A stretch of 64,000 nt of DNA from Pseudoxanthomonas composti (GTDB lineage: Bacteria > Pseudomonadota > Gammaproteobacteria > Xanthomonadales > Xanthomonadaceae): contig NZ_SAWZ01000004.1 of NCBI RefSeq assembly GCF_004122095.1, positions 124,001-188,000 of the forward strand, read 5' to 3'. The stretch's first letter is position 1. Each line of letters starts with the position of its first letter. The translations under genes were made by a program, and so were the position numbers. Positions 1 through 64,000 of this stretch are shown piece after piece. Below the pieces are notes generated by a model that did not search any database, had not been told where the DNA came from, and worked only from the letters and a program-made list of their open reading frames with translations.

Positions 1-339
1 CAGCGGGGCGATCCAGTGCACGCCGAAGGTCATCGGCACGGCCAGGCGCACGGTGCCGCGCGGGGAGGCCGATTGGTCGCGGGCAATGGCCTCGGCTTCT
101 TCGGCATCCCGATACAGCTGGCTGGCCCGCCCCAGCAGGTCCTGGCCGAAGGCCGTCAGCGCCAGGCGCCGCGAGGTGCGGTTGAACACGCGCGCGCCCA
201 GGCGCGTCTCCAGCCTGGCGATGCCGCGCGATACGGTGGGGACCGACAGATCCAGCTCCCTGGCCGCGGCCGCGAACGAGCGGGATTCGGCCACCTTGGC
301 GAACAGCGCCAATCCCTCGAAGTCCGGAAGCTTGGACAT
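1..339 (-). CDS. LysR-family transcriptional regulator (5' part; C-terminus beyond the window)
   Basis: The 113 visible codons encode the N-terminal winged helix-turn-helix of a LysR regulator. The protein opens MSKLPDFEGLALFAKVAESR, followed by the usual helix-turn-helix (SFAAAARELDLSVPTVSRGIARLE) and the RTSRRLALT wing. The start of the effector domain is reached at the window edge. It is divergent from the short-chain dehydrogenase at 436, with about 96 bp between the two starts and a 7-bp inverted repeat in that gap. In LysR systems this layout usually means the regulator controls the divergent gene; that is inference here. The ligand cannot be predicted. Confidence 0.9.
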   Translation of the reverse strand, partial: MSKLPDFEGLALFAKVAESRSFAAAARELDLSVPTVSRGIARLETRLGARVFNRTSRRLALTAFGQDLLGRASQLYRDAEEAEAIARDQSASPRGTVRLAVPMTFGVHWIAPL

Positions 340-345
340 GACATT

Positions 346-366
346 CCTGAAACGATGTCTTTCAGG
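346..366. promoter_or_regulatory. Candidate LysR operator in divergent promoter
   Basis: CCTGAAA (346-352) and TTTCAGG (360-366) form perfect 7-bp arms around a 7-bp spacer, between the LysR and dehydrogenase genes. A further TTTTTCAGG copy lies at about 375-385. LysR proteins typically bind a dyad in such divergent gaps; binding is inferred. Confidence 0.45.
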
Positions 367-435
367 CGATTCTATTTTTTCAGGCCAGGCGCGTCGATAC
401 GTTGATGGTCACCATCACTTGTCGAGGTTTTACCC

Positions 436-1194
436 ATGTCGCTCAAGCTCAACAACAAGATCGCGCTGGTCACCGGTGGAAGCACCGGCATCGGCCTGGA
501 AACCGCTCGCCAGTTCGCCCTGGAGGGCGCCACGGTGTACATCACCGGCCGCCGCAGGGAGCAGCTGGACGCGGCCGTGGCCGCGATTGGCCGGAATGCG
601 AAGGGCCTGCAGGTGGACTCGGCCAGGGTCGCCGAACTGGAACACCTGGCCGACACGATCAAGGCCGAGCACGGCCGGCTGGACGTGCTGTTCGTCAATG
701 CCGGCGGCGGCAGTTTGGTGCCACTGGGGGAGATCACCGAGGCGCACTTCGATGACACCTTCGACCGCAACGTCAAGGGCACCTTGTTCACGGTGCAGGC
801 CATGTTGCCCATCCTGGCCGAGGGGGCTTCGGTGATCCTCACCGGCTCGACCGCGGCTTCCACAGGCACCCCGGCCTTCAGCGTCTATGGCGCGTCCAAG
901 GCCGCGGTGCGTGCCTTCGTGCGCAACTGGATCCTGGAGGTCGACAAGGCGCGCAAGCTGCGTTTCAACATCCTGGCGCCTGGCCCGACCCGCACGCCCG
1001 GGCTGGTGGAACTGGCCGGGCCGGATGCGGCCCAACAGCAGGGCCTGCTGGCGTCCATGGCCGATCAGGTGCCGCTGGGTCGCGTCGCTGAGCCGGTCGA
1101 GGTCGCGCGCGTCGCGGTGTTCCTGGCCTCCGACGATGCCAGCTTCGTCAACGGCACCGAGCTGTTCGTCGATGGTGGCCAGGCGCAGGTGTAA
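436..1194 (+). CDS. Short-chain dehydrogenase/reductase (SDR), classical type
   Basis: This 252-residue protein matches the classical SDR length. It has the NAD(P)-binding motif TGGSTGIG at 13-20, NAG at 88-90, catalytic Ser138, and YxxxK with Tyr151 and Lys155. The C-terminal FVNGTELFVDGG is typical of FabG-like SDRs. An Arg pair after the second beta strand (TGRRR, 38-42) suggests NADPH preference. GAGG lies about 8 bases before the ATG. The divergent LysR gene probably controls it. The substrate is unknown; close relatives are usually annotated only as SDR oxidoreductases. Confidence 0.92.
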   Translation: MSLKLNNKIALVTGGSTGIGLETARQFALEGATVYITGRRREQLDAAVAAIGRNAKGLQVDSARVAELEHLADTIKAEHGRLDVLFVNAGGGSLVPLGEITEAHFDDTFDRNVKGTLFTVQAMLPILAEGASVILTGSTAASTGTPAFSVYGASKAAVRAFVRNWILEVDKARKLRFNILAPGPTRTPGLVELAGPDAAQQQGLLASMADQVPLGRVAEPVEVARVAVFLASDDASFVNGTELFVDGGQAQV

Positions 1195-1388
1195 TCGCCG
1201 GTGTCCTGGGCGATGGGGGCGGCGTCGCTCGGCACGAAGCACAGGAGGCCGGTGCGCGGGCTTCCAAGGAGAGGGTCGAAGTGCCCGCCCTCCAGCGGGG
1301 CTTCATCACAGGCGCGTTTGGAACGCTGCCCCTGGTCGGCCGCTTGTTAAGATGACGCGCTGCTGCCACGCATCGGCAAAGGGGAATC

Positions 1389-2021
1389 ATGATCGAGTGG
1401 TCCGTCGCATTGGTCTTCGCGGGCGCCTGCCTGGTTTTGACGCTGACGCCGGGCCCGGACATGATCCTGATCGCCTCCCGTAGCCTGAGCCAGAGCAAGG
1501 CGTCCGGCTTTTGCACCCTTGCCGGCATCCAAGTGGGCACGTATTGCCACGCCCTGGCCGCGGCCCTGGGGTTGTCGCAGTTGCTGGTCAGCGCGCCGGC
1601 AGCCTACGACGCGGTGCGCTTTCTCGGTGCGGCTTACCTGGCCTTCCTTGCCTGGAAGGCCTTCAGGTCGCCGGGCGCCGCGCTTGAGGCCAGGTAGGGT
1701 CTTGCCAGCGACTCGATGTGGCGGATCTTTCGGCAGGGCCTGACCACCAACCTGTTGAACCCGAAGATGGCCTTGTTCGTCCTGGCCCTGTTTCCCCAGT
1801 TCGTCCGGCCTTCGAGCGGGTCGCTGGTCGCGCAGATGCTCGTCCTGGCCACCATCCTGAACGCCATGGGGCTGCTGGTTAACGGCGCGGTGATTGTTCT
1901 GGTCAGCAAGCTGGGGCGCAGGCTGGCGACCAGCGCGCAGACCGGCAAGCGGCTGAACCGCGTGCTCGGCACGGTCTACCTCGGGCTGGCGTGCCGGCTG
2001 GCGTGGCCATCCGGCAGATGA
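1389..2021 (+). pseudogene. LysE/RhtB-family amino acid exporter interrupted by an in-frame amber codon
   Basis: Two reading segments, 1389-1697 and 1716-2021, lie in the same frame and are separated only by TAG at 1695-1697. Read through, they give about 210 residues, the normal length for a LysE/RhtB exporter of amino acids or homoserine lactones. The first half has the family start TLTPGPDMILIASRSLSQ. The second has FRQGLTTNLLNPKMALFVLALFPQF, the usual central motif. No frameshift is needed, so this is a single nonsense mutation or a sequencing error. The second half has no convincing start of its own, although an ATG lies at 1716. The protein is probably inactive unless the stop is suppressed. 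An intact paralogue lies at 23818. Confidence 0.8.
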
Positions 2022-2142
2022 CGTCCCGCGGGGGATGGTTGATGCAGGGCCCCCACCCACCGCCGATGTCCAAGCGCATCTTGACCCGCCCTACATCGCC
2101 CGCCCCGCATCCTGCTCCCAGCCTCAAGCCGGAGTGAAGAAG

Positions 2143-2475
2143 ATGATGAAGTGGATGGGTGCCGCGCTGGCCGCAACGCTGTTGCTGGCCGGCTGCGCCA
2201 AGATGCAGGGCGAGGAGTACGTGGGCCACTGGGTCAACGTGCAGACGCAGGAAGAGACGCTGGATATCGAGCGCAATGGCGAGACCTTCATGGTCCGCAG
2301 CACCACGCCGAAGTTCTTCAGCCGCAAGCCCAAGACCGAGAGCTACCCGGCGGTCTACAAGGACGGCGCGCTGCAGGTCACCAGCGACGGCGAGACGGTG
2401 AACTTCGCCATCGACAAGGCCAACGGCCACCTCAACACCGGCAGCGAGCAGTACCAGCGCGTCGGCAGCAAGTAA
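2143..2475 (+). CDS. Small lipoprotein of unknown function
   Basis: The 110-residue product begins MMKWMGAALAATLLLAGC, a lipoprotein signal peptide with lipobox LAGC and Cys18 as the lipidated residue, so a membrane-anchored periplasmic protein is expected. The mature part is a small, probably beta-rich domain (YVGHWVNVQTQEETLDIERN, then repeated short strands). The frame stays open upstream to 2035, but the signal peptide and the GGAG at 2131-2134 place the start at 2143. It is followed directly by a strong terminator hairpin. The family is not recognised beyond small lipoproteins common in this group. Confidence 0.8.
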   Translation: MMKWMGAALAATLLLAGCAKMQGEEYVGHWVNVQTQEETLDIERNGETFMVRSTTPKFFSRKPKTESYPAVYKDGALQVTSDGETVNFAIDKANGHLNTGSEQYQRVGSK

Positions 2476-2483
2476 GCATCGGG

Positions 2484-2508
2484 ACGGGGCCCGCGTTGCG
2501 GGCCCCGT
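2484..2508 (+). terminator. Terminator-like hairpin after the small lipoprotein gene
   Basis: An 11-bp perfect stem (2484-2494 with 2498-2508) closes a GTT loop nine bases after the stop codon at 2475. It is followed by GTTCGGTTC rather than a clean T run. Strength in vivo is inferred. Confidence 0.65.
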
Positions 2509-2750
2509 TCGGTTCAACGTGGTCGTGACCGCGCGATGTGTCCGATCCAGGCGGGGACAAGCTGGCCTACTCGGCGCATACCCCGCCCTTCCCGCTTGCC
2601 TGCACGAACCCCCGTTGTAGTCGGCCCAGGTGGCGCAGCCCAACGGACGATGCAGGCCTTGCAGACCCCCTTCCCCCAGGCAGTACAGTGCGCAGGCCCG
2701 CCAGGCCCACGGCGGTGCAGGCCGATCACTCCATCACGTACGAGGGTGTC

Positions 2751-2852
2751 ATGAGCAAGGGGATGGACCAGAAGAAGAACCAGAAGAAGGAGCCGACCAG
2801 GACGCTGAAGGAAAAGCGTGCGGCCAAGCAGGAAAAGAAGAACAGCAAGTAA
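2751..2852 (+). CDS. Very small lysine-rich protein (33 residues)
   Basis: ATG at 2751 opens a 33-residue frame beginning MSKGMDQKKNQKKEP and ending in a run of Lys, Glu and Ala. About a third of the residues are Lys. Small proteins with this MSKGxDxKK start are widespread in proteobacteria and are generally annotated as hypothetical. The strong Lys bias in a very GC-rich genome argues that the frame is selected rather than accidental. A nucleic-acid-associated role is possible from the charge alone, but nothing in the sequence shows it. Confidence 0.65.
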   Translation: MSKGMDQKKNQKKEPTRTLKEKRAAKQEKKNSK

Positions 2853-2972
2853 GCGGTGCCCGCCGCGCGATGGCGGACGAGGTCAGGACATGTGCCTGAC
2901 CTCGCGTTTCCAGGCGCAGGGGCGCCAGCGCGCCGGACTGGTGCCGGGTGCGACAGCGCCGATACGCCGCGA

Positions 2973-3815
2973 TCAGCAGGACTTGTAGACGTAGCCCGGT
3001 GCGTTGCTGGGCAGCACGCCACGGTCGCGGTAGATCACCGAGATGTCCTTGCCGCGCGCCTTGCAGGCGGCGTTGTAGAAGCTGAGGGGATCGACCGGGT
3101 TGCCATCGGCGTCTTCGGTGTTGTCGTTGTATTCGATCTCGTAGACCTGCGCGCCGTAGACATCGGTGTAGTCCTCGCACTCGGACCAGACCTGGCACTC
3201 TTCGGCGATAGCGAAATCGAAGCCGATGGTGGTGGCGCCCTGCAGCGAGAGTTCCGGTGCGTTCTTCTGCGCCACGGCCAGGTTCTTGGCATGCCCGCGG
3301 GCGACGATGAGCTTGGCGAACTCCACGTTGTGCGTGCGCTTGAGGATGCCGGCCGAGCGCGTCCAGGAATCCAGGTTGTCCGGCTCGATGGCCTTGTAGC
3401 CATCGCTGGCGCAGCGGTCGATCCAGGGGCCGACGATCTGCATCAGCGCGGTGCGCTTGGCGGCGGTGGAGGTATCGAACAGCAGTTCGTCGGGCCACTC
3501 CGGGTCGATCAGGAACTGGCCATTCTTCTTGACCAGCAGGTCGGGGTGGTTCTTCTTCCACCAGGCGGTGTCGCCCGGCTGGGTCTGGAAGGCGTTGACG
3601 TAGCAGATGTTGTACTTGCCCGTCGCCGGTGCGGCACTGCGGTCGCGGTCGACGATGGCCACATCGGCCGCCGGCGTGTAGGGCACGGCAAGCTGGTAAT
3701 CGAACTTGCCATTGGCCGGCGGCAGGGTGACCGCCATGCCGACCCCGGCGGTGAGAAGGGCCGTCAGGCCGAAGACCGTCGCCATCGTCTGACGTCGCAC
3801 GTTGCGTCTGCTCAT
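2973..3815 (-). CDS. Exported glycoside hydrolase family 114 protein (endo-alpha-1,4-polygalactosaminidase type)
   Basis: The 280-residue product has a long N-terminal signal (MSRRNVRRQTMATVFGLTALLTAGVGMA) with twin Arg pairs, so export by Sec or Tat is possible. The mature part matches the GH114 TIM-barrel fold: NICYVNAFQTQPGD (family motif for a substrate-facing strand), the D-x-D-rich GYKAIEPDNLDSW, and IGFDFAIAEECQ with acidic residues on the strand ends. GH114 enzymes cleave galactosamine-rich polysaccharides and are related to the PelA hydrolase domain. The start at 3815 is set by AGGAG nine bases upstream. No pel or other exopolysaccharide genes lie nearby, so the natural substrate is open. 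Confidence 0.82.
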   Translation of the reverse strand: MSRRNVRRQTMATVFGLTALLTAGVGMAVTLPPANGKFDYQLAVPYTPAADVAIVDRDRSAAPATGKYNICYVNAFQTQPGDTAWWKKNHPDLLVKKNGQFLIDPEWPDELLFDTSTAAKRTALMQIVGPWIDRCASDGYKAIEPDNLDSWTRSAGILKRTHNVEFAKLIVARGHAKNLAVAQKNAPELSLQGATTIGFDFAIAEECQVWSECEDYTDVYGAQVYEIEYNDNTEDADGNPVDPLSFYNAACKARGKDISVIYRDRGVLPSNAPGYVYKSC

Positions 3816-4118
3816 CTGTGTCGCTCCTTGCTGATCCATCGGGGAGTGCGCCGGAAGCGTGGGCAAAGGCCGACAGGCGCTTCAGGCGATTTCGCGCACT
3901 GGCAGAGGCAAAGGCCGCCGCTGCTGCGCACGCGGACACTAGGCAATAAACGCAACAAATAGCAATAAAACGAAACTTAATGGTGATTCGCCACCGTGGT
4001 TTTGCGATGCGTTTCGCGGTTCTGTGGCCGAAGGCTGCCTACCGTTGCTGGACCGCAGCAAACACGTGCATGGCCGCAGGGTTGGGGCTAAGGTGGCCGC
4101 CCGCCTAAGAAGCTCCCC
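3816..4118. other. Divergent intergenic region, AT-rich segment
   Basis: This 303-bp gap separates the divergent GH114 gene and the small gene at 4119. It holds an AT-rich stretch at about 3943-3985, unusual in this GC-rich window and likely to contain promoter elements. No repeat or RNA gene was seen. Confidence 0.4.
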
Positions 4119-4373
4119 ATGAAACGCAGTTACGACCCGGCGCTGACCACCGACCCGCACGCCCCGCTCTATCGCGTGGACAAGGCGGTGCTGGCCGCCC
4201 AGAAGACGCTGGAGGCGGCGATCGACGCCAAGCGCCACCACACCCGGCACAGCCTGGCCCAGGAAGTGGTCAAGGAAGCCCGCGAGGCCCTGCGCCGTGC
4301 AGAGCACGCGCGCGCCTTGAAGGTGAAGGAGCTGGCGCAGCGGGCGGCGGAGCTGCGCGAAGCGGGCAGGTAG
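4119..4373 (+). CDS. Small charged helical protein, function unknown
   Basis: The 84-residue product starts MKRSYDPALTTDPHAPLYRV. From about residue 20 it is a continuous run rich in Ala, Lys, Arg and Glu (VLAAQKTLEAAIDAK, EVVKEAREALRRAEHARALK), which predicts a long amphipathic helix or coiled coil. AAGAAG lies about 8 bases before the ATG. The short region upstream contains an AT-rich stretch that could hold its promoter. No family is recognised. Composition and strand preference look like a real gene, but expression is unproven. Confidence 0.6.
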   Translation: MKRSYDPALTTDPHAPLYRVDKAVLAAQKTLEAAIDAKRHHTRHSLAQEVVKEAREALRRAEHARALKVKELAQRAAELREAGR

Positions 4374-4504
4374 GCGCGGCGTCGCGTTATTGGCACGGCC
4401 GACTGCAAACGGTCATCGGGCGATAACCCGTGGTCGGACAACCCGCGATGCGAAACGGATGATCGGTGCGTACGGCGACATCCTTGATCGGGTGTCGAAG
4501 CGTT

Positions 4505-5045
4505 GGTGGACAAGCTTCGCGTTGTCCACCCTACCGTAGGGTGGATGACGCTTTTCTCATCCACCCTACGGTAGGGTGGATGACGCTTTTCTCATCCACC
4601 GCCGCCGCAGCGCCTCGGAACAGCGCAATCTGGATTGGCGTGTTTTGTCGCTCTGGAAGGATGTCGGCTGCGGGCGATGCCGGGGTGGACAAGCTTCGCG
4701 TTGTCCACCCTATCGTAGGGTGGATGACGCTTTTCTCATCCACCACCGCCGCAGCGCCTCGGAACAGCGCAATCTGGATTGGTGTGCTTTGTCGCTCTGG
4801 AAGGATGTCGGCTGCGGGCGATGCCGGGGTGGACAAGCTTCGCGTTGTCCACCCTACGGTAGGGTGGATGACGCTTTTCTCATCTACCATCGCCGCGGGC
4901 TTCAGAACAGCGCAATCTGGATTGGCGTGTTTTGTCGCTCTGGAAGGATGTCGGCCGCGGGCGATGCCGGGGTGGACAAGCTTCGCGTTGTCCACCCTAC
5001 GGTAGGGTGGATGACGCTTTCTCATCCACCATCGCCGCGGCGCTT
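4505..5045. repeat. 144-bp tandem array built from a GTAGGGTGGA palindrome plus copied recD 3' end
   Basis: The core GTAGGGTGGATGACGC starts at 4536, 4571, 4715, 4859 and 5002, giving intervals of 144, 144 and 143 bp after the first pair. Each unit pairs a small palindromic element (GTGGACAAGC...GTTGTCCACC, then GTAGGGTGGA...CATCCACC) with a block of about 60 bp resembling the recD 3' end at about 5045-5110, including the codons for STPIQxALF. Minus-strand frames through the array are open but are repeat artefacts. No gene is supported between 4374 and 5044. Confidence 0.8.
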
Positions 5046-7144
5046 CAGAACAGCGCACCCTGGATCGGCGTGCTGTCTTGCGCTGGAGGGGTTTCGACTG
5101 AGGGCGATGACGGCGCCGGCTCTGCCCCGCCCAAGCGCCAGGCAAGCCCGGACATGCGCACTGCATGACGGCTCAGCGCCTCGCGCAGCACCTGGGCGCT
5201 GCCGGCCACGTGCAGGCGGCTGCGGGCGCGGGTGATGGCGGTGTAGACCAGCTCGCGCGAGAGCACGCGGCTGTCGTTGCGCGGCAGCTGAAGCCAGACC
5301 TCGTCGAACTCGCTGCCCTGGGCCTTGTGCACGGTCATGGCGAAGGCGCTTTCGTGCGCGGGCAAGGCGGCCGGATGGAAGGCGCGGACCTGGCCGGGCC
5401 CATCGCCCGGGAACCAGGCCATCAGGGGGCCGCTGGCGAGCGCTCTCGAAGCGGATGACGCTTCGCTTTGCACCGAGGAATGACTTGCTACGCTGCGCCC
5501 CGGAGAGGGACTTACCTCGCTTCGCCCTGAAAAAGGACTTGCTTCGCTTCGCCCCACGAAGGGACTCGCTTCGCTTCGAAAACAAATGCCGATGTCGCCG
5601 TTGAACAGGCGGTGGCGGTAGCTGTTCTCGGTGATCAGCAGCAGGCGGCCGTGGAAGTAGGTGGGCGTCGGGCCGGTGCGGCGGCCCGAGAGCTGTTCCT
5701 CGACGCGGGCGTTGAGACCGCGCGCACCCTGGGGGCCTTCGCGCACGGCGGTGAGCAGACGCAGGCGCTGGGCCAGGCCCAAGGCGGTGGCCGGGTCAGG
5801 GGCATCGCCCAGGCTGCGCCAGTGCGCCAGCAGGGCCTCGCCCCGGGCCTGGAAGGGGTCCAGCACGTCTTCGTGGAAGTCCACCCCGCGCAGGCTGCCG
5901 CCGCGCAGCAGCGCCAGGGCGGTGTCGGCATCGCCCCGGCGCACGGCCTCGGCCAGCGGGGCCAGGTCGAAGTCGGCGTCCTGGCGATAGCCGCGCAACA
6001 GGCGCACGCGGTGGCCGCGCAGGCCGGTGGCGGCCGCATCGACGGGCGTGCCAGGACCGAGCAGCGGCGCCAGCGCGTCGGCATCCTCCGCGCGCAGGGC
6101 ATCGCCGGGCCCCGCCGCGCCGAGGATGGCCGCCAGCACGTCGCCGGCTTCCACCGAGGGCAGCTGGTCGGCATCGCCCAGCAGGATGAGCTGGGTGCCA
6201 TCAGCCACCGCCTCGACCAGCTTGCACATCAACGGCAGGTCGACCATGGAGGCCTCGTCCACCACCAGCACGTCCAGCGGCAGCGGGTTGTCGGCGTGGT
6301 GGCGAAACGTGGGGCTGTCGGGGATGACGCCGAGCAGGCGATGCACCGTGCTGGCGGTCTCCGGCAGCGCGGTGCACAGGGCCGGGTCCACGCCACTTGC
6401 GAGGATGGCCGCCACGGCGCGGCGCAGGCTTTCGGCCATGCGCTCGGCGGCGCGGCCGGTGGGCGCGGCCAGGGCGATGCGCGGCGGCGGTGCGCCCATC
6501 GCGATGGCCTGGGCGATGCGCAGCACCAGCAGGCGGGTGATGGTGGTGGTCTTGCCAGTGCCGGGGCCGCCGGTGACCAGCAGCAGCGCGCGGCGCAGCG
6601 CCAGCGCGGCGGCGCGCGCCTGGCGGTCCTCGGTGATGCCCGGTGCCGAGCCAGGGTCCGGGGTTGCCTCCGCCAGGGCACTCTGCGGAAACAGCGCGCG
6701 AAACACACCGCGCACGGGCTCCAGGTCCTGGTGATGCGGTGGCTGGGCGGCGATGCGCTGCAGGCCAGACGCCAACCGCGATTCGTACTCGCGGTAGCGC
6801 CGCAGGTACAGCAGCCCTGTTGCCTGGCCGGCAGGTTCGAAGGCCAACGGTGCATCGGCGGCCGAGGGCGCCAGTGGGTCGTTGGGCTGGGCCACCCACG
6901 GCGAGGCGCGCAGCTGCGCCACCCAGGCCTCGGCCTGGGGCCAGGGCAGGTCCGCGTCCACCAGCAGACGCGGACGCGCCGGGTCGAAGCCGGCGTGCCC
7001 ATGGGCCACCGCCAGCGAGGCCAGCGCGGCGGCCACCTGCACCGCCTCCGACGTCTCGGGGCGCAGGCGACGCAGGCTTTGCGCGAAGGCGTGATCCAGG
7101 GTGCGCAGGTGGCCCTTGGCGTAGAGCTCGTCGAGCAGGCTCAT
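5045..7144 (-). CDS. recD: Exodeoxyribonuclease V (RecBCD) subunit alpha, with a 9-residue repeat insert
   Basis: RecD is the 5'-3' helicase motor of RecBCD. The product is 699 residues against about 608 in E. coli. It shows Walker A (TGGPGTGKTTT, about 191-201), Walker B (VVDEASMVDL) and the late helicase motif TVHKAQGSEFDEVWL. The start at 7144 overlaps the recB stop (ATGA). Between the conserved NGDIGI and MAWFPG strands lies an insert of about 45 residues (about 522-566) with five 9-residue repeats like RSEASPFVG. It comes from a 27-bp tandem repeat and is absent from E. coli RecD. The frame is kept and conserved motifs on both sides are intact, so the protein is probably functional. Confidence 0.95.
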   Translation of the reverse strand: MSLLDELYAKGHLRTLDHAFAQSLRRLRPETSEAVQVAAALASLAVAHGHAGFDPARPRLLVDADLPWPQAEAWVAQLRASPWVAQPNDPLAPSAADAPLAFEPAGQATGLLYLRRYREYESRLASGLQRIAAQPPHHQDLEPVRGVFRALFPQSALAEATPDPGSAPGITEDRQARAAALALRRALLLVTGGPGTGKTTTITRLLVLRIAQAIAMGAPPPRIALAAPTGRAAERMAESLRRAVAAILASGVDPALCTALPETASTVHRLLGVIPDSPTFRHHADNPLPLDVLVVDEASMVDLPLMCKLVEAVADGTQLILLGDADQLPSVEAGDVLAAILGAAGPGDALRAEDADALAPLLGPGTPVDAAATGLRGHRVRLLRGYRQDADFDLAPLAEAVRRGDADTALALLRGGSLRGVDFHEDVLDPFQARGEALLAHWRSLGDAPDPATALGLAQRLRLLTAVREGPQGARGLNARVEEQLSGRRTGPTPTYFHGRLLLITENSYRHRLFNGDIGICFRSEASPFVGRSEASPFSGRSEVSPSPGRSVASHSSVQSEASSASRALASGPLMAWFPGDGPGQVRAFHPAALPAHESAFAMTVHKAQGSEFDEVWLQLPRNDSRVLSRELVYTAITRARSRLHVAGSAQVLREALSRHAVRMSGLAWRLGGAEPAPSSPSVETPPAQDSTPIQGALF
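5447..5581 (-). repeat. Five 27-bp tandem repeats inside recD
   Basis: Units start at 5447, 5474, 5501, 5528 and 5555, each 27 bp, with the core CTTCGCTTCGCCC degrading toward 5447. Because 27 is a multiple of three, they encode 9-residue repeats without shifting the frame. Unit number could vary by slippage. Confidence 0.85.
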
Positions 7145-10100
7145 GCGGCAGCCTCCGTGGCCCCGGCGAACAGTGCATCCAGGGCGTGGACCAGCCCCGG
7201 CGCGAAACGGTGCGCGTACACCCCGGGCGAATCGGCGCGGGTCGCGTCCAGGCCGCGGCAGAACAGATAGCGGATGCCGCCGAAGTCGCGCGCGTAGTCG
7301 TACGCCTGGCCCAGGCGGAAGCGCAGCCAGCGATGCAAGGCCAGGGTGTAGATCAGTGCCTGCAGGTCGTACTCGCTGTGCGCCATGGCCGCCTGCAGCG
7401 TGGCCGCGTCGTAGGTCGGCAGGCGGTTGGACTTGTAGTCCAGCACGTACCAGCGGCCCTCGTGCGTGTAGGTCAGGTCGATCAAGCCGGTCATCAGCCC
7501 TTCCAGCGTGCGCCGCAGGCCGAAGCCGCGACGCTCGCGCACCACCCCATGCGCGTGCAGCAGGGCCAGCAGCGCATCGATGTCGGTGGGCTGCAGGGCG
7601 AACTGGAACTCGATCTCCGCACGGCGCGCCTGCTCCGGCACCTGGCACAGGCGCACGCCCTCGGGCAGGACCACGGTGAGCGTCTGTCCGATCAGCGCGG
7701 TGAGGACCTGCACGCCTTCGTCCAGTTCGCCCGCGGCATAGCCGCCGCCCTTCAGCGCGGTCTCGATGATGGCGCGCTCACTGGCCGGTGCGGCATCGCC
7801 GGGGCGCCAGTCGCGCCAGGCGGCGAAGTCGCCGTCTTCCAGCGCCTGGTGCAGCACCACGCCGAAGCGGTTGCCGGCAAAGCGCGGGTCGAAGGCTTCG
7901 CCTGTGGGCGTGGCTGCGGGCGCTTCCGGTTCGTCGCTGCCGCCGGCCGCGGCCACGGTGGCGCGGGTGGACAGGTCGGCGCTGCCGCTGTCGGCATTGG
8001 CCAGCTGGGTGAAGCTGTAGACCCACCAGTCCGGCGCGATCTGCCGCTGCACGTGCCGCGCAGCGGGTGCCTGGCCTTCGCGCTGCGGCGGCAGCCACGG
8101 CGAGTCGGCCGGCAGCGTACGGTCGCGCACGATGCCGGCGGTTTCGGGCAGACCCTCGACCATCGGCCACAGCGCGCCCTGCCTGGCGTTGTAGAAATCG
8201 CCGGTGGCGATCCACAACGCGTGCTCGGCGCGGGTCAGGCCCACGTACAGCAGGCGCGCGTCCTCGGCGCGGTCGGCCAGTTGCCTGCGCTCGCAGGCGG
8301 TCTTCCAGCCGGAGGTGTCGGCCTGCAGGTTCCAGTGCAGCCAGCGCCGGCCGTCGTCGTCGGCCACCACGCAGCTGCGCTCGGGTCTGCGCGCGGTGCC
8401 GCCGATGCCGACGAAGGGCAGGAACACCAGCGGATACTCCAGGCCCTTGGACTTGTGCAGGGTGACGATCTGCACGCGGCGGGCATCGGACTCCAGCCGC
8501 AGCAGCTGGGTTTCGTCGCTGGCATCGGCCTGGGCGATGCGCTGGCCCAGCCAGTCGACCAGGCCCTGCAGGCCCAGCGCGCGCGTGTCGGCTTCCTGCA
8601 GCAGCTCGCCCAGTTGCAGGTAGTTGGTCAGCCGGCGCTCGCCATCGAGCAGGCCCAGCAGCCGCTCGGCGTTGTCGGCGCACAGGTCCGAGACCAATGC
8701 CAGCGGCCCGCCGCGCTGGCAGCGCTCGCGCCAGGCCAGGGCCCTGCCCTGCCATTGCGCGTGGGCCGCGCCCTCGGTGTCCAGCGCAGCGATGCCGCCC
8801 GCATCCACGCCCAGCAGCACGGTGGCCAGGGCGGCGCGCAGGCGGGCATCGTCGGCGCTGTGCAGCAGGGCCAGCAGCAAGGTGAGCAGCTCGCGCGCCT
8901 CGGCGGTGGCGAACAGGCTCTGCTGGCCGGCAGCCACCGCGGCGATGCCGACCTCGGCCAGGGCGCGCTGGATGCGCGTGGCTTCCTTGTGGGTCCGCAC
9001 CAGCACGGCGATATCGCCCGGCTGCACCGGCTTGTCGCCGAGCAGGGCATCGCCGGTGCGCGCATCGCTCAGCACGCCGTGGATGGCGGCCACACAGGCC
9101 TGGGTGGCCAGCTCGCGCGAGCGCTGCGCGCTGTGCGGCTTGCGCTTGCCCTTCTCGTCCGCCGGCGGCTCCGGGGCCTGCCACAGCGTCAGCGCCGGGG
9201 CATCGGTGCCCGCGCGTTGGTAGTCGGCATCCACGCGCTGGGTGCCGGGCAGGACCGGGTGGAAGCGGATCCTGTCATCGACGAAGGCGGCATCGCCGGC
9301 CTGTGCGTACAGCGCCTGGATCGCCGCCAGCACCGCCGGGCGCGAGCGGAAGTTGCGGTCCAGCGGCGGTGCGGCCTGCGCGTGTCGCGCCGCCTGCAGG
9401 TAGGTCTGCACGTCGCCGCCGCGAAAGCCGTAGATCGCCTGCTTGGGGTCGCCGATGAGGAACAGCGCCGGGGCCAACGCCGCGGCCCGTGTTTCCTCCG
9501 AGTCGCCGAACACGGTGCGGAAGATGTCCCATTGGCGCGCGTCGGTGTCCTGGAACTCGTCCACCAGCGCGATGGCGTACTGCGCGCGCAGCCGCTGCAC
9601 CAGCGCCGCCGCGTGCGGGCCGCGCAAGGCCTGGGCCACGCCGTCGATCAGATCGTCGTAGGTCTGCACGCGCAGCTGCTGCTTGCGCCGGGCCAACCGC
9701 ACGCGCGCCTCGTCGCGGATGCGGTGCAGCAGGCGCACGCGTTCGCGCTCCTGCGCCTGGGACAGGTCCTGGCTCGCAGCCAGGTAAGAGGAAATCAGCG
9801 CGCACAGTGGCGAGGCGGGCGTCTGCTTGCCCTTGTTGGTCTTCGCTTCCAGGGCGTCGGACGACAGCAGCGGCAACTTGGGGTGCGCGGGCGCGCCCCA
9901 GTCGCCTGCGGCGCACCACTGCGCCAGGTCGCGCCACAGGTCCTGGATCCATTCGGCCTTGTAGCTTTGGCCGTTGAGCTGCTTGTTCTCCACCGCGTCC
10001 AGCAGCGCGGCGCGAAAGCTGTCGCCATGTGCGGCCAAGCCCTCGGCCAGGGCCTGGCCTGCGCGGTGCAGCTCGGCTTCGATGCGGTCTGTACGCTCTG

Positions 10101-10986
10101 CTTCGGTGGGGCGCGGCGGCAGCAGGTCGGGCTGACGGATCAGTTCGCCCAGATCCCGCGCCAGCGCCTCCGGGCCGCGCGGCCACAGCGACATCAGCAG
10201 GGGCGCCCACTGCGCATCGGCCGCGGTGCTGCGCCACAGGTCGGCCGCCAGTTGCTCGCGCAGGTCGCGGTCGTTGGCCAGCAGCTCGGGCGGGGCGAAG
10301 GTCTGCCCGCTTTCCAGCGCATGCTCGCGCAGCACCCGCGCGCAAAACCCGTGGATGGTGAAGATGGCGGCCAGGTCGATCTCATCGGCTGCCTGCTGCA
10401 GCCGCTGCCGGAGCTGGTGGGGCGTTTCCGCGCCGGAGGCCAGGTGCGCGGCGATGATGGCGCGGCTGAGCTGGGCATCGGGTGCGTCATGACGCGAAGA
10501 CTGTTGGCCCTGCCCCGCCGACGGCGGCGGGGCCTGTGACAGCGGCTCCTGCGAGAGCTGCGCTTGGAAGCGATTCCCGTGTGGGAGCCGATGCATCGGC
10601 GAAGGGCTTTCCCCTCGGACCTGATGGTGGAACAGCCCGGCTGCATCAACTTGATCTCCCAAGTCTCCAACATCGCCTGCAAGCCGCTTTGCCGATGAAT
10701 CGGCTCCCACAGGTGTTCCCGCTGCCGCTGTCTCCGCCGCCATCCCCATGGCCTCGGGCACCAGCGAGGCGGCAAGCGCCAGGCGCTCGCGGATGCGCTT
10801 GCGCAGTTCCTGGGTGGCCGCCTCGGTGAAGGTGACAGCCAGGATCTGGCCGATGCGCAGGCGTTGCTCGACCACCAGCCGGGTTACCAGGGTGGCCAGG
10901 GTGAAGGTCTTGCCGGTGCCGGCGCTGGCCTCGATCAGGTGGGTGCCGGTCAGCGGCAGGGTGAGGAAGGGATCGACCGGCGTCAT
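7141..10986 (-). CDS. recB: Exodeoxyribonuclease V (RecBCD) subunit beta, with an in-frame palindromic insert
   Basis: RecB is the 3'-5' helicase-nuclease of RecBCD, acting at double-strand ends. The product has 1281 residues against about 1180 in E. coli. The N-terminus has Walker A (EASAGTGKTFT, about 19-29). UvrD-type motifs follow: VDEFQDTDARQWDIF, GDPKQAIYGFRGGD and VTLHKSKGLEYPLVFLP. The C-terminal nuclease retains GVVLHQALEDGDF, GLIDLTYT and the catalytic LDYKSNRL. Residues about 92-136, early in the helicase domain, come from a REP-type palindrome and resemble nothing in normal RecB. The gene lies between recC and recD with ATGA overlaps on both sides. Confidence 0.96.
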   Translation of the reverse strand: MTPVDPFLTLPLTGTHLIEASAGTGKTFTLATLVTRLVVEQRLRIGQILAVTFTEAATQELRKRIRERLALAASLVPEAMGMAAETAAAGTPVGADSSAKRLAGDVGDLGDQVDAAGLFHHQVRGESPSPMHRLPHGNRFQAQLSQEPLSQAPPPSAGQGQQSSRHDAPDAQLSRAIIAAHLASGAETPHQLRQRLQQAADEIDLAAIFTIHGFCARVLREHALESGQTFAPPELLANDRDLREQLAADLWRSTAADAQWAPLLMSLWPRGPEALARDLGELIRQPDLLPPRPTEAERTDRIEAELHRAGQALAEGLAAHGDSFRAALLDAVENKQLNGQSYKAEWIQDLWRDLAQWCAAGDWGAPAHPKLPLLSSDALEAKTNKGKQTPASPLCALISSYLAASQDLSQAQERERVRLLHRIRDEARVRLARRKQQLRVQTYDDLIDGVAQALRGPHAAALVQRLRAQYAIALVDEFQDTDARQWDIFRTVFGDSEETRAAALAPALFLIGDPKQAIYGFRGGDVQTYLQAARHAQAAPPLDRNFRSRPAVLAAIQALYAQAGDAAFVDDRIRFHPVLPGTQRVDADYQRAGTDAPALTLWQAPEPPADEKGKRKPHSAQRSRELATQACVAAIHGVLSDARTGDALLGDKPVQPGDIAVLVRTHKEATRIQRALAEVGIAAVAAGQQSLFATAEARELLTLLLALLHSADDARLRAALATVLLGVDAGGIAALDTEGAAHAQWQGRALAWRERCQRGGPLALVSDLCADNAERLLGLLDGERRLTNYLQLGELLQEADTRALGLQGLVDWLGQRIAQADASDETQLLRLESDARRVQIVTLHKSKGLEYPLVFLPFVGIGGTARRPERSCVVADDDGRRWLHWNLQADTSGWKTACERRQLADRAEDARLLYVGLTRAEHALWIATGDFYNARQGALWPMVEGLPETAGIVRDRTLPADSPWLPPQREGQAPAARHVQRQIAPDWWVYSFTQLANADSGSADLSTRATVAAAGGSDEPEAPAATPTGEAFDPRFAGNRFGVVLHQALEDGDFAAWRDWRPGDAAPASERAIIETALKGGGYAAGELDEGVQVLTALIGQTLTVVLPEGVRLCQVPEQARRAEIEFQFALQPTDIDALLALLHAHGVVRERRGFGLRRTLEGLMTGLIDLTYTHEGRWYVLDYKSNRLPTYDAATLQAAMAHSEYDLQALIYTLALHRWLRFRLGQAYDYARDFGGIRYLFCRGLDATRADSPGVYAHRFAPGLVHALDALFAGATEAAA
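10580..10711. repeat. REP-type palindromic element inside recB
   Basis: The left arm (10580-10610) begins TGTGGGAGCCGATGCATCGG and the right arm (10681-10711) ends GATGAATCGGCTCCCACA. They are near-perfect inverted copies around about 70 bp. The same arms occur in intergenic elements at 24595 and 63213. The span is exactly 132 bp (44 codons), so the recB frame is preserved. Confidence 0.88.
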
Positions 10987-13900
10987 GCCTCGGCCTCGGT
11001 GTCGGCCTCAACGAAGAACGCGTGCGCATCGCCAAGGCCGGGGTGGATCACACCATGTTCGACCGCGTGGAAGATGGCCAGGCTGGTCTCGGCGAAGCGG
11101 CGCAGCAGCGCCGCATCGGCAAAGGGGTCGCACCCGCGCAGCGCCAGCTGGTAGGCCTCGCCATTGCCTTCGCCCCAGGTGTGGTCGCTGCCGCGCCAGC
11201 GGGCCGCGGCCGCCTTGACGGCCTTGTGCGGGTCCTCGGCGCTGAAGAACTCCCAGCCGCTGTACGGGCCGAACGGCAACGGCGCCTGCAGGCCCTCGGC
11301 GCGCAGGGACAGCAGGCGCCGCAACGCGGCCCTGGCCGAGGCCGGATCGATGGGCGCGCGCTCGAACGGGCCGACGCCGGCCTGGGCCTCATGGAAGCGC
11401 ACCAGCGGCAGGTCCAGCCCGGCGGCGCTGGCCACCAGCCAGTCCAGGCCCTGGCGGATCGCGGCTGGGCCGTTCATCGCGCCCAGTCGCACGTGGGCCA
11501 GGCCCTGGTCGTAGAGGCCCTCCAGACGGCCATGCAGGCGCAGGCCGTCCAGGTCGATTTCCACCCGCTGCGTGCCGCGTTCGGCCTGGCCGCGCCACTG
11601 GTCGAACGCCAGCGCATACGGCCGCAATTGCGCGACCAGCGCGGCGAGCTGGCGATGGCCCAGCGGGCCGGAGGGCAACAGCGCACGGGCGCGCAGCTTG
11701 TCGTACAGGTCCTGCTCGCGCCCCTGCAGCAGTGCCTCGAACACCTGCTGTTGCAGCAGCGCCTTCTGCAGGCCGCGACCCGGCGCCAGCAGCGGCTCCA
11801 CGTCCTCGCCCAGATCGCTGGCATCGGCCAGGCGCAGGTCCAGGCGCTGGCGCAGGAACTGCTCGGCCGGCGCGCTGAAAAAGCGCCGCAGCGCATCGAG
11901 GGAAAGCGCGTCCTCCTCGACGGTGCGGGCCGGCAGCGGCGCCGTCACCCACGGCGCCAGCGGCGCCCGCGTCCCGCCGATGCGCACCGAAGCCGGCTGC
12001 CACTGCGTGCGATAACTGAAGCGGCGCGGGTCGCCTTCGGCGCCGAAGGCGGCCGGCGCGAACGGCTGCAGCGCGTGGTGCACGGTCAGCGCCTTGGCCG
12101 CGGCGGCGGCATCGGCATGGTGGGCGGCCGCCTCGCCGATCAGCTCGGTCACCAGCACCGAGGGTTCGCGCACGCTGCCATCGCGCGCGTCGGCACCGAG
12201 GTAGCTGACGTAGAACACGTCCTGCGCCGAGGCGAACAGCTGCAGGAACAGGAAGCGGTCGTCCTCGCGGGTGGAACGGTCGCCGTAACGGCGCTTGTGG
12301 GTCCCCAGCTCGGCGGTGAGCTGGTTCAGGCCCGCGGCCGGGTCGCGTCGCGGAAAGTCGCCATCGTTCATGCCCAGCAGGCAGATCACGCGGAACGGCA
12401 GCAGGCGCATGGGCACCATGCGGCCCACGCTCAGGCCACCGGTCAGCAGCGGGGCGCGCGTGTCGGCCTCGGCCAGCACGCTGGCGAAATGCGTGCGCAC
12501 CACCTCGGCCGGCACGGCGGCCTGGAAGCCGGCGCGCTCGGCCTCGCGGGCGAAGTCGTCGACCAGCTTGCGCAGGCGATCCAGCGCGCGCTGCGTGGCC
12601 GCGGCGGCGGGGGTTTCCGGCAGCAGCGCATCGAGCAGGGCCAACAGGCGCTCGCGCCACTGCGCGGGAGTCAGCGCCTGGTCCAGCCGGCGCTGGCTGC
12701 CGGCCAGCACGTGCAGCAGGCGGATCAGCGCGTCCAGCGCCTCCAGCGCACCGCCTTCCAGCGCATCGAAGGGGGCGACACCGGCGATGTCCTCGCTGCT
12801 GCCGCTGGCGTGGCCCAGCAGCAGGCGGTCCAGCGCGAAGGCCCAGGTGTAGGCGTCGTCGTGCGGGGCGCCATGCTGGGCGCGATGGGCAGCATCCAGC
12901 CCCCAGCGCGCGCCGGCGGCCTGCAGCCAGCCGTGCAGGCGCTCGAAGGCCGCCGCATCCAGCCCGGCGGCCTCCGCCAGCGGCGGACTGGCCAGCAGGT
13001 CCAGGATCTCGTTGAGGCCGAAACGCGAGACCGGCAGGTTCAACAGCCGCACGAACACCTCGGCCAGCGGCTCGCCTGCCAGCGGGCTGGTATCGGCCAG
13101 CGCATAGGGAATGCGCGAGGGAAAACCGGGGTCAGAGTGCAGTTTCCCCAGGCTCGTGGGCACACCTGTGGCAATGGAGGGGAAACTGCACTCTGACCCC
13201 GGTTTTCCCGCTGACCCCGGTTTTGCCCCCGGTTTGTCGGCGCCGAACACCGCTTCCAGATAGGGGATGTAAGGGTCGATGTCCGGCGCCAGCACCGCGA
13301 TCTGCCGCGGCTGCAGCGGCGGGTCGAAGCGCGGATCTTCCAGCAGGGCGCGCAGCTGGTCGTGCAGCACCTGCAGCTCACGCAGGCGGGTATGGCAGGC
13401 ATGCACCTGCAGGCTGGGGTCGGTGCGGTCCAGCGCGGCCAGCGGCGCAGGCACGGGCGGGCGCCTGCGGTGGAACAGATCGCTCTGCAGCCGCTTGAGC
13501 AGGCTGTCGCCCAGCCCGCCCTGGCGCAGTGGGCGTTGGCCCGACCCCAGCGGGTCGGCATAGACGTCGATCTCCGCGCTGGGGTGCGCCACCTCGTAGC
13601 TGCCCAGCATCGCCATGAAGTCGCGCCCGGCCGCGCCCCAGGCCTGCAGCAGGCGGTTGTCGCCGGCATCGAACAGGCTCTCGTCGACCAGGTCATCGGC
13701 GCGCGCGCGACGGCGCGGGCCCAGGGTCTGCAGATCGCCCCAATAGCCCTGCGCCGGGGTGGGCAGGTAGAAGTGCAACGTGCCCACCCGCGCCTGGGTG
13801 GCCAGCACCCGCAGCACGTCGGGCGAGACATTGAGCGTGGCGAAGGCGAACACGCGCCTGGGCAAGCCCTGCGGCAGCGCGTCTGCCTGCCCGGAGAAGC

Positions 13901-14462
13901 GATCCAGGTAGGCCTGGATGCGGCGGGCGCGGTACGCGCGGCCGGTCGCCAGATGGCGCCACAGCACCGCCTGCGGATCGTTCGGCGCCGCGCCGGCTTC
14001 CCAGCGCAGCAGCCAGTCGCGGCGCCAGGCCTGGTACTTCTCGAACACGCCGGCCAGCTCGCCAGCCAGCGCCCAGGGCTTGAGCGCATCCTCATCCTGC
14101 AGGTAGGTGCGCACCGCAGCCAGCGCCGGGTCGGACAGCACGGCCGGGTCGGTCAGGGCGGCGTACAGATGCCAACGCAGGCTGGCCGCATCCAGCTCAT
14201 CCTGTGCCGGCCCCAGGTTCGCCTCCAGCGCGCGGGCGACGAACTCGCCGGGGGTGAGGAACTCCAGGTTGGCGGCCACCCCATGCTCGGCCGCCAGCGT
14301 GGCCTGCAGCCAGCGGCGCATGGCCACCTGCGGGATCAGCACCACCTCCGGTGTCAGGATCGACTGCCCCGGCACCGGCTGGCGCAGCTCATGGGCCAGC
14401 AGCCCGGCCAGCAGTTCCAGCGCATTGGAGGGGTAAAGACGGAAATCAGGCGCTGGCGGCAT
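10983..14462 (-). CDS. recC: Exodeoxyribonuclease V (RecBCD) subunit gamma, with an in-frame inverted-repeat insert
   Basis: RecC holds the complex together and recognises Chi. The 1159-residue product (E. coli about 1122) begins MPPAPDFRLYPSNALELLAG and has RecC landmarks such as IPQVAMRRWLQATLAAEHGV, ICLLGMNDGDFPRRDPA and the C-terminal GWEFFSAEDPHKAVKAAAARWRG. About 40 residues near 408-448 interrupt the conserved run PYLEAVFGAD...RIPYALADTSPLAGEPLAEV and derive from a perfect 31-bp inverted repeat. The start at 14462 is chosen because upstream codons lack RecC similarity; the ribosome site is weak. It is the first gene of the recCBD operon, and its stop overlaps the recB start. Confidence 0.95.
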   Translation of the reverse strand: MPPAPDFRLYPSNALELLAGLLAHELRQPVPGQSILTPEVVLIPQVAMRRWLQATLAAEHGVAANLEFLTPGEFVARALEANLGPAQDELDAASLRWHLYAALTDPAVLSDPALAAVRTYLQDEDALKPWALAGELAGVFEKYQAWRRDWLLRWEAGAAPNDPQAVLWRHLATGRAYRARRIQAYLDRFSGQADALPQGLPRRVFAFATLNVSPDVLRVLATQARVGTLHFYLPTPAQGYWGDLQTLGPRRRARADDLVDESLFDAGDNRLLQAWGAAGRDFMAMLGSYEVAHPSAEIDVYADPLGSGQRPLRQGGLGDSLLKRLQSDLFHRRRPPVPAPLAALDRTDPSLQVHACHTRLRELQVLHDQLRALLEDPRFDPPLQPRQIAVLAPDIDPYIPYLEAVFGADKPGAKPGSAGKPGSECSFPSIATGVPTSLGKLHSDPGFPSRIPYALADTSPLAGEPLAEVFVRLLNLPVSRFGLNEILDLLASPPLAEAAGLDAAAFERLHGWLQAAGARWGLDAAHRAQHGAPHDDAYTWAFALDRLLLGHASGSSEDIAGVAPFDALEGGALEALDALIRLLHVLAGSQRRLDQALTPAQWRERLLALLDALLPETPAAAATQRALDRLRKLVDDFAREAERAGFQAAVPAEVVRTHFASVLAEADTRAPLLTGGLSVGRMVPMRLLPFRVICLLGMNDGDFPRRDPAAGLNQLTAELGTHKRRYGDRSTREDDRFLFLQLFASAQDVFYVSYLGADARDGSVREPSVLVTELIGEAAAHHADAAAAAKALTVHHALQPFAPAAFGAEGDPRRFSYRTQWQPASVRIGGTRAPLAPWVTAPLPARTVEEDALSLDALRRFFSAPAEQFLRQRLDLRLADASDLGEDVEPLLAPGRGLQKALLQQQVFEALLQGREQDLYDKLRARALLPSGPLGHRQLAALVAQLRPYALAFDQWRGQAERGTQRVEIDLDGLRLHGRLEGLYDQGLAHVRLGAMNGPAAIRQGLDWLVASAAGLDLPLVRFHEAQAGVGPFERAPIDPASARAALRRLLSLRAEGLQAPLPFGPYSGWEFFSAEDPHKAVKAAAARWRGSDHTWGEGNGEAYQLALRGCDPFADAALLRRFAETSLAIFHAVEHGVIHPGLGDAHAFFVEADTEAEA
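13119..13209. repeat. Perfect 31-bp inverted repeat inside recC
   Basis: Arms 13119-13149 and 13179-13209 are exact reverse complements, starting GGGAAAACCGGGGTCAGAGT, with a 29-bp loop. Partial copies of the arm (CTGACCCCGGTTTT) follow at about 13211-13235. The GGGGTCAGAGTGCAGTTTCC core resembles dispersed repeats known from many proteobacterial genomes. The recC frame remains open through it. Confidence 0.9.
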
Positions 14463-14702
14463 GCGACCATCTTGCCGCAGGCGGCGCTCACCGCGTGAGA
14501 CTCGGGCAGGCGGCCACGATGACGGAGTCGCGTCCAGACGAGACAATGGCGCCGGTCTGAACCGCATCGTTTCAACGGCAGCCACCACAATGGCGCCGTA
14601 TCGCGCGACAATACTGCACCTGCGAGTACGGTTTTATTCAGGCGCCAGCGCCGAAGCTACCGCGTTGATGTTTCGTTAACGACTTTCCGACACCTGGTCG
14701 AC

Positions 14703-15497
14703 ATGTCCCTTGAGCAAACGCCCGCCGTCCATCTGGATGCCCTGCGCCTCGTGCGCGGCGGACGCACGATCCTGCGCGAGGTCGACCTACGCGTGCCTCG
14801 CGGCAGCATCACCGCGGTGCTGGGCCCCTCGGGCAGCGGCAAATCGACCCTGTTGGCCGCGCTAACGGGCGAGCTGGTGCCGGCGGCGGGTAAGGTGGAG
14901 CTGTTCGGCCAGCCGGTACCGCGCTCCAGCCGGGCGCTGCTGGAGATGCGCAAGGGCGTGGGCGTGCTGCTGCAGGGCAATGGCCTGCTGACCGACCTGA
15001 CCGTGGGCGAGAACGTGGCCCTGCCGCTGCGGGCGCACACCCGGCTGCCGGCCGCGCTGATCGAGCGCCTGGTGGCCTTCAAGCTCAATGCAGTGGGCCT
15101 GCGCACGGCAGCGGACCTGTACCCGCGCGAGCTGTCCGGCGGCATGGCCCGGCGCGTAGCGCTGGCCCGGGCGCTGGCGCTGGACCCGCCGCTGATGATC
15201 TACGACGAGCCGCTGACCGGGCTGGACCCGATCGCCTCGGGCGTGATCATGAGCCTGATCCAGCGGCTGAATCACAGCCTGGGCATGACCAGCATCATCG
15301 TCAGCCACCATGTCCACGAGACCCTGCCGGTGTGCGACCAGGCGCTGGTGATCGCCAACGGCGCGCTGGTGTTCTCCGGCACGCCGGCGCAGCTGCAGGC
15401 CAGCGACGACCCGCTGGTGCAGCAGTTCCTGCATGGCCGCCCCGATGGCCCGATCGCCTTCGATACGGCCGCCACCCGCAGGACGGAGGCCGCCTGA
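14703..15497 (+). CDS. mlaF: Phospholipid ABC transporter ATP-binding protein MlaF
   Basis: MlaF is the ATPase of the MlaFEDB complex, which moves phospholipids between the inner membrane and the periplasmic carrier MlaC. The 264-residue protein has Walker A GPSGSGKST (41-49), Q-loop Gln92, signature LSGGM (145-149), Walker B ending in Asp169-Glu170, and the H-loop in IIVSHHVHE. Length and motifs are normal for the Mkl/MlaF subgroup. It opens the operon mlaF-E-D-C-B-A, divergent from recC. The stop shares one base with the mlaE start. Confidence 0.96.
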   Translation: MSLEQTPAVHLDALRLVRGGRTILREVDLRVPRGSITAVLGPSGSGKSTLLAALTGELVPAAGKVELFGQPVPRSSRALLEMRKGVGVLLQGNGLLTDLTVGENVALPLRAHTRLPAALIERLVAFKLNAVGLRTAADLYPRELSGGMARRVALARALALDPPLMIYDEPLTGLDPIASGVIMSLIQRLNHSLGMTSIIVSHHVHETLPVCDQALVIANGALVFSGTPAQLQASDDPLVQQFLHGRPDGPIAFDTAATRRTEAA

Positions 15498-16249
15498 TGG
15501 CCATGACCGATTCGATCCGCTCGCTGGGCGCGGCCGGGCTGTTCTCGCTGTCGGTGCTGCGCGCCTCGGTGCCCACCCGCGACTTCTGGGCCGAGCTGAC
15601 GCGCGAGATCTACAAGATCGGCGCGCGTTCGCTGCCGATCATCGCCGTGGGCGGGGCCTTCGTGGGCCTGGTGCTGACCCTGCAGGGCTATCGCACGCTG
15701 ACCACCTTCGGCGCCTCCGACGCGCTGTCCACCCTGCTGGGCCTGTCGCTGTACCGCGAGCTCGGCCCGGTGCTGACCGCGCTGCTGTTCGTCGGCCGCG
15801 CCGGCAGCTCCATCGCCGCCGAACTGGGCCTGATGCGCGCCACCGACCAGATCAAGGCGCTGGAACTGATGGCCATCGACCCGGTGGCCAAGGCCGTGGC
15901 CCCGCGCTTCTGGGCCGCGGTGCTGACCGTGCCGCTGCTGACCGGCTTCTTCTGCTCGCTGGCCATTAGCGCCAGCTACTTCGAGGCCGTACACGTGCTG
16001 GGCCTGGACAATGGCGTGTTCTGGTCGGCGCTGCAGGGCAGCGTGGACGTCTGGGACGACTTTGGCGTGGCCTTGCTGAAGTCGGCCGTGTTCGGTGGCG
16101 TCAGCGCGCTGGTCGCTTCCTATGTGGGCTTCAATGCCGAGCCCACCATCGAGGGCACCTCGGTGGCCACCACCCGCGCGGTGGTGAATGCCTCGCTGCT
16201 GGTGCTGATGTTCAATTTCGTGCTGTCCGCCCTGCTTTTCAGGAGTTGA
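15497..16249 (+). CDS. mlaE: Phospholipid ABC transporter permease MlaE
   Basis: This 250-residue inner-membrane permease of the Mla system has about five to six hydrophobic segments and the family signatures YRELGPVLTALLFVGRAGSS and ATDQIKALELMAIDP. The start ATG overlaps the mlaF stop by one base, so translation is probably coupled; a second Met lies two codons in. A much longer upstream frame is only an overlap with mlaF. It pairs with MlaF below and MlaD above in the complex. Confidence 0.96.
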   Translation: MAMTDSIRSLGAAGLFSLSVLRASVPTRDFWAELTREIYKIGARSLPIIAVGGAFVGLVLTLQGYRTLTTFGASDALSTLLGLSLYRELGPVLTALLFVGRAGSSIAAELGLMRATDQIKALELMAIDPVAKAVAPRFWAAVLTVPLLTGFFCSLAISASYFEAVHVLGLDNGVFWSALQGSVDVWDDFGVALLKSAVFGGVSALVASYVGFNAEPTIEGTSVATTRAVVNASLLVLMFNFVLSALLFRS

Positions 16250-16253
16250 TCCC

Positions 16254-16787
16254 ATGTCCATCCGCGGACCCCGTCTGGAACTGGCGGTTGGCGCCTTCCT
16301 GCTGCTGGCCCTGGCCTCGCTGCTGGTGCTGGCGCTGGCCTCCACCAACCGTTCCTTCGGTTTCGGTAGCCAGAGCTACGAGCTCAAGGCCCGTTTCACC
16401 AACCTGGGCCAGCTGCGCTCGCAGGCGCCGGTCAAGATCGGCGGCGTGGTGGTCGGGCAGGTGGGCAAGATTCAGCTGGATCCGGTGAAATTCGATTCCA
16501 TCGTCACCCTGGATATCGACAACGCCTACAAGGACCTGCCGGACGACACCGCGGCCGGCATCTACACCAGCGGTCTGCTGGGCGAGAATTATGTCGGCCT
16601 GTCCCCTGGCGGCAGCCCCGACACGCTCAAGCCCGGCGACGAGCTGGTCTACACGCAGCCGGCGGTGGATCTGTTGCAGCTGGTCGGCAAGTACATGTTC
16701 AGCGGTGGTGGCAAGCCCGGCGAAGGCGCCGAGAACGGCGCAGCCCCGGCCCCCACCCCCGCCACCTCAGAGGAAACCACACCATGA
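16254..16787 (+). CDS. mlaD: Phospholipid transport protein MlaD (MCE domain)
   Basis: The 177-residue protein has one N-terminal membrane helix (LAVGAFLLLALASLLVLALA) and one MCE domain from about residue 40 to 125. The domain includes ARFTNLGQLRSQAPVKIGGVVVGQV and the conserved YTSGLLGENYVGLSPGG. MlaD hexamers form the periplasmic ring on MlaFEB. The C-terminal tail is Pro/Ala-rich and probably disordered. It begins five bases after mlaE ends, and its stop overlaps the mlaC start by four bases. Confidence 0.95.
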   Translation: MSIRGPRLELAVGAFLLLALASLLVLALASTNRSFGFGSQSYELKARFTNLGQLRSQAPVKIGGVVVGQVGKIQLDPVKFDSIVTLDIDNAYKDLPDDTAAGIYTSGLLGENYVGLSPGGSPDTLKPGDELVYTQPAVDLLQLVGKYMFSGGGKPGEGAENGAAPAPTPATSEETTP

Positions 16788-17443
16788 TCCGTTCCCTTCT
16801 CTCCATCGCCCTGGGTAGCGCCCTGCTGATCGGCGTGCCGGCCCTGGCACAGGCGCAGACCGCCGCGGCGGCCGCCGCGTCGGCTAGCTCGGCCGGCAAG
16901 ATCGTGCAGGACAGCAGCACCCGCATCCTCAACACGCTGGAGTCGCGCCGCGCCGAGTTCCGCGGCAACCCGGCCGCGCTCAAGCAGTTCATCACCACCG
17001 AGTTCAACCGCGCCTTCGACAAGGAATACGCGGCCCGCCTGGTGCTGGGTGTGCACGGCCGCGGCGCCTCGGCGGCCGATGTCACCGCCTTCGCCAACGC
17101 ACTCAGCGACAACCTGATGTCGCGCTACGGTCAGTCGCTGCTGGACTTCAACAGCAAGCTGCAGACCAAGGTGCTGAGCGAGACCGCGCTGCCGGGCAAC
17201 AAGGGCATGCGCGTGTCCACGCAGATGCTGCGCCAGGGTGCCGAGCCGATCCCAGTGGATTACCTGCTGCGCCAGGTCAACGGCCAGTGGAAGATCTTCG
17301 ACGTGATGATCGAAGGCATCTCCTACGTGCAGACCTTCAAGACCCAGTTCGATGCCCCGCTGCGCCAGAAGTCGCTGGCCCAGGTCACCGAGGATCTGCG
17401 CCAGGGCCGCATGCAGGCCGGTGGAAACGGTGGCCAGCGCTAA
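16784..17443 (+). CDS. mlaC: Periplasmic phospholipid-binding protein MlaC
   Basis: MlaC ferries phospholipid between MlaA in the outer membrane and MlaFEDB in the inner membrane. The 219-residue precursor has a signal peptide (MIRSLLSIALGSALLIGVPALAQA). The mature domain has the family patterns FITTEFNRAFDKEYAARLVLG, DNLMSRYGQSLLDF and VDYLLRQVNGQWKIFDVMIEG. The start overlaps the mlaD stop by four bases. The C-terminus overlaps the presumed start of the STAS gene. Confidence 0.94.
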   Translation: MIRSLLSIALGSALLIGVPALAQAQTAAAAAASASSAGKIVQDSSTRILNTLESRRAEFRGNPAALKQFITTEFNRAFDKEYAARLVLGVHGRGASAADVTAFANALSDNLMSRYGQSLLDFNSKLQTKVLSETALPGNKGMRVSTQMLRQGAEPIPVDYLLRQVNGQWKIFDVMIEGISYVQTFKTQFDAPLRQKSLAQVTEDLRQGRMQAGGNGGQR

Positions 17444-17750
17444 GCCCGCCAGCCTCGTCCGCCGCGACGAGGCCCTGGTGTTCGACGGCGCGCTGGACCG
17501 CGCCGCGGCCACGGCGCTGTGGCCGCAGGCCAGCCGCGCGCTGGATGGCATCCGCGCGCTGGACTTGAGCGCGGTTAGCCGCGTGGACAGCGCCGGGCTG
17601 GCGCTGCTGGCCGAGCTGCTCGCGCGCCTGCGCGCGCAGGGCGCCGCGCCCGTGTTGATCGGCCAGCCGGCCGGCCTGGCCGAATTGCGCGATGCCTACC
17701 GCCTGGGCGCGGAACTGGATTTCCCCGGCGCCGGTGCCATCGGCACCTGA
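17430..17750 (+). CDS. mlaB: STAS-domain protein MlaB
   Basis: MlaB is the small cytoplasmic STAS subunit that stabilises and regulates the MlaF ATPase. The frame encodes about 106 residues ending in a classic STAS fold: LVFDGALDRAAATALWP, IRALDLSAVSRVDSAGLALLAEL and PVLIGQPAGLAELRDAY. The Ser in VDSAG is the usual regulatory position. No ATG fits, so the likely start is GTG at 17430, overlapping mlaC by 14 bases; GTG at 17421 is an alternative. Identification rests on domain and operon position. Confidence 0.85.
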   Translation: MASAKPASLVRRDEALVFDGALDRAAATALWPQASRALDGIRALDLSAVSRVDSAGLALLAELLARLRAQGAAPVLIGQPAGLAELRDAYRLGAELDFPGAGAIGT

Positions 17751-17775
17751 CGCAGCGTCACCTCTGGATGTCCCC

Positions 17776-18783
17776 ATGAAAACCTCGATGCGCGTTACCG
17801 CCGCCCTGATCCTCACCACTGGCCTGGCTGCCTGTGCGGGGGTGAAACCGACCCAGGCACCGCCGCCGCCGGCCAGCCCGGTCGCGCCGGTCCCTGCTGC
17901 CGCCGCCACGCCGACCGAGGCGAACGCGCCGGATGCGAGCGCGTCGCCATCGGCCACCGATAACGCCACTGCGGCGGCCGCACCGGTCACCCAGGCCGAG
18001 GACGACTTCTCCGCGATCTATGGCACCGCCGCACCCGATGCCGACGATGACGGCAGCGCTGGGGCCGGCACCCCCAGCTACGATCCGTGGGAGGGCTTCA
18101 ACCGTCGGGTCCACAGCTTCAACAACGTGGTCGACCGCAATGTCGCCCGGCCGCTGGCGGTGGCCTACAGCCGCACCGTGCCGCAGCCGGTACGCAAGGG
18201 CGTGACCAACTTCTTCAACAACCTCGGCCAGCCGGTCACTGCGCTGAACGCTTTGCTGCAGGGCAAGCCGTCGGAGGCGTGGGGCTCGCTGGGGCGCTTC
18301 TTGATCAACACCACCGTCGGCCTCGGCGGCGTGCTGGATCCGGCCAGCCACGACAAGGTGCCCAACAACAACGAGGATTTCGGCCAGACCCTGGCGGTCT
18401 GGGGCTGGCGCAACTCGCGCTATGTGGAGCTGCCGCTGTTCGGGCCGCGCACGGTGCGCGATACCTTCGGCCTGGTCGGCGACCTGCCGCTTTCGCCCAC
18501 CCAGCGCATCGAGAACGACAAGGCACGCATCTTCCTGCAGGGCTTGCAGCTGGTGGACGTGCGCACCCAGCTGATGGCGATCGACTCGCTGCGCGATGGC
18601 GCGGTGGACGAGTACGCGCTGTTCCGCGATGGCTGGCTGCAGCGTCGCAACTACCAGATCACCGATGGCGGCCAGCGCGGCCGCGACGTCGATGGCGACG
18701 GCCTGCCGGACTACCTCAAGGACGACGACGTGCCGACGGTGCCGATGAACGCCATGCCGATGATTCCCACCGGCGGGTATTGA
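17776..18783 (+). CDS. mlaA: Outer-membrane lipoprotein MlaA (VacJ)
   Basis: MlaA extracts phospholipids from the outer leaflet of the outer membrane. The 335-residue precursor has a lipoprotein signal ending in lipobox LAAC, then a Pro/Ala-rich linker of about 90 residues. The MlaA domain follows, from DPWEGFNRRVHSFNNVVDRN through FLINTTVGLGGVLDPASHDK and LPLFGPRTVRDTFGLVGD. The start at 17776 is chosen over an upstream in-frame codon at 17692 because of the signal peptide. A C-terminal tail with an Asp-rich segment (DVDGDGLPDYLKDDD) looks like a calcium-binding loop. In E. coli mlaA is unlinked; here it closes the operon, before a strong terminator. Confidence 0.95.
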   Translation: MKTSMRVTAALILTTGLAACAGVKPTQAPPPPASPVAPVPAAAATPTEANAPDASASPSATDNATAAAAPVTQAEDDFSAIYGTAAPDADDDGSAGAGTPSYDPWEGFNRRVHSFNNVVDRNVARPLAVAYSRTVPQPVRKGVTNFFNNLGQPVTALNALLQGKPSEAWGSLGRFLINTTVGLGGVLDPASHDKVPNNNEDFGQTLAVWGWRNSRYVELPLFGPRTVRDTFGLVGDLPLSPTQRIENDKARIFLQGLQLVDVRTQLMAIDSLRDGAVDEYALFRDGWLQRRNYQITDGGQRGRDVDGDGLPDYLKDDDVPTVPMNAMPMIPTGGY

Positions 18784-18803
18784 CCACTCGGTCCGCAGAG
18801 AGG

Positions 18804-18829
18804 AAAGCCGCCCACCGGGCGGCTTTTTT
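18804..18829 (+). terminator. Rho-independent terminator of the mla operon
   Basis: A 10-bp stem AAAGCCGCCC / GGGCGGCTTT with an ACC loop runs straight into six Ts, 20 bases after the mlaA stop. Confidence 0.93.
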
Positions 18830-18832
18830 GTA

Positions 18833-19115
18833 CATAGGGTGGATGACGCGCTTCCATCCACCATCGCCGCGATACGAACCGGCAGGGTGTAAAGGCGCGC
18901 CAGGCTCAGCCGCAGCGGGCGCCCTGATGGACAAACTTCGCGTTGTCCACCCACGTAGGGTGGATGACGCTTTTTTCATCCACCATCGCCGAGAAACAAA
19001 CCGGCAGGGTGTAAAGGCGTGCCAGGCTCAGCCGCAGCGGACGCCTCGGTGGACAAGCTTCGCGTTGTCCACCCTACGTAGGGTGGATGACGCTTTTTCA
19101 TCCACCATCACCGGG
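18833..19115. repeat. GTAGGGTGGA repeat array, about 122-bp unit (left of gpx)
   Basis: Two full units plus a partial unit are seen, with core starts near 18834, 18955 and 19078. Each unit has GTGGACAAGCTTCGCGTTGTCC, then GTAGGGTGGATGACGC, then CATCCACCATCGCCG, then a spacer containing GGCAGGGTGTAAAGGCG. The spacer differs from the recD-associated array at 4505 but matches the array at 19826. No gene lies between 18784 and 19137. Confidence 0.85.
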
Positions 19116-19137
19116 CGCGTAAGGGGTAGGCGTGGCT

Positions 19138-19683
19138 TCAGGCAGCGAGTGCGCTGTCGATGGCCTGGCGCAGGCGCGCATCGTCCGCGGTCACATCCGG
19201 GGAGAAGCGGCCGATCACCTGCCCATCGCGGCCGATGAGGAACTTCTCGAAGTTCCACAGCACCCCCGGGGCCGGATTGGCCTCGATGCCCAGGCCGACC
19301 AGCTTCTCGCGCATCGGGCCTTCGCCGGTGGCCTCGGGCTGGGCGGCGATCAGCTGCTGGTACAGCGGATGGGTCTCGGCGCCGGTGACGGCGATCTTGG
19401 AGAACAGCGGGAAGGTCACATCGAAGGTCGCGCTGCAGAACTGCGCGATCTCCGCATCGGTGCCCGGCTCCTGGCCCTTGAAGTCGTTGGCGGGAAAGCC
19501 CAGCACTTCCAGTCCCTGCGCCTGCTTCTGACGATACAGCGCCTCCAGACCCTCGTATTGCTTGGTCAGGCCGCATTTGGAGGCCACGTTGACCACCAGC
19601 AGCACCTTGCCGGAATAGGCGCCAAGCGAGCTGTCCTGGCCTTCGATGGTCTTGAGCGGAATGTCTTGGATCGAGGTGCTCAC
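19138..19683 (-). CDS. Glutathione peroxidase (BtuE/Gpx type)
   Basis: The 181-residue protein reduces hydroperoxides using thiols. The active-site tetrad is visible: Cys37 in NVASKCGLT, Gln71 in GFPANDFKGQEP, and Trp143 with Asn144 in WNFEKF. It is the Cys, not the selenocysteine, form. The usual FPCNQF Cys is replaced by Ala (FPANDF). Cys83 in QFCSATFDVTFP is the probable resolving Cys, so it is likely thioredoxin-dependent. It has no signal peptide. It is flanked on both sides by arrays of the same repeat in the same orientation. Confidence 0.94.
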   Translation of the reverse strand: MSTSIQDIPLKTIEGQDSSLGAYSGKVLLVVNVASKCGLTKQYEGLEALYRQKQAQGLEVLGFPANDFKGQEPGTDAEIAQFCSATFDVTFPLFSKIAVTGAETHPLYQQLIAAQPEATGEGPMREKLVGLGIEANPAPGVLWNFEKFLIGRDGQVIGRFSPDVTADDARLRQAIDSALAA

Positions 19684-19825
19684 GCGAGGTTCCTGCGATG
19701 AAGAGGGAGACCGTCGAGGATACCCTCACCGCTGCGCCGCATGCAGCGATCTCGAGTGTCTCGTCCCTTCGATCAGCCCGCGCCGTTGCTGCGTCGGGTC
19801 TGGGCACACGCAGCGCACACGCTGT

Positions 19826-20185
19826 GGTGGACAAGCTTCGCCCTACGTAGGGTGGATGGCGCTTTCTCATCCACCATCGCCGAGAAACGAACAGTCAGGG
19901 TGTAAGGGGTGTCATGCTCAGCCACAGCGGCCGCGCTGGTGGGCAAGCTTCGCGTTGTCCGCCCTACGTAGGGGGATGGCGCCCTTCTATCCACCATCGC
20001 CGAGAAACGAACAGGCGGGGTGTGAAGGCGTGCCAGGCTCAGCCGTAGCGGACGCCTTGGTGGACAAGCTTCGCGTTGTCCACCCTACGTTGGGAAGGCG
20101 CGCTTCCATCACCGCCGCGCGAAGACGAACGACATGGACAAGCCGTAGGGTGGATGCCGCTCTTCATCCACCATCGCCGCAAGAC
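19826..20185. repeat. GTAGGGTGGA repeat array, about 122-bp unit (right of gpx)
   Basis: About three degenerate units share the spacer of the array at 18833 (GAGAAACGAACAGG, GGTGTAAGGGG, CAGGCTCAGCC). Cores are at about 19847, 19967, 20088 and 20150, with decay such as loss of bases in GTAGGGGGATGG. The 19684-20313 gap contains this array and nothing else recognisable apart from about 130 bp of unique sequence at each end. Confidence 0.82.
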
Positions 20186-20313
20186 GGACAGCCCAGGCGT
20201 GGCGGCATCCCAGCCGGAGCCGCAGTGCCAGAGACAGGCCGGAGCCCGATCTCGATCGAGCGCGCGGGCCTGTCGCATCGAAGCGCATGCAAGCCCGCGC
20301 AATGGCGCCTGGC

Positions 20314-20700
20314 TCAGTCGATACAGATCGTCGGCTTGGCCACGCCCTGCTCGATCCACTGGCGGCAACCGAAGTTCTCGCGCACATCGCGCTGGCAGGT
20401 GCCGGTGGCCGCCTGACCCGCAGCGATCTCGCCGCTCGCCAGGCAGCGGCCGCTGCAGTCGGCGTCGTCCCGGCAGGCCTTGCCGGCATCGGCGTAGGGC
20501 ACCACGCACTGCGGCAGGCCACGTCGCCCCAACGGCTGCACGCTGCCGCCCTGCGCGGCACAGGCCTGCGCGTCGGGCTGGCCGGATGTCGCCATGCCGG
20601 TCTGCGCCGCGGGCGCGCTCGCCGGCCCACTGCTGCAGGCGGCCAGCAGGAGGGCGAGGCTGGCCATCGTGGACAGTTTGCGCAGGGTCGAACAGGTCAT
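20314..20700 (-). CDS. Cysteine-rich lipoprotein, function unknown
   Basis: The 128-residue precursor has a lipoprotein signal (MASLALLLAAC region, lipobox LAAC) after a short basic lead, with AGGAG nine bases before the ATG at 20700. The mature part has about eight Cys in spaced pairs (CAAQGG, CVVPYADAGKACRDDADCSGRC, CQRDVRENFGC), suggesting several disulfides in the periplasm. The ACRDDADCSGRCL stretch resembles small Cys-rich domains found in secreted lipoproteins of this group. No enzymatic motif is present. Confidence 0.8.
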   Translation of the reverse strand: MTCSTLRKLSTMASLALLLAACSSGPASAPAAQTGMATSGQPDAQACAAQGGSVQPLGRRGLPQCVVPYADAGKACRDDADCSGRCLASGEIAAGQAATGTCQRDVRENFGCRQWIEQGVAKPTICID

Positions 20701-20774
20701 CGGGTACTCCTGTGTTGAGATCAGCGAGCGCTCTGGCTTCGCTCGGGGCTTGCGTTGGATGCGGGCGAATCATT

Positions 20775-20870
20775 TGAGAAACGAGTGAAGAGGAAGGGAG
20801 AAACGAGTGAAGGCGAGGCTTCCGCTTTCTCTCGTTCCTCTCCGCTCGTTCCTCATTTCTCGCTCCTCAG
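20775..20870. repeat. ACGAGTG-type inverted repeat
   Basis: GAGAAACGAGTGAAGAGG copies on the left and CTCGTTCCTCTCCGCTCGTTCC copies on the right form an imperfect hairpin between the lipoprotein and rmuC genes. The same family is at 40895, 51627, 52588 and 55088. Confidence 0.7.
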
Positions 20871-22466
20871 TCAGCGCATGTCACCTTCATCCGCTCCGGT
20901 ATCGTCCGCAAGATCGTCGCCCGCTTCCTCCCCACCCAGGTCGCCGAGCAGGGCCTGCGACTGCGAGTCGCCCAGGGTTTCCACGCCGCGTAGCTTGCGT
21001 TCGATGGTGCGGGTCTTGCGGCTGGCATCGCCCAGGCTCTTGCCGACGGTGTTGATCTGCTTTTCTGCGCGCTCGAGGATGCCGGCGAACTTGCCGAACT
21101 CGCCCTTGACCGCGCCCAGCAGCGCCCAGACCTCGCTGGAGCGCTGCTCGATGGCCAGGGTGCGAAAGCCCATCTGCAGGCTGTTGAGCAGGGCGGTGAC
21201 GGTGGTGGGCCCGGCGATCACCACGCGGTGCTCGCGCTGCAGCAGGTCCACCAGGCCGGGGCGACGGATCACCTCGGCGTACAGGCCCTCGGTGGGCAGG
21301 AACATCACCGCAAAATCGGTGGTGTGCGGCGGGGCGATGTACTTGTCGCTGATGGACTTGGCCTGCACGCGGATGGCGCGCTCCAATTGCGCGCCGCCCA
21401 GGCGCACGGCCTCCACGTCGCCGGACTCCTGCGCATCCAGCAGGCGCTCGTAGTCTTCGTGCGGGAACTTGGAATCCAGCGGCAGCCACACCGGCGCGTC
21501 GTGGTCGCTACGTCCGGGCAGGCGTACGGCGAAGTCCACCATCTCGTTGCCGTCGTTACGCAGCTTGACCCCGCGCGCGTACTGCTCGGCGGTCAGGGTC
21601 TGCTCCAGGATGTTCTCCAGCTGCACCTCGCCCCAGCCGCCGCGCGACTTGACGTTGGTCAGCACGCGCTTGAGGTCGCCCACGCCGGTGGCCAGCTGCT
21701 GCATCTCGCCCAGCCCGCGCTGCACCTGTTCCAGGCGCTCGGAGACCAGCTTGAAGGACGAATCCAGGCGCGCGTTGAGCGTGCCCTGCAGCTTCTCGTC
21801 CACGGTCACGCGCATCTGCTCCAGGCGCGCGGCGTTGTCGGCCTGCAGGCGCTGCAGCTGCTGGTCCAGCGTGCCGCGCATCTCGGCGATGCGCGCCTCG
21901 TTGCGCTGGGTCAGCTCGGTCAGGCGCGCGCCCAGCTGCTCGTTGAAGCGGCTCAGCGACTCGCCGCTCTCGCTGCGGGTCTTGCGGCTGTCCTCGCCCA
22001 GCTGTTCGCGCAGCGCGCCCATGTGGCTGTCGCTGCGGGCGATGAGTTCGGCCAGCTGCTGGCCGAAGGCGAGGATGCGCGCCTCCTGCTGCGCGCCGAA
22101 CTGCTCCAGCTGGCCGCGCATGTCCTGCAGCCGCGCGCCGAGCATGTCGGCCGTGCGCTGCTGCGACTGCGCGCCTTCCTCGCGGGCCTTGCGGGCGTCC
22201 TCGCCCAGCTGTTCGCGCAGCTGGTCCAGGCGCGCGTCGGTGCGGGTGGACAGGTCGGTGAGATTGCGGGCGAAGGTGTCCAGCCGGGCTTCCTGCTGGC
22301 GGGAGAGGGCTTCGAGCAGCTCGCGCAGTTCGCTGCGGCCGCTGCGCTGCTCTTCGCGCAGCGTGTGTTCCAGGGCGGTTGAATCGCCACGGCGAAACAG
22401 CGCCACCAGCTGCAGCACAAGGACGGCCAGCAGCAGGCCGAGCAGGATCAGGGTTTCAGGTTGCAT
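20871..22466 (-). CDS. rmuC: DNA recombination protein RmuC
   Basis: RmuC limits recombination between inverted repeats in E. coli. The 531-residue protein has an N-terminal membrane anchor (LILLGLLLAVLVLQLVALF), then a coiled coil of about 200 residues rich in Gln, Arg, Glu and Leu (LREQLGEDARKAREE repeats). The RmuC core follows: KSRGGWGEVQLENILEQ, DFAVRLPGRSD, LPLDSKFPHEDYERL and DFAVMFLPTEGLYAEVIR. The C-terminal DDLADDTGADEGD tail is acidic. An inverted repeat adjoins its 3' end. Its presence beside so many inverted repeats is suggestive, but it is a normal housekeeping gene. Confidence 0.95.
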   Translation of the reverse strand: MQPETLILLGLLLAVLVLQLVALFRRGDSTALEHTLREEQRSGRSELRELLEALSRQQEARLDTFARNLTDLSTRTDARLDQLREQLGEDARKAREEGAQSQQRTADMLGARLQDMRGQLEQFGAQQEARILAFGQQLAELIARSDSHMGALREQLGEDSRKTRSESGESLSRFNEQLGARLTELTQRNEARIAEMRGTLDQQLQRLQADNAARLEQMRVTVDEKLQGTLNARLDSSFKLVSERLEQVQRGLGEMQQLATGVGDLKRVLTNVKSRGGWGEVQLENILEQTLTAEQYARGVKLRNDGNEMVDFAVRLPGRSDHDAPVWLPLDSKFPHEDYERLLDAQESGDVEAVRLGGAQLERAIRVQAKSISDKYIAPPHTTDFAVMFLPTEGLYAEVIRRPGLVDLLQREHRVVIAGPTTVTALLNSLQMGFRTLAIEQRSSEVWALLGAVKGEFGKFAGILERAEKQINTVGKSLGDASRKTRTIERKLRGVETLGDSQSQALLGDLGGEEAGDDLADDTGADEGDMR

Positions 22467-22546
22467 GCGTAAAGTGTAGCGGCGCGCGTCTCATCCGCTG
22501 CGCCTGTCCAGCGGATAAGCTGTCCGCCCCCCAGCCGGCCCCCGCG

Positions 22547-23170
22547 ATGCTCACGCTGTACGGCAAGTCCCCCTCGATCAACGTGCGCAAGGTGCTGTGG
22601 CTGCTGGACGAGCTGTCCCTGCCCTGCACCCAGCTTGATTACGGCAGCGGGTTCGCGCCGGTGGACACGCCCGAGTTTCGCGCGCTCAACCCCAATGCGC
22701 TGGTGCCGGTGCTGCGCGATGGCGCATTGACGCTGTGGGAATCCAACAGCATCTGCCGCTACCTGGCCGCGCGCGAAGGCCGCCACGACCTGCTGCCGGC
22801 CGAGCCCGCCCGCCGCGCCCTGGTGGAACAGTGGATGGACTGGCAGGCCACCGAGCTCAACAGCGCCTGGCGCTACGCGTTCATGGCTCTGGTGCGCCGC
22901 AGCCCGGCCCATGCCGACCCGACGCAGGTGGCAGCCAGTGCCGCGCAGTGGAACCGGCAGATGGCGATCCTGGACGGGCAGCTGCAACATGGCGCGGACC
23001 ACGTGCTGGGCCAGGACTTCACCCTGGCCGACCTCGTGCTGGGCCTGTCCACGCAGCGCTGGCTGATGACGCCGATCGAGCGGCCCGTGCTGCCGGCGGT
23101 GCAGGCCTGGCACGGGCGGCTGTGCCAGCGCGAAGGCTTCCAGCGCTTCGGCTGCAACGGCATTCCCTGA
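22547..23170 (+). CDS. Glutathione S-transferase family protein
   Basis: The 207-residue protein has the thioredoxin-like N-domain with LYGKSPSINVRKVLWLLDEL (Ser in the glutathione-activating position, beta/theta-like). It also has the conserved ALVPVLRDGALTLWESNSICRYLA, which contains the cis-Pro and the ES pair that bind glutathione. The C-terminal helical domain includes LGQDFTLADLVLGL, the N-capping box. The frame is open to 22379, but homology begins at ATG 22547. A soluble cytosolic detoxification enzyme is expected; the substrate is unknown. Confidence 0.92.
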   Translation: MLTLYGKSPSINVRKVLWLLDELSLPCTQLDYGSGFAPVDTPEFRALNPNALVPVLRDGALTLWESNSICRYLAAREGRHDLLPAEPARRALVEQWMDWQATELNSAWRYAFMALVRRSPAHADPTQVAASAAQWNRQMAILDGQLQHGADHVLGQDFTLADLVLGLSTQRWLMTPIERPVLPAVQAWHGRLCQREGFQRFGCNGIP

Positions 23171-23175
23171 TCCGC

Positions 23176-23739
23176 ATGACTTCAAGGCCCTCCATGTCGC
23201 ATCTTCGTCCTGCCCTGCTCCTGCTTGCCGCACTTGGCGCCCTGCTGGCCATCGCGCCGGCCTGGTCGGCGCAGACCATCACCTCGCCCGCGCCGGTGCC
23301 GGCTGGCGATGGCCGGCTCAAGGTTTTCCTGGCCGGCAGCATCGAGATGGGCAAGACCGGAGACTGGCAGGCCCAGGTGCAGCAGGCGCTGGCCGATATG
23401 GACGTGCTGCTGCTCAACCCGCGCCGCGCCGACTGGGACCCGGCATGGAAGCCGCAGGCCGATGACCCCAACTTCCGCGCCCAGGTGCAGTGGGAGCTGG
23501 CCGCGCTGGAACAGGCCGACCTGGTGCTGATGTACTTCGCGCCCGGCACGCAGAGCCCGATCACGCTGCTGGAGTTCGGCCTGTACGCGCGCTCGGGCAA
23601 GTTGCTGGTGGCCGCGCCCGAAGGCTATTGGCGCAAGGGCAACCTGGACATCACCGGCGATCGCTACGGAGTCCCGCGCTACGACAGCCTGGACGCGCTG
23701 GTCGAGGCGGTGCGTGCGCGGCTGCGCGCGCCGCGCTGA
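23176..23739 (+). CDS. Exported nucleoside 2-deoxyribosyltransferase-like protein
   Basis: The 187-residue product starts with an apparent signal peptide (LRPALLLLAALGALLAIAPAWSAQT). The following domain resembles the nucleoside deoxyribosyltransferase-like family: LKVFLAGSIEMGKTGDWQAQ, VLLLNPRRADWD, NFRAQVQWELAALEQADLVL and GTQSPITLLEFGLYARSGKL. The Glu in LLEFGL corresponds to the catalytic region of that fold. Export is unusual for the family, which is normally cytosolic. ATG at 23194 is an alternative start that also keeps the signal. It begins six bases after the GST stop, so the two may be co-transcribed. Confidence 0.78.
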   Translation: MTSRPSMSHLRPALLLLAALGALLAIAPAWSAQTITSPAPVPAGDGRLKVFLAGSIEMGKTGDWQAQVQQALADMDVLLLNPRRADWDPAWKPQADDPNFRAQVQWELAALEQADLVLMYFAPGTQSPITLLEFGLYARSGKLLVAAPEGYWRKGNLDITGDRYGVPRYDSLDALVEAVRARLRAPR

Positions 23740-23817
23740 GGGCCTGCGAGAGCGCTCGCCGTTGTCGGCCTGCGTGCTTACCATCAGCGGCTTGCAAGCG
23801 ATGCGTGAGTGCGGGCC

Positions 23818-24444
23818 ATGCCGTGGATGGGGATCGAGAACCTTTGGACCTTCGCCCTGGCCGTGCTGGTGTTCCTGGCCTTGCCCGGGCCGGGCACCTT
23901 CGCGCTGCTGACCGCCACCGGCAAGGCCGGCATCCGCGGCGGTTATGTCGCCCTCACCGGGCTGCTGCTGGGCGACCAGGTGCTGATGTGGCTGGCGGCG
24001 GCGGGGGTGGCGGCGCTGCTGAAGGCCAATCCGCTGGTGTTCCAGGCCGTGCAGTACGCCGGTGCGGCCTATCTGGTGTGGATCGGGATCGGGCTGTTGC
24101 GACAAAAGGGCCAGGGCGATGCGCCGGGGGTGATCCGGCTGCAGCCCGGGCACTTCTTCCGCCAGGGGCTGTTGATCACCCTGCTCAATCCGAAGGCCAT
24201 CGTGTTCTACATGGCGTTCTTTCCCTTGTTCATCGACCCGGCGGCGCATCGGGGCGTGCTGACCTTCGCGGCCATGTCGGTGCTGATCGCGCTGATCTCG
24301 GTGGCGTACTGCTCGCTGTTGATCCTGATCGGCCATGCGCTGGCGCAGCGGTTGCACCGGCATCCGCGCGTCGGCCAGTGGCTGCGCCGCGCGGCCGGGG
24401 TGTTCCTGATCGGCTTCGGCATCCGGCTGGGGACCAGCAGCTAG
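23818..24444 (+). CDS. LysE/RhtB-family amino acid exporter
   Basis: The 208-residue inner-membrane protein has about six hydrophobic helices and the family motifs LALPGPGTFALLTATGKAG near the N-terminus and FFRQGLLITLLNPKAIVFYMAFFPLF in the middle. LysE-family proteins export amino acids or their derivatives; the substrate cannot be told from sequence. ATG at 23818 is preferred; GTG at 23809 and ATG at 23827 are alternatives. It is the intact counterpart of the broken gene at 1389. Confidence 0.9.
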   Translation: MPWMGIENLWTFALAVLVFLALPGPGTFALLTATGKAGIRGGYVALTGLLLGDQVLMWLAAAGVAALLKANPLVFQAVQYAGAAYLVWIGIGLLRQKGQGDAPGVIRLQPGHFFRQGLLITLLNPKAIVFYMAFFPLFIDPAAHRGVLTFAAMSVLIALISVAYCSLLILIGHALAQRLHRHPRVGQWLRRAAGVFLIGFGIRLGTSS

Positions 24445-24455
24445 CCTTCGCGGTT

Positions 24456-24524
24456 TGTGAGAGCCAATTCATCGGCGAACGGGCTTTGCCAGTAAAGCCC
24501 CTTCGCGGCTGAAGCCGCTCCCAC
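24456..24524. repeat. REP-type palindrome (TGTGGGAGC family)
   Basis: It begins TGTGAGAGCCAATTCATCGG and ends with CTTCGCGGCTGAAGCCGCTCCCAC, enclosing AAGCC-type inner arms. The two arms come from two sub-variants (CCGATTCATCGG and CGGCTTCAGCCG), so it is a mosaic copy. Confidence 0.8.
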
Positions 24525-24594
24525 GGGAGTTCGGGCGAGCGCCTGGCGCTGTCCTGGCAGTCCTCTGCTACGTACCAGCACCTTGCCTTCGGCT

Positions 24595-24664
24595 TGTGGG
24601 AGCCGATTCATCGGCGAATAGGCTTTGCCGGGAAAGCCTCTTCGCGGCTAAAGCCGCTCCCACA
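24595..24664. repeat. REP-type palindrome (TGTGGGAGC family)
   Basis: It begins TGTGGGAGCCGATTCATCGG and ends TAAAGCCGCTCCCACA, with the inner pair GGCTTTGCC / GGAAAGCC. The left arm is the same variant as the copy inside recB. With the element at 24456 it occupies most of the 24445-24791 gap; the rest shows no gene. Confidence 0.85.
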
Positions 24665-24791
24665 GGGGTTCGAGCAAGCGAGGGCCTGTGCGCGGTCCTG
24701 GCGGTCCTGCGCCGGCTTGCCGCGCTGCAGGGTTCATCGCCGCGGCGGCATCGGCGACACTGGGCGCCGGTTTTCCTTCATGAGAGACGCC

Positions 24792-26231
24792 ATGGGTGCC
24801 TGGCTGCGCCGCAAGAATATCGATCAGGTCACCGTGCACGAGGCCGGTCGCCAGCTGGTCCCCACCCTGTCCTGGCCGCACCTGATCGCACTGGGCATCG
24901 GCGCCATCGTCGGCACCGGCATCTACACGCTGATCGGCGTGGGCGCGGACAAGGCCGGCCCCGCCGTGCTGCTGTCCTTCGTGGCCGCCGGCATCGTCTG
25001 CGCCTGCGCGGCGCTGGCCTATGCCGAGATGGCCACGATGATGCCGGCCGCCGGCAGCGCCTACACCTACAGCTACACCGCGCTGGGCGAGAGCATCGCC
25101 TGGGTGGTGGGCTGGAGCCTGATCCTGGAGTACTCGCTGGTGGTCAGCACGGTGGCGGTGGGCTGGTCGGGCTACTTCGTCGGCTTCCTGCAGTGGGCCA
25201 GCGCGAACACCGGCGTGGACATGAGCCTGCCGGCCGCCCTGACCGCCGGCCCGCATGCCGGTGGCATCGTCAACCTGCCCGCGGTGGCCATCACCTTCGT
25301 CGTGGCCGGACTGCTGATGGCCGGCACCAAGGAAAGCGCCACGCTCAACGCGGTGCTGGTGGTGCTCAAGCTGATCGCGCTGGCGGTGTTCGTGGCGGTG
25401 GCCCTGCCGGCCTTCGACCCGGCCAACCTGCATCCGTTCATGCCCTACGGCTTTTCCAAATCGGTCGATGCGCAGGGCGTGGAGCGCGGGGTCATGGCGG
25501 CGGCGGCGATCATCTTCTTCGCCTTCTACGGCTTCGATGCGATCTCCACCGCGGCCGAGGAGACCAAGAACCCGGGGCGCGATCTGTCCATCGGCATTGT
25601 CGGTTCGATGGTGGGCTGCACGCTGATCTACGTGGTGGTGGCCCTGGCCGCGGTGGGCGCGATGAGCTTTACGGTGTTCGGCAAGAGCGCCGAGCCGCTG
25701 GCGCTGATCATGCGCGAGCTGGGCAGCGCCAGGGCCGCGGCGGTGATCGGCGCGGTGGCGGTGATCGCGCTGCCGACCGTGCTGCTGGCCTTCCTGTATG
25801 GGCAGAGCCGCATCTTCTTCGTGATGTCGCGCGATGGCCTGCTGCCGCGCGGGCTGTCCAAGGTCAACCAGCGCACCGGCACGCCGGTGGCGACGACCTT
25901 GTTCACCGCCGTGCTGGTGGCGGCGCTGGCCGGGGTGGCGCGGCTGGATGAGATCGCCGCGCTGGCCAATGCCGGCACGCTGGCGGCCTTCACCGCGGTG
26001 GCCGTCTGCCTGCTGGTGCTGCGCAAGCGCGAGCCGCACCGCGCGCGCGCCTTCCGCACGCCGTTGGCCTGGATCGTCGGGCCAGTGGCGATTGGCGGTT
26101 GCCTGTATCTGTTCTGGAGCCTGCCCAGCCGCACCCAGGTGTATTTCCTGGTGTGGAACGCGATCGGGGTGATCGCCTACCTGGCTTACGGGCGTCGCCA
26201 CAGCCTGCTGGGCAGGGGCGAGCAGGCCTGA
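24792..26231 (+). CDS. APC-superfamily amino acid permease (cationic amino acid transporter type)
   Basis: The roughly 479-residue protein has about 12 hydrophobic segments. The APC core motif IGAIVGTGIYTLIGVGADKAGPA lies in the first helix. FAFYGFDAISTAAEETKNPGRDL is the conserved helix 6-7 motif of the CAT-like subfamily. It imports or exchanges amino acids at the inner membrane. GAGAG lies eight bases before ATG 24792; ATG at 24780 adds four residues. Its neighbours do not indicate a substrate. Confidence 0.92.
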   Translation: MGAWLRRKNIDQVTVHEAGRQLVPTLSWPHLIALGIGAIVGTGIYTLIGVGADKAGPAVLLSFVAAGIVCACAALAYAEMATMMPAAGSAYTYSYTALGESIAWVVGWSLILEYSLVVSTVAVGWSGYFVGFLQWASANTGVDMSLPAALTAGPHAGGIVNLPAVAITFVVAGLLMAGTKESATLNAVLVVLKLIALAVFVAVALPAFDPANLHPFMPYGFSKSVDAQGVERGVMAAAAIIFFAFYGFDAISTAAEETKNPGRDLSIGIVGSMVGCTLIYVVVALAAVGAMSFTVFGKSAEPLALIMRELGSARAAAVIGAVAVIALPTVLLAFLYGQSRIFFVMSRDGLLPRGLSKVNQRTGTPVATTLFTAVLVAALAGVARLDEIAALANAGTLAAFTAVAVCLLVLRKREPHRARAFRTPLAWIVGPVAIGGCLYLFWSLPSRTQVYFLVWNAIGVIAYLAYGRRHSLLGRGEQA

Positions 26232-26254
26232 GGGGTGGGTACGCGGGATTGTGC

Positions 26255-26415
26255 GGGTTTGTGGGGACGGCCCCCCATCCGCCCTGCGGGCACCTTCCCC
26301 CGCGCGTGGGAGAAGGGAAGGCGTCTAGGCGCTTCATGCGCTGAGGTGCTGATCCGCTCCCTTCTCCCGCGCGCGGGAGATGGTGGCGCAACGCGCCGGA
26401 TGAGGGCGCTCTTGC
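26255..26415. repeat. Palindromic repeats of the CTCCCGCGCGCGGGAG type
   Basis: CCCCCGCGCGTGGGAGAAGGG (about 26296-26316) and CCCTTCTCCCGCGCGCGGGAG (about 26360-26380) are inverted copies around the core. They resemble intergenic repeats common in this family. They lie between the convergent permease and TonB-receptor genes and may also act as terminators. Confidence 0.65.
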
Positions 26416-26446
26416 TGGCGCGCAGACGCACGCCCCGCCGGTCGGC

Positions 26447-29245
26447 TTACAGCGAGTAGCGGAAGCCCAGCATGTATTGGCGGCCGTACTTGGTGTACTC
26501 CTCGGGGAAGAACAGCCCGGTGCCGGTGCTCTCGCTGACCTCGGTGCGGAAGGGCTCGTCGGTGAGGTTGTTGACCTGGAACAGCAGGGTCAGGCCTTCC
26601 ATGCGGGTGCCCTTGGCGAAGTCGTAGCTCAGCTGCGCGTCCATGGTGCGCTCGCTCAGCGTGTTGCGGTACTGGCGCTGGCCGAACAGGGCGCTGTACT
26701 CGCCGCGGTAGCCGTCGCGATAGCGCTGGCTCAGGCGCGCGGAGAAGCCGTGCTTCTCGTAGTACAGCGTGGCATTGGCCACCACCTTGGACAGGCCCGG
26801 GATGGTGTCGGTGCCCGGCGAGTTGTCGTTCGGGTCCGGGTCGATGGAAGACTCGGTGTAGGAGATGTTGAACAGCGCGCCGAAGCCATCGAGCTTGTCG
26901 CTGATCAGGCCGCCGGCCAGGGCCGTGGACAGTTCCGCGCCGCGCATGTAGCCGCCGGTGCCGTTGGCCCAGGTGCTGAAGTTGCCGGTGCTGGAGATCG
27001 GCTGCAGACCATCGGGGTCGGGGGTGTAGCCGCTGAAATCCCACACCAGGTTCTGGCGATAGATGTAGGTTTCCAGGTTCTTGCGGAACAGGGCCAGGCC
27101 GACGTAACTGCCCTCGCCGAAGTACTTCTCGAAGGACAGGTCGAAGGCCAGCGCGCGATACGGTTCCAGAGTGGGGTTGCCGCCGCTGCCGCTCCACAGG
27201 CCGGCCTCGGCGCCGGTCTGGATCACCCCGGCGCTGGAATCGGCGCTGAGGTAGTTGATCGGCGGGCGCATCAGCGTCTTGCTGGCCGCCGCGCGGATCA
27301 GCCAGCCGTCGCCGAAGTCGAAGATCAGGTTCAGGCTGGGCAGGAAGTCGCTGTACTCGGCGCCCAGGGTCTGCGAGCCGACCACCGAGTCGTTGGCGGC
27401 GTTGAAGCCGGTGGAGGACTGGTCGCTCTGGATGTACTGCGCGCCGACGTTGCCGCGCACACGGATGTTATCGCTCAGGTCCATGTCGATGTTGCCGCGG
27501 ATGTAGAAGGTGTTGACCTTCTCCTCGACGATGAAGTCCTTGCGCAGGTCGTCGTTGCTCTCGCTCAGGCGCACATCGTAGTAGCGGTTCAGCAGCGCGC
27601 GTGGGTTGAAGCTGAGGATGTCGCCGATGCCGACGAAATCCAGCGAGGTCGGCGCATACAGCAGCGACGGGTCCACCAGCGTCGGGGTGGTGCCCTCACC
27701 GCCTGCCGCCGGCGGCAGGAAGGCGAAGTACACGTCGGCCACCTTCTCCTTGGTGCGTTTGTTGACGTTCACGCCGAAGTCCACGCTGCGCATGATGGCG
27801 TTGTCCATCGCATGGCTCAGCTCCAGGCGTCCGGCCTTGATGGTGTCCTTCTGCTGGGAGTTCTCCAGGCGGCCGTCATGGTTGTAGTTCTGCGGGTCCC
27901 ACAGGTAGACCGCGTTGGGATCGGCCAGGTTGGGCGTGGCGAACTGCGAATAGCCCGGGCTGGTGCGCAGGTCGAAATCGATGCTCTGCCCGCCCAGGCG
28001 GCCGGCGTAGAGCTCCAGCGCGGACTGGTCGCGCTTGGCCCGCGAGTAGCTGGCATCGGCGGTAAGCGTCCAGGTCTCGCCCAGGGCGAACTTGTTGTTC
28101 CACCCGGCCGAGAACAGCCGGTCCTGGCGCTGGTTGCTGTCGTTGCGGATGATGGGCTGCACGCCGTTGAGGGTGCCGCTGGTGAGCACCGGATAGCCGT
28201 CGACCAGCGTGGTCTGGGCATTGCTGTAGCTGGTGCCAGTGCCGTCGGCGCCGACGAAATCCGAGGCGTTGGACCACATGGTCCCGTGCATGGTCTCGTC
28301 CTGATCGAACTTGGAGTAGTACAGGTCCAGGATGCTGTGCCACTGCTCGCTGGGCTTGTACTCGAACACCGCCATCACGCCATCGCGTTGCAGGTCGCGC
28401 GACTTCACCCAGGCCTCCGAGCCCTGCAGGTTGATCGCATTGAGCGGACGGCCGGCCTGGTAGGGGCCATCCCAGTCCACGCGGTCCAGATCGGCCCACC
28501 ACCAGGATTTGTAGTGCTCTTCCTGGAAGGGCGACTTCAGCCGCGCCACGCCCAGGGCCACGCCGAAGGTGTCGTCGGCGAACTGGTCCACGTAGGAGGC
28601 GCTGGCACGATAGCCCTTGTCCTGGCCATCGCCGCTGAGCTCGCCCAGCGAGTTGTATTCGCCCTGGCCGCTGACCACGATGCGGCGCTCGGCCAGGTCC
28701 AGCGGGCGGATGGTCTGCAGGTCCACGGTGCCGGACAGGCCCTGGCCGATCAGCGCGGCATCGGGGGTCTTGTACACGACCACGGCGTTGACCAGCTCGG
28801 ACGGGTACTGGTCGAATTCCACGCCCCGGCTGTCGCCGGTGCTGACCTGCTCGCGGCCGTTGAGCAAGGTGCCAGCGAACTGCTCGGACATGCCGCGGAT
28901 GTTGATCACCTGCGAGCGGCCGTCCACGCGCTGGGTGGTCAGGCCCGGCAGGCGCGAGATCGAGTCGGCGATGGACACGTCCGGCAGCTTGCCGATGTCC
29001 TCGGCGGAGATGGCCTCCACGATCGAGGTGGCCTCGCTCTTGGTCTCCACCGCGCTGGCGATCGCGCCGCGGATGCCGGTGACCTTGACCGTATCCAGCT
29101 CGGTGGCGTCCTGCGCGGGGGCGGTCTGCGCCATTGCAGACGTGGAAGCGGCGAGTGCGAGGCAGCAGGCGGCAGTGAGCAGATGGAAGCGCGGCGCGCG
29201 CGAGTTGTTCGACGCGCGACGGCGCCCTGCGGTGATCTGTGTCAT
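26447..29245 (-). CDS. TonB-dependent outer-membrane receptor (large, glycan-type)
   Basis: The 932-residue precursor has a signal peptide ending TSAMAQ, then a TonB box region (DTVKVTGIRGAI). The plug domain shows IGKLPDVSIADSISRLPGLTTQRVDGRSQVINIRGMS and the oxidative pattern SGTVDLQTIRPLD. A beta-barrel with many aromatic strands follows. The long plug motif is that of the receptors abundant in Xanthomonadaceae that import oligosaccharides. The protein ends FRYSL, not in the usual Phe. GGAGG lies about 8 bases before the ATG. It is divergent from the GH30 enzyme, so glycan import is a fair inference. Confidence 0.93.
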   Translation of the reverse strand: MTQITAGRRRASNNSRAPRFHLLTAACCLALAASTSAMAQTAPAQDATELDTVKVTGIRGAIASAVETKSEATSIVEAISAEDIGKLPDVSIADSISRLPGLTTQRVDGRSQVINIRGMSEQFAGTLLNGREQVSTGDSRGVEFDQYPSELVNAVVVYKTPDAALIGQGLSGTVDLQTIRPLDLAERRIVVSGQGEYNSLGELSGDGQDKGYRASASYVDQFADDTFGVALGVARLKSPFQEEHYKSWWWADLDRVDWDGPYQAGRPLNAINLQGSEAWVKSRDLQRDGVMAVFEYKPSEQWHSILDLYYSKFDQDETMHGTMWSNASDFVGADGTGTSYSNAQTTLVDGYPVLTSGTLNGVQPIIRNDSNQRQDRLFSAGWNNKFALGETWTLTADASYSRAKRDQSALELYAGRLGGQSIDFDLRTSPGYSQFATPNLADPNAVYLWDPQNYNHDGRLENSQQKDTIKAGRLELSHAMDNAIMRSVDFGVNVNKRTKEKVADVYFAFLPPAAGGEGTTPTLVDPSLLYAPTSLDFVGIGDILSFNPRALLNRYYDVRLSESNDDLRKDFIVEEKVNTFYIRGNIDMDLSDNIRVRGNVGAQYIQSDQSSTGFNAANDSVVGSQTLGAEYSDFLPSLNLIFDFGDGWLIRAAASKTLMRPPINYLSADSSAGVIQTGAEAGLWSGSGGNPTLEPYRALAFDLSFEKYFGEGSYVGLALFRKNLETYIYRQNLVWDFSGYTPDPDGLQPISSTGNFSTWANGTGGYMRGAELSTALAGGLISDKLDGFGALFNISYTESSIDPDPNDNSPGTDTIPGLSKVVANATLYYEKHGFSARLSQRYRDGYRGEYSALFGQRQYRNTLSERTMDAQLSYDFAKGTRMEGLTLLFQVNNLTDEPFRTEVSESTGTGLFFPEEYTKYGRQYMLGFRYSL

Positions 29246-29265
29246 GTGCCCCCTCCAGGCGAATC

Positions 29266-29279
29266 TGACAGCGCTGTCA
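29266..29279. promoter_or_regulatory. Perfect 14-bp palindrome, LacI-type operator candidate
   Basis: TGACAGCGCTGTCA lies 21 bases upstream of the TonB-receptor start. Its even-spaced symmetry with a central CG is typical of LacI-family operators controlling sugar-utilisation genes in Xanthomonadales. No LacI gene is present in the window, so the regulator would be encoded elsewhere. Confidence 0.6.
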
Positions 29280-29455
29280 TAGCGACGATGTCCACACGCG
29301 TCAAATGGCGCATGACCGGCCATCTCGAACCGGGCGCGAACGATAGCCGAATCAGCCCACTGCACCCTATCGACTTTGGTCCCATGTGGCGATGCAACAT
29401 GCATCGCGCGCAACGTTGCGGCCAAGATCGGTGTCCGCTCGTTGAAGGACATGTC

Positions 29456-30889
29456 ATGCACAACCGCTTTCCGTACGCACTCGCATTGATCGGCGTGTTG
29501 TGGTGTTCGCCCGCCGTCGCAGCGCAAGCGGAGGCGATGCGCGCCTGGGTCACCAGCAACGACCACACCCTGGCATTGGCGCCTTTGCAGACCACGGCGT
29601 GGCGCACGACGCGTGGCGATCGCGCCGCCATCGACATCGCCCTGGATGCCGGCAAGCCCGACCAGGCCATGGTCGGCTTCGGCGCCTCCATCACCGATGC
29701 CTCGGCCTGGCTGATCCAGCAGCAATCGCCTGCGCAACGCGATGCGCTGCTGCGCGAGCTGTTCGGGCGCGAAGACAATGGCCTGGGCCTGAGCTTCACC
29801 CGCCTGACCATCGGTGCCTCGGATTTCTCGCGGTTCCACTACTCGCTGGACGACACGCCGGACAACGCGCCCGATCCGCAGCTGCAGCACTTCTCGATCC
29901 AGCACAATCTGGCAGACGTGGTGCCGGTGACCCAGGCAGCGCTGAAGATCAATCCGCAGCTGAAGGTCATGGCCTCGCCCTGGAGCGCACCGGCGTGGAT
30001 GAAGTCCAACCGCAAGCTGGTGCAGGGCACGCTGGATCCGCAGTACCAGGACGCCTTCGCCCGCTACCTGCTGCGCTATGTCGATGCCTATGCGCAGCAG
30101 GGCATCCCGATCTGGGCGCTGACGGTGCAGAACGAGCCTGACTTCGAGCCCAAGGACTATCCGGGCATGCGCTTGAACGCGCCGGCGCGTGGCCAGTTCA
30201 TCGCCCAGCATCTGGGCCCGCTGCTGAAGGCGCGCGGCAAGGACGCGCCGCTGCTGATGGATTGGGACCACAACTGGGACAAGCCGAACGAACCGATGGG
30301 CGTGCTGGGCAACGCCGATGCCGCCCAGTACGTGGACGCCATCGCCTGGCATTGCTACATGGGCACGCCCGATGCGCAGGGGCCGGTGCGCGCGGCGTTT
30401 CCCGACAAGGATGTGTACCTGACCGAATGCTCGGGTGGGAACTGGGAGCCGCTGAACACCGGCGGGCTGGTGCTGCAGGCGCGCCGCACGGTGATCCAGT
30501 CGGTGCGCCATGGCGCGCGTGGTGTGATCTTCTGGAACCTGGCGCTGGATGAGCGCAACGGCCCGCATGCCGGCGGCTGCGACACCTGCCGCGGTGTGGT
30601 GACCATCGACGCCAGGAGCGGGAAGGTGCTGGACCGGACCGACGAGTACTACGCGCTGGCGCATGTCAGCCGCTTCGTGCTGCCTGGTGCGCGGCGCGTG
30701 GCATCGCCGGACACGCAGGGGCAGGTCGACAACGTGGCCTTCGTCAATCCCGACGGCAGCCGCGTGCTGGTGGTCAGCAATTCCGGCGACGCGCCGCAGG
30801 CGCTGACCCTGGGCGAAGGCGAGCGACGCGTGCAGGCCACGCTGCCGGCCAAGAGCCTGGCAACCTTCACCTGGTCGTCGGCGAAATAG
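29456..30889 (+). CDS. Glycoside hydrolase family 30 (glucosylceramidase-like), exported
   Basis: The 477-residue precursor has a signal peptide (LALIGVLWCSPAVAAQA). The GH30 catalytic residues are in place: acid/base Glu227 in TVQNEPDFEP and nucleophile Glu324 in YLTECSGGNW. Other family motifs are MVGFGASITDASAWLI, LTIGASDFSRFHYSLDD and MASPWSAPAWMKSN. A beta-sandwich tail ends the protein. Bacterial members act on beta-glucosides, beta-xylosides or beta-1,6-glucans. It is divergent from the TonB receptor at 26447 with 210 bp between, implying shared control. Confidence 0.94.
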   Translation: MHNRFPYALALIGVLWCSPAVAAQAEAMRAWVTSNDHTLALAPLQTTAWRTTRGDRAAIDIALDAGKPDQAMVGFGASITDASAWLIQQQSPAQRDALLRELFGREDNGLGLSFTRLTIGASDFSRFHYSLDDTPDNAPDPQLQHFSIQHNLADVVPVTQAALKINPQLKVMASPWSAPAWMKSNRKLVQGTLDPQYQDAFARYLLRYVDAYAQQGIPIWALTVQNEPDFEPKDYPGMRLNAPARGQFIAQHLGPLLKARGKDAPLLMDWDHNWDKPNEPMGVLGNADAAQYVDAIAWHCYMGTPDAQGPVRAAFPDKDVYLTECSGGNWEPLNTGGLVLQARRTVIQSVRHGARGVIFWNLALDERNGPHAGGCDTCRGVVTIDARSGKVLDRTDEYYALAHVSRFVLPGARRVASPDTQGQVDNVAFVNPDGSRVLVVSNSGDAPQALTLGEGERRVQATLPAKSLATFTWSSAK

Positions 30890-30921
30890 GCGGCGACCGA
30901 CAGCTCCGCGTACGATCTTTC

Positions 30922-31023
30922 TGTGGGAGCGACATGTGTGGAAGCGGCTCCAGGTGGCCTCGGGCCATCAGCCGCTAAGAGGCTTAACCGGTCAAGCTCT
31001 TCGCGGCTAAAGCCGCTCTCAAA
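30922..31023. repeat. REP-type palindrome with an internal insertion
   Basis: It begins TGTGGGAGC and then TGTGGAAGCGGCTCC, followed by GGTGGCCTCGGGCCAT before the core CAGCCGCTAAGAGGC. It ends with CTTCGCGGCTAAAGCCGCTC. The same GGTGGCCTCGGGCCAT insertion occurs in the copy at 44868, so the two form a sub-family. Confidence 0.75.
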
Positions 31024-31082
31024 GATGCGATCCTCCTTCCCGGGTACTGCGGCATCCGCTCGCGAGAAATCAATAGGCCCGC

Positions 31083-33059
31083 TCAGCGCAGATGCCCATC
31101 CAGCCAGTCAGCCACACGCTGCTGCACGTCGCGGCCATGTTCCTGTTCGAAGAACCAGTGCGGGCCGCGCGGATAGGTCACCATCTCCACCGGCGTGCCG
31201 TGGAACTTGAGCGCGCGATACAGCATCTGCCCCTGGCTCAGCGGCACGCGCGCGTCGGCCTCGCCGTGCAGGATCAGCACCGGCGCGGTGACGCGGTCCA
31301 CGTAGCGGATCGGCGAATGCGCATCGTATTCGGCGCGATTGGTCACCGGATCGCCAAAGTAACCCGGCGCGTAGGCCGGCACGTCGGTGGTCAGGGCCGC
31401 CACGCCGATGTCGATCACGCCCGCGCCGACGATGGCGGTCTTGAAGCGCTTGGACTGCGTCACCGCCCAGGCCGACATGTAGCCGCCGTAGCTCCAGCCG
31501 CCGATGCCCAGGCGCTGCGGGTCGATCACGCCCTGCGCCTGCAGCAGGTCCACGCCATCGAGGATGTCCTGGAAATCCGCGCCGCCCCAGTCGTGCCGGG
31601 CCAGCTCGGTGAAGGCATGGCCCTGGCCTTCCGAGCCACGCGGGTTGGGCAGGAACACCGCGTAGCCGCGCGTGGACAGCAGCTGCGCCCAGTCGTGCCA
31701 GGAGCCCAGCCAGCCCGACCACCAGGCCTCGGCCGGCCCGCCGTGCACTTGTACCAGGGTGGGCAGCGGCGCGTCGCCCTTCCAGCCTGGCGGGGTCACC
31801 AGCACGCCGGTGATGCGGCGGCCATCGCGCGATGAGGTCCAGTCCAGCTCGCGCACCTGGCCATGGGCCCAGCCGGCGACCTGCGGGTTGCTGTCGGTAC
31901 GCACGGCGAGCCTGCCGCGCTCCAGCGTCCACACCTCACCCGGCTGGTCGTCTCGCAGGCCGAGGAAGGCGACACGGCCGCTGTCGGCGACGCTGAAGCT
32001 GGGATAGGCGGTCTTCGCCTTGGCCAGGGTGCGCCAGGCGCCGGTGGCCGCGTCCACGCGCAGGAACGCGCCGCGCACGCCGTGCAGGCCCTGGGCGATC
32101 AGGGTCTTCTCGTCCTGCCAGTGCGCCGACCACAGCGTGCCTGGCCAGTCGCGCGCCAGTTCCACCCGCGCACCGTCGGCCAGGGTGTGCACGACATGGG
32201 TGGCGACCATGCCATAAGGGGCGATGCGGCCATACAGCAGCTTGCGGCCATCGGGCGAGAACTGCAGCGGGATGGCCGATGCCGACGGCTCCAGGGGTTC
32301 GCTCAAGCTGCCATCGGCCAGCGACAGCAGCACGATGCGCGAGCGGTACCAGTAGCCGTTGAGCGTGGTGTCCTCGGACACGCGCAAGGCTAGGCGGCCG
32401 CCGGCCGGCGACCACGCCACGTCCTGCACCTGCAGCCCGGCGGGGGTGAGCGCCCGCGCCCGCGCCTGCCCACTGCGCAGGTCGCGCAGCCACAGCCGCT
32501 GGAACCGAGTGGGGTGTCCGACGTCCACCGCATCGTCCTTCGCCTCGGCCGCGGCCTTGTCCTGCGCGCCGGGTGCATCGACCGCCAGATAGGCCAGCTG
32601 CTGGCCATCGGGCGAGAACGCGTACTTGGCCACATCGCTGGCCGCCTGGGTCAGCAGCTGCGGCGCGCTGCCATCGGCACTGGCGCGCCAGAGCTGGGTC
32701 GTGCCGAGCGCGGCCGTGTCCAGCCCCTGCGGCAAGGGCCGGTCGGAGAGGAAGGCGATGCCGCCATCGGCCAGCCACTTTGGCGAGGACTCGCTCGCGT
32801 CGGCCGGCGCGGCCAGTGCTTGCGCGCTCGCCTTGCCGCTGGCCGGCACGCGCCAGAGGCGGCTCTGCGGCGGCTTGCCCTGTGGCCGCGGCGTGGCCAC
32901 CGTGTAGACGATCCATGCGCCGTCGCGGCTGATCTGCGGATCGTCCACGTGCTTGAGCTGGCTGATCGCGGCGGGCGTGGGCAGGGTTTGCGCGGCGGCC
33001 GCGCTGGACACCAGCAGGCCGCCTGCCAGCAGCAGCGACAGGCGAAGCAGACGGATCAT
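31083..33059 (-). CDS. Exported prolyl oligopeptidase family (S9) serine peptidase
   Basis: The 658-residue precursor has a signal peptide (LLRLSLLLAGGLLVSSAAAAQ). The N-terminal half is a beta-propeller-like domain with repeated ISRDGAWIVYTV and SPDGRKLLYG blades. The C-terminal alpha/beta hydrolase has Ser about 523 in GGWSYGGYM, Asp about 600 in HGEADARVP and His about 633 in RGPHWFFEQ. Such enzymes cut short peptides, often acyl- or prolyl-peptides, and some process lasso peptides; no lasso genes are visible here. The start overlaps the upstream hydrolase stop by four bases, making it the last gene of a coupled operon. Confidence 0.93.
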   Translation of the reverse strand: MIRLLRLSLLLAGGLLVSSAAAAQTLPTPAAISQLKHVDDPQISRDGAWIVYTVATPRPQGKPPQSRLWRVPASGKASAQALAAPADASESSPKWLADGGIAFLSDRPLPQGLDTAALGTTQLWRASADGSAPQLLTQAASDVAKYAFSPDGQQLAYLAVDAPGAQDKAAAEAKDDAVDVGHPTRFQRLWLRDLRSGQARARALTPAGLQVQDVAWSPAGGRLALRVSEDTTLNGYWYRSRIVLLSLADGSLSEPLEPSASAIPLQFSPDGRKLLYGRIAPYGMVATHVVHTLADGARVELARDWPGTLWSAHWQDEKTLIAQGLHGVRGAFLRVDAATGAWRTLAKAKTAYPSFSVADSGRVAFLGLRDDQPGEVWTLERGRLAVRTDSNPQVAGWAHGQVRELDWTSSRDGRRITGVLVTPPGWKGDAPLPTLVQVHGGPAEAWWSGWLGSWHDWAQLLSTRGYAVFLPNPRGSEGQGHAFTELARHDWGGADFQDILDGVDLLQAQGVIDPQRLGIGGWSYGGYMSAWAVTQSKRFKTAIVGAGVIDIGVAALTTDVPAYAPGYFGDPVTNRAEYDAHSPIRYVDRVTAPVLILHGEADARVPLSQGQMLYRALKFHGTPVEMVTYPRGPHWFFEQEHGRDVQQRVADWLDGHLR

Positions 33060-34036
33060 GCGGATGGGTCCTGGGTTGCGGGGTCGAACAGGTGCCTGCG
33101 CAGCCAGCGACAGCCGCGCGCGATCGCCGCACGTGCCTGATCGGAAACGGCCATGGCCTCGATGAAGCTGTGTGGGGCGCCTGCATGTTCGCAGGTCTCC
33201 ACGCTCACCCCCGCCGCGCGCAGGCGCTGGGCCATGTCGCGGTTCTGTTCGGCCAGCACGTCGCGGTCGCCCCACAGCAGCAGGCTCGGGGGCAGGCCGG
33301 TCAGGTCGGCGTGGACCGGCACGGCCAGCGGGTCGCGACAGCGCAAGGCGTCCGGCCCCAGGTACGCCAGCCAGAACGCGTCCATCTCCGCAGCGCTCAG
33401 CATGTCCTCGTCGGTGCCCAGGGTGGCCGCGGCCTGCGCGGAGATCGCCGGGTCCCAGGCGCCGTAGTTCAACACCAGCGCGCGCAGGCCTGGCAGCATC
33501 CCGCGCTCGCGCAGCGCAAGCGCGGTGGCCACCGAGAGATTGCCGCCTGCCGAATCGCCGGCCAGGGCCATGCGCTGTGGGTCGATCCCGAGCGTGCCGG
33601 CCTGGTCGCGCAGCCATTGCACGGCGCACACGCATTGGTTGAGCGCGGTGGGGTACGGGTGCTCCGGGGAAAGCGCGTAGTCCACGCCCACCACCACCAC
33701 GCCCGCGCCCTGCGCGTACTCGCGCATCAGCCGGTCGTGCGTGTCCAGGCTGAACATGCACCAGCCGCCTCCATGCACGTATACCAGCGCCGGGCTGGCG
33801 GGCCCGGCGCCATGCGGGCGATACACGCGCAGGCGCAGGCTTTCATCAATCCGAAGATCCTGGGTGGAAGCCATCTGCGGCCCGCCTTCGCGCCAGCGCG
33901 CGCGCGTGGCCTCGGCGATCCCTCGGCGCGCCGGCCAGTCCAGCGCACGGCCGGCGGCCAGGGCGCGGCCCTCGCTGACCACAGCGTCGATGAAGTGGCG
34001 AATCTGCGGGTCTAGCGCGTCCATCGCCGCGCTCAT
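33056..34036 (-). CDS. Alpha/beta hydrolase of the hormone-sensitive lipase/esterase family
   Basis: The 326-residue cytosolic enzyme has the oxyanion motif VYVHGGGWCMFS, the nucleophile elbow GDSAGGNLS, the acid in LLWGDRDVL, and His in AGAPHSFIEAM. This is the complete HSL-type triad. Members hydrolyse small esters and some amides. Its start overlaps the PaiB-like stop (ATGA), and its own stop overlaps the peptidase start. The start at 34036 fits the overlap; an earlier in-frame codon at 34084 would run into the upstream gene. Confidence 0.92.
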   Translation of the reverse strand: MSAAMDALDPQIRHFIDAVVSEGRALAAGRALDWPARRGIAEATRARWREGGPQMASTQDLRIDESLRLRVYRPHGAGPASPALVYVHGGGWCMFSLDTHDRLMREYAQGAGVVVVGVDYALSPEHPYPTALNQCVCAVQWLRDQAGTLGIDPQRMALAGDSAGGNLSVATALALRERGMLPGLRALVLNYGAWDPAISAQAAATLGTDEDMLSAAEMDAFWLAYLGPDALRCRDPLAVPVHADLTGLPPSLLLWGDRDVLAEQNRDMAQRLRAAGVSVETCEHAGAPHSFIEAMAVSDQARAAIARGCRWLRRHLFDPATQDPSA

Positions 34037-34680
34037 GCGCGCCCATCCTGGCCATCGCCGCGGGTGGAAAACGCCTGCATCCACTGCACCACCTGCGCCT
34101 CACCACTGCGGCTCAGGCCGGCCAGCAACTGGGCGAAATCGTGGTCGCGCTCGTCCTGGCCGAGCTTGAAGGTGGAGCGGGTCCTGGTGATCGCCCCACG
34201 CAGGGCGGTCACGCCCTGGGCCAGGCGCGCGTAGCGCTCGCCCATCTCCTCCAGCGTCCACGCATTGGGCCGCGCGCCTTCCATACGCGTGACCAGCGCG
34301 CGCAGTTCATCCTCGATGTCCTGGGGCTCCTCGCTCAGGCTGACCTCCAGCTCGAACACCGCCGCGGCGTAGTTCCACGACGGCGCCTGGGTGCGGTCGT
34401 CCAGCCAGCTCGGCGAGACATAGGCGTGCGGGCCCATCACCAGCGCCTGCGCGATGGGATCGCGGCGCAGCCGCGCAACGTGCGGGTTGCGCCGCGCCAG
34501 GTGCCCCTGCAGGGCGACCAGGCGGCCCTGGGCATCCAGCGCCGCGCGCAGCGGCAACGGGGTGAATGCGGCATCCTCGCCACCGGCCGACACCAGCCAG
34601 GCCATGGGCTGGGCGTCCAGCAGCTTCAGCACGTCGTCCTGCGAACGGGCGGCGTACAGCGCATCGCGGGCGTGTCCCAT
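34033..34680 (-). CDS. FMN-binding PaiB/HugZ-like protein
   Basis: The 215-residue protein matches the PaiB type (FMN-binding split barrel). It starts [20 protein letters not shown], then AWLVSAGGEDAAFTPLPLRA, GHLARRNPHVARL, AYVSPSWLDDRTQAPSWNYA and LGQDERDHDFAQLLAGL. In Bacillus PaiB is described as a negative regulator of degradative enzymes; other members are flavin or haem binding. In an operon with an amidase and peptidases a regulatory or detoxifying role is possible but unproven. It shares one base with the amidase stop. Confidence 0.88.
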   Translation of the reverse strand: MGHARDALYAARSQDDVLKLLDAQPMAWLVSAGGEDAAFTPLPLRAALDAQGRLVALQGHLARRNPHVARLRRDPIAQALVMGPHAYVSPSWLDDRTQAPSWNYAAAVFELEVSLSEEPQDIEDELRALVTRMEGARPNAWTLEEMGERYARLAQGVTALRGAITRTRSTFKLGQDERDHDFAQLLAGLSRSGEAQVVQWMQAFSTRGDGQDGRA

Positions 34681-36143
34681 CAGCGTGTCTCCAGGGTGGC
34701 GACCGAATGCATCGGCCAGCGGTCGTGCCAGGGCGCGGCCGCCTCGAGTTGGTAGGCCAGGCCCAGCAGCAGGTCTTCGTCGCCGCGGTTGGCGGCGAAC
34801 TGCACGCCCAGCGGCAGGCCATCGTCGTCGTGGGCCAGCGGCAGCGAGATCGCGGCGGTGCCGGCCAGGTTCTGCAAGGGCGTGTAGGAGCACCACTCGA
34901 AGAAGGCGGCCAGCAGCTCCTCCACCGGGCGCTCCGGCGAAAGCTCGCCCAGCACGGGCGGCGCGCGATGCAGGGTGGGCGTGAGCAGCACGTCGTAGCG
35001 CTGGTGGAAGGCATCGAAGGCCGGCGGCAGCGCGGCCAGCTGGGCATAGGCGTGCTCCAGCTGCGCGATGCCGCAATGCTGGCGGTTCCACTGCGCCAGG
35101 TCGCGTGTCCACGGTTCCAGCGCGCCCTGCGTGGCCTCCACGCCCAGCGCGGCGACCGTCAGATCCACGCAATCGGCCGCGGTATGCGACCACAGCGTGG
35201 TCATCGCGCGCAGCACCTGCGCACCGTCGACCGGCCAGGGCGCCAGTTCCACGTGATGGCCCAGCTGCTCGCACAGGCGCGCGGCCTGCGCGGTGGCGTC
35301 CTGCAAGGCGGCCGGTGCGGCCTGGCCGTGCAGGTTGCCTTCCACCAGCGCGATGCGCAGCCGTCGGTCCGGGGCCTGGCGCACCATCGGCCGGCCCTGC
35401 GGTGAGGTCGCGGCAAAGGCCCAGGCGCTATCGCGCACGCTGCGCGACATCAGGCTGTCGCTGACGATCAGGTCCTCGATGGGGTGACGCTCGCGCACCC
35501 GCACCACGCCGCCACGCCCGGGCTTGAGCCCGACCACGCCGCAGCAGGAAGCGGGAATGCGGATCGAGCCCGCCCCGTCGCTGCCATGGGCCAGCGGCAC
35601 CAGCCCCGCGGCCAGCGCGGCGCCGGCACCGCCGCTGGAGCCGCCCGGCGAGCGGTCCAGGTTCCAGGGGTTACGCGTGACCGGTCCCAGCAGCGGCTCG
35701 GTGGACGGCAGCAGGCCGAACTCGGGCATGGCCGTCTTGCCCAGCGGCACCAGCGCCTGCGCCTCCAGCCGTTGCGCGAAGGCATGGGCATGGGTGGCCA
35801 GCACGTTGTTGCGGCTACGCGAGCCACCGCGCGTGGGCATGCCTGGCCAGGCCAGCGAATCCTTCAGCAGCAGCGGCACGCCGGCCATCGCCGGGCGCTC
35901 GGCGCCCATGGCATCGACCTGCGCCGCACGTGCGCGCCCCAGGTCGAAGGCCTGGTGGCTCAGTGCGCCCAGCGCCGGGTCCAGCGCCTGGATACGGACG
36001 ATGGCCGCCTCGGTCAGCTCGGCCGCCGAGAGTTCACCGCGCGCGATCAGCGCGGCCTGGTCGTGGGCATCCAGGCGCCCCAGCGCCAGGGCATCGGCCA
36101 CGCGCGGGGCCGGCGTTGCAGCGCGCGTTGAAGACAGACTCAT
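34680..36143 (-). CDS. Amidase signature family enzyme
   Basis: The 487-residue protein carries the amidase triad: Lys in [12 protein letters not shown], Ser in [17 protein letters not shown], and the nucleophile Ser in [16 protein letters not shown]. It has no signal peptide, so it acts in the cytosol, hydrolysing a carboxamide (aryl-, acyl- or peptide amide). It is coupled to the permease upstream (four-base overlap) and to the PaiB-like gene downstream. The family is broad and the exact amide cannot be predicted; GatA is excluded because gatB and gatC are absent and the active-site context is that of catabolic members. Confidence 0.9.
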
Positions 36144-37690
36144 CGATCGGTTCCATCACCTGCTGATGCCTGCCGGCGCGAACGCCGCAGGCCATATCCG
36201 AAATACAGCGCGGCACCGGCCACGCAATACACCACCAGGATCAGCGCCGGCAGCGCATCGCCGCGCACGACCTGCAAGGCCATGTCGGTCAGCACCGGCG
36301 CCATCATCCCCAGACACATCACGATGCCCAGCACCGGCACCACGCCGATCCACACCCGCCCGACCCACACCCCGCCCAGCGGCACGCGGAAGGCGCCGGC
36401 CATGTCCGGGCGGAACGAGCGCAGCCACATCACCGCGATGCACACCACGATGAAGGCCGAGGCGATGCCCAGGCAGGCCAGGTCGCCGAGGATGTTGATC
36501 GGCAGCAGCGCCGCGCAGGTCGCCGCGATCCCGCCCAGCACCAGGTTGCCCCGCCACGGCGTGGCAAAGCGCGGATGCAGGCGCTGGAACAGACTGGGCA
36601 GCAGCCCATCGCGCGAGATCGCCAGGGCGATGCGCGAATGGCCATAGGCGTTGGCCAGCAGCACCGAGCCCAGCCCGGTGAGCGCGCCCAGCTTGATCAC
36701 CCCGGCAAAGCCCGGCCAGCCGATGCGGTCCACCGCCAGCGCGATCGGGTCGGGCACGCCCAGCTCGCGGAACGGCACCAGCCCGGTGAGCACCGCGCCG
36801 GCGGCCATGTACAGCACCGTGCACACCACCAGCGCGCCGAGAATGCCGAAGGGCACGTCGCGCCGCGGGTTGCGCGCCTCGGCCGCGGCGGTCGACACGG
36901 TCTCAAAGCCCAGATAGGCGAAGAACAGCATCGCCGCCGCACGCAGCACGCCCGGCCAGCCATAGGCGAAGCCGCCTTCGTTGGGCGGCAGGAACGGCAC
37001 CCAGTGCTGGGCCTGCACGAACTGCGCGCCCACCGCGATGAACACCACCAGCACCCCGACCTTGATCAGCACCAGCACGGTGTTGGCCATGGCCGAACGG
37101 CTGACCCCGAACATCATCGTCAGCGCCGCGGCCAGAGCCGACAGCGCCGCGACCACGTTGACGCTGCCGGTGAAGCGCAGCGCGGTGTGTCCGCCTTCCT
37201 GGCTGGCGGCGATCAGCGGCGTGGACAGCAGCGCCGGCACAGCGATGCCCAGATCGCCGATGAAGCTGACCAGGTACCCGGCAAAGCCCACCGACACCGC
37301 CGCGGCGGCCAGCGTGTATTCCAGCATCACCAGCCAGGCCAGCGCCCAGGCCGCGCCCTCGCCCAGGGTGACGTAGCAATAGCTGTAGGCCGCCCCCGGG
37401 AGCGGGATGGCCGAGGACAGCTCGGCATAGCACAGGCCGGTGAAGCCGCAGGCCAGCGCGGCGATGACGAAGGACAGCATCACCGCAGGGCCCGCGAACT
37501 CGGCCGCCGCCGTGCCGGTCATCACGTAGATGCCGGCGCCCAGGATGTTGGCCACCCCCAGCACCAGCAGGCTCCAGCCGCCCAGGCGCCGCCGCAGGCC
37601 CACCGCCTCGGTCTCGGCCACGGCCTGGTCGATCGGCTTGCGGTAGGCCGCCTGCCGGGCGCGGCTCAGCGGGGCTGGGTCAGGGCGCAT
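36140..37690 (-). CDS. APC-superfamily amino acid/amine permease
   Basis: The 516-residue inner-membrane protein has about 12 helices. The first carries [26 protein letters not shown], the APC substrate-binding unwound segment, and [22 protein letters not shown] follows. It could bring an amino acid, amine or small amide across the inner membrane after TonB-dependent entry. It starts 98 bp after the TonB-receptor stop and overlaps the amidase start. It differs clearly from the permease at 24792, so it is not a recent duplicate. Confidence 0.92.
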
Positions 37691-37788
37691 GGGCGTGGTT
37701 CCTCATGGTCGGCAGGCGCATCGATCGCGCGCGCCGGCAGCACCGGCGTGGAGATCGCTGCCGTGGGCGACGGTTCAAGCCAACGGCC

Positions 37789-40023
37789 TCAATAGCGCCA
37801 ATGCACGGTCACGCCCACCGTGCGCGGGCGCACGATGCCCTCGCCGATGCCGTTGGTTTCCGGCACCGTGCGCGTCACCCCACGCTTGTCGGTGAGGTTG
37901 CTGCCGAACACGGTCACATCGGTCCTGCCGAAGCTCATGCGATAGCGCAGGTCGAACAGGTTGTAGTTGCCCTGCGTGTTGGGGGCGATGCCCGGCACGG
38001 CCGAGTTGAGGTCGCTGATGCCGCTGGACAGGAACTGGTGGGACAGCATCACCGTCGGCGCGAAGTTGCCGTCGAACTGGTAGCTGAGCGTGTTGTTGAT
38101 CGACCACTCCGCCGAACCCGGCAGCTGCGACCCCTTGGGCGCGGTGCCGTAGTAGAGGATGAACAGGTCTTCGTCCAACTTGGCCTGCTGCCAGGTCGCC
38201 GTGCCGGTCCAGTTGAAGCCGGCGAACGGGCGCCACTGCGCGGACAGTTCCACGCCGCGGCTGTAGGCCTTGCCGCCGTTGCTGGCGTAGTTGTAGAAGT
38301 CCGGCGTCTGCAGGCGCAGCTGGATGTCCTTCCAGTCCACGTAGAACAGCGTGGCATCCAGCAGGAAGCTGCCGCCAGCCCAGCTGGTGCGCGTGCCCAG
38401 CTCGTAGTTGACCAGCTCATCGCTGCGCGAGCCGGCCGGCACCGGATAGGCGCTCAGCCCTGCCGTATTCGGCGTGCCGAAGCGGAAGCCCTCCGAGGCC
38501 AGCGCGTAGAACATCACCTGCTCGTTCGGCGTGTAGCTCAGCGAGAGCTTGGGGTTGAAGCCGCTCTCCTCGTTGCTGGACGGGGTGACGATGGGATCGC
38601 CTGGATAGGTCGAGAAGCCTTCCTGCACCGAGGTGGTGCGGATGCGCGTGCGGAACAGGCGCCCACCGGCGGTCAGCTTCCACTGCGGGTTGAACCACAC
38701 CGAGGCCTCGCCGAACAGCGCGGCCTCCGAGCCATGGGTGCGACTGGTGAAGGCATTGAAGATCTGCCCGTCCGGGGCAATCACCGCGCCGGCGCCGGGT
38801 CCGTACAGCGAGGAGTTGTCGAAGGCCGCCGCCGCGCCTTGCGCCCCGATGGCCTCGTACAGGTCCTTCTCGGTGTCGAAGAACATGCCGCCCAGCAGCC
38901 ACTCGAAGCGGCCGTTGGACGGATTGGACAGGCGCAGCTCGATGCTGCGGCCTTCGCTCTCACCGCCCGAGTCGATGTACAGCGGATTGGTCAGGTCCAG
39001 GTCCAGGTCGGCGTTGTAGGCGCTGCGGATCGGGGTGTAGTCGAAGCGCCAGTCCTGCTGCTTCTTCTGGTAGGCCAGCAGCGCGGTGAAGTCGGCAAAG
39101 CCCAGGTTCTGGTCCAGACGCAGGCTGTGCACGTCGACCTTGGTGTTGGTGAACTCGGGGATGGCGGTGTTGCGCTGCAGGTCGCCCAGGCCGCGGATCT
39201 GGTAGGCGTTGTCGTCCGAGTCGGTGTTCTGCAGCAGGCTCAGCCAGGTCAGCGTGGTGTCCTGGCTGGGCGTGAGCACCACCGAGAAGCGCCCGCCGGC
39301 CAGCTGGGTGGTGTTGGCCCCGTCCTTGCCGGTGCCAAGGTTGTCGATGTAGCCGGGGTCGTCGCGATACTGGGCCACCGCGCGGAAGGCCAGCAGGTCC
39401 TGCTTGACCGGCACGTTGACCATGGCCTTGGCGCCGAAGCCGACATCGGCGTTCCTGGTCTGGCTGACAGTGGCCTCGGCCGCGGCATCGAAGGCGCCGG
39501 CGTCGGCGACATTGGCGATGTAGTTGACCGCACCGCCCATCGAGGCCGAGCCGAACAGCGTGCCCTGCGGCCCGCGCAGCACTTCCACCCGGTTGAGGTC
39601 GAAGGCGTCCACGTCCGGTACCACGATGGTCCAGCCCGGCTCGGTCAGCGGCACGTCGTTGAGGAAATAGCCGGTGGTGGTCTGGCCCTGCACGTTGCCC
39701 GCGCTGGTGGCGATGCCGCGGATGACCACGTGGGAGACGCCCGGCTGGTAGCTGTTGAACACCACGCCCGGCGTGCGCTGGATGTAGTCGGCCAGGCCCT
39801 GGGCGCCCAGATCCTCCAGCTGCTGCCCGGTCACGGCCGAAACACTGCCGGCGACCTCGCGGATGGACTCATCGCGCTTGCTGGCGGTCACGGTGATGGT
39901 GTCCAGCTCGGTGGCGTTGCGCTGGCTGCTGTCCTGAGCGCCGGCGGTGGCGCTGGCCAGGGCACAACACAGGCAACCGAAACGGATGGCGCGGGTCAGG
40001 CGGGATGTGGCGAACGGCTGCAT
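37789..40023 (-). CDS. TonB-dependent outer-membrane receptor (first gene of the amidase/peptidase operon)
   Basis: The 744-residue precursor has a signal peptide (MQPFATSRLTRAIRF, then CCALASATAGAQ), a TonB box (DTITVTASKRDES) and a plug with VTGQQLEDLGAQGLADYIQR and VEVLRGPQGTLFGSASMGG. A barrel follows, ending VGVTVHWRY. The plug is of the type common in Sphingomonad and Xanthomonad importers of varied small substrates. The first ATG of the frame is at 40131, but the signal peptide and an AAGGGG site place the start at 40023. It heads the operon with the permease, amidase and peptidase genes, and is divergent from the Lrp-type regulator. Confidence 0.92.
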   Translation of the reverse strand: MQPFATSRLTRAIRFGCLCCALASATAGAQDSSQRNATELDTITVTASKRDESIREVAGSVSAVTGQQLEDLGAQGLADYIQRTPGVVFNSYQPGVSHVVIRGIATSAGNVQGQTTTGYFLNDVPLTEPGWTIVVPDVDAFDLNRVEVLRGPQGTLFGSASMGGAVNYIANVADAGAFDAAAEATVSQTRNADVGFGAKAMVNVPVKQDLLAFRAVAQYRDDPGYIDNLGTGKDGANTTQLAGGRFSVVLTPSQDTTLTWLSLLQNTDSDDNAYQIRGLGDLQRNTAIPEFTNTKVDVHSLRLDQNLGFADFTALLAYQKKQQDWRFDYTPIRSAYNADLDLDLTNPLYIDSGGESEGRSIELRLSNPSNGRFEWLLGGMFFDTEKDLYEAIGAQGAAAAFDNSSLYGPGAGAVIAPDGQIFNAFTSRTHGSEAALFGEASVWFNPQWKLTAGGRLFRTRIRTTSVQEGFSTYPGDPIVTPSSNEESGFNPKLSLSYTPNEQVMFYALASEGFRFGTPNTAGLSAYPVPAGSRSDELVNYELGTRTSWAGGSFLLDATLFYVDWKDIQLRLQTPDFYNYASNGGKAYSRGVELSAQWRPFAGFNWTGTATWQQAKLDEDLFILYYGTAPKGSQLPGSAEWSINNTLSYQFDGNFAPTVMLSHQFLSSGISDLNSAVPGIAPNTQGNYNLFDLRYRMSFGRTDVTVFGSNLTDKRGVTRTVPETNGIGEGIVRPRTVGVTVHWRY

Positions 40024-40270
40024 CGGAAGAATCCCCTTGCGACGAAGTGACGGTGGGCAACACGGCGTGGGTCGCCTGCGTTGCCAGGACGCATGGCCGC
40101 GCAGGGGACCTGTGGCAGGAGCGCAGCGCATGCCTTCCCTCCTGGCCGTCCCTGACCGGCGCGCGTGCCGCCTGCCCGGTGAGTAATAGGTGACAGGCGC
40201 TAGCGGCGTCCAGCAGAATCAGCGGCAGGCCCCTGCTCGCCAAGTTGCTGTATCGCAAGGGTTTCCCGCA

Positions 40271-40311
40271 CGGATGTCCGCAGGTGGTGCTGTCTGGCCG
40301 GCGAACATCCG
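40271..40311. promoter_or_regulatory. Candidate Lrp/AsnC operator
   Basis: CGGATGTCCGC (40271-40281) and GCGAACATCCG (40301-40311) are inverted arms matching at 10 of 11 positions around 19 bp, within the 337-bp gap between the TonB receptor and the regulator gene. A second inverted pair, CAGCGGCAG (about 40221) and CTGCCGCTG (about 40318), flanks it. Binding is inferred from position and symmetry. Confidence 0.5.
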
Positions 40312-40360
40312 CAGAATCTGCCGCTGGCACCCCACAATTCCGTCGAACCTGCACACCCCG

Positions 40361-40858
40361 ATGAACCCCAAAGCCCCGGACCGTATCGATCTGAAGATCC
40401 TGGACGTGCTGCAGCAGGATGCGCGGATCAGCAACCAGGCCCTGGCCGACCGCGTGGCGCTTTCGCCCAGCGCCTGCCTGGCGCGCGTGCGCTCGCTGGA
40501 GACCCGCGGCCTGATCCGCAGCTACCGCGCGCACGTGGCGGTGGATCGCATCCGATCGGCCACCATCGTGCTGGCCCAGGTGAGCTTCAAGCAGCACGCA
40601 CTGGAGGAGTTCACCGATTTCGACCGGCGCATCCTGGCCATGCCGGAAGTGGTCGAAGCCAGCCGCATCTCCGGCGCCTCGGACTACCTGCTGCGCGTGA
40701 TCGTGCGCGACGTGCACCACTGGAAGGACATCGCCCGCGGCCTGCTGGGCGGCGGCTACGGCGTGGAGAAGATCGTCTCGCAGTTCCTGATGGACGAGGT
40801 CAAGCCGTTCTCGGGCTATCCGCTGTCGGTGGAGGAAGGGCGGCGGGGGAAGGGTTGA
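40361..40858 (+). CDS. Lrp/AsnC-family transcriptional regulator
   Basis: The 165-residue protein has the AsnC-type helix-turn-helix (DLKILDVLQQDARISNQALA, then VALSPSACLARVRSLETRGLI). A RAM ligand-binding domain follows, with MPEVVEASRISGASDYLLRV. Lrp-type regulators sense amino acids. The gene is divergent from the TonB-receptor operon at 37789-40023, whose products would yield amino acids or amines, so control of that operon is a reasonable inference. ATG 40361 gives the normal family length. Confidence 0.93.
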   Translation: MNPKAPDRIDLKILDVLQQDARISNQALADRVALSPSACLARVRSLETRGLIRSYRAHVAVDRIRSATIVLAQVSFKQHALEEFTDFDRRILAMPEVVEASRISGASDYLLRVIVRDVHHWKDIARGLLGGGYGVEKIVSQFLMDEVKPFSGYPLSVEEGRRGKG

Positions 40859-40894
40859 GCCGAGTTGGCGAGCGCGGGCTCGCTTGACGCTGGG

Positions 40895-40980
40895 GAGAAA
40901 CGAGTGGAGAGAAACGAGGAACGAGTGAGAGCGGACGCTGCGGCTTTCACTCGTTCCTCGTTTCTCGTTTCTCGTTCCTA
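40895..40980. repeat. ACGAGTG-type inverted repeat
   Basis: Perfect 20-bp arms (40909-40928 and 40947-40966) read GAGAAACGAGGAACGAGTGA and its complement, with further ACGAG and CTCGTT copies outside. It lies just after the Lrp gene and could act as its terminator. Confidence 0.85.
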
Positions 40981-41150
40981 GCCTTCCCGCAACCCTGCAT
41001 TCCGCCCATCGTCATGCGCCTGCCGCCGATCGCTGCGATACTGCACCCCTCCTCGTTCACCGCCCGCGCGCCAGAGTCGCTCTGATCGCGCGTGCTCCTG
41101 TTGGGAGTGTCCTCGCCACCGCGGGGACGGGCCGCCACCGCAGATCCCCC

Positions 41151-42353
41151 ATGTCCCCGCACGCCTCCACCCTGACCGAGCTGACCGCCGGCCAGCGCAA
41201 CATCATCATTCTCGCCCTGGCCCTGGGCGGGTTCTCCATCGGTGTCAGCGAGTTTTCCAGCATGGGCCTGCTGCTGGAAATCAGCCGTGGCCTGCGCATC
41301 ACCGAAACCCAGGTCGGCCACCTGATCAGCACCTACGCGCTGGGCGTGGTGGTCGGCGCGCCGGTGCTGGCCTTCGTCGGCGCGCGCCTGAAGCGCAAGA
41401 CCCTGCTGCTTGCGCTGGCCCTGTTCTACGCGGTGGCCAATGTCGCCAGCGCGCTGGCGCCGGGCTATCACACGATGATGGCCGCGCGCTTCCTGTCCGG
41501 CCTGCCGCATGGGGCCTACTTCGGCGTGGCCATGCTGGTGGCCGCCTCGATCAGCCCGCCCGGACAGCGCGGGGTGGCCGTGTCCAAGGTGCTGATGGGC
41601 CTGTCGGTGTCCATCCTGGTCGGCAACCCGGTGGCCACCTGGCTGGGCCAGCAGGTCAGCTGGCGCGTGGCCTTTGCCATGGTCGGACTGCTGTCCATCG
41701 CCACCGTGCTGCTGATCGCGCGCACCCTGCCGCAGGACCCGCACGAGAAGACCGTCAGCCCGCTGCAGGAGCTGGTGGCCTTCAACCGCACCCAGGTCTG
41801 GCTGGCGCTGCTGATCGGCTCGATCGGGTTCGCCGGCATGTTCTGCGTCTTTACGTATCTGGGCCCGATCGTGGTCAAGGTCACCCGCGTGTCCGAGGCG
41901 TGGATGCCGCTGATCGTGGCCGCCTTTGGCATCGGCGCGGTGCTGGGCAACATCGCCGGCGGCCGCCTGGTCGATCGCCTGCAGTTCCGCGCCACCGGCA
42001 TCGTGCTGCTGTGGTCGATCCTGGTGCTGGCGCTGTTTCCGCTGGCGGCCACCTCGCTGTGGAGCCTGCTGCTGGGCGTGATCGGCCTGGGCACCATGGG
42101 CGCGCTGGCGGTGGCCTTGCAGACCCGCCTGATGGATGTGGCCGGCGATGCGCAGACCCTGGCCGCCGCCTCCAACCACGCCGCCTTCAACACCGCCAAT
42201 GCGCTGGGCCCCTGGCTGGGCGGCCTGGCCATCGACGCCGGCTACGGCCTGACCTCCACCAGCCAGATCGGCATGCTGGCCGCGCTGGCGGGCCTGGTGT
42301 TCTGGTGCCTGGCGGTGCTGCTGGAGCGGCGCAAGCCGGCCATGGCCGGCTGA
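41151..42353 (+). CDS. MFS transporter, DHA1-type (AraJ/YdhP-like)
   Basis: The 400-residue protein has 12 hydrophobic segments and the DHA1 pattern: GVSEFSSMGLLLEISRGL in helix 1, ISTYALGVVVGAPVLAFVGARLKRKT (motif A) and SGLPHGAYFGVAML. These resemble the AraJ/YdhP/NepI drug, purine or sugar efflux group. Helix 11 has AFNTANALGPWLGGLAID, a conserved motif of this subgroup. Efflux of a small metabolite is probable; the substrate is unknown. It converges on the dehydratase gene with only six bases between them. Confidence 0.9.
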   Translation: MSPHASTLTELTAGQRNIIILALALGGFSIGVSEFSSMGLLLEISRGLRITETQVGHLISTYALGVVVGAPVLAFVGARLKRKTLLLALALFYAVANVASALAPGYHTMMAARFLSGLPHGAYFGVAMLVAASISPPGQRGVAVSKVLMGLSVSILVGNPVATWLGQQVSWRVAFAMVGLLSIATVLLIARTLPQDPHEKTVSPLQELVAFNRTQVWLALLIGSIGFAGMFCVFTYLGPIVVKVTRVSEAWMPLIVAAFGIGAVLGNIAGGRLVDRLQFRATGIVLLWSILVLALFPLAATSLWSLLLGVIGLGTMGALAVALQTRLMDVAGDAQTLAAASNHAAFNTANALGPWLGGLAIDAGYGLTSTSQIGMLAALAGLVFWCLAVLLERRKPAMAG

Positions 42354-42359
42354 GCGCCG

Positions 42360-43331
42360 CTACACCGCGTTCGTCATCAGCCGGGCCAGCACCTCCAGGT
42401 CCACGTTGCCGCCGCTGAGCACCAGGCCCACGCGTTGTCCGCGCACGTCCAGCTTGCCGGCCATCAGGGCGGCCAGGCCCAGGCAGGCGGTGGGCTCGAC
42501 GATCAACTTCATGCGCTCGGCCAGAAAGCGCATCGCCACCACCAGCTCGGCATCGGTGACCGTCAGGATGTCGCGCACGCCGCGCTGGATGATGGGGAAG
42601 GTGTGCTCGCCCAGGTGGGTGGGGATGGCGCCATCGGCGATCGAGCGCGGCTGGGCGATGGTGACGATATGGCCCACGCGCAAGGATTGCTGGCCATCGT
42701 TGCCCGCTTCCGGCTCCACGCCATAGACCTGGCCACCCGGCATGAGCGCGCCGGCCGACAGCAGCGAGCCGGCCAGCAAGCCGCCGCCGCCCAGGCCGAC
42801 CAGCAGCGTGTCCATCGCCCCGTGCTCCTGGATGAGCTCGCGCACGCAGGTGCCCTGGCCGGCGATCACCTGCGGGTGATCGTAGGGCGGGATCAGGGCA
42901 TAGCCGTGTTCGGCGGCGAGCGCGGCGCTGATCTCCTCGCGCGGCTCGGTGTAGCGGTCGTGGAAGCGGATCTGCGCGCCATAGCCACGCGTGGCGGCGA
43001 TCTTCGCGTCCGGGGCGTCGTGCGGCATCACGATGGTCGCCTGGGTGCCGAACTCACGCGCGGCCAGCGCCAGCGCCTGGGCGTGATTGCCCGAGGAGTG
43101 CGTGACCACGCCCCGGGCGCGCGCCTGCGGCGAGAGCGCGGCGATGGCGTTGCAGGCGCCGCGGAACTTGAAGGCCCCGCCCCGTTGCAGCTGCTCGGCC
43201 TTGAGGAAGACCTGCGCCCCCAGCTGCGCATCCAGCGTACGCGAGGTGAACACGGGGGTGCGGTGGGCATGCGGAGCGATGCGCTCGGCCGCGTGCAGGA
43301 CATCGTCGAAGGTGGGCAGGGACAGGGCCAT
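42360..43331 (-). CDS. PLP-dependent threonine/serine dehydratase-like enzyme (possibly serine racemase type)
   Basis: The 323-residue enzyme is a fold-type II PLP protein. The Schiff-base Lys sits in GGAFKFRGACNA, THSSGNHAQALALAAREFG binds the substrate carboxylate, and LLVGLGGGGLLAGSLL holds the phosphate. The C-terminal LVLSGGNVDL is the serine racemase/catabolic threonine dehydratase pattern. There is no regulatory ACT domain, so it is the catabolic rather than the biosynthetic form. It is divergent from a LysR regulator at 43421, the probable controller. Dehydratase and racemase activities cannot be separated by sequence. Confidence 0.92.
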   Translation of the reverse strand: MALSLPTFDDVLHAAERIAPHAHRTPVFTSRTLDAQLGAQVFLKAEQLQRGGAFKFRGACNAIAALSPQARARGVVTHSSGNHAQALALAAREFGTQATIVMPHDAPDAKIAATRGYGAQIRFHDRYTEPREEISAALAAEHGYALIPPYDHPQVIAGQGTCVRELIQEHGAMDTLLVGLGGGGLLAGSLLSAGALMPGGQVYGVEPEAGNDGQQSLRVGHIVTIAQPRSIADGAIPTHLGEHTFPIIQRGVRDILTVTDAELVVAMRFLAERMKLIVEPTACLGLAALMAGKLDVRGQRVGLVLSGGNVDLEVLARLMTNAV

Positions 43332-43391
43332 GGCGGGACTCGATCGAGGCGGGACAGGTCGCTCACGCTACGGCCGCGGGCCTAGAATGGT

Positions 43392-43408
43392 TGCAACGCC
43401 ACGTTGCA
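43392..43408. promoter_or_regulatory. LysR-type dyad in divergent promoter
   Basis: TGCAACG-CCA-CGTTGCA is a perfect 7-bp dyad with a 3-bp spacer, 12 bases before the LysR start at 43421 and directly after a TAGAAT -10-like box at 43383-43388. Its place between regulator and dehydratase suggests autoregulation and control of the target. Confidence 0.6.
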
Positions 43409-43420
43409 GGATCTGCAAGC

Positions 43421-44380
43421 ATGCCCCGGCACGTCCCCGGCCCTGGCCAGCTGCGCATCGCCGATCTGGAGGCCTTCTGCGCCGTGGCCGAGCGCTTGAG
43501 CTATGTCGCGGCCGCCCGCGGCACGGGCATGAGCCCCAGTGGGGTGACCCGCGCGGTGCAGGCGGTGGAAGCGGCGATGGGCCACGAGCTGCTCACCCGC
43601 AGCCATCGCAACGTGTCCCTGACCCCGGCCGGGGAGGCCTATTACGACCTGGCCCGCGCCGCCCTGCGCCAGCTAGCCGATGCCGGCCAGGTGCTGGCGC
43701 GCAGTGCCTCGGAGCTGCAGGGCCTGGTGCGCTTTTCGGCGCCCTCGGTGCTGGAGTCGCGCATCCTGCCGGCCGCACTGGCAGCGCTGTCGGTTTCGCA
43801 CCCGGGCCTGCGCGTGGACGTGACCTACACCGATGTCCATCTCGACCCGGCCCAGGCCGGCCTGGATTTCGCCATCCGCGGCGCCTACCCGGCAGACAGC
43901 GAGCTGATCGGGCAGACGCTGTGGCGCTATGAGCGCTACCTGTGCGCCGCGCCGGCCTATGTCGCGCACCATGGCCTGCCGGCCACGCCCGAGGATCTGG
44001 CCGGCCATCGCTTCGTGCTGCACACCGGGCCGCGCCAGCTGCGCAGCTGGTATCTCTACGACGGGCGCCAGTCGCTGCGCATCCCGCTTGGCGTCAGCCA
44101 CCGCGTGACCTCCGGCTCGGGCCTGGTCGAGCTGCTGCTGGCGGGCGTGGGCATCGGCCGGCTGGCCAGCTGGGTGGCCCAGCCGCTGATCGAGCAAGGC
44201 CGGCTGGTGCGCCTGTGCCCGCACCACACCGTGGTGTCCAGGACCGGCACGCTGATGGAGATGCATGCGGTCTACCATGGCCGCCTGTCCACCCCCAGCC
44301 GCAGCGTGATCGCGGCCATCCGCAAGGCCTGGGAGCAGCACGGTGGGCCCTTCGTCGCGCCACGCCGGCAGCGCCGCTGA
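43421..44380 (+). CDS. LysR-family transcriptional regulator
   Basis: The 319-residue protein has an N-terminal helix-turn-helix (LEAFCAVAERLSYVAAARGT, then SGVTRAVQAVEAAMGHELLTRSHRNVSLT) and a type-2 periplasmic-binding-like effector domain (LVRFSAPSVLESRILPAALA, FAIRGAYPADSELIGQTLWR). ATG 43421 is preferred over a TTG at 43391 that lies inside the dyad. It is divergent from the PLP dehydratase. It converges with the cytochrome gene, leaving ten bases between stops. Confidence 0.92.
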   Translation: MPRHVPGPGQLRIADLEAFCAVAERLSYVAAARGTGMSPSGVTRAVQAVEAAMGHELLTRSHRNVSLTPAGEAYYDLARAALRQLADAGQVLARSASELQGLVRFSAPSVLESRILPAALAALSVSHPGLRVDVTYTDVHLDPAQAGLDFAIRGAYPADSELIGQTLWRYERYLCAAPAYVAHHGLPATPEDLAGHRFVLHTGPRQLRSWYLYDGRQSLRIPLGVSHRVTSGSGLVELLLAGVGIGRLASWVAQPLIEQGRLVRLCPHHTVVSRTGTLMEMHAVYHGRLSTPSRSVIAAIRKAWEQHGGPFVAPRRQRR

Positions 44381-44390
44381 GGCCCTGCGC

Positions 44391-44834
44391 TCAGCGGTCG
44401 TCGGTGGTTTCCAGATAGGCCAGCAGGTCGGCCACCTTCTGCCGGTCGCTCAGGCCCCAGAAATACATCTTGGTGCCGGGGACCGCGTCCGAGGGCGCGG
44501 CCAGATAGGCCTGCAGCCGCGCCTGGTCCCAGGCGAAGTCCGCCTGCCGCATCGCCGGCGAGTACGCATAGCCCTCCACGCTGCCGGCGCGCCGGCCGAT
44601 CACGCCGTTGAGCTGCGGGCCGAAGGCATTGCGCGCGCGGGGCCCGGCCTTGTGGCAGCTGCTGCAGAGCTGTGCGAAGACCTGCTCGCCCCTGGCCGCA
44701 TCGGCGACGATGGGGCCGGCCTGCTCGGGCTGGCCGCAGCTGGCCAGGGCTAGCACCAGCAGCGCTGGCGCCATCACGCGGTGGAGCCGAGACGAGCCAG
44801 CGGCACGCGCGGCGTATGAAGGAAGGACTGCCAT
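44391..44834 (-). CDS. Class I c-type cytochrome, lipoprotein or membrane-anchored
   Basis: The 147-residue product has a hydrophobic leader ending in LALASC, a probable lipobox. One haem site follows (CSSCH in VFAQLCSSCHKAGPRARN) with NAFGPQLNGVIGRRAG and the axial Met in GTKMYFWGLS. This pattern fits mitochondrial-like or cytochrome c550-type periplasmic electron carriers. The start is uncertain: 44834 has GAGG at good spacing; 44849 and 44774 are alternatives. A REP palindrome lies just upstream and extends the open frame artificially. Confidence 0.88.
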   Translation of the reverse strand: MAVLPSYAARAAGSSRLHRVMAPALLVLALASCGQPEQAGPIVADAARGEQVFAQLCSSCHKAGPRARNAFGPQLNGVIGRRAGSVEGYAYSPAMRQADFAWDQARLQAYLAAPSDAVPGTKMYFWGLSDRQKVADLLAYLETTDDR

Positions 44835-44867
44835 CAGGGCGCCTCGCATGGTCCTGATGCATCTCAC

Positions 44868-44955
44868 TGTGGAAGCGGCTCGGGGTGGCCTCGGGCCATT
44901 AGCCGCGAAGGGGCTTTGTCGGTAAAGCCGCTTCGCGGCTGAAGCCGCTCCCACA
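44868..44955. repeat. REP-type palindrome with an internal insertion
   Basis: It begins TGTGGAAGCGGCTCGGGGTGG, containing the GGTGGCCTCGGGCCAT insertion also seen at 30922, and ends CTTCGCGGCTGAAGCCGCTCCCACA. It lies 20-34 bases before the possible cytochrome starts, so it could affect that mRNA leader. Confidence 0.82.
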
Positions 44956-45018
44956 AGACCACTGAGCATTCGGGTGGATCGAGGCGAAAACACGCAGTTT
45001 GAGCGGCCCATCAGCAGC

Positions 45019-45321
45019 TCAACGGTCCTGCTTCAGCACGGCCTCGAGCAAGCCGGGAAAACGCGCTTCCAGCTCCTGGCGGCGCAGGCGGTTCAGGTGC
45101 GTGGTCCCGGCGATCTGCGTGCACACCAGCCCGGCCTCGCGCAGGATCCGGAAGTGGTGGGACATGCTGGACTTGGGCCGGCCGAACTCCAGCTCGCCGC
45201 AGGTCGCCTGCGCCACTGCCCCCAGATGGCGCACGATCTCCAGCCGCGCCGGGTCGCTCAGGGCGTGGAAGATCCGCTCCAGGGTGAAGGTGGACGGATC
45301 GGGATGCTTGTACGGACGCAT
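45019..45321 (-). CDS. ArsR-family transcriptional regulator
   Basis: The 100-residue protein is a small winged-helix repressor: FHALSDPARLEIVRHLGAV, CGELEFGRPKSSMSHHFRIL (recognition helix) and EAGLVCTQIAGTTHLNRLR. No metal-binding CxC motif is visible in the recognition helix, so it may sense an organic or redox signal. It is divergent from the Old Yellow Enzyme gene at 45429 with a large dyad between them. ArsR plus OYE pairs are common for enzymes reducing reactive enones or nitro compounds. Confidence 0.9.
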   Translation of the reverse strand: MRPYKHPDPSTFTLERIFHALSDPARLEIVRHLGAVAQATCGELEFGRPKSSMSHHFRILREAGLVCTQIAGTTHLNRLRRQELEARFPGLLEAVLKQDR

Positions 45322-45345
45322 GGGCCGATCTTACCCGGCATGGCG

Positions 45346-45378
45346 ATTGATCGATAGTTCGACTATTATCGAATCAAT
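45346..45378. promoter_or_regulatory. ArsR-type dyad in divergent promoter
   Basis: An imperfect 33-bp AT-rich palindrome starts ATTGATCGATAG and ends ATTATCGAATCAAT, located 25 bases before the regulator start and 51 bases before the OYE start. AT-rich dyads of this size are typical ArsR operators. It is the most AT-rich spot in the neighbourhood. Confidence 0.65.
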
Positions 45379-45428
45379 GGCGACAGGGGTTGTCGCCTCC
45401 TTATCCAGACCGGCCCAACAGGATCCCT

Positions 45429-46523
45429 ATGTCCGCGCTTTTCCAACCCTTCACCTTGAAGGACCTCACCCTGCGCAACCGCGTGGCGGTGCCGCCCATG
45501 TGCCAGTACCAGGCCATCGACGGCCTGGCCAACGACTGGCACCACGTGCATCTGGCCGGCCTGGCGCGCGGCGGCGCCGGCCTGGTGATCGTGGAGGCCA
45601 CCGCGGTCTCGCCCGAAGGCCGCATCACCCCCAACTGCCTGGGCCTGTGGAACGACCAGCAGGCGCAGGCGCTGGCGCCGATGGCCGCGGCCATCAAGGC
45701 CGCTGGCGCGGTGCCCGGCATCCAGATCGGCCACGCCGGCCGCAAGGCCAATGCCAATCGCCCCTGGGAAGGCGATGACCACATCGCCGCCGACGATCCG
45801 CGCTACTGGGAGACCCTGGGGCCCTCGGCCATCGCCTTCGGGCATCACCTGCCGCGCGTGCCCCGGGCGATGAGCGTGGAGGACATCGCGCGCGTGCAGC
45901 AGGATTTCGTGGCCGCCGCCCAGCGTGCGCTGGAGGCCGGCTTCGAATGGCTGGAGCTGCACTTCGCCCATGGCTACCTGGCGCAGAGCTTCTTCTCCGC
46001 GCACGCCAACCAGCGCGAGGACCGCTACGGCGGCAGCGCCGAGAACCGCGGACGTTTCCTGCGCGAAACGCTGGCGGCCGTGCGCAAGGTCTGGCCCGAG
46101 CACCTGCCGCTGACCGCGCGCTTCGGGGTGATCGAATACGACGGCCGCGACGATCAGACCCTGGCCGAATCCATCGCGCTGGTGCAGGACTTCAAGCGCG
46201 AAGGGCTGGACATGCTCAGCGTCAGCGTCGGCTTCACCATCGCCGAGACCCAGATCCCGTGGGGTCCGTCGTTCCTCGCCCCCATCGCCAGGCGCGTGCG
46301 CGAGGAGACCGGCCTGCCGGTGTCCTCGGCCTGGGGCTTCGGCACCGCCGAGGCCGCCGAAGCGGCCGTGGCCAGCCAGGCGCTGGACCTGGTGATGGTG
46401 GGCCGCTCGCACCTGGCCGACCCGCACTGGACCTTCGCCGCGGCCAAGCAGCTGGGCGTGTCCAAGCCCTCCTGGACGCTGCCGGCGCCCTACGCGCACT
46501 GGCTGGAGCGTTACGCGGCCTGA
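45429..46523 (+). CDS. Old Yellow Enzyme-family NADPH:flavin oxidoreductase (XenA/YqjM class)
   Basis: The 364-residue TIM-barrel flavoenzyme starts MSALFQPFTLKDLTLRNRVA. The conserved PPMCQYQAIDGLANDWHHVH is the YqjM/XenA-type active-site motif with redox-modulating Cys. GIQIGHAGRKANANRPWEG carries the substrate-binding His pair. FEWLELHFAHGYLAQSFFSAHANQREDRYGG is the usual FMN signature region, and VMVGRSHLADPHW lies near the end. It reduces activated C=C bonds and related xenobiotics. It is probably repressed by the divergent ArsR protein. A hairpin follows the stop. Confidence 0.94.
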   Translation: MSALFQPFTLKDLTLRNRVAVPPMCQYQAIDGLANDWHHVHLAGLARGGAGLVIVEATAVSPEGRITPNCLGLWNDQQAQALAPMAAAIKAAGAVPGIQIGHAGRKANANRPWEGDDHIAADDPRYWETLGPSAIAFGHHLPRVPRAMSVEDIARVQQDFVAAAQRALEAGFEWLELHFAHGYLAQSFFSAHANQREDRYGGSAENRGRFLRETLAAVRKVWPEHLPLTARFGVIEYDGRDDQTLAESIALVQDFKREGLDMLSVSVGFTIAETQIPWGPSFLAPIARRVREETGLPVSSAWGFGTAEAAEAAVASQALDLVMVGRSHLADPHWTFAAAKQLGVSKPSWTLPAPYAHWLERYAA

Positions 46524-46532
46524 GGGCGGCAT

Positions 46533-46559
46533 CCGCGCGCCTGCATGGCAGGCGCGCGG
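46533..46559 (+). terminator. Hairpin after the OYE gene
   Basis: A perfect 11-bp stem CCGCGCGCCTG / CAGGCGCGCGG with a CATGG loop lies nine bases after the stop. There is no T run, so termination is plausible, not certain. Confidence 0.55.
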
Positions 46560-46760
46560 GGGATGCGGTGGTCACCGCCGCGAGCGTTGACAGCGCCGGT
46601 AGCATCCCACTGCCTACGTAGCGCTCAGAGGCCTATGCAGGTGAAATGCTTCGATGAGTTACTTGACCGTTTGCTGGCCTCTAAAGCTGTTTCCCGCCGC
46701 GTAGACAACCTATCCTCGCCACACCCGAACTGATTCGAGCGAGCCGGATGCATGTCGCTC

Positions 46761-46830
46761 TGTGGGAGCGGCTTCAGCCGCGAAGAGGCTTTCCCGGTAA
46801 AGCCCCTTCGCGGCTGAAGCCGCTCCCACA
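46761..46830. repeat. REP-type palindrome (TGTGGGAGCGG variant)
   Basis: A nearly perfect 70-bp palindrome: TGTGGGAGCGGCTTCAGCCG on the left and CGGCTGAAGCCGCTCCCACA on the right, with inner arms GAAGAGGCTTTCCCGG / GGTAAAGCCCCTTC. It separates the OYE and Hsp70-like genes. The rest of 46560-46858 shows no gene. Confidence 0.88.
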
Positions 46831-46858
46831 CGAGGCTTTCAGAAGCGCGCCCCAGCGC

Positions 46859-48223
46859 TCAGCCCAATCCGCCGCTGGCCGCCAGCGCCAGGCCCTGGAC
46901 CACGCCGAACGAAGGATCGCCATGCACCAGCCTCGCGCGCGGGAAGGCCTCGCGCACGACCTGCTGCACATAGGGCGCACGCGACATGCCGCCGGTGAGG
47001 AACACCGCATCGGGGTCGTGGCCGATGTCGGCCGCCACCTGCGCCAGCAGCTCGCGCATCTGTCCGAGGAAGCTTTCGGCGGCCTGGGTCAGTCCGGCCG
47101 CCTGCAGCGTCACCGACAGCGCCGGCTCGATGTAGTCCAGCGTATCGGTATGCTGGGCCGCGCCGCTGAGCACGATCTTGCTGCGCTCCACCCCGCGCGC
47201 CAGGCGCGCGGTGTTGCCGGTGTCCTGCAGCGCCTGCAGGCGCGGGCCGTAGGGCGCATCGACGCTGTCGTACTTGTGCAGGCGAAACTCGCGCTGGCGG
47301 GTCAGGTCGTGGACGGTGGCCGCCTCGGCATAGTGATGGTTGGGCACGCGGGTGATGCCGCGGCCGAACAGCGGCATGTAGCCGGCCAGGCTCAGCGCCA
47401 GATCCACGTCGGTGCCGCCGCGGGCGATACCCCAGGCGCGGCGCACGGCCGGCGGCAGCGCGCCGCCGACATCGGCGTGGGCCACATCGGTGGTGCCGCC
47501 GCCGATATCCACCACCACCACTTCATGGCGGGTGTCGCTGGCGGCATGGTGGCGCATGGCCGCAGCCGAGGGTTCCTCCAGGAAGCGCACGCGGTCGAAG
47601 CCGGCCGCGGTCGCCGCCGCCTGCAGGATCTCCAGGGCCTGGTCGTTGCCGGCCTCACCCATCGAGCTGCGGAACTGCACCGGCCGCCCCAGCACGGCCT
47701 CGCGCACCGGCGTGTCGAACTGGCGCTGCGCGGTGAGGCGGATGTGCTCGAGGATATGCGTGGCGATGCCGGTGATGGTCTGCCTGGCGCGCGGGTGCAG
47801 GTTGTAGCCCAGCATCGACTTTGGGCTCTGCACCAAGTTGCCCTCGCCCTCGGCGAAGTAGGCATCCAGCGCGTCCTCGCCATAGACCGCGTTCTGCAGC
47901 AGCGCGGCCGACGTGCGCGGCTGGCGCATCTGTTCTTCCATCCAGTCCCGGCGCACCGCGCGCAGGGCCTCGCGCCGCAGCGCCTGCGCCGGACGCTCCT
48001 GGCCGGCCGCCTGCGCCTGCCGGCGCGCGGCGTCGACCAGCTGCTGCAGCTGGTGCTCCTGGGCGTCGTTGGGCACGAAATCATCGACCTCGCGCATCAC
48101 CTCCGGGAAATACACCGAGGTGCGGAACTGCGCCTGCTCGCCGAACTGCACCGGCACCACGGCGCCATCGATCACCGCCGCGGCGGCCGAGTTGCTGGTG
48201 CCAAAGTCGATGCCGAGTCTCAT
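46859..48223 (-). CDS. yegD: Hsp70-family protein, YegD-like
   Basis: The 454-residue protein opens MRLGIDFGTSNSAAAAVIDG, the actin-like phosphate-1 loop, and has VVVDIGGGTTDVAHADVGG (phosphate 2) and FLTGGMSRAPYVQQVV (adenosine motif). Length and the AHAD-type inserts match YegD, a short Hsp70 relative without the DnaK substrate-binding domain. The client is unknown. The start at 48223 follows the DnaK-like first strand; the longer upstream frame is unsupported. It is closely followed upstream by the MAPEG gene on the same strand. Confidence 0.92.
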   Translation of the reverse strand: MRLGIDFGTSNSAAAAVIDGAVVPVQFGEQAQFRTSVYFPEVMREVDDFVPNDAQEHQLQQLVDAARRQAQAAGQERPAQALRREALRAVRRDWMEEQMRQPRTSAALLQNAVYGEDALDAYFAEGEGNLVQSPKSMLGYNLHPRARQTITGIATHILEHIRLTAQRQFDTPVREAVLGRPVQFRSSMGEAGNDQALEILQAAATAAGFDRVRFLEEPSAAAMRHHAASDTRHEVVVVDIGGGTTDVAHADVGGALPPAVRRAWGIARGGTDVDLALSLAGYMPLFGRGITRVPNHHYAEAATVHDLTRQREFRLHKYDSVDAPYGPRLQALQDTGNTARLARGVERSKIVLSGAAQHTDTLDYIEPALSVTLQAAGLTQAAESFLGQMRELLAQVAADIGHDPDAVFLTGGMSRAPYVQQVVREAFPRARLVHGDPSFGVVQGLALAASGGLG

Positions 48224-48380
48224 GGCCGGTGCAGCGCCTGCGCGAAGGGGCCGCGCACTGTGCCGCAAGGGCTCCTGGGGTGCAACGACGGCGCCCGCGG
48301 CCGCTCCCAAAAATCCATGCCATGCCTTCGATTCGGATGCGCCGGCGCGCGGGCCGGCAGCGCCCGTCACGCAACGACGG

Positions 48381-48779
48381 TCATGGCAACAGCAATAGCG
48401 CCCACAGCGCCAGCACTGCCAGGAAGTTCACGGTGAACACCAGCCCGCGCAGACGCACGTTGCCGGTGAACACCTGCACCGCGCTGTGCAGCACGCGGCC
48501 GGCCACGAACACCCAGGCCAGCCCGATCACCAACGGTCCGGTCGCACCCTGCAGCAACAGCAGCACGCAGGCCACGTGGAAGAACAGCGGCCATTCGAAT
48601 TGATTGGACAGGTTCGCGCCGATGCGCGGCTCCAAGGCAGCGAACGGGTTGCTGCCGTCGCCGCGCCGCCCCAGGCCCCAGACCGCAGGCGCTCGCGCCA
48701 CCGTCAGGGCGACGTACAGCAGTGCGCACAGCGCCACGTGGGCGGCCATGGGCAGGATCGGCGAAGCGGCCATGGACAT
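48381..48779 (-). CDS. MAPEG-family membrane protein
   Basis: The 132-residue protein has four hydrophobic helices. The family pattern AALEPRIGANLSNQFEWPLFF contains the conserved Arg and Asn-Glu contacts of membrane-associated eicosanoid/glutathione proteins, and AGRVLHSAVQVFTGNVRLRGLVF is the R-x-x-H-x-x-x-Q helix. Bacterial members bind glutathione and may detoxify hydrophobic electrophiles, but many are uncharacterised. ATG at 48779 or 48773 may be used. Confidence 0.88.
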   Translation of the reverse strand: MSMAASPILPMAAHVALCALLYVALTVARAPAVWGLGRRGDGSNPFAALEPRIGANLSNQFEWPLFFHVACVLLLLQGATGPLVIGLAWVFVAGRVLHSAVQVFTGNVRLRGLVFTVNFLAVLALWALLLLP

Positions 48780-48888
48780 GTCGGTGCGTGATCCTTGGGC
48801 TGAGGGCACAACAGCTGGGCGGGCGCGGACGCGCAAGGACGCCCACGCCCTCAGCCGATCATGCCATGCGCGCCGGCGCGCGCAGGCA

Positions 48889-51024
48889 TCAGAACCCCGT
48901 GCGCGCTTCCAGGTGCTGTTCCACCTCGGCGCGCGTGGTCCACAGGGTGCGGAACTCACCCCTGGACAGCAACTCCAGCTGGTCGCTGATGTGGGGCGAG
49001 CCGGGCTGGCTGGCGTTGCCATAACTCATCAGGCCCTTGGCCTTGATCGGCGTGCTGAACTCCACCATCGACACCCAGGTCTCGCCGTGCTGGGGCAGGC
49101 GCTCGCCATCGGCGTTGAGCGGATCCCAGGTGATGACATCGAACGCGCCGAGATTGCCGAAGCCGCCGCGGCCGGGCAGGTTCACCTGGCCCAGGTGGAA
49201 GCGCGAGACCTCGCCGTAGGGGCGGTCGATCGCGCCGTAGAGCTCCCGGGTTTTGGCCACGGCCTGCTTGAGCTGGCGCACGGCCAGCGCCGGGTCCTTC
49301 AGGCCGCTGGGCGTGGTCAGCGGCGCCTCCAGCGACCACGGCGTGGCATAGCCGGCCTGCGAGGCATACCTGGCATCGCCGGTGAACAACCGCGCCCACT
49401 GCTCGAACAGCAGCGCGCCGCGACTGTCGGCTTCGAAATGACGGTCCCAGCCCTTGAGCACCTGCAGCGCGGCGAGGATGTCCGGGTCGCTGCTGCCTTC
49501 GGCGGCGGCGTACAGCTGCGGCAGGGTGCGGTCGGCGGCCAGCGCCTGCGCGGTGCGCTTGAGCGCGATGAACTGGTCCAAGTCGATCCGCTCGTGCTCG
49601 GCCAGCATCTTCACCGAGTTCTGCGCGCGCAGGGACATCGGCCCCAGCGGCGCGGTGTAGGCCGGGAAGGCCTCGGGATCCAGCGCGCGCGGCCAGCTGG
49701 CCAGCCACGGCGGATCGTTGGTGTTCTGCACGAAGCCGCCGGCCGGGTTGATGACCTTGGGCAGATCCTCGTAGCCGTGCACCTGCGTCCACAGCGTGCT
49801 GGAGGTGTCGCCCGGCACCAGGGCGCTCCAGTATTTCAGATCGCCCTGCGCATGTTTGGGCAGGATGCCGTTGTCCAGGAACATCACGTTGCCGGCCTTG
49901 TCGGCATAGACGATGTTGAACATCGGCACCTGCAGCTGCTTCAGCGCGGCCTGGAACTGGCTGAAGTCGGTGGCCTTGCCCATATCCCAGTACTGCTTGA
50001 GCATGTGCGGGCGGTCCAGGCCGGCCACGCGCAGCGCCACGGTGGCGCCGTCGTAGCGCTGAAATACCGGACCGTGCACGGTGTGCCGCACCTGGAGCGC
50101 CTCGGTCTTCAGCGCGCCATCGGGCTGGCGGATCTTCAGCGTTTTCTCTTCCACCTCGAACGGGCGCACCTTGCCATCCAGCAGGTAGCCATCGCCGGAC
50201 AGGGCGAGCTTGTAGGTGGTCTGGCCCAGCATCGTGTTGACCGTGTTGGTAAAGCCCAGGTCCTTGTTGAAGCCGAAGCGCAGGATCGGCAGCCCCACCT
50301 GGGTGGCGCCGTACAGGTCCAGGCCCGGCCCGTTGAGATGGGCCTCGTAGTAGGTGTAGTAGCCGGTGCCCCAGGGCAGGTGCGGATTGGCCAGCAGCAT
50401 GGCGTGGCCATCGCGGGTCTTGCGCGGCATCAGCGCCCAGGCATTGGATCCATCGCGTGCCTGCGCGTCCTTGGGCGCCTCGCCCAGCACCTTGGCCGGC
50501 GAGGCGATGTAGATGTAGTTCATCAGCCGGTGCGCGTGCGCCACCACGTCCACGCCTGTCAGCGGCAGCACCACCTTCAGCTCTTCCTGGACCGCGTCCG
50601 GGTTGGCGGCGACATAGGCGTTGATGCCCTGGGCGAAGGCATCCAGGTCGGCGCGGAAGCCCGGATCCTGCTGCCGGTACCACTGCTGCGCGCGGGAGTA
50701 GACGTCGTTGGCCGCCATCCAGCGGTCCTGCTCGGCGTACTTCTCGCCCCAGTATTCGGCCGCACGTCCCCGCGCCTCGCCGTACAGCCGCAACAGCACA
50801 TTGCCGTGGCTCTGGGTCTGCGCCCAGCCGAAGCCGTAGAACACCCCGGCCTCGGTCCTGGCGTACACGTGCGGCACGCCGTAGCGGTCCCACAGGATCT
50901 CGCCACCGCCAGCACTGGTCGGCGCGGCGCTGGCCGGCGACACGATGACCAGCGCGGCCAGCAGCAGCCCGGCGCTCTTGAGGATCGCGCCCGCGCGGGC
51001 GCCGAAGGGGATTGGATCGGCCAC
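48889..51024 (-). CDS. Penicillin acylase family (Ntn) amidohydrolase, acylase precursor
   Basis: The 711-residue precursor has a signal peptide ([19 protein letters not shown]) and [13 protein letters not shown], typical of the alpha chain. The autocatalytic site [14 protein letters not shown] follows, where Ser about 192 becomes the N-terminal nucleophile of the beta chain. The conserved [13 protein letters not shown] and QNTNDPPWL, the latter with the catalytic Asn region, are also present. The order resembles periplasmic acylases of the PvdQ/QuiP/aculeacin group, which cleave acyl-homoserine lactones or lipopeptides. GTG 51024 is the start, with AAGGAG eight bases upstream. It is the last gene before a repeat array. 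Confidence 0.92.
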
Positions 51025-51138
51025 TGCACACTCCTTGGGGGAAGGTGGCCTCGAGCTTGGTGCACCTGACGCCCCAGGTAAACCCATCGGAGCACGCAGC
51101 AGCCCGCACCGTAGCGGGCACGGCTCTCGGCGCCGGAA

Positions 51139-51600
51139 TCTGGTGGACAAGCTCCGCGTTGTCCACCCTACGCCGAGTAGGGTGGATGACGCTCCTCCAT
51201 CCACCACCGCAGCGAACGGACCGGCGCGCGACGCCTCATCCTCCATCGGGCGCCCCACCTCGGCGGACAAGCTTCGCGTTGTCCTTCCCACGCCGACCGT
51301 AGGGTGGATGGCGCTCCTCCATCCACCACCGCAGCGAACGGACCGGCGCGCGACGGCTCATCCTCCATCGTGCGCCCCACCTCGGCGGACAAGCTTCGCG
51401 TTGTCCGCCCTACGCCGACCGTAGGGTGGATGACGCTCCTCCATCCACCACCGCAGCGAACGGACCGGCGCGCGACGCCTCATCCTCCATCGGGCGCCCC
51501 ACCTCTGCGGACAAGCTTCGCGTTGTCCGCCCTACGCCGACCGTCGCCCCACGCCGACCGTAGGGTGGATGACGCCCCTCCATCCACCACCGCCGCAAAC
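51139..51600. repeat. GTAGGGTGGA repeat array, 122-bp unit, upstream of the acylase gene
   Basis: Cores start at 51177, 51299, 51421 and 51560; the first two intervals are exactly 122 bp and the third 139 bp because of a 17-bp extra segment. The spacer (ACCGCAGCGAACGGACCGGC, then GACGCCTCATCCTCCATCGG) is unlike the spacers at 4505 or 18833, so each array has its own spacer with a shared palindromic core. Open frames through it are artefacts. No gene is seen between 51025 and 51894. Confidence 0.85.
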
Positions 51601-51626
51601 GGACCAGCGGGGACGCGTCTGCTCAG

Positions 51627-51770
51627 ACTCGTTCCTGCGTCCCTGCGCGCGTTGGCTTTGCGCAGGGACGCAGGAACGAGTGAAAAGCGAAGCATTGACT
51701 TGCGCTCACTCGCTTCTCGTTCCCCCAACGCGTTCCTCGCTCTTCGTCCCTGACTCGGTCTCGCTTCAGC
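51627..51770. repeat. ACGAGT-type inverted repeat, upstream of the toxin-antitoxin pair
   Basis: Arms 51627-51648 and 51660-51681 are perfect 22-bp inverted copies starting ACTCGTTCCTGCGTCCCTGC, with an 11-bp loop. More CTCGTTCC copies follow to about 51770. Related elements lie at 20775, 40895, 52588 and 55088. Confidence 0.85.
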
Positions 51771-51842
51771 GCTGCAACCGGCCGATCCACTTGCATAACC
51801 GAGCGGGGTCGCGCGGCGACATGGACGTTCAATCGCAAAAAA

Positions 51843-51858
51843 GTACCGAAAACGGTAC
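51843..51858. promoter_or_regulatory. Palindrome upstream of the toxin-antitoxin operon
   Basis: GTACCGAAAACGGTAC is a perfect 6-bp dyad around AAAA, 37 bases before the antitoxin start. Antitoxins of this type usually repress their own promoter through such sites; this is inference. Confidence 0.6.
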
Positions 51859-51894
51859 CATTCGAGCGGGAAACGTATCGGAGTCCGTGCCGCC

Positions 51895-52164
51895 ATGGGC
51901 AACACCATCACCATCGCTGAGATCAAACGCCGTGGAATGGCTGCGATCGAGGAAGGACTGCGGCAGGGCCCTGTCCGCATCATCAAGCGCAACAAATCGG
52001 CCGCGGTTGTGCTCTCGGAGGAAGAGTATCTGCGCCTGACCGACGGGCCGCCGCCGGCTAGACAAGGCCTGACCGCGCTGGAGTGGCTGCTGTCGCAGCC
52101 GGCCTCCGGCACGCGCAGCAAGGCGGAGATCGACGCAGCATTGGCCAAAGCGCGCGGCTGGTGA
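51895..52164 (+). CDS. Antitoxin of a type II toxin-antitoxin system (Phd/YefM-like)
   Basis: The 89-residue protein begins MGNTITIAEIKRRGMAAIEE, then PVRIIKRNKSAAVVLSEEEY, the Phd/YefM-type beta strand and helix used for DNA binding. The C-terminal part (ALEWLLSQPASGTRSKAEID) would wrap the toxin. Its stop overlaps the toxin start by four bases, so the pair is translationally coupled. It would neutralise the PIN-domain nuclease and repress the operon. Confidence 0.87.
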   Translation: MGNTITIAEIKRRGMAAIEEGLRQGPVRIIKRNKSAAVVLSEEEYLRLTDGPPPARQGLTALEWLLSQPASGTRSKAEIDAALAKARGW

Positions 52165-52571
52165 TCGCCTTCTTCGATGCCAGTGCCTTGATCTACCTGA
52201 TCGAGGGCAACGAGCCTTTCGCAGGGCGCGTGCGCAGGGAATTGGCCGCAGTGTCGCAGGCGCATCCCAACCTTGGAACCGCGGTCAGTCGCCTGTCGTG
52301 GCTGGAATGCAGGGTCGGTCCGATCAAGCATGACAATGCTGCTGCCCTGGCGCTGTTCGATGCGTTCTTCACCCGACCGGATCTGCTCTGGATCGAGCTG
52401 GATCGCGACGTCGTAGAGCTCGCCACGGCGATCCGTGTCCGGCACGGGCTGCGTACCCCGGACGCCCTGCAGGCAGCCAGTTGCCTGCAGCTAGGCGCCG
52501 ATCACCTGTTGCTGACGGGCGACGCCTCGTTCAAGCGTGTCCACGGCCTGAAGGTGACAGTACTTGCCTGA
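52161..52571 (+). CDS. PIN-domain toxin (VapC-like ribonuclease)
   Basis: The 136-residue protein has PIN active-site acids in MIAFFDASALIYLIEGN, in the middle strand SRLSWLECRV (Glu), and in RTPDALQAASCLQLGADHLLLTGD with the C-terminal Asp pair. VapC toxins cleave tRNA or rRNA when free of antitoxin. The start is GTG at 52161 overlapping the antitoxin stop. Inverted repeats of the ACGAGT type lie on both sides of the pair. Confidence 0.88.
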   Translation: MIAFFDASALIYLIEGNEPFAGRVRRELAAVSQAHPNLGTAVSRLSWLECRVGPIKHDNAAALALFDAFFTRPDLLWIELDRDVVELATAIRVRHGLRTPDALQAASCLQLGADHLLLTGDASFKRVHGLKVTVLA

Positions 52572-52587
52572 GCCCTGGAAGAGATAA

Positions 52588-52680
52588 CGAGTGAAGAGGA
52601 ACGAGGAACGAGTAGGAGCGGCTGGATGGCCTTGCCTTCCACTCGTTCCTCGTTCCTCTCAACTCGTTCCTCGCCCTACG
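52588..52680. repeat. ACGAGT-type inverted repeat, downstream of the toxin-antitoxin pair
   Basis: Arms 52596-52613 and 52641-52658 are perfect 18-bp inverted copies of GAGGAACGAGGAACGAGT with a 27-bp loop; a further ACTCGTTCCTCG follows at 52662. It separates the toxin gene and rlmI, which converge on it, and may terminate both. Confidence 0.85.
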
Positions 52681-52688
52681 CTCCCCCC

Positions 52689-53858
52689 TCAATCCACCAC
52701 GCGGCAGAACACCGCCTTCAGATACCGCGATTCCTGCACGTGGGCCATGAACGGGTGGTCCGGGCCGGCGCCGGACACCTTGAGGATCTGGATGGTGCGG
52801 CCGGAGAAGTAGGAGGCCCGGCGCAGCATGTCCAGGAACTCGTGCTCGGCCACCAGCCCGGTGCAGGAGAAGGTCGCGAACAGGCCGCCGGGCTTGACCA
52901 CGCCCAGGGCCAGCTTGTTCATGTCCAGGTACTTCTTCAGCGCCGGGATCACCTGGTCGCGGTCGCGGGTCATCTTGGCCGGGTCCAGGATCACCACGTC
53001 GTACTGCTCGCCGCGGTTGGCCGCATCGCGAAGGTAGGGAAAGATGTCGGCCTGCACGAAGCGCGGGCGCACGTTGTTGAGCTTGGCGTTGCCCTTGGCG
53101 ATGGCGATCACGTCCTGGTCGATGTCCACGCCCAGTACGTCGCTGGCCCCGCGCGCGGCGGCGTAGACCGCAAAGCCGCCGGTGTTGCAGCACAGGTCCA
53201 GCACGGTCTTGCCTTCCACCTGCTGGCTCAGCCACTGCCGGTTCTCGCGCTGGTCGGCGAAGAAGCCAGTCTTGTGCGCGCCGGCCGGGTCGGCGCGGAA
53301 GCGGATGCCGTACTCGGTGATGATCTCGGCCTCGGTGCCCGAGGTGCTGTGGAAGTCGAAGCTCTCCTGCTTCTGCACGTGCTCGTCGGCGAAGCTGTGG
53401 AAGCGGCAGCCGGGGAACTGCGCGCGCAGGGCCTCGTAGATCCAGTCGCGGTGGCGGAACATGCCGGCGGCGAAGAACTCCACCACGATCAGGTCGCCAT
53501 AGCGATCCACCACCAGGCCGGACAGGCCATCGCCCTCGCTGTGCACCACGCGCCAGGCGTCGGAGACCGCATCGAGCTTGAGCCAGTCCCGGCGCAGCGA
53601 CACGGCCGCGGCGATCTTGCGCTGGAACCAGGCCTCATCCACGGCCACGTCCGGGTCGGTCTCCAGGATGCGTACGGCGATGCGCGAATGGCCGTTGTAG
53701 AAGCCGCGGCCGATCCATTCGCCATCCACCCCGAACACGTCCACCAGGCTGCCCGGCTTGGGCTTCTGCGGCGGCTTTTCGACGAGTTTCTGGAAGATCC
53801 AGGGATGGGAGGAACGCCAGGCGTTCTTGAGGCGGACGGCGGGGAGCTGAATGGTCAT
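52689..53858 (-). CDS. rlmI: 23S rRNA (cytosine-1962-C5) methyltransferase RlmI
   Basis: RlmI methylates C1962 of 23S rRNA. The 389-residue protein has an N-terminal PUA-like domain (LKNAWRSSHPWIFQ, SLVDVFGVDGEWIGRGFYN), then the SAM-binding fold with VLDLCCNTGGFAVYAAA and GVDIDQDVIAIA. The motif ILDPAKMTRD and the catalytic Cys in ATFSCTGLV complete it. Length is normal. It is on the minus strand, with the toxin-antitoxin pair converging on its 3' end. Confidence 0.95.
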   Translation of the reverse strand: MTIQLPAVRLKNAWRSSHPWIFQKLVEKPPQKPKPGSLVDVFGVDGEWIGRGFYNGHSRIAVRILETDPDVAVDEAWFQRKIAAAVSLRRDWLKLDAVSDAWRVVHSEGDGLSGLVVDRYGDLIVVEFFAAGMFRHRDWIYEALRAQFPGCRFHSFADEHVQKQESFDFHSTSGTEAEIITEYGIRFRADPAGAHKTGFFADQRENRQWLSQQVEGKTVLDLCCNTGGFAVYAAARGASDVLGVDIDQDVIAIAKGNAKLNNVRPRFVQADIFPYLRDAANRGEQYDVVILDPAKMTRDRDQVIPALKKYLDMNKLALGVVKPGGLFATFSCTGLVAEHEFLDMLRRASYFSGRTIQILKVSGAGPDHPFMAHVQESRYLKAVFCRVVD

Positions 53859-53914
53859 CGGCCTATTCTACGTGGCCGCGTTGACGCGGCCGCGGCCAGC
53901 TGCGCAGAATCTGC

Positions 53915-54036
53915 GCAGAAGGGGAGTAGCTCCCACGCGTTGTCGCCGTCAAGTCGGGCCGCATTGGCCCCGGTGCAACGGCAACCGGTCCACCGCCGGT
54001 TGTGAGCGAGACCTTCGCCGCATCGGCGAAGGCGTC
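53915..54036 (+). promoter_or_regulatory. yybP-ykoY (manganese) riboswitch upstream of the TerC-family gene
   Basis: The leader has the conserved GGGGAGTAGCTCCCAC (from 53921), GCCGTCAAG, and GAGCGAGACCTTCGCCG with the hairpin CCTTCGCCG-CAT-CGGCGAAGG (about 54012-54032). These are the sequence and structural marks of the yybP-ykoY class, which senses Mn2+ and precedes alx/mntP genes in E. coli. It ends about 80 bases before the gene start. Boundaries are approximate. Confidence 0.85.
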
Positions 54037-54118
54037 CCGGTTCACGAGTCCATCCGTCCCCGCGCGACATCCTGACCTGGTCCGGTCCGGTTTCCCCCTC
54101 ACGCGACGGAGAATGACG

Positions 54119-55072
54119 ATGCAGACGATTGCCAACCCCTGGCTCTGGGGCGGATTTGCGGTGGTGGTGATCGCCGCGCTGCTGGCCGACCTGGTGCTGA
54201 TGCGCCACGGCGGGCCGCACAAGGTGACCTTCAAGGAAGCGACCTGGTGGTCCATCGGCTGGATCGTGCTGGCGCTGCTGTTCAACGCCGGCCTGTGGTG
54301 GTACCTGCGCGGCACCCTGGACACGGCCGAGGCCAACCGCATCGGCCTGGAGTTCCTGACCGGCTATCTGGTCGAGAAATCCCTGGCGGTGGACAACATC
54401 TTCGTGTTCCTGATGGTGATGAGCTACTTCGCCGTGCCGGAGGAAGAGCGGCAGAAGGTGCTGGTGATCGGCGTGCTGGGCGCGATCGTGCTGCGCGCGG
54501 TGATGATCTTCGCCGGCGCCGCGCTGCTGACCAAGTTTCACTGGCTGCTGTACGTGTTCGGCGCGTTCCTGCTGTTCACCGGCATCAAGATGTGGTTCTC
54601 CGCGGGCAAGGAACCGGACCTGGAATCCAACCCGGCGCTGCGCTGGATGCGCAGCCATTTGCGCCTGACCGACGGGTATCACGGCCATGCCCTGAGCGTG
54701 ATGCGCGAGGGCAAGCGCTGGTTCACGCCGCTGTTCGTGGTGCTGATCCTGATCGCGGTGACCGACGTGATCTTCGCGGTGGATTCGATCCCGGCGATCT
54801 TCGCCATCACCACCGACCCGTTCATCGTGCTGACCTCCAACGTGTTCGCGGTGCTGGGCCTGCGCGCGATGTTCTTCCTGCTGGCCGGCATGGCCGACCG
54901 CTTCCACCTGCTGCCCTACGGCCTGGCCGTGGTGCTGGTCTACATCGGCGCAAAGATGCTGCTGATCGATGTGGTGAAGATCCCGGTGCTGGTCTCGTTG
55001 GGGGTGGTGTTTGGCATCCTGGCGGTGACGGTGTGGCTGAGCCTGGTACGGCCTGCCAAGGGCACTGACTGA
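54119..55072 (+). CDS. TerC/Alx-family membrane protein, manganese-linked
   Basis: The 317-residue inner-membrane protein has about nine hydrophobic segments and the TerC/Alx motifs FLTGYLVEKSLAVDNIFVFL and AVTDVIFAVDSIPAIFAITTDPFIV, with acidic residues in the membrane that suit metal movement. E. coli Alx is linked to manganese homeostasis, and the riboswitch upstream fits that role. ATG 54119 is chosen because GGAG lies seven bases before it; ATG 54113 in the same frame is too close. Confidence 0.9.
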   Translation: MQTIANPWLWGGFAVVVIAALLADLVLMRHGGPHKVTFKEATWWSIGWIVLALLFNAGLWWYLRGTLDTAEANRIGLEFLTGYLVEKSLAVDNIFVFLMVMSYFAVPEEERQKVLVIGVLGAIVLRAVMIFAGAALLTKFHWLLYVFGAFLLFTGIKMWFSAGKEPDLESNPALRWMRSHLRLTDGYHGHALSVMREGKRWFTPLFVVLILIAVTDVIFAVDSIPAIFAITTDPFIVLTSNVFAVLGLRAMFFLLAGMADRFHLLPYGLAVVLVYIGAKMLLIDVVKIPVLVSLGVVFGILAVTVWLSLVRPAKGTD

Positions 55073-55087
55073 GGGCTGGGGAGCTGG

Positions 55088-55420
55088 TGAGTGAGGAACG
55101 AGTGTTGAGGAACGAGGAACGAGTGTGAGCAGTGCCGCTCGCTCCATGCCGCTCACCTCGCAACTCTCCACCCGCCCCCCTTGTCGCCGAGGCTCCGTAC
55201 TTCCCTGTGGGAGCGGATTCAGCCGCGAAGAGGCTTTACCGGTAATGCCTCTTCGCGGCTGAAGCCGCTCCCACAGACCCCCCGGGCTTCGCGCGTACCC
55301 GCCCTCTCTGCCCCGGCTTTTCCGCTCACTCCTCACTCCTCACTCCTCGCCTCATCCCTCACTCCTCCCCCCAACTCCTTCCTCGTTCCTCCCCACTCGT
55401 TCCTCAACACGGGACACAGA
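55088..55420. repeat. Mixed repeat gap: ACGAGT-type blocks with a REP palindrome
   Basis: GAGGAACGAGTGTTGAGG and AACGAGGAACGAGTG occupy about 55090-55128, and CTCACTCCT/CTCGTTCCTC runs fill about 55320-55410. Between them at 55206-55275 lies a clean REP palindrome (listed separately). No gene is seen in 55073-55463. Confidence 0.7.
55206..55275. repeat. REP-type palindrome (TGTGGGAGCGG variant)
   Basis: It begins TGTGGGAGCGGATTCAGCCG and ends CGGCTGAAGCCGCTCCCACA; inner arms are AGAGGCTTTACCGG / TAATGCCTCTTCG. It is nested inside the ACGAGT-type blocks, so it arrived in, or is older than, that sequence. Confidence 0.88.
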
Positions 55421-55463
55421 ATCCCGCTTGCATTCCACCCCCGCCACCGCCATCGAGGCAGGC

Positions 55464-56276
55464 ATGGACAGCCATCACCCCGACGATCCGCGCTTCGATG
55501 CGCAAGCCCAGGGCCGCTTCGACCGCCGCCGCCTGCTGCGCGCGCTCAATGCCAGCCTGGTGTTCGTGCTGCTGCTGGTGCTGGTGTATTCGGCCCAGGG
55601 CAGCTTCGACTGGCGGCCGTGGGCGGTGGCGCCGCACGCGCTGGAGGGCCTGAAGGGGCTGCTGACCGCGCCGCTGCTGCATGGCTCGGTTGATCACATC
55701 GCCGCCAATGCGGTGGCGCTGCTGATGCTGGGCACGCTGGCCGGCAGCGTCTATCCCAAGGCCACCGTGCGCGCGCTGCCGCTGCTGTGGCTGGGCTCGG
55801 GCCTGGGCGCCTGGCTGCTGGGCGATGCCGGCTCGCGGCACCTGGGCGCCAGCGGCGTCGGCCATGGCCTGATGTTCCTGGTGTTCGGGCTGGGCCTGCT
55901 GCGCCGCGACCGCGCGGCCATCGCCACCAGCATGATCGCCTTCCTGTTCTACGGCAGCATGCTGGTGACCGTGCTGCCGCACGAGCCCGGCGTGTCCTGG
56001 CAGGCGCACATGGGCGGGGCCATCGGCGGACTGGTGGCGGCGCTGCTGTTCCGCCGCGCCGATCCGGCCCTGCCGCGCAAGCGCTACAGCTGGGAGGACG
56101 AGGAGGAGGCGCAGGCGCTGGCCGAGGACCCGGATGGCCTGGAGCTGCCGATGCCGCGCGAGGTCCCGGTGCTGTGGCATCCGGCGCCGCCGACGCGGGT
56201 GGTGCTGCCGTTTCCCGCGCCGCGTCCGCCTTCTCCGGATCTGCCCCCAACCGCGCCCGGTCGGGGCCAGCCCTGA
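55464..56276 (+). CDS. Rhomboid-family intramembrane serine protease
   Basis: The 270-residue protein has about six membrane segments. The catalytic Ser is in RHLGASGVGHGLMFLV (GxSG motif) and the His in QAHMGGAIGGLVAALL. HGSVDHIAANAVALLMLG carries the HxxxN signature of the second helix. The C-terminal tail (about 80 residues) is acidic, then Pro-rich, and lies outside the membrane. Substrates are unknown. The start at 55464 follows GAGGC; an upstream TTG at 55428 is less likely. Confidence 0.9.
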   Translation: MDSHHPDDPRFDAQAQGRFDRRRLLRALNASLVFVLLLVLVYSAQGSFDWRPWAVAPHALEGLKGLLTAPLLHGSVDHIAANAVALLMLGTLAGSVYPKATVRALPLLWLGSGLGAWLLGDAGSRHLGASGVGHGLMFLVFGLGLLRRDRAAIATSMIAFLFYGSMLVTVLPHEPGVSWQAHMGGAIGGLVAALLFRRADPALPRKRYSWEDEEEAQALAEDPDGLELPMPREVPVLWHPAPPTRVVLPFPAPRPPSPDLPPTAPGRGQP

Positions 56277-56350
56277 TCGCCGCGCGCGGCGCCGGCCCAC
56301 GCTGAGGCTGCACAGTCTCGATGGAGTCTCAAACAACCCCGAAAGCATCC

Positions 56351-56420
56351 CGTGGGAGCGGCTTCAGCCGCTAAGGGGCTTTGGCGGGCCAGCCCCTTCG
56401 CGGCTAAAGCCGCTTCCACG
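56351..56420. repeat. REP-type palindrome (TGTGGGAGCGG variant)
   Basis: It begins GTGGGAGCGGCTTCAGCCGC and ends GCGGCTAAAGCCGCTTCCAC, with the inner pair AAGGGGCTTTGG / GCCAGCCCCTTC. It lies between the rhomboid and chitinase genes. Confidence 0.85.
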
Positions 56421-56505
56421 GGGCGACAGGCGGCGCGGTCATGGCGAAGCGTGGCGATGCGAGGTTCCCCTTAGACTCGGGGGCCCGTTGTGCCTGGAGT
56501 GGTCC

Positions 56506-57648
56506 ATGTTCCCGAAGCGTCTCCTGCTCTGCCTGCTGCTGCTTGGCTGCATGACCGCGCCTGCCTTGGCCGAGCCCGCGGTTCAGGCCGCCGCGCGTCC
56601 GCGCGTCGTCGGCTACGTGGCCAATGGCGAGCAGCTGCCGGACATCGACCCGCGCAAGCTGGATGTGATCAATTTCGCCTTCACCGTGGTTGGCCCGGAC
56701 CACCGCGTGCGCTTTCCCGACGCCCTGGGGCCGCGCACGGTCGATGGACTGGTCGCCCTGCGCAAGCGCAACCCCGACCTGAAGGTCGTGCTGTCCATCG
56801 GCGGCTGGGGCGCGGGCCACTTCTCCGAGGCCGCCGCCACCCCGGCCGCGCGCCAGGCCTTCACCGACAGTGCGATGGCGCTGCTGCGCCGGCACGACGT
56901 CGATGGCCTGGACGTGGACTGGGAATACCCCACCGTGGGCGATGCCGGGATCAGCGCCAGCCCGGCGGACCGGGACAACTTCACCGCGCTGTTGAAGTCC
57001 CTGCGCCAGGCGCTGGAGGCCCAAGGCAAGGTCACCCAGCGGCATTACCTGCTGACCATCGCCGCGGCCGAGGGGCGCTTTGCCGCCGGGCTGGACCTGC
57101 CGCGCATCGCGCCGCTGCTGGACTGGATCAACCTGATGACCTACGACTTCTACGGCAGCGCCACGCCCACCACCGGCCATTCCGGCGCGCTATACCCTTC
57201 GGCCCAGCGCAGGGGCGAGGGCCGCAGTGCCGACGAGGCAGTGCGTTACTTCACCCAGGCCGGCGTGCCGGCCGCCAAGCTGCACCTGGGCATGGCCTTC
57301 TACGGGCGTCGTTTTGGCGACGTGCAAGCGGACCAGCACGGCCTGCTGCAGCGCTATGCCAGCGATGGCGGCTTCATTTCCTACCGCCGCATCGTCGATG
57401 AGCGACTGACCGAGCACGGCTTCGAGCGGCACTGGGACGACAGCGCCCAGGCGGCCTGGCTGTGGAACCCCAGCACCGCGCAGATGATCAGCTACGACGA
57501 CCCGCAGGCCTTACGGGCCAAGGTGGCCTACGTGCGCCGCCACGGCCTGGGCGGGGTGATGTTCTGGGAGTACCGCGAGGACCACGACGAGGACCTGCTG
57601 GACGTGGTGGGCGAGGCCCTGGACGCGCCCATGGAGACCGGCAGCTGA
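56506..57648 (+). CDS. GH18 chitinase, exported
   Basis: The 380-residue precursor has a signal peptide (LLLCLLLLGCMTAPALA; the Cys could also be lipidated). The GH18 motif DGLDVDWE lies at 133-140 with catalytic Glu140, preceded by KVVLSIGGWG. The barrel continues with INLMTYDFYGS and GVMFWEYREDHDEDLLDVVG, which closes the TIM barrel. Members hydrolyse chitin or related glycans. GGAG lies seven bases before the ATG. It converges with the DUF3817 gene, with ten bases between stops. Confidence 0.93.
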   Translation: MFPKRLLLCLLLLGCMTAPALAEPAVQAAARPRVVGYVANGEQLPDIDPRKLDVINFAFTVVGPDHRVRFPDALGPRTVDGLVALRKRNPDLKVVLSIGGWGAGHFSEAAATPAARQAFTDSAMALLRRHDVDGLDVDWEYPTVGDAGISASPADRDNFTALLKSLRQALEAQGKVTQRHYLLTIAAAEGRFAAGLDLPRIAPLLDWINLMTYDFYGSATPTTGHSGALYPSAQRRGEGRSADEAVRYFTQAGVPAAKLHLGMAFYGRRFGDVQADQHGLLQRYASDGGFISYRRIVDERLTEHGFERHWDDSAQAAWLWNPSTAQMISYDDPQALRAKVAYVRRHGLGGVMFWEYREDHDEDLLDVVGEALDAPMETGS

Positions 57649-57658
57649 CCGGTCCGGA

Positions 57659-58018
57659 TCATCCGGCCTGAAGCCTGGCGGCCTTGGCCTGTGCGTGCGC
57701 GAGCTGCCGACGATGTAGGTAAGGGTCGTTGACGAAGGTGCCGAACGGAATCAGCGCGGCCAACGCCGTGCGCAGCCAGCCCACGATGCCGAAACCGCGC
57801 ATCGGCAAGGTGACCAGCATCACCGCGATGTAGGCGATGAACGCCACGCCATGGGCCATGCCCAGCGGCGGCACCAGCACCGGGTTGTGCCAGAAGTACT
57901 TCAGCGGCATGGCGATGAGGAACAGGCCGATGGTGGTGATGCCCTCGATGAGGGCGATGAAGCGGAAGAAGCGGATCATGGGCAGTGCGGCAGCGGCGTC
58001 GGCGGCATTGTGCGGCAT
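57659..58018 (-). CDS. DUF3817 integral membrane protein
   Basis: The 119-residue protein has three hydrophobic helices: IRFFRFIALIEGITTIGLFLIAMPLKYF, LGMAHGVAFIAYIAVMLVTLPM, and a C-terminal helix with PFGTFVNDPYLHR. The family is widespread and uncharacterised. MPHNAADA at 58018 is chosen; ATG at 57979 would still keep all helices. A longer in-frame extension to 58090 has no support. Confidence 0.85.
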   Translation of the reverse strand: MPHNAADAAAALPMIRFFRFIALIEGITTIGLFLIAMPLKYFWHNPVLVPPLGMAHGVAFIAYIAVMLVTLPMRGFGIVGWLRTALAALIPFGTFVNDPYLHRRQLAHAQAKAARLQAG

Positions 58019-58124
58019 CGCGCCTGCGCCCGAGGGACGTCTTGCCTGATCGTCATGTCGCCGCAGACGACAACGCCACGCGACCTGCATCGCGCGGCGT
58101 TGTCGCAGGAACCGAGTACGACGG

Positions 58125-60386
58125 TCAGAACTTGGCCGTGAACTCCACCCCGTAGGTGCGCGGCTCGTTGAGGAAGCCGGTCAGGTTGTTGAAGTCGATC
58201 GCGCCCACCACGCGCTCCTGGTCGGTGATGTTGCGGCCATACAGCGCCACTTCGTAGTCGCCGTAGTGCCAGGCATAGCCCAGGCGCAGGCCGCCTTCCA
58301 GGGTCGACTTGCCGGTGAACTCGATCGACTCGTACAGGAAGAAGTCCACCTCGCTGCGATAGGCCCAGTCGGTGTAGACATAGAACTCGCTGCCCTCGGC
58401 CAGCGGGATGCCCCAGCGCGCGGTCAGGTTGTGGGTCCACTTGGGCGCCTGCGGCAACGCGTTGCCGTCGATCAGCGCGCGGCCCTGGGCGTCGAGCGGG
58501 TCGGTGACCGTGCATTGCGCGCATACCGCCACCGCCAGGCCCGGGTCCTTGATCTCGGTGTCGTTGTAGCTGCTGCCCAGGGTGACCAGAAAGTTGTCGG
58601 CCAGGTAGGCCTGCAGGTCCAGCTCGAAGCCCTGGCCCACGCTCTTGTCGGCGTTGAGCAGGATGTTGGCGTTGGCCGCGCCACCCACGGCGGTGAGCTG
58701 CTGGTCCTTGACCTCGTAGTAGAAGACGTTGGCGCTCAGGCGCGCGCGCTTGCCCCAGAAGTCGCTCTTGATGCCGAACTCGTAGGAGGTGGAAGTCTCC
58801 GGCTTGGCCACCGACTTGCCGTTGAAGTCGCCCGCGGCCTGGATGCTGCTGCCGCGATAGCCGGTGGCCACGCGCGCGAACAGGTTGGTGTCGTCGCTGA
58901 GCTTGTAGACGCCGGACAGGTCCCAGCTGAGCTTCTTGTCCTCCGGGGAGGCCGACAGGTTGCCATCGGGCTCGCCGGCGGCCAGTTCGGCCAGGCCGCC
59001 CTTCACGCCCTGGTAGGCCTGCACGGTCAGGTCCTTCTCATCGACCGTGTAGCGCAGGCCGGCGCGCAGCTCCAGCGCGTCGGTGGCCTGCCAGGTGGCC
59101 GCGCCGAAGGCGGCCCAGGACTTGTTGGTCTGGCGGATGCGCTCATAGCCGCTCTGCGCACCGGCCGCGAACAAGGTGTCGTAGCTGAAGCTCTCGACCT
59201 GGTAGTCCTCGTCGAAATAGAACAGGCCGGCCTGCCAGTTCCACGGGCCATCGAAGGCCGACTCGATGCGGAATTCCTGCGTGTACTGCTTGTGCTCGGG
59301 GATGCCGTCGGCGGTTTCCGACGCGAAGGGGATGAACCCCGGGCCGGAGGGCGGGGCGTAGACCGCGCCGTAGCCGCCATCGATGTCGCCGCGGTTGATC
59401 GTCTCCACCGACTCGTAGCCGGTGATCGAGTACAGCTTGTAGTCGCCCAGGTCCCAGCTCAGGCGCGCATTGGCGCCCTGCGAGTCCAGCTCGGAGTAGT
59501 TCAGGCCGTCCTGGGTGACCTTGGTGCGGTCGAAGCCCGGCACCAGGTCGTTGGTTCCGGGCTGGATGATGTTGGCGCGGAACAGCCGCGCGGTGCCGTT
59601 GAGGTGGCGCGCATGCGCGCCCAGCAGGGCCTCGAAGCCATCGCCCTCGTAGAGGAACTGCACGCGCGCGGCGGTCTCGTCATAGCCCTCGAAGCCATCG
59701 TTCGGACCCGGGTAGGCGTTGTCCACCCAGTCGTCGCGCCGCTGGTACAGCATCGAGGCGCGCGCGGACCAGCGCTCGCTCAGCGCACCGCCCACCGCGC
59801 CTTCCAGGTTCCACTGGTTGTAGCGGCCGTAGCCGATCTTGGCGTAGCCGTCGGTCTCCTGCGAGGGGCGCACCGAGTCGAACTTCACCACGCCGGCCGG
59901 GCTGTTGCGGCCGAACAGCGAGCCCTGCGGGCCGCGCAGCACTTCCACCCCGGCCAGGTCGAACAGTGGGAAGCCCTTGAGGATGGGGTTCTCCTGCACC
60001 ACGTCGTCGTACACCAGCGACACCGGCTGGGAGGTGTTGAGACGGAAATCGGTGTTGCCGTAACCGCGGATGTAGAAGCGCGGGAAGGCGCGGCCGAAGG
60101 AGGACTCGATGTTCAGGCTGGGCACGCGACCGGACAGGTAGCGCACGTCCTGGCCGCCGGAGGCCAGCACCTGCAGCTGCTCGGCATCGATGGCCGAGAT
60201 GGAGACCGGCACGTCCTGGATATTTTCCACGCGGCGCTGGGCGGTGACCTGCACCGTGTCCAGGGTGGAGGCCGTCGGCTGGCTGGTGCTGCTGTCCTGG
60301 GCCAGCACGGGCGCGCCGGGCAGGGCCAGGGCAATGGCGAGGGCAAGGCGGCGCGTATTCACGCGCGGCTGCGGCGATCGGGACAT
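58125..60386 (-). CDS. TonB-dependent outer-membrane receptor
   Basis: The 753-residue precursor starts MSRSPQPRVNTRRLALAIAL with a signal ending LAQ, then DTVQVTAQRRVENI (TonB box) and the plug with SAIDAEQLQVLASGGQDVRYLS and FPRFYIRGYGNTDFRLN. The barrel ends YGVEFTAKF with the normal final Phe. The plug type (VLRGPQGSLFGRNSPAGVVKF) is that of receptors importing diverse carbon compounds, often aromatic. It shares an intergenic region with the divergent AIM24 gene but not an obvious function. Confidence 0.92.
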   Translation of the reverse strand: MSRSPQPRVNTRRLALAIALALPGAPVLAQDSSTSQPTASTLDTVQVTAQRRVENIQDVPVSISAIDAEQLQVLASGGQDVRYLSGRVPSLNIESSFGRAFPRFYIRGYGNTDFRLNTSQPVSLVYDDVVQENPILKGFPLFDLAGVEVLRGPQGSLFGRNSPAGVVKFDSVRPSQETDGYAKIGYGRYNQWNLEGAVGGALSERWSARASMLYQRRDDWVDNAYPGPNDGFEGYDETAARVQFLYEGDGFEALLGAHARHLNGTARLFRANIIQPGTNDLVPGFDRTKVTQDGLNYSELDSQGANARLSWDLGDYKLYSITGYESVETINRGDIDGGYGAVYAPPSGPGFIPFASETADGIPEHKQYTQEFRIESAFDGPWNWQAGLFYFDEDYQVESFSYDTLFAAGAQSGYERIRQTNKSWAAFGAATWQATDALELRAGLRYTVDEKDLTVQAYQGVKGGLAELAAGEPDGNLSASPEDKKLSWDLSGVYKLSDDTNLFARVATGYRGSSIQAAGDFNGKSVAKPETSTSYEFGIKSDFWGKRARLSANVFYYEVKDQQLTAVGGAANANILLNADKSVGQGFELDLQAYLADNFLVTLGSSYNDTEIKDPGLAVAVCAQCTVTDPLDAQGRALIDGNALPQAPKWTHNLTARWGIPLAEGSEFYVYTDWAYRSEVDFFLYESIEFTGKSTLEGGLRLGYAWHYGDYEVALYGRNITDQERVVGAIDFNNLTGFLNEPRTYGVEFTAKF

Positions 60387-60575
60387 GGCGGGTTTCCGTG
60401 GGTGGTGGGGCGCGGCCCGGTCGGGCCTCGGCAGGCGCATGTTGCAGGACGATGACGCCGGCGGCAAACGCCCGCCATGCATGACCTTATGCAGGGCCGT
60501 GGGCGCATCGCGGCGGCTAGACTCGGCGCGTTCCTTCCGCGGTTGTTTCCCCTTGCCCAGACACGGATGCAGACC

Positions 60576-61586
60576 ATGAGCCAGTGGTATTTCCTGACCG
60601 GCGCCGAGCAGACCCGCTCGGGCCCCTTCGACGACGCCGGCGCGCAGGCCTTCGTGCGCAGTAATCCCGCTGCGCTGGCCTGGCGCGAAGGCCTGGCCGG
60701 CTGGCAGCCGGCCGCCTCGCTGCCCGAGTTCGGCGGCAGCGCCGCGCCACCGCACATGCCGCCCCCGCCGGGTGCGGGCATGCGCGCGGACGATATCGAT
60801 TTCCGCATCGTCGGCCATGACATGCAGTTCGTCGAAGTCGAGCTGGACCCGGGCGAAAGCGCGGTGGCCGAGGCCGGCGCGCTGATGTTCAAGGATTCCA
60901 GCGTGCAGATGGACACGGTGTTCGGCGATGGCCGCACCAGCGGCGCCGGTGGCGGCTTCATGGACAAGCTGCTGGCCGCCGGCAAGCGCGTGGTCACCGG
61001 GGAGAGCCTGTTCACCACCGTGTACACGCACACCGGCCAGGGCAAGGCCAAGGTCGCCTTCGCCGCACCGTTCCCCGGCACGGTGATCGCGCTGAAGCTG
61101 TCCGAGCACGGCGGCCGCCTGATCTGCCAGAAGGACAGTTTCCTGGCCGGCGCGCGCGGCGTGCAGCTGGGCATCGCCTTCCAGCGCAAGATCCTCACCG
61201 GCCTGTTCGGCGGCGAGGGCTTCATCATGCAGAAGCTCGAGGGCGACGGCTGGGTGTTCGTGCACGCTGGCGGCACCGTGGTCGAGCGCGAGCTGGCCGC
61301 GGGCGAGCGCATCGACGTGGACACCGGCTGCGTGGTGGCCTACCACGGCGGCGTGGACATGGACGTGCGCCGGGTGGCCGGCATCAAGAGCATGTTCTTC
61401 GGCGGCGAAGGCGTGTTCCTGGCCACCCTGACCGGCCCGGGCAAGGTGTGGCTGCAGTCGCTGCCGTTCTCGCGCCTGGCCGGGCGCATGCTGCAGGCCG
61501 CGCCGCAGGCCGGCGGCCAGAGCCGCGGCGAAGGCTCGGTGCTGGGCGGGCTGGGCCGCATCCTGGATGGGGACAACAACTTCTAG
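60576..61586 (+). CDS. GYF-domain and AIM24-family protein
   Basis: The 336-residue protein has an N-terminal GYF_2-like domain (SQWYFLTGAEQTRSGPFDDA, WREGLAGWQPAASLPE). A Pro-rich link follows, then an AIM24/TIGR00266 domain with repeated beta motifs (FVEVELDPGESAVAEAGALM, GESLFTTVYTHTGQG, LAAGERIDVDTGCVVAYHGG). TIGR00266 proteins are common and without known biochemical role; the yeast homologue acts in mitochondrial membrane organisation. ATG at 60567 adds three residues. Confidence 0.88.
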   Translation: MSQWYFLTGAEQTRSGPFDDAGAQAFVRSNPAALAWREGLAGWQPAASLPEFGGSAAPPHMPPPPGAGMRADDIDFRIVGHDMQFVEVELDPGESAVAEAGALMFKDSSVQMDTVFGDGRTSGAGGGFMDKLLAAGKRVVTGESLFTTVYTHTGQGKAKVAFAAPFPGTVIALKLSEHGGRLICQKDSFLAGARGVQLGIAFQRKILTGLFGGEGFIMQKLEGDGWVFVHAGGTVVERELAAGERIDVDTGCVVAYHGGVDMDVRRVAGIKSMFFGGEGVFLATLTGPGKVWLQSLPFSRLAGRMLQAAPQAGGQSRGEGSVLGGLGRILDGDNNF

Positions 61587-61911
61587 GACGGACGCATTGC
61601 GCGGGCTAACGCAAGGACTGGATCATGGAGCGCATCGCGTAGATGTCGATGCGCTTCTGATTACGACGTTGGCCGCTGGCGTATGTGTTGAGCCCGACGG
61701 TCGTGGTCGCGGTCATCGCTGCGCTTGCGGCGGCTGTCTTCGCCGTTCTTGCCAGAAAGGCTCTGTTCCTGGTGGCTGCGCTCGTGGTGTTCGACGATTT
61801 TGCTCATGACGGTGATCCAGTTCATGCGTTAGCCGAACCGTTGGCCCAAGTTGCCCACGGTTTGGTCTTGGCTGGCTAAGCTGCGCATCTTCCTCATTCA
61901 ATCCTCGTCCC
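61587..61911. other. Unexplained 325-bp gap, possible degraded small gene on the minus strand
   Basis: No repeat family of this window occupies the gap. On the minus strand one frame opens at 61825 with MNWITVMSKIVEHHERSHQE (54 codons, stop at 61661). Overlapping and running past its end, a second frame ends NQKRIDIYAMRSMIQSLR at 61606. Both have a residue mix unlike random GC-rich frames, so the two may be halves of one frameshifted gene. On the plus strand a hydrophobic 64-codon frame (61685-61879) overlaps. None is certain. Confidence 0.35.
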
Positions 61912-62934
61912 ATGTCCGCTTCACGCCTGTCCTGCCTGCTGTTGACCGCCTGCGTGACCTTGCTTTCGGCCTGCGGCGGGGAGGCGGTGAAGCCAACGCC
62001 GCCGACACCGGCGGTGGTCACGCCGATCAAGCCGGTGCGCCCGGTGGTGGTGGGCATCGCCCTGGGCGGTGGTGCGGCCAAGGGCTTTGCGCATATCGGC
62101 GTGATCAAGATGCTGGAAGCCAACGGCATCAAGCCGGACGTGGTGGCCGGAACCAGCGCCGGCAGCGTGGTCGGCGCGCTCTACGCCAGCGGCATGGATG
62201 TGTTCCAGATGCAGGAAAAGGCCGTGGCGCTGGATGAATCCTCCATTCGCGACGTGCGCCTGTTCTCCGGCGGGCTGGTGCAGGGCCGCGCCCTGCAGGA
62301 CTACGTCAACGCCCAGGTCGACAACCGGCCGCTGCAGAAGATGAAGAAACCTTTCATCGCCGTGGCCACGCGGTTGGAGGATGGCGAGCGCACCTTGTTC
62401 AACAAGGGCGACACCGGCCAGGCGGTGCGCGCCTCCTCCAGCGTGCCGGGGGTGTTCGAGCCGGTGGTGATCGGCAAGTACCACTATGTCGATGGCGGCG
62501 TGGTCAGCCCGGTGCCGGTGGATGCGGCCCGACAGCTGGGCGCGGATTTCGTCATCGCCGTGGACATCTCCACCAAGGCCAGCGGCGTGGCCCCGGGTGG
62601 CCTGCTGGGCACGGTCAACCAGTCCATCGCCATCATGGGCCAGCGCGCCGGCCAGCAGGAGCTGGCGCGCGCGGACGTCGTGATCCGCCCCAAGGTCAAT
62701 GATTTCGGCGCGGCCGATTTCAGCCGCCGCAGCGCCGCGCTGCTGGAAGGCGAAAAGGCCGCGCTGGCGGTGATGCCGCAGATCAAGGCCAAGCTGGAAC
62801 AGCTGCGCCACGAGCGCGCCGCGGCGGCCGCCGCGGCAGCCAAGCCCAAGGCGCCGCCCTGTGTGGAGCCCTCGCGCATGGCACGGCTGATGGGCCGCGG
62901 CGAGCCCTGCCCGCCGGGTTCGGCCGCGCCCTGA
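61912..62934 (+). CDS. Patatin-like phospholipase, lipoprotein
   Basis: The 340-residue precursor has a lipoprotein signal with lipobox LLSAC. The patatin domain has the oxyanion loop ALGGGAAKGFAHIGV, the nucleophile Ser in VVAGTSAGSVVGAL, and the catalytic Asp in YVDGGVVSPVPV. It would hydrolyse lipids or esters at a membrane, as RssA-type proteins do. The C-terminus has an Ala/Lys-rich stretch and a short Cys-containing tail (CVEPSRMARLMGRGEPC). Confidence 0.92.
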   Translation: MSASRLSCLLLTACVTLLSACGGEAVKPTPPTPAVVTPIKPVRPVVVGIALGGGAAKGFAHIGVIKMLEANGIKPDVVAGTSAGSVVGALYASGMDVFQMQEKAVALDESSIRDVRLFSGGLVQGRALQDYVNAQVDNRPLQKMKKPFIAVATRLEDGERTLFNKGDTGQAVRASSSVPGVFEPVVIGKYHYVDGGVVSPVPVDAARQLGADFVIAVDISTKASGVAPGGLLGTVNQSIAIMGQRAGQQELARADVVIRPKVNDFGAADFSRRSAALLEGEKAALAVMPQIKAKLEQLRHERAAAAAAAAKPKAPPCVEPSRMARLMGRGEPCPPGSAAP

Positions 62935-62987
62935 CCCGCACCACGACCGTAGCCGATGGATTGGCTGGGAGGCTGTCCTGGTGCGCG

Positions 62988-63015
62988 CCCCTTCGCCGAT
63001 GAATCGGCTCCCACA
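62988..63015. repeat. Half-copy of the REP-type palindrome
   Basis: CCCTTCGCCGATGAATCGGCTCCCACA is only the right arm of the TGTGGGAGCCGATTCATCGG element, without a recognisable partner upstream. Immediately after, at about 63060-63090, GTAGGGCGGATCGCGATCCGCC is a single short unit related to the GTAGGGTGGA family. Confidence 0.65.
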
Positions 63016-63212
63016 GGGAGCGAACCCGAGCTGCGCGGGCGCTGGCCGAGGCTCAGGCGCGTAGGGCGGATCGCGATCCGCCATCGCCCAAATGCTGTGC
63101 CGACGACGTAGCTGGGGGCGACGACATCGCTTGCATACGTGCTAGCCGCGGACCAGCTTGTGCAAAAGCTCCACAATCGCGTCGCCGGATCAGGGTCCCA
63201 CCTCCTCACTGT

Positions 63213-63281
63213 TGTGGGAGCCGATTCATCGGCGAAGGGCTTTCCCGGCCAGGCCTCTTCGCCGATGAATTGGCTCCCACA
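63213..63281. repeat. REP-type palindrome (CCGATTCATCGG variant)
   Basis: It begins TGTGGGAGCCGATTCATCGG and ends CGATGAATTGGCTCCCACA, with the inner pair GGGCTTTCCCGG / CCAGGCCTC. It is the same variant as the copy inside recB. It sits just past the stop of the final TonB receptor and, with the half-copy at 62988, fills much of the 62935-63294 gap. Confidence 0.88.
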
Positions 63282-63294
63282 GGGCCGGTAAGCC

Positions 63295-64000
63295 TCAGTA
63301 GTGCCAGCGCAGGCTGAAGGACACGAAGCGCGGTTCGCCGTAGTTCTGGTAGTCCAGGTTGGCCCAGTAGGTCTTGTCCAGCGCGTTGCGCACGGCCAGG
63401 GTCGCGGTCCAGTCCTCGTTGATGCGGTAGCTGGCATTGAAGTTGGCCAGCACGTAGGCGTCCTGGGTGACCGTGACCGGCGTGGTGGTGCCATCGCCAT
63501 TGGGCCGGGCGATGTTGAAGCCCTGCACCTTGCTCTGCCAGCTCAGGCCGCCGCCGATGCTCAGGCGGTCCCAGCGACCGGGCAGGCGGTACTGGGTGGA
63601 CAGCTGCAGGTAATCCTCCGGCAGGTTGGCGTAGATCAGGTTGGTCGGCGCGCGGGTGACCTTGACGTGGGTGTAGCCGGCGCTGAGCGTCCAGCCCGGC
63701 AGCAGCTGACCGTTGTAGTCCACCTCCCAGCCGCGGCTCTTGGTGCCGTCCACGCCGATGAAGGCCGAGGTGCCGTCGGGCAGCGTGCCTTCCGGCACGC
63801 TGGCATCGCGCACGGCAAAGTTGTCCTGCTTGGCCTCGAACACCGCCGCACTCACCAGCGCGGCGCCATCGAGCAGGCTGGCCTTGATGCCGGCCTCCAG
63901 GTTGGAACCTTCCACTGGCGCCAGCAGGTTGTTGTCCTTGTCGCGATAGTTCTGCGGGTTGAAGATCTCGGTGTAGCTGGCATAGAGCGAGACGTCCGGC
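63295..64000 (-). CDS. TonB-dependent siderophore receptor (C-terminal part)
   Basis: The 234 visible codons are the end of a beta-barrel. The string SLYASYTEIFNPQNYRDKDN, LLAPVEGSNLEAG and the final FVSFSLRWHY are characteristic of ferric-siderophore receptors of the FpvA/FoxA type. The plug, signal and any signalling domain lie beyond the window. Iron regulation is likely for the family but cannot be checked here. Confidence 0.9.
   Translation of the reverse strand, partial: PDVSLYASYTEIFNPQNYRDKDNNLLAPVEGSNLEAGIKASLLDGAALVSAAVFEAKQDNFAVRDASVPEGTLPDGTSAFIGVDGTKSRGWEVDYNGQLLPGWTLSAGYTHVKVTRAPTNLIYANLPEDYLQLSTQYRLPGRWDRLSIGGGLSWQSKVQGFNIARPNGDGTTTPVTVTQDAYVLANFNASYRINEDWTATLAVRNALDKTYWANLDYQNYGEPRFVSFSLRWHY

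Follow-up and report, generated by a model that had tools for sequence, protein, structure and literature searches.

Results

Repeats within the three recBCD genes

The window considered here is a 64-kb stretch of contig C19 of a 4.33-Mb Xanthomonadaceae genome (G000) and carries the genes of the three RecBCD subunits on its minus strand, each recognized by the corresponding NCBIfam equivalog model: the recC ORF (gamma subunit, 10983..14588, start codon unsettled) with 1010.9 bits against a curated cut-off of 582.9, recB (beta subunit, 7141..10986) with 709.9 against 696.05, and recD (alpha subunit, 5045..about 7144, likely start MSLLDELYAK) with 545 against 310.15. The closest named relative in the recB search was Luteimonas terrae, with a RecB identity of 77% in the best segment.

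All three frames run open through a repeat, and the genes are otherwise intact. Within recB, inverted-repeat search and folding revealed an inverted pair of REP units (GTGGGAGCCGATKCATCGGC) at 10580..10711, 132 bp overall, with 25-nt arms (10580-10604 and 10687-10711) that are 92% complementary and an RNA fold z of -5.58. The same procedures found in recC a perfect 31-nt inverted repeat of the GGGGTCAGAGTGCAGTTT family at 13119..13209 (arms 13119-13149 and 13179-13209, 100% complementary, fold z -10.32). The recD repeat, detected by tandem-repeat search at 5460..5578, is an array with a period of 27 bp and predicted SEASPFxGR-type units that forms no stable fold (z -0.24). These features had been proposed in an earlier note on this DNA, and the palindromes of recB and recC are indeed there as described; the five 27-bp repeats attributed to recD stand in number and period, but the units are imperfect (4.4 copies, 71% matches). 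The further claims that the repeats belong to three unrelated classes and lie in frame between conserved blocks hold as well, the latter on the evidence of the open frames and the comparison with relatives, and the presence of three different repeats inside the recB, recC and recD frames is confirmed. The gain in length is less uniform than the 40-50 residues per subunit that had been announced: relative to L. terrae, RecB has 83 extra residues, of which the REP pair accounts for 44, RecC 35 and RecD 45.

Families of the inserted sequences

The recB units GTGGGAGCCGATTCATCGGC and GTGGGAGCCGATGCATCGGC have a GT(A/G)G head and, after it, a palindromic unit, the arrangement of a REP doublet or REPIN, and like such doublets the insert has dispersed, mainly extragenic copies. 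Searching the genome with the REP unit GTGGGAGCCGATNCATCGGC at ≤3 mismatches gave 69 sites, 36 of them exact, against 3 for the reversed-pattern control, and the looser unit GTGGGAGCNGNNNNNNCNGC gave 205 matches against 5. The recB element is a member of a REP family with about 200 copies in the genome. Many of these copies share an extension like GAAGGGGCTTTCCC, and among 100 listed of the 205 sites the GGCTTCAGCC dialect is commoner than that of the recB arms.

The recC-type unit GGGGTCAGAGTGCARTTTCC occurs at a minimum of 26 genome sites (control 0), a lower bound since the pattern overlooks variants such as a copy in hrpA described below. The only Y1_Tnp (PF01797) match of the genome has inverted copies of this repeat on both sides: at locus L082, GGGGTCAGAGT lies at 1149 (+) and 1959 (-) and brackets the match at 1501-1824, so that the recC insert belongs to a repeat flanking a transposase gene in the manner of RAYT-type systems. 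GTGGGAGC is absent beside this match, so the genome yielded no transposase cognate to the recB-type REP. Among 30 RAYT loci examined, one per genome, from about 100 matches listed, six had inverted copies of GTGGGAGC flanking the RAYT match on either side, and all six came from relatives of the same genus outside the nearest clade.

The recD array behaves differently. It has neither dispersed copies nor a stable palindrome and is not a REP; a known mobile family was likewise rejected, with no convincing further copy in its own genome, none outside recD in 40 genomes at ≤1 mismatch and no match in a plasmid collection, where the recC insert had none either. With the same strict pattern, 7 of the 40 genomes had the unit, at their recD loci, in a search that returned 9 true matches against 5 for the reversed control, so that diverged copies may have escaped. 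The number of units varies between relatives, from about five here to four in G017 and three in G004, as in a minisatellite. One of the seven genomes, G007, has a lone recD-type 27-bp unit in reverse orientation and at a different position of recD (L087:8660-8700).

The 3′ end of recD is itself overlapped by a second tandem array (4560..5113, period 144 bp), whose units end like the recD 3′ end (TPIQIALF) joined to a GTAGGGTGGA palindrome; one unit retains a stop at the same place. From its sequence this array appears to combine an amplified tail of recD with a repeat. Further arrays of about 122 bp with a GTAGGGTGGATG- or CATCCACC-type palindrome lie in the window at 18831-19113, 19839-20094 and 51145-51544.

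The same positions in relatives

We compared 86 RecB, 86 RecC and 84 RecD sequences. The 80 loci of the recB search supplied 21 and then 14 loci to two comparisons, the more distant ones being left out, and 35 genomes of the same family were taken in on a strong recC match, the others having none at that cut-off. L005 and L009 were set aside as apparent duplicates of G025 and G016, G006 has no recB match, and L015 and L117 are without recD and hence outside the trees. Minority stretches of at least 12 residues cluster at a limited number of RecBCD positions, and some of them are not repeats; the extra stretch after RecC residues 1000-1002 in four sequences, for example, looks native. The three inserts studied here are missing from most of the relatives compared. 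The recB and recC inserts thereby resemble Rickettsia palindromic elements (RPE), lying in frame in a conserved gene and being missing in most homologues.

Some relatives are filled at the same spots. After RecB residue 81, 17 of the 86 sequences have a stretch of at least 12 residues, 16 of them with a VGA-type REP peptide; both REP arms are present in 13 of the 17, one arm in three (G177, G216 and G137) and none in G253. Four close relatives, as well as Xanthomonas, have REP pairs of differing dialects at this site. The arms of the 13 two-arm sequences differ within a pair at an average of 1.8 of 20 bases when the best pair is taken (1.9 for the last pair), whereas arms of different sequences are 4.9 of 20 bases apart on average; X. 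cannabis is an exception, its two arms having 6 mismatches in 20 bases. The dialect of the recB arms of G011 is exactly that of 21 of 42 listed sites of that genome (100 in all). The close likeness within pairs, together with this match in G011, suggests that REPs have re-entered the same place or that an old pair has been rewritten from the genomic pool. The recB of G011 (L086) contains the REP pair twice, with conserved recB sequence duplicated in between, all in frame.

After RecC residue 455 only two sequences have a stretch, our genome and G010, both with the GGGGTCAGAGT repeat. After RecD residue 535 there are nine (our genome, G017, G004 and six Xanthomonas-type species), most of them built of related units of nine residues. 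G007 has no insert at any of these three sites of RecB, RecC and RecD. Other strings occupy RecD after residue 169 (20 sequences, including 13 residues in our genome), 265 (6) and 379 (10); those of the GARRAGEG and RHPREGGDP types we take to be translations of dispersed bacterial repeats. On the E. coli proteins, the RecC site falls between residues 428 and 434, the RecD site between 503 and 511, and the RecB site within the unaligned stretch 80-109.

The RecD C-terminus (window 5045-5070) ends in or near Q-x-x-L-F/W in 35 of the 84 sequences. Seven others have Q-x-x-L-F or Q-x-L-x-L-F at position 169 and three at position 379, never alongside the C-terminal string, and 39 have no string of this type. 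The string resembles the sliding-clamp-binding motif. RecC, too, has a similar string, QSDLF, which stands at a conserved position in 71 of the 86 sequences, and the putative clamp-like motif of RecD is for that reason only a lead.

Coding repeats outside recBCD

We surveyed about 30% of the genome for coding palindromes, with genes called by codon-usage score and not by annotation. In 488.6 kb, mostly chosen for containing a repeat, there are 111 REP-type clusters (site C23:95466 and a few edge or non-palindromic matches were left out of the set); 27 are spanned by an open frame and four score as coding, namely recB, recC and two chance look-alikes. Strong inverted repeats number 72 in 500 kb that include the window, three of them scoring as inside genes (recB, recC and metH), and 48 in 800 kb of previously unread stretches, with a single one, in hrpA, scoring as inside a gene. 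Such low fractions indicate that coding palindromes are rare, and recBC holds two of the four found in about 1.3 Mb, but the window had been chosen for them, and neither metH nor hrpA is a recombination gene. Three codon shuffles of 292 coding ORFs (351 kb) each gave no inverted repeat of comparable strength, against six in the unshuffled sequences. That most long genes of this genome are equally loaded is not the case either, the 800 kb with its single repeat inside a gene containing 78 coding-scored ORFs of at least 700 aa.

The metH repeat (L324:3134-3254, on contig C12) is an in-frame palindrome with 40-nt arms and a predicted GPGTGDPGT...PGSPVPGPRS stretch, and hrpA (L358:12662-12760, contig C21) contains an in-frame pair of the recC-type repeat. 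One reading frame is common to the inserts of recC, G010 recC and hrpA, with predicted KPGSE..F (KPGSES... in hrpA) and DSDPGF peptides. Two other genes contain tandem arrays: an ORF of 2449 aa in which one stretch is CheA-like, and another of 595 aa that includes a CheW domain. In relatives, a loop of Mfd after residue 432 of our protein contains inserts in 10 of 30 genomes, ours not being among them, nine of which are repeat-type by eye; there is one further 15-residue stretch elsewhere in Mfd. PolA of the same genomes has no repeat-type insert and only one 14-residue stretch, in G253. For comparison, the RecB site is filled in 13, RecD 535 in 7 and RecC 455 in 2 of these 30 genomes, a hand-picked set in which insert carriers are over-represented and the Mfd of G013 is partial. 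The notion of RecBCD as a special target is thus not borne out, and uniqueness of such repeats to RecBCD can be rejected on metH and hrpA in our genome, mfd in relatives and the arrays in the two CheA/CheW-type ORFs. Nor did anything in the data speak directly for the repair-linked insertion that the earlier note had considered as a cause.

Discussion

That repeats recur at the same spots in some relatives speaks for tolerant positions at which mobile or expanding DNA is caught, and against a new system. We consider it probable that the repeats survive at permissive positions, places in long proteins at which they are tolerated. RecB, RecC and RecD would have been entered at such positions, presumably in exposed loops, by short mobile or expandable repeats, which would have been kept since they preserve the frame and cause little damage. 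In recB the insert would be a REP doublet, one of the non-autonomous elements that RAYT transposases mobilize; in recC it would be a unit pair of the repeat that flanks the only RAYT-type transposase gene of the genome; and in recD it would be a locally expanded 27-bp minisatellite, probably already present in the common ancestor with Xanthomonas. Repeats driven by transposase or slippage would arise throughout the genome, with selection clearing most coding insertions so that the survivors would be concentrated at a handful of sites in long multidomain proteins, some of which are filled in several related species. Several points count against this explanation: no cognate transposase was found for the recB element, the recB arms belong to the rarer of two dialects among the listed sites, the recD array is no known mobile element and lacks a donor copy outside recD in the 40 genomes searched with the strict pattern, and the two recB arms of X. 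cannabis differ widely. A diagnostic insertion junction was not established for any of the inserts.

A variant of this explanation dispenses with repeated insertion. The recB and recD inserts could stem from a single gain in a common ancestor with Xanthomonas, followed by repeated loss, while exchange with genomic REPs would have rewritten the REP arms. On the tree of the joined proteins, our clade is indeed the sister of Xanthomonas and two neighbours (FastTree 0.992; IQ-TREE SH-aLRT 100), the two groups share the reading phase of the recB REPs, and the recD unit was seen at recD loci only in the 40 genomes searched. This confinement makes it likelier, in the case of recD, that an ancestral array was shared, or that recD segments were exchanged, than that the repeats were captured independently. 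However, RecB on its own does not recover the sister pairing, and with RecD a third group comes to stand between our clade and Xanthomonas; the order within our clade is weak even on the joined tree (20.5 at one node). There, a single gain would require 7 losses of the recB insert and 6 of the recD insert against 5 and 2 parsimony changes, the corresponding figures for recC being 4 losses and 2 changes. We regard the single gain as a serious contender, while leaning somewhat towards its contrary.

It might also be asked whether the inserts are selected, either for an altered RecBCD activity (e.g. a mutator or hyper-recombination state) or as new binding segments, with repair genes being preferred. 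A selected effect on RecBCD activity has been proposed before and is possible; the authors of PMC3733652 found it difficult to regard intragenic REPs in repair genes as fortuitous, and PMC4224334 describes in-frame palindromic inserts in Wolbachia addA, addB and priA. The share of recBC among the coding palindromes and the insert-bearing loop of the repair gene mfd in relatives fit this idea. But metH and hrpA are struck as well, the repair gene polA is free of repeat-type inserts in the 30 genomes, and the sequence, length and presence of the inserts vary among close relatives, so we find selection of the inserts unlikely and probable neutrality the better description. Still more doubtful is the idea that the RecBCD positions are long-lived capture sites for various repeat families, turning over with the REP dialects and sometimes domesticated as interaction segments, the repeat positions and C-terminal tail of RecD then being places where the Q-x-x-L-F string would shift between lineages. 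Perfect inverted repeats and tandem arrays are difficult for short reads, and an error of assembly or annotation might be invoked, but the frames are open and independent genomes of other species have inserts at the same positions, which makes such an error hardly credible.

In-frame palindromes in repair genes are known in several phyla without a clear cause. With survival at permissive positions as our preferred reading, the interest of the recBCD operon is that it offers a natural series, in which the same positions occur with and without inserts of several families on a tree, and which lets neutral tolerance be weighed against a selected change of a well-studied enzyme.

Several known systems are related to these inserts. 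RAYTs and Xanthomonas REPs have been described (PMC2817692), and in RAYT/REP and TIR-flanked tyrosine transposase systems, as in the recC-type repeat, a transposase gene lies between inverted copies of a dispersed repeat (PMC3733652 and PMC2817692); the recB-type REP differs in that its transposase was not found in the genome that carries it. The RPE reviewed in PMC10969869 and the WPE-like elements of Wolbachia (PMC4224334) are likewise palindromes in frame in unrelated genes. They belong to other sequence families and hosts, and here one family flanks a RAYT-type transposase gene and most of the examined copies are extragenic. A further precedent is that of the intragenic GTAG-type REPs (PMC3733652, BMC Genomics 2013), many of which lie in repair genes. 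The presence of REPs inside recBCD is already known from that article, which names recBCD and reports REPs at about the same site in the recB of X. campestris and X. oryzae. Its main text does not contain the words recC and recD; the lists of genes stand in Figure 7B and Additional file 3. A genome with repeats in every one of its recBCD genes was not described in the mainly open-access literature searched, but such a case may be in print. The likeness lies in REPs, often dimers, placed in frame in genes, and the difference is that here all three genes of the operon are concerned, with three classes of repeat and with the recB site filled in a second clade.
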